From: a bacterium
Lineage (GTDB): Bacteria; CG2-30-53-67; CG2-30-70-394
Direction: 5' to 3'
Assembly (NCBI GenBank): GCA_024278555.1
Contig: JAJRSX010000107.1
Span: 1-7,437, forward strand
DNA length: 7,437 nucleotides
Part shown: piece after piece, positions 1 through 7,437 of the stretch
Layout: each line of letters begins with the position of its first letter
How positions within the stretch are numbered: the first letter of the stretch is position 1
Notes under the pieces: generated by a model
The model's database searches: none
What the model saw: only the letters and a program-made list of their open reading frames with translations
Told to the model about the DNA's origin: nothing
Program-made: the position numbers and the translations under genes

Positions 1-43
1 CACCCGGCCTCCACGGTGTTGACAGGGAGCGGCCTCCTCATGG

Positions 44-200
44 AAGACACGGAGGACACGGAGAACTGCAAAGGAGAGGTGCTTTCCTCCTCTTGGGCCT
101 CGCGATGGATCGCCACGGGGTTGCCGTGCACGAGGACGGCGCAAGATCGTGCTGTTTTCTGATGGAGTTCTCTGTGCCCTCCGTTTCTCTGTGGTGAAAA
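44..200. repeat. pair of ACACGGAGG-type tandem repeat tracts, inverted
   Basis: Positions 44-64 contain tandem 9-base units of the form ACACGGAGG/ACACGGAGA. Positions 168-200 contain the same sequence type in reverse complement (CTCTGTGCCCTCCGTTTCTCTGTGG). The two tracts therefore face each other about 100 bases apart. The same family recurs at 4243-4262 and 5151-5182. When translated, such tracts give the EDTEDTE-like peptides that clutter many environmental bacterial genomes. They are better read as dispersed non-coding repeats than as protein. Function unknown. Confidence 0.6.
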
Positions 201-334
201 ATCCCTTCCGGGAGCCCTCCACCTCCCGGCCGAGGCGTGGAGCGACGCCGTACCTGAAAACGGCCCTCCCTAGTGGATAGGATGCCACTCGCCATCCTCA
301 ACCTCTTGCGTTCAGGACGAACCACGCTGTCCGT

Positions 335-358
335 CATGAGCAAAGGGGATAGGCAGTT
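335..358 (+). repeat. 24-base dispersed repeat, copy 1
   Basis: This 24-base block, with core AAGGGGATAGGCAGTT, recurs at 5692-5715 in the same orientation with one mismatch out of 24 (A versus G early in the block). The two copies lie about 5.36 kb apart and flank the fad operon plus the first toxin-antitoxin module. The sequence right after the block differs between copies. No gene is associated with it. It may be part of a larger dispersed repeat family or a mobile-element edge. Confidence 0.6.
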
Positions 359-378
359 TTCAAGAAGTTACGGTGCTC

Positions 379-396
379 GGCGGGCTGAAGCCCGCC
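379..396. repeat. REP-like GC-rich palindrome
   Basis: GGCGGGCT-GA-AGCCCGCC is a perfect 8-base-pair palindrome with a two-base centre (in practice a small loop). It resembles the GGCGGGCTTCAGCCCGCC palindromes dispersed between genes in many GC-rich bacteria. It lies about 100 bases downstream of the fadJ stop codon on the transcribed strand. A hairpin there could protect the 3' end of the fad mRNA or help to end transcription. No T-run follows in either direction, so I do not call it a terminator. Confidence 0.6.
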
Positions 397-439
397 CTAC
401 GGACGGTCCCATCTTGGTCTGCATTGCTATTTCCGCTGA

Positions 440-486
440 TCCTCTTTGCGTTGAGCGGTCCCCCTTCGTGGCCCTCGTGGTTTTGT
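440..486 (-). repeat. CCACGAGGGCCACGAAGG / CGCAAAGAGG-type repeat tract
   Basis: Read on the minus strand, this tract starts about ten bases past the fadJ stop codon. It consists of imperfect CCACGA(G/A)GG units followed by a CGCAAAGAGG unit, a low-complexity family that translates to NHEGHEGG-like peptides. The same family appears at 5371-5402, 5427-5471, 5534-5557, 6721-6747 and 6868-6900. The repeat abuts a normal, intact gene end, so it was probably added or retained just outside the coding region. Confidence 0.55.
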
Positions 487-496
487 TTGGCCGTGG

Positions 497-2629
497 TCAA
501 TTGGTATTCGGATAAAAGCCATCTCCACGCTCCGCCATCTCCACCAGCAGGGGTGCCGGGGTAAAGCGGTCGCCGTGTTCCTCGGCGAGCTGTTGGAGGC
601 GGTCGCAGATCGCCTGCACGCCGCGGCGGTCGGCGTCGCGCAACAGGCCGCCGCGGTAGGGTGGGAAGCCGGTCCCCATGACCATCGCCATGTCGAGATG
701 GAGCGGCGAGGCGACCACCTCTTCTTCTAGGCAGCGCGCCGCCTCGTTCACCATCGCCAGGACCATCCGGTCGACCGCCGCCTCGCGGTCGGTGATCTCC
801 CGGTGGCGGGTGCCGAGGTCGTAGTGGAGGGTGTCGTCGACCCGCCGCCGCTTCCCCTTGCCCTTGTAGAAGCCGCGCCCCTGCTTGTCGCCGAGGCGGT
901 CGTGGTCGACCATCCGGGCCAGGAGCGCCGACGGGCGCATGCGATCGCCGAAGGCTTGGTGGAGGACGCCGGCCACCTCCTGGCAGATGTCGAGCCCCAC
1001 CGCGTCCATCAGGGTGAAGGGGCCCATGGGCATGCCGAAGTCGACCATCAGGGCGTCGAGGCCGGCCACGTCGCTCCCCGCCTCCAGGATCAGGGCGGCC
1101 TCGTTCAGGTAGGGCGACAGCAGCCGGTTGACCAGGAAGCCCGGGCGGTCGGCGACCACCACCGGCACCTTGCCGAGCCGCTTGGCGAAGGCGACGGTGG
1201 CCAGCGTCGCCTCGTCGCTGGTGGAGTCGGCGCGGATCACCTCCACCAGGGGCATCCGGTGGACCGGGTTGAAGAAGTGCAGGCCGATCACCCGCTCCGG
1301 GTGGGTGGCCTCGGCGGCGATCTCGTGGATCGGGAGCGACGAGGTGTTGGTGGCGAAGATGGCGTCGTCGCGGACCTCCCCCTCCACCTCGGCGAGGAGC
1401 GCCCGTTTCACGGAGAGCCGCTCGGCCACCGCCTCCACCACCAGGTCGAGGCGGCCGAAGCCGTGGTAGGTGGTGGTGGGGGTAAGGCAGGCGGCGCGGC
1501 GGCGGTAGTCCAGGCGGCTCAGGCGATGGCGTTCGAGCCCCTCCTTCCAGACGGCGTGGGCCGCCTGCACGCCGCGGGCGACGAAGCGCGGCTCCAGGTC
1601 CTTCATCCGCACGGCGATCTCGCGGTCGGCGATGAGCTGGGCGATGCCGCCGCCCATCACCCCGGCGCCGAGGACGCCGGCGCGCTCCACCGGCCGTCCG
1701 CCGCCGGCCACCCCGGGGACGCCGCTCTCCCGCCTGAGCTGCTCGCGGCCGAAGTAGAGGGCGACGAGGGCGCGACACTCGGGGGTGGTCGCGGTCTCGC
1801 CCAGCGCCCGGGCCTCGATCTCGAAGGCGCGTTCCCGGGGGCTGGTCCACGCCGCCTTGACCACCGCGACCGCCCGCAGGGCCGACGGGTAGTGGCCGTG
1901 GGTCTTGGCCATCACCCCCTTGCGCGCCTGGGAAAATGCGAGGGCGCGGCCGGGGGCATAGTCCTCGATGAGGCGGGCGCGCAGAGAGCGTTTGCGCACC
2001 GGCCGCCGCTTGCCCGCCCCGTGGATCCGCTCCCGGAGAAACCGCTCGGCCTCCTCGCGGAAGATCGCCTGGGGGATGCACGCGTCGATGAGCCCCGCCT
2101 TCAGGGCGCGCCGCCCGTCGAGGATCCTGGCGCCGAGGATCATGGCAAGCCCCTGCTCCAGCCCGACCAGGCGCGGCAGGCGGAAGCAGCCGCCGAAGCC
2201 GGGGAGGATGCCGAGCTGCACCTCGGGCAGGCCGATCTTCACCTTTGGCGAGTCGGAGGCGACCCGCCAGTCGCACGCGAGCGCCAGCTCGCAGCCGCCG
2301 CCCAGGGCGGCGCCGTCAATCGCCGCCACCGTCGGACACGGCAGCTCGGCGAACCGGTGGAGGATCTCTTGGCCGCGGGTGGCGAGGCGGGCGCCGATGG
2401 CGGCGTCGTCGATGGCCTCGATCTCGTGGATGTCGGCACCGGCGACGAAGCAGCCCACCTTCGCCGAGGTGACCAGGAGCCCCTTGAGGTCGGGGCGGCC
2501 GGCAAGCTCCGCGAGGGCCTGCTCCACCTCCTCCAGGACCGGCGCCGCCAGGGTGTTCACCCGGCTGTCCGGGAGGTCGAAGCGAAGCTCGGTGAAGCCG
2601 TCGTGGTCGATGATCCGGATGGTCTCCAT
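497..2629 (-). CDS. fadJ: bifunctional enoyl-CoA hydratase / 3-hydroxyacyl-CoA dehydrogenase (FadJ/FadB-like alpha subunit)
   Basis: This 710-residue protein should carry out two successive steps of fatty-acid beta-oxidation in the cytoplasm. It hydrates trans-2-enoyl-CoA, then oxidises 3-hydroxyacyl-CoA with NAD+. Residues 1 to about 200 are a crotonase domain. The oxyanion-hole and catalytic region reads GAALGGGCEL (E114) and LPEVQLGILPGFGG (E136), so both expected glutamates are present. From about residue 316 there is an NAD-binding fold with GAGVMGGGIA (321-330). The dehydrogenase motif HFFNPVHRMPLVEV (catalytic H451) follows, then C-terminal helical domains containing RPGFLVNR and GFYKGKGK. 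The length matches the family (about 710-730 residues). I chose the ATG at 2629 because GGAGG (2637-2641) lies seven bases upstream. The start overlaps the thiolase stop by one base (TAATG), indicating translational coupling within one operon. FadJ is favoured over FadB because the thiolase comes first, but the symbol is by analogy. Confidence 0.95.
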   Translation of the reverse strand: METIRIIDHDGFTELRFDLPDSRVNTLAAPVLEEVEQALAELAGRPDLKGLLVTSAKVGCFVAGADIHEIEAIDDAAIGARLATRGQEILHRFAELPCPTVAAIDGAALGGGCELALACDWRVASDSPKVKIGLPEVQLGILPGFGGCFRLPRLVGLEQGLAMILGARILDGRRALKAGLIDACIPQAIFREEAERFLRERIHGAGKRRPVRKRSLRARLIEDYAPGRALAFSQARKGVMAKTHGHYPSALRAVAVVKAAWTSPRERAFEIEARALGETATTPECRALVALYFGREQLRRESGVPGVAGGGRPVERAGVLGAGVMGGGIAQLIADREIAVRMKDLEPRFVARGVQAAHAVWKEGLERHRLSRLDYRRRAACLTPTTTYHGFGRLDLVVEAVAERLSVKRALLAEVEGEVRDDAIFATNTSSLPIHEIAAEATHPERVIGLHFFNPVHRMPLVEVIRADSTSDEATLATVAFAKRLGKVPVVVADRPGFLVNRLLSPYLNEAALILEAGSDVAGLDALMVDFGMPMGPFTLMDAVGLDICQEVAGVLHQAFGDRMRPSALLARMVDHDRLGDKQGRGFYKGKGKRRRVDDTLHYDLGTRHREITDREAAVDRMVLAMVNEAARCLEEEVVASPLHLDMAMVMGTGFPPYRGGLLRDADRRGVQAICDRLQQLAEEHGDRFTPAPLLVEMAERGDGFYPNTN

Positions 2630-2641
2630 TACATGGCCTCC
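2627..2641 (-). promoter_or_regulatory. overlapping stop/start with ribosome binding site for fadJ
   Basis: On the minus strand the thiolase TAA and the fadJ ATG share one base (TAATG). A GGAGG ribosome binding site at 2637-2641 sits inside the last thiolase codons, seven bases before the ATG. This arrangement fits coupled translation of the two subunits in near-equal amounts. Confidence 0.8.
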
Positions 2642-3915
2642 ACGACAAAGGCGGCGCCCTGACCGCCGCCGATGCACAGGGTCGCCAGGCCGCGCTCCAG
2701 CCCACGGCGGCGCAGCTCCTTGAGCAGGGTGATGATCAGCCGGGTGCCGGAGGAGCCCACCGGGTGGCCGAGGGCGATGGCGCCGCCGTTGACGTTCAGC
2801 TTGGCCTCGTGGATCTCGCCGAGGGGCGGCTCGCCGTCGAAGTGGTCGCGGAAGTAGGCGGCCGAGTCGAAGGCGCGGAGGCAGCCGAGCACCTGGGCGG
2901 CAAACGCCTCGTTGATCTCCACCAGGTCGAAGTGGGCGAGGGTGAGGCCGGTGGCCTTGAGGAGCTTGCGGGTCGCGTGGACCGGTCCGAGCCCCATGCG
3001 TGAAGGGTCGTTGCCGGCGAAGGCCCAGGCGGTGACCCGGCCGAGCGGCGTGTAGCCGCGGGCGCGGGCGTCCGCCTCCCCCATCAGGACCACCGCCGCG
3101 CCGCCGTCGGAGATCTGCGAGGCGTTGCCCGCGGTGACCGTGCCGTAGGGGCGCTCGAAGACCGGCTTGAGCTTGGCCAGGGCGGTCATGGTCTGGCCGC
3201 GGCGGACGCCGTCGTCGCCGGCCACCGCCGCGAACGAGGGCGGCGGGTAGACCGGGACGATCTCCTCGGCCAGCCGACCCCCGTCGATCGCCTCCTCGGT
3301 GCGCTGGTGGGAGCGGAGGGCGAAGCGATCCTGCTCCTCGCGGGAGATGGCGAAGTCACGCGCCACCACCTCGGCGGTCTCGCCCATGTTCAGGCCGCAC
3401 ACCGGATCGGTGAGGCCGAGGCGCAGCCCCACGGTCGGCTTGAACCACGCCGGCCGCAGGCGGGTGAGATGCTTGAGCTTATCCAGCGGCCGCCGCGCCC
3501 GCTGCAACCCCATGAGCCACCGCTGGAGGTCGCGGGAGAGGAGGAAGGGGATATTCGACATCGACTCCACCCCCCCGGCGACCACAACCCGCGCCTGACC
3601 GAGGCGGATCAGGTTGACCCCCTCGGCGATCGCCTCCATCCCCGAGGCGCAGTTGCGGTGCACCGTGTGGGCCGGGACCGGCCGCGGGATGTTGGCGCGC
3701 AGGGCGATCACCCGGGCGATGTTCGCCGCCTCCCCGGGCTGGGCCACGTTGCCCACCACTACCGCGTCGACCTCCTTGGTGTCGAGGTCGAGACGGGTGA
3801 GAAGCTCCGCCACCGCGATCCTCCCCAGCTCATCCGCGGGGAGCGCATCAAAGAGGCCCCACGCCTTCGCGTACGGCGTCCGCAGGCCGTCCACCACCAC
3901 CACCGCGTCGTCCAT
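2629..3915 (-). CDS. fadI: acetyl-CoA C-acyltransferase (3-ketoacyl-CoA thiolase, FadI-like beta subunit)
   Basis: This 428-residue thiolase should cleave 3-ketoacyl-CoA with CoA to release acetyl-CoA, the last step of each beta-oxidation turn. It probably acts in a complex with the FadJ-like protein. Counting from the ATG at 3915, the nucleophilic cysteine is C89 in [10 protein letters not shown]. The NEAF motif is at 335-338, the GHP histidine is H384 in [16 protein letters not shown], and the second active-site cysteine is C414 in [10 protein letters not shown]. All expected catalytic residues are present. Another in-frame ATG lies eight codons upstream at 3939. I prefer 3915 because GAGAGGAG (3923-3930) ends seven bases before it, whereas 3939 has no clear ribosome binding site. 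The protein is first in a minus-strand operon and overlaps fadJ by one base. Its C-terminal CIGGG motif resembles biosynthetic or degradative acetyl-CoA thiolases more than the CAAGG motif I associate with enteric FadI, so substrate chain length is uncertain. Confidence 0.93.
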
Positions 3916-3922
3916 GGTCTGG

Positions 3923-3930
3923 CTCCTCTC
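3923..3930 (-). promoter_or_regulatory. ribosome binding site deciding the thiolase start
   Basis: On the minus strand this reads GAGAGGAG, seven bases before the ATG at 3915. It favours this start over the in-frame ATG at 3939. Confidence 0.7.
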
Positions 3931-3951
3931 GGGCGTCATGCCCGAATCCCG

Positions 3952-3970
3952 CCTGATGAAGGTAATCAGG
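3952..3970. promoter_or_regulatory. inverted repeat upstream of thiolase, candidate operator
   Basis: CCTGAT-N7-ATCAGG forms six-base arms around a seven-base spacer. Its near edge is 37 bases upstream of the thiolase ATG on the minus strand, where an operator or leader element of the fad operon would be expected. I do not recognise the binding protein, and a six-base inverted repeat can occur by chance. Confidence 0.3.
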
Positions 3971-3983
3971 TTCCGCCGGGAGC

Positions 3984-3996
3984 GAAACCGGGTTTT
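3984..3996. promoter_or_regulatory. possible PsrA-type operator
   Basis: GAAAC-CGG-GTTTT resembles the (G/C)AAAC-N2-4-GTTT(G/C) site bound by PsrA, the TetR-family fatty-acid regulator of beta-oxidation genes in several gammaproteobacteria. Only the last base departs from that pattern. It lies about 70 bases upstream of the thiolase ATG, a plausible promoter-proximal place. The identification rests on one recalled consensus and its position. I could not find a convincing -35/-10 pair beside it. Confidence 0.35.
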
Positions 3997-4317
3997 TCCC
4001 TGCGGGCGCCACGCCCCCCCTCGGCCATCACCAATCTCGAATTTTCGGGACCCAACACCCTCACGATCGGCACCACCCGTTACCCTTGCACCTCGCCTCC
4101 TCTCGACCCTCCAACCTCAACCCAGCGGTTACCGAACGAACCGCAAGCCTCGATTCCAGACCCGTGGCTAGCGGCTACCCGGGTAGGCGTTCCTGCCACA
4201 AGAGCACACGGCATCGCCACGCCACAACCCCGTGAGAACGCCGACGCAGGGGACGCAGAGGCAGACCATCGAACCGGCAGCCTCGGCTCCCGCGGACGGG
4301 TAGCAGATTTTGGGGTC

Positions 4318-4420
4318 GATTTTGGGGTCAGGTCTTTCATCGCCACATTTCTTGGATTTTGGGGTCACATCGCCACATTTCTTGGAGAAATGTGGCGATG
4401 AAAGACCTGACCCCAAAATC
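4318..4420. repeat. long perfect foldback (35-base inverted repeat, 33-base spacer)
   Basis: Positions 4318-4352 and 4386-4420 are exact reverse complements over 35 bases. The arms contain GGGGTCAGGTCTTTCATCGC and end in CCACATTTCT. The 33-base spacer (4353-4385) is mostly a direct repeat of the left arm lacking seven bases. As DNA it could extrude a cruciform, and as RNA it would form a very stable stem-loop. The right arm ends 14 bases before the extended -10 of the PIN toxin gene and would cover its -35 position. The arms carry the GGGGTCAGG core seen in inverse at 5663-5671 and in 7061-7208, which links this element to the other repeats. It could be a MITE-like element or the product of template switching. 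Confidence 0.85.
4319..4385 (+). repeat. tandem direct copies of the foldback arm, second copy with a 7-base deletion
   Basis: Positions 4319-4355 (37 bases) and 4356-4385 (30 bases) are the same sequence. The second copy lacks seven bases (one of GGTCTTT/GTCTTTC) between ATTTTGGGGTCA and ATCGCCACATTTCTTGG. A third partial unit, ATTTTGGGGTC, precedes them at 4307-4317. The local history therefore includes both direct duplication and inversion. Confidence 0.8.
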
Positions 4421-4434
4421 CGCGACAGCACATA

Positions 4435-4443
4435 TGCTATCAT
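4435..4443 (+). promoter_or_regulatory. extended -10 promoter, probably giving a leaderless toxin mRNA
   Basis: TGC-TATCAT is an extended -10 element (TGn followed by a hexamer matching TATAAT at five of six positions). Seven bases separate it from the ATG at 4451, so the expected transcription start is at or next to the A of the start codon. No Shine-Dalgarno sequence precedes that ATG, which supports leaderless translation. The -35 position would fall in the right arm of the foldback and does not resemble TTGACA. Confidence 0.5.
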
Positions 4444-4450
4444 CCTGCCC

Positions 4451-4870
4451 ATGGTCCTCGTCGTGGATACCAGTGTATTCATTTCCGCCTTGCTCGGGCC
4501 GCGTGGAGCATCTCGGTCGATTTTGCGTCATTGCCTCGAAGGTGGGCACTCTCCCTTGATGGGCACCTCCCTCTTTCTCGAATACCAGTCCGTACTTCAC
4601 AGACCTCCCCTGTTCAAACACTGCGCCTTGAATTCAGTCGAACGTGAGGAGCTACTAGACGCATTTCTCAGCGTGTGCCGATGGACAACGGTCTACTACA
4701 AGTGGCGCCCAAATCTATCCGATGATGACGACAACCATATTATCGAGTTGGCGATCGCAGGCGGTGCAGACTGCATCGTCACCAAAAACACAAAGGACTT
4801 CTCTCGGACGGAGCTTAACTTTCCCAACATTACGATCTTAAAACCAGAAGAGCTATTACGAATGGAGTAA
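4451..4870 (+). CDS. PIN-domain toxin of a toxin-antitoxin pair (COG1569-like)
   Basis: This 139-residue protein has the layout of a PIN-domain ribonuclease. The N-terminal strand VLVVDTSVF carries the first metal-binding aspartate (D6). An acidic residue lies in the second conserved region (E44 in LFLEYQSVL). The third is the acidic run LSDDDDNHIIELA (D91-D94), followed by GGADCIVTKNTKDF (D107, D116). This fits the family annotated as putative PIN-family toxin component (COG1569), presumably a magnesium-dependent endoribonuclease acting on cellular RNA. Its RNA target cannot be read from the sequence. The frame extends upstream to 4310, but that part only translates the foldback repeat, so I chose the ATG at 4451, just after the extended -10. 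The antitoxin gene follows four bases later, so the toxin is the first gene. Its base composition (about 47% GC in 4681-4740) is far lower than the fad genes, suggesting transfer. Confidence 0.85.
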   Translation: MVLVVDTSVFISALLGPRGASRSILRHCLEGGHSPLMGTSLFLEYQSVLHRPPLFKHCALNSVEREELLDAFLSVCRWTTVYYKWRPNLSDDDDNHIIELAIAGGADCIVTKNTKDFSRTELNFPNITILKPEELLRME

Positions 4871-4874
4871 CACC

Positions 4875-5105
4875 ATGGCAACCCTTACCATTCGCATGCC
4901 CGATGACAAGCACGAGCGCCTACGCCAGATGGCCAAGCAACGACACATCAGCTTGAACAAGCTCATGGAGGAACTATCAACCATGGCTATCACCCAATTC
5001 GACACTGAAGCCCACTTCCGAGCGCGAGCAGCGCGAGGGTCCGCAAAGCGAGGACTGGAGCTCCTCGACAAGCTCGACCACAGCAGCGGAGAATTACACG
5101 GCTGA
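4875..5105 (+). CDS. ribbon-helix-helix antitoxin (HicB/CopG-like)
   Basis: This small protein of 76 residues begins with MATLTIRMPDDKHERLRQMA, the beta-strand and first helix of a ribbon-helix-helix DNA-binding domain. It continues with KQRHISLNKLMEELS, the second helix. The C-terminal part (about residues 40-76) is charged, with FRARAARGSAKRGLELLDKLD, and probably wraps around and neutralises the PIN toxin. As a dimer it should also bind an operator and repress its own operon. The start at 4875 has GGAG (4864-4867) seven bases upstream, inside the end of the toxin gene. The four-base gap from the toxin stop indicates co-transcription and coupled translation. Proteins of this type are often annotated as HicB-family antitoxin, but no HicA is present and the partner is a PIN protein. 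Confidence 0.82.
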   Translation: MATLTIRMPDDKHERLRQMAKQRHISLNKLMEELSTMAITQFDTEAHFRARAARGSAKRGLELLDKLDHSSGELHG

Positions 5106-5384
5106 CTCTCCCCCTCCGCGTCTCCGCGCGAGATGCAGTTGCGGTTGCTCTCCTCCGTGTCCTCCGTGTCTCTGTGATGAATCGTGGTGGCAGTCCGCAG
5201 TCGCCGTTCCTTCACCCTCCGCTGTTCTTTGCGTCTTGGCGGCTTGGCGCGAGACCCCCGGCCATCAAGGCCCCCGCCCCACCCCGGCATCACCACCGGC
5301 GACGCAATTCCCCCAGTCTCCCCCTCATCCTGTAAATCCTGTTCATCCTGTCCAACAAGCAGTCCCGCAGTTCTTCGCCTCTTA

Positions 5385-5466
5385 GCGTCTTCGCGGTGAG
5401 AAGCTGTTGCGGTTGCAGCTCCCATCGTGTCCTTCGTGTGAAGGCTCGATCTCACCGCGAAGACGC
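5385..5466. repeat. inverted pair of GCGTCTTCGCGGTGAG repeats
   Basis: GCGTCTTCGCGGTGAG at 5385-5400 and its exact reverse complement at 5451-5466 form a 16-base inverted repeat. The next inner base also pairs, giving 17, with a spacer of about 48 bases. It arises from two copies of the dispersed CGCGAAGACGC-type repeat in opposite orientation. RNA crossing this region from either side could fold here, which might help separate the two convergent operons. Confidence 0.7.
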
Positions 5467-5601
5467 CAAGGGTTGTCCCGGGCAGCGGTGGCGAGGGTAG
5501 TCCCCCGGGCTCCGGTTGCCGCCGGGCAGGGGGGTGTCCACGAAGTCACACGAAGGGCGCGGTGCGCCTCCACAAAGGGCTTCTTCCACCCAGGCACCCC
5601 A

Positions 5602-5672
5602 GGGTCGGGCGGCGGAACGCATTGTTTTCAACGTGTTAGAGACAATCATGCAAGAGTGCAAGCCTGACCCCA
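5602..5672 (+). repeat. 71-base dispersed repeat ending in CCTGACCCC, copy 1
   Basis: This block aligns without gaps to 7139-7209 with 63 of 71 positions identical. It starts GGGTCGGGCGGCGG, contains TGTTTTCAA and GACAAT-ATGCAA, and ends TGCAAGCCTGACCCCA. The copies are directly oriented, 1537 bases apart, and enclose the second toxin-antitoxin module. Eight substitutions and no indels suggest an old duplication or two independent insertions of one family. The GGGGTCAGG core on the opposite strand matches the foldback arm at 4324-4332. Confidence 0.85.
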
Positions 5673-5691
5673 GATTCGTCTCTTCTCCGAC

Positions 5692-5715
5692 CATGAGCGA
5701 AGGGGATAGGCAGTT
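5692..5715 (+). repeat. 24-base dispersed repeat, copy 2
   Basis: This is the second copy of the block at 335-358, in the same orientation, with 23 of 24 positions identical. It lies 20 bases after the end of the 71-base repeat and 23 bases before the stop codon of the minus-strand PIN toxin. Confidence 0.6.
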
Positions 5716-5738
5716 AACGTAAAGGGACGATCCTGGGG

Positions 5739-6155
5739 TTACTGCTGCACCAGCACGGCGACAAGCTCCACGGGCGAATACACGGGAACGGAGGCACCAC
5801 GGAAGCCGGCGGCATCACGGGTGACAATCGCGTCCACCGCCACGTGGCGTGCCGCCTCATGGATCACCGCATCCTCGTAATCAGAAAAATGGAGCTCGAG
5901 CGCCGACTCCAGAACCCCTCGCGTGACAGGTGCCACATCGAACAAAGAGAGAAGCTTTGCGATCTCACCCTCCGACCGAGCCGCACCGACGACCTTCGTC
6001 GCCAAGTAGTGAATCGTGGTCACCGTCGTTGCGCAGATCCATCCACTCAGCGTGCCGCCTTCCACCCGTGAGAAAAGATCCACTGCCATCGCCGAAAACG
6101 GCTCACGATCCAACAACAGATCCAACACGACATTCGTGTCGAAAAGCACCTTCAC
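5739..6155 (-). CDS. VapC-like PIN-domain toxin (PIN_3 type)
   Basis: This 138-residue PIN-domain protein is the probable toxin of the second module, presumably a metal-dependent endoribonuclease. The N-terminus KVLFDTNVVLDLLLDREPF carries D6 in the DTNVVLD motif typical of the PIN_3 group. The middle region GWICATTVTTIHYLATK has threonines where other PIN families carry a glutamate, a pattern I associate with this group. The C-terminal acidic residues are in SDYEDAVIHEAA (D92, E94, D95) and VDAIVTRDAAGF (D108, D114). The start is a GTG at 6155 overlapping the antitoxin stop by three bases (GTGA). GAGGAG (6164-6169) lies eight bases upstream, which supports coupled translation after the antitoxin. 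It shows little similarity to the first PIN toxin beyond the shared fold, and its gene order is the reverse. RNA target unknown. Confidence 0.85.
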   Translation of the reverse strand: MKVLFDTNVVLDLLLDREPFSAMAVDLFSRVEGGTLSGWICATTVTTIHYLATKVVGAARSEGEIAKLLSLFDVAPVTRGVLESALELHFSDYEDAVIHEAARHVAVDAIVTRDAAGFRGASVPVYSPVELVAVLVQQ

Positions 6156-6394
6156 AAGTACTTCTCCTCGAGATGATCACGGTAGTCGCTCTCCTCGATT
6201 GAGGCGCCCTGCAACACGCCTCTCAACGAATGCACTACCGGTGTGACTCCCTCCCCCTCCGTCGTAGACATCCTGTTCAACAACACAAAGTAATCCGCGA
6301 CAATTCGTGACACGGACTTGCCCCGCTTCTCCGCATACGCTTTGGCCTGGCGGATCAAATCCTCATCGAGTCGGAGGGTGAGCTTCGTCTGCAT
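6152..6394 (-). CDS. VapB-like antitoxin (DUF6364-like ribbon-helix-helix protein)
   Basis: This 80-residue protein begins MQTKLTLRLDEDLIRQAKAY, followed by AEKRGKSVSRIVADYFVLL. The pattern is a beta-strand and two helices of a ribbon-helix-helix fold, close to the DUF6364 antitoxins that accompany PIN_3 toxins. The C-terminal half, with HSLRGVLQG and ending SDYRDHLEEKYL, is the likely toxin-binding tail. It should neutralise the downstream PIN toxin and repress the operon as a dimer. The ATG at 6394 is supported by AAGGAG (6401-6406) six bases upstream. The stop overlaps the toxin GTG. An inverted repeat 51-70 bases upstream of the start (6445-6464) is a candidate operator. Confidence 0.85.
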   Translation of the reverse strand: MQTKLTLRLDEDLIRQAKAYAEKRGKSVSRIVADYFVLLNRMSTTEGEGVTPVVHSLRGVLQGASIEESDYRDHLEEKYL

Positions 6395-6400
6395 AGCGAT

Positions 6401-6406
6401 CTCCTT
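6401..6406 (-). promoter_or_regulatory. ribosome binding site for the second antitoxin
   Basis: On the minus strand this reads AAGGAG, six bases before the ATG at 6394. It is a strong match that fixes this start. Confidence 0.75.
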
Positions 6407-6444
6407 GCCAAACCCCTGGTGCTGGGAGCCTGTCGGACTTGGAC

Positions 6445-6470
6445 CGGATCAACGCCCTGATCCGCGGATC
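6445..6470. promoter_or_regulatory. overlapping palindromes, candidate antitoxin operator
   Basis: CGGATCA-ACGCCC-TGATCCG (6445-6464) has seven-base perfect arms. It overlaps a second perfect 12-base palindrome, GATCCGCGGATC (6459-6470). Both lie 50-76 bases upstream of the antitoxin ATG, where the operon promoter should be. Ribbon-helix-helix antitoxins commonly bind inverted repeats at their own promoters. No clear -10/-35 pair was found, so the role is inferred from position. Confidence 0.4.
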
Positions 6471-7054
6471 TCGGCCAAGATCGGTCGCCGCTTTTGGTTG
6501 CGCAGGCCACATAGCGCTCAAACGACCCCCAACCCTGGCTCGAGCCCGCTTCGCCTCGCGACGATCGCCAAACTCCGAAAGGCCCCTAAGACCCAAGTGC
6601 TCTTGACGTACATCTCACACACAAACGTACGGCACCATCCCCTACCCGTCAACCCGCTTTTTCACGCCGAGCCACATCTAACAAACCACCGAACGGCCCA
6701 TCCTGGGTAGAACTGCATTCTCACGCAAACCCGCCAAGCCGCAAAGAATGGCACCGGGCAGGAGGGGGCCATGCCGCCGATCCCGGCCCGCAGGGCCCCT
6801 CCTTCACCCTTCCCAATTCACCCTTCGCCGTCCCCCTCCCCCACCCTGTCCACCAAATCAGAGATTTTCCTTCGCCCTCTTCGCGTCTTTGCGGTGAATG
6901 ACGGTGGCTGTTGAACGACAATCACGCTGGCCGGTCGGCGACCACGATGCCGTTGCCGTTAGCCCACCCCCGGCCTGACCGCCCCCTGCTCTTATCTACG
7001 TCCCGTCCCGCCTTCCAGGCCCTCGCCCCGAGCAACGCGGCAAGTTTACCTTCT
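6471..7054. other. gene-free region with dispersed repeats
   Basis: No credible gene is visible; frames are short and lack domains or ribosome binding sites. Positions 6721-6747 (CACGCAAACCCGCCAAGCCG) and 6868-6900 (TTCGCGTCTTTGCGGTGAA) are facing members of the dispersed CGCAAAGACGCGAAGG-type family, arranged like the pairs at 44-200 and 5385-5466. A pyrimidine-rich tract with TTCACCCTTCCCAATTCACC (about 6801-6825) lies between them. Confidence 0.55.
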
Positions 7055-7208
7055 TGCAAGCCTGACCCCATATTTTGACAAATGATAACAATGAGTTAGG
7101 TGATCTATTGCATGTTTGCAAGCCTGACCCCGGAGTTAGGGTCGGGCGGCGGCACGCAGTGTTTTCAAGCGGTTAGCGACAATAATGCAATAGTGCAAGC
7201 CTGACCCC
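7055..7208 (+). repeat. array of three TGCAAGCCTGACCCC motifs
   Basis: The exact 15-base motif TGCAAGCCTGACCCC occurs at 7055-7069, 7117-7131 and 7194-7208, in one orientation and spaced 62 and 77 bases apart. A fourth copy is at 5657-5671. The sequence before the second and third copies also shows looser similarity (GTTAG, then ATGCA or TTGCAT). The third copy is the end of the 71-base repeat. The spacing is irregular and the spacers are unlike CRISPR spacers. Confidence 0.8.
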
Positions 7209-7209
7209 A
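7139..7209 (+). repeat. 71-base dispersed repeat ending in CCTGACCCC, copy 2
   Basis: This is the partner of 5602-5672 (63 of 71 identical, ungapped, same orientation). It ends about three bases before recognisable transposase coding sequence begins, so its end coincides with a break in the neighbouring mobile element. Confidence 0.85.
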
Positions 7210-7212
7210 TTC

Positions 7213-7437
7213 CTTCCGAGCTTCGCCTTCGTCGCCGAACCCCAGACCAACGGCGTCGCCGAGCGGTTCAACCGCACCCTGAAGGAACAGGTCGTCCACG
7301 GACGGACCTACCACACCGTCCACGAGCTCCGGAAGGCCGTCACGGCGTTCGCTCAGACCTACAACACTCAGTGGCGCCTCGAAAAGCTCGACTACCTCAC
7401 TCCCTGCGAGGCGCGGCAACTCCATGACTCACAGGCG
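7213..7437 (+). pseudogene. 3' fragment of a DDE (IS3-like, rve_3) transposase, 5' truncated
   Basis: From about 7213 the plus strand encodes 75 in-frame residues matching the C-terminal part of an integrase-core transposase. It reads SFAFVAEPQTNGVAERFNR, then TLKEQVVHGRTYHTVHELRK, and AFAQTYNTQWRLEKLDYLTP. The glutamate in NGVAERFNR is the third catalytic acidic residue of the DDE triad. The earlier aspartates and the N-terminal part are absent. The frame opens directly from the 71-base repeat, with a stop upstream at 7183-7185 and no start codon or ribosome binding site. No stop codon is reached before the window ends, so the 3' end may be intact outside. It cannot be an active transposase alone. 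IS481 or a related family is also possible. Confidence 0.75.

Follow-up and report, generated by a model that had tools for sequence, protein, structure and literature searches.

TIRtron/TIRYT elements are characterized by an HUH/Y1 transposase with a C-terminal HTH and by terminal inverted repeats (TIRs) containing GGGGWSAS, a motif given there for the TIRs of TIRYT/TnpAY1 subclass 2.1 (PMC3733652, PMC6006769). The TIRs are also reported to occur at dispersed positions, singly, as dimers or in clusters (Di Nocera et al. 2013, PMC3733652; Quentin et al. 2018, PMC6006769). REP/REPIN sequences and their RAYTs form another described system (PMC2817692, PMC3116915), which the repeat analyzed here resembles in consisting of short intergenic palindromes dependent on a related tyrosine transposase. 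Template switching, which homogenises the arms of inverted repeats, is a known mutational process (PMC8794818, PMC7202029).

Here, a perfect foldback located upstream of a PIN-domain toxin gene was analyzed in a stretch of 7,437 nt (the window), which is the whole of contig C77 of a 3.06 Mb draft genome of 211 contigs (G000, hereafter the own genome). The foldback is a known kind of repeat, a TIRYT-derived TIR-TIR arrangement, real but non-specific. It shares with TIRtron/TIRYT elements the Y1 transposase with C-terminal HTH, the GGGGWSAS TIRs and the dispersed TIR copies. Features not found in the parts of those descriptions (PMC3733652, PMC6006769) available to us are near-perfect arms at each locus with mirrored flanks, so that the palindrome runs into the flank, and sequence-anchored stub ladders composed of flank plus GGGGTCA.

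RESULTS

A perfect foldback with a truncated outer copy

The two arms of the foldback are complementary at 35 of 35 positions and enclose a spacer of 33 nt (Table 1). An earlier note, made from the letters of this DNA, had described a perfect 35-base inverted repeat and considered it rare by chance, and both statements held: single-stranded DNA of positions 4305-4425 folds with -44 kcal/mol, compared with -14 ± 2.5 kcal/mol in shuffles (z = -11.9), and 100 Markov shuffles of the window contained no perfect inverted repeat of at least 14 nt within 150 nt. Its reading of the spacer as a direct but shortened repeat of the left arm was also borne out, the copy consisting of GATTTTGGGGTCA fused to CATCGCCACATTTCTTG, without GGTCTTT. 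What had been missed is the outer stub (GATTTTGGGGTC), a truncated direct copy blunt-joined to the outer side of the left arm, together with the repetition of the structure at multiple loci and the presence of related repeat ends elsewhere in the window.

Table 1. Foldback and neighbouring genes in the window
Feature	Position	Strand	Remarks
Truncated stub	4306-4317	+	Flank GATTTT plus first 6 nt of the TIR (GGGGTC); 12-nt unit, microhomology 0
Left arm	4318-4352	+	Flank GATTTT (4318-4323) plus TIR GGGGTCAGGTCTTTCATCGCCACATTTCT; TIR type common to TIRYT elements
Spacer	4353-4385	+	Includes a direct copy of the left arm with an internal deletion (GATTTTGGGGTCA/CATCGCCACATTTCTTG)
Right arm	4386-4420	-	Exact reverse complement of the left arm, inverted 6-nt flank AAAATC included
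PIN-domain toxin gene	4451-4870	+	PIN_3, 139 aa, intact; neighbour only, outside the element
Ribbon-helix-helix antitoxin-like gene	4875-5105	+	FitA-like_RHH / RHH_1, just below gathering cut-offs; neighbour only

The foldback is one copy of a dispersed intergenic repeat

A BLAST search of the own genome with positions 4300-4440 gave 42 matches. The exact core GGGGTCAGGTCTT was found 47 times, versus 0 for its reversed control, with copies spread over about 19 intergenic sites and many of them in the form of hairpins. Every copy examined was located between genes according to a codon-usage gene scan. Neighbours assigned with Pfam included gyrase A (gyrA), Omp85/POTRA (BamA-like), peptide deformylase, PrmA, a sigma-70 factor, histidine kinase, HD domain, polysaccharide deacetylase, UDP-GlcNAc epimerase and Usp, and no toxin-antitoxin pair was present among the tested neighbours of other copies. 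The earlier note had asked for a genome-wide search and had itself named recurrence at many unrelated loci as an argument against a toxin-specific role; since a common intergenic repeat beside unrelated genes is what the search revealed, such a role is contradicted.

No exact foldback was detected in genomes of other species, and the foldback DNA had no match to plasmids. A degenerate TIR search retrieved 30 contig stretches; almost all of them belong to metagenome-assembled genomes, with proteobacterial and acidobacterial ones among the groups represented. A literature search with the letters of the core returned unrelated sequence matches only. An empty site was sought in a congener (G001) and none was found; this genome is too diverged, with about 68% in the best match, and lacks the PIN gene.

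TIRYT elements of the same genome carry matching ends

The own genome contains four Y1_Tnp (PF01797) genes. In the 916-bp TIRYT element of contig C27, GGGGTCAGGTCTTGCCTTGCCACATTTCC lies upstream, with the ATG 17 nt on, and ATGTGGCAAGACAAGACCTGACCC overlaps the stop codon. The element of C185 (996 bp) has its own variant of the GGGGTCAGGTCTT end, and that of C170 (1026 bp) has a related end type, GCAAGCCTGACCCC. Ends of the C27 and C185 elements are of the GGGGTCAGGTCTT type, with inner TIR sequence unlike the window copy at a few positions; an exact TTTCATCGCCACATTT end was found on none of the full TIRYTs of this assembly, the closest differing at a few positions.

The TIRYT proteins (282 and 312 aa) matched Y1_Tnp with E-values of 2e-14 and 6e-12, and with the NCBI REP_Tyr_transpos model one scored above the cut-off and the other just below. 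The C27 protein contains DNHYH, LFQGRYKS and YVVLNP, so that the NHYH, FQ and Y..LNP traits of subclass 2.1 are present. A C-terminal HTH was weakly matched as HTH_38 at residues 250-282 (E 2.5e-4, below the Pfam gathering score), and GGGGWSAS is met in both arms of the foldback as GGGGTCAG. Taken together, the protein motifs, the C-terminal HTH and the GGGGWSAS of the TIR fit TIRYT/TnpAY1 subclass 2.1. On sequence grounds, the core GGGGTCAGGTCTT is identified as the TIR of a TIRYT element; such elements are related to REP-associated tyrosine transposases and are flanked by TIRs.

Elements of the IS200/IS605 type (subclass 1.1) encode a TnpA of about 150 aa with a Y---Q motif and have subterminal hairpins. 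Assignment to this subclass was rejected, the proteins found here having 282 and 312 aa and Y---NP, with E 0.006 for NF033573, far below the cut-off.

Adjoining the C27 element is an internally deleted copy, about 120 nt in length, in which the gene is reduced to its two ends, with its first and last codons preserved. With this intermediate the foldbacks recall MITEs, internal-deletion derivatives of insertion sequences that are likewise short, non-coding, multicopy and TIR-flanked. No direct target-site duplication was recognised at the foldbacks, whose flanks are inverted rather than direct copies, and in contrast to MITEs their interior is almost wholly lost. HUH elements usually lack target-site duplications. 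A non-autonomous mobile element was among the possibilities raised in the earlier note, and it is the one that the same-genome copies, the full TIRYTs with matching ends and the internally deleted intermediate favour. We assign a probability of about 0.86 to the foldback being a non-autonomous TIRYT derivative whose TIRs stand head to head with almost no interior.

Further repeats were observed. The Y1_Tnp gene on C70 of the own genome is flanked by a third hairpin type, AAAAGGGGACAGGACCCTTTTTCTT, and this locus has the appearance of a further autonomous element bounded by ends of its own. In the window, a second TIRYT end type (TGCAAG..CCTGACCCC) is located at 5601-5672 and 7138-7209, and also at 7047-7072 and 7109-7134; it has 27 related matches in the genome, many of them forming hairpins whose loops measure about 27 nt, with unlike flanks CTCT / AATT. 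The C170-type end GCAAGCCTGACCCC occurs at 5649, 7047, 7109 and 7186. Positions 7195-7437 hold the 3' fragment of an rve-type (rve_3) transposase gene that runs off the contig end and is joined to a TIRYT-type repeat. Another dispersed repeat (..CATGAGCAAAGGGGATAGGCAGTT..), at 300-380 and 5692-5715, has 27 genome matches, seven other copies being at least 94% identical over about 80 nt. Inverted or dispersed intergenic repeats resembling TTAGCGTCTTCGCGGTGAGA and TCCGTGTCCTCCGTGTCT are found at 5381-5401 / 5450-5470, 45-71 / 5145-5171 and 5225-5254 / 6719-6748, with similar stretches in spacers of other contigs of the own genome.

Arms match within loci and flanks are often mirrored

Arm matching was assessed in 13 tight foldbacks of the own genome, over 27 inner arm columns and the outer 10 flank columns. 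Although many columns vary between loci, 349 of 351 inner arm cells were paired. Observed matches amounted to 450, against a maximum of 404 when left arms were paired with right arms of other loci; in the 10 outer flank columns 101 matches were observed, and shuffles reached no more than 84. The 13 loci being related, this shuffle comparison does not represent an independent-sample test. Full elements, whose ends are about 1 kb apart, were less well matched (26/30, 21/24 and 20/24) and had unlike flanks.

Symmetric flanks of 5-18 nt were seen at most family-1 foldbacks of the own genome, and hairpins of other genomes showed flank symmetry over no more than 3 nt. Flanks in the own genome's second TIR family were mostly unlike (CTCT / AATT), indicating that symmetrisation does not occur throughout. 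Symmetric flanks could also have arisen by insertion into a palindrome that was already present.

We infer that the near-perfect arms result from hairpin-templated recopying favoured by the closeness of the arms, or from inverted duplication of one end. The former resembles the correction of quasipalindromes by template switching, in which nearby arms become identical and palindromes grow (PMC7202029, PMC8794818); it differs from the published cases in that it would act here on mobile-element ends. The latter, a sub-variant within the TIRYT origin, would consist of a single template-switch event duplicating one TIRYT end with its flank. The identity of the arms, flanks included, and their common end type (ATTT/GGGG) speak for it, full elements having by contrast unlike ends and flanks. 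However, the deleted TIRYT copy on C27 and long-loop copies on C145 and C30 resemble left-right joins, and two different flanks are retained at C145. Duplication of a single end is a conceivable route, although we lean against it.

Stub ladders adjoin the TIRs

Exact tandem copies of the local flank and TIR start were found outside many TIRs. The own genome has 50 occurrences of the pattern GGGGTCA-(4..34)-GGGGTCAGG and the congener has 25; the reversed control gave 0 in each. Stub boundaries were examined in 44 first-in-chain stubs from many taxa. Blunt junctions ended exactly after GGGGTCA in 16 of 22 cases and after GGGGTCAG in 4, and 15 of the 44 stubs started with CA versus 0.079 expected per position (p ~7e-7), a boundary rule spotted and counted on the same data. 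Microhomology-mediated slippage was rejected as the cause of the stubs, microhomology at the junctions being at the level of chance and 20/34 (own genome) and 21/41 (other genomes) being blunt. Stubs were also found beside TIRYT genes on complete plasmids of Legionella adelaidensis (NZ_LR134433), Skermanella rosea (pSR-1) and Pseudoalteromonas (pTHAF3_a), in the last case at the right end. Separately, on C64 of the own genome (~985) a hairpin of the second family has on its outer side four perfect tandem copies of CCTGACCCCAATT, a 13-nt unit made up of end plus flank.

Instead of reflecting random slippage of a polymerase, stub ladders might be a footprint of the TIRYT itself, an HUH nuclease, a proposal that we put forward tentatively and with more doubt than confidence. 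According to such a model, the TIRYT would nick, or halt synthesis, both directly after the GGGGWSA recognition motif and a few bases beyond the end, in many cases before CA, and the outcome would be tandem addition of flank plus GGGGTCA.

Creation of the inverted repeat and the stubs by chimeric read-through during library preparation or assembly is very improbable. The genome is a 211-contig draft in which the ends of some contigs (C90, C106, C94) coincide with copies, but mirrored flanks extend over just 5-18 nt with no long read-through, arms and flanks vary from locus to locus, and stub ladders recur in unrelated assemblies. Because they adjoin TIRYT genes on the complete plasmids of the three genera above, an artefact is unlikely as the source of the repeat family in general, and less securely so for this single contig.

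The PIN toxin locus

The foldback ends 30 bp before the ATG of the toxin gene. In this gap, the extended -10 postulated in the earlier note is visible by eye as TGCTATCAT at about 4435-4443, but does not form part of a sigma-70 promoter that passes a consensus scan (0 found in 4200-4900, 0.5 expected). No intrinsic terminator above threshold was detected near the foldback, the window had no match to Rfam families, and a search for close relatives of the PIN toxin locus found none, the best showing 38% identity.

The earlier note had also envisaged that the structure might act on the toxin promoter as a cruciform or form a structured RNA. A hairpin at this position would overlie any -35, and the -10-like sequence lies between it and the gene. 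Nevertheless, foldbacks of the same type stand beside many unrelated genes, neither a promoter above threshold nor an Rfam match was found, and the search for close relatives of the toxin locus, where conservation of the foldback might have been seen, yielded none. A toxin-specific regulatory cruciform or RNA hairpin is accordingly judged highly unlikely. The insertion upstream of the toxin start is most likely the chance landing of one copy; an effect on toxin expression is possible but unsupported.

A second PIN_3 toxin gene with a DUF6364 antitoxin-like partner is located at 5739-6155 and 6152-6394 on the minus strand, about 0.6 kb from the first pair, which places two PIN modules within 2 kb.

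DISCUSSION

A classical REP/REPIN repeat mobilised by a RAYT would equally be an intergenic palindrome linked with a REP_Tyr_transpos-type protein, but there is hardly any room for this reading, since the palindrome mostly has TT/GGGGTCAGG at its foot and at no locus GTAG/GTGG, the arms derive from long TIRs (about 28 nt), and the TIR start GGGGTCAG fits the GGGGWSAS of TIRYTs (PMC3733652, PMC6006769).

For the foldback as a non-autonomous TIRYT derivative, the following course can be proposed. A full TIRYT would undergo internal deletion, through an intermediate of the C27 type that keeps both gene ends, to yield a bare TIR pair, and copies would be spread by a TIRYT, an HUH single-strand transposase, acting in trans. 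Once the two ends are close, hairpin-directed template switching during replication may, at about even odds, re-copy one arm from the other. Repeated re-copying would keep the arms perfect and let the palindrome grow a few bases into the host flank. The stub ladder would represent a second, sequence-anchored process at the same TIR ends.

TIRYTs are widespread and, to our knowledge, their reaction and cleavage sites have been little studied; we know of no mapping of the latter. The toxin-promoter cruciform, tempting but unsupported, gives way to a testable case. Stub ladders may record the action of the TIRYT transposase or of the replication machinery on the ends and, if the footprint model is true, would make TIRYT cleavage sites readable from genomes. 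Precise predictions for nicking assays and for palindrome template switching follow from the fixed boundary of the stubs and the near-perfect coevolution of the arms, which also offer a route to active TIRYT elements from sequence alone.
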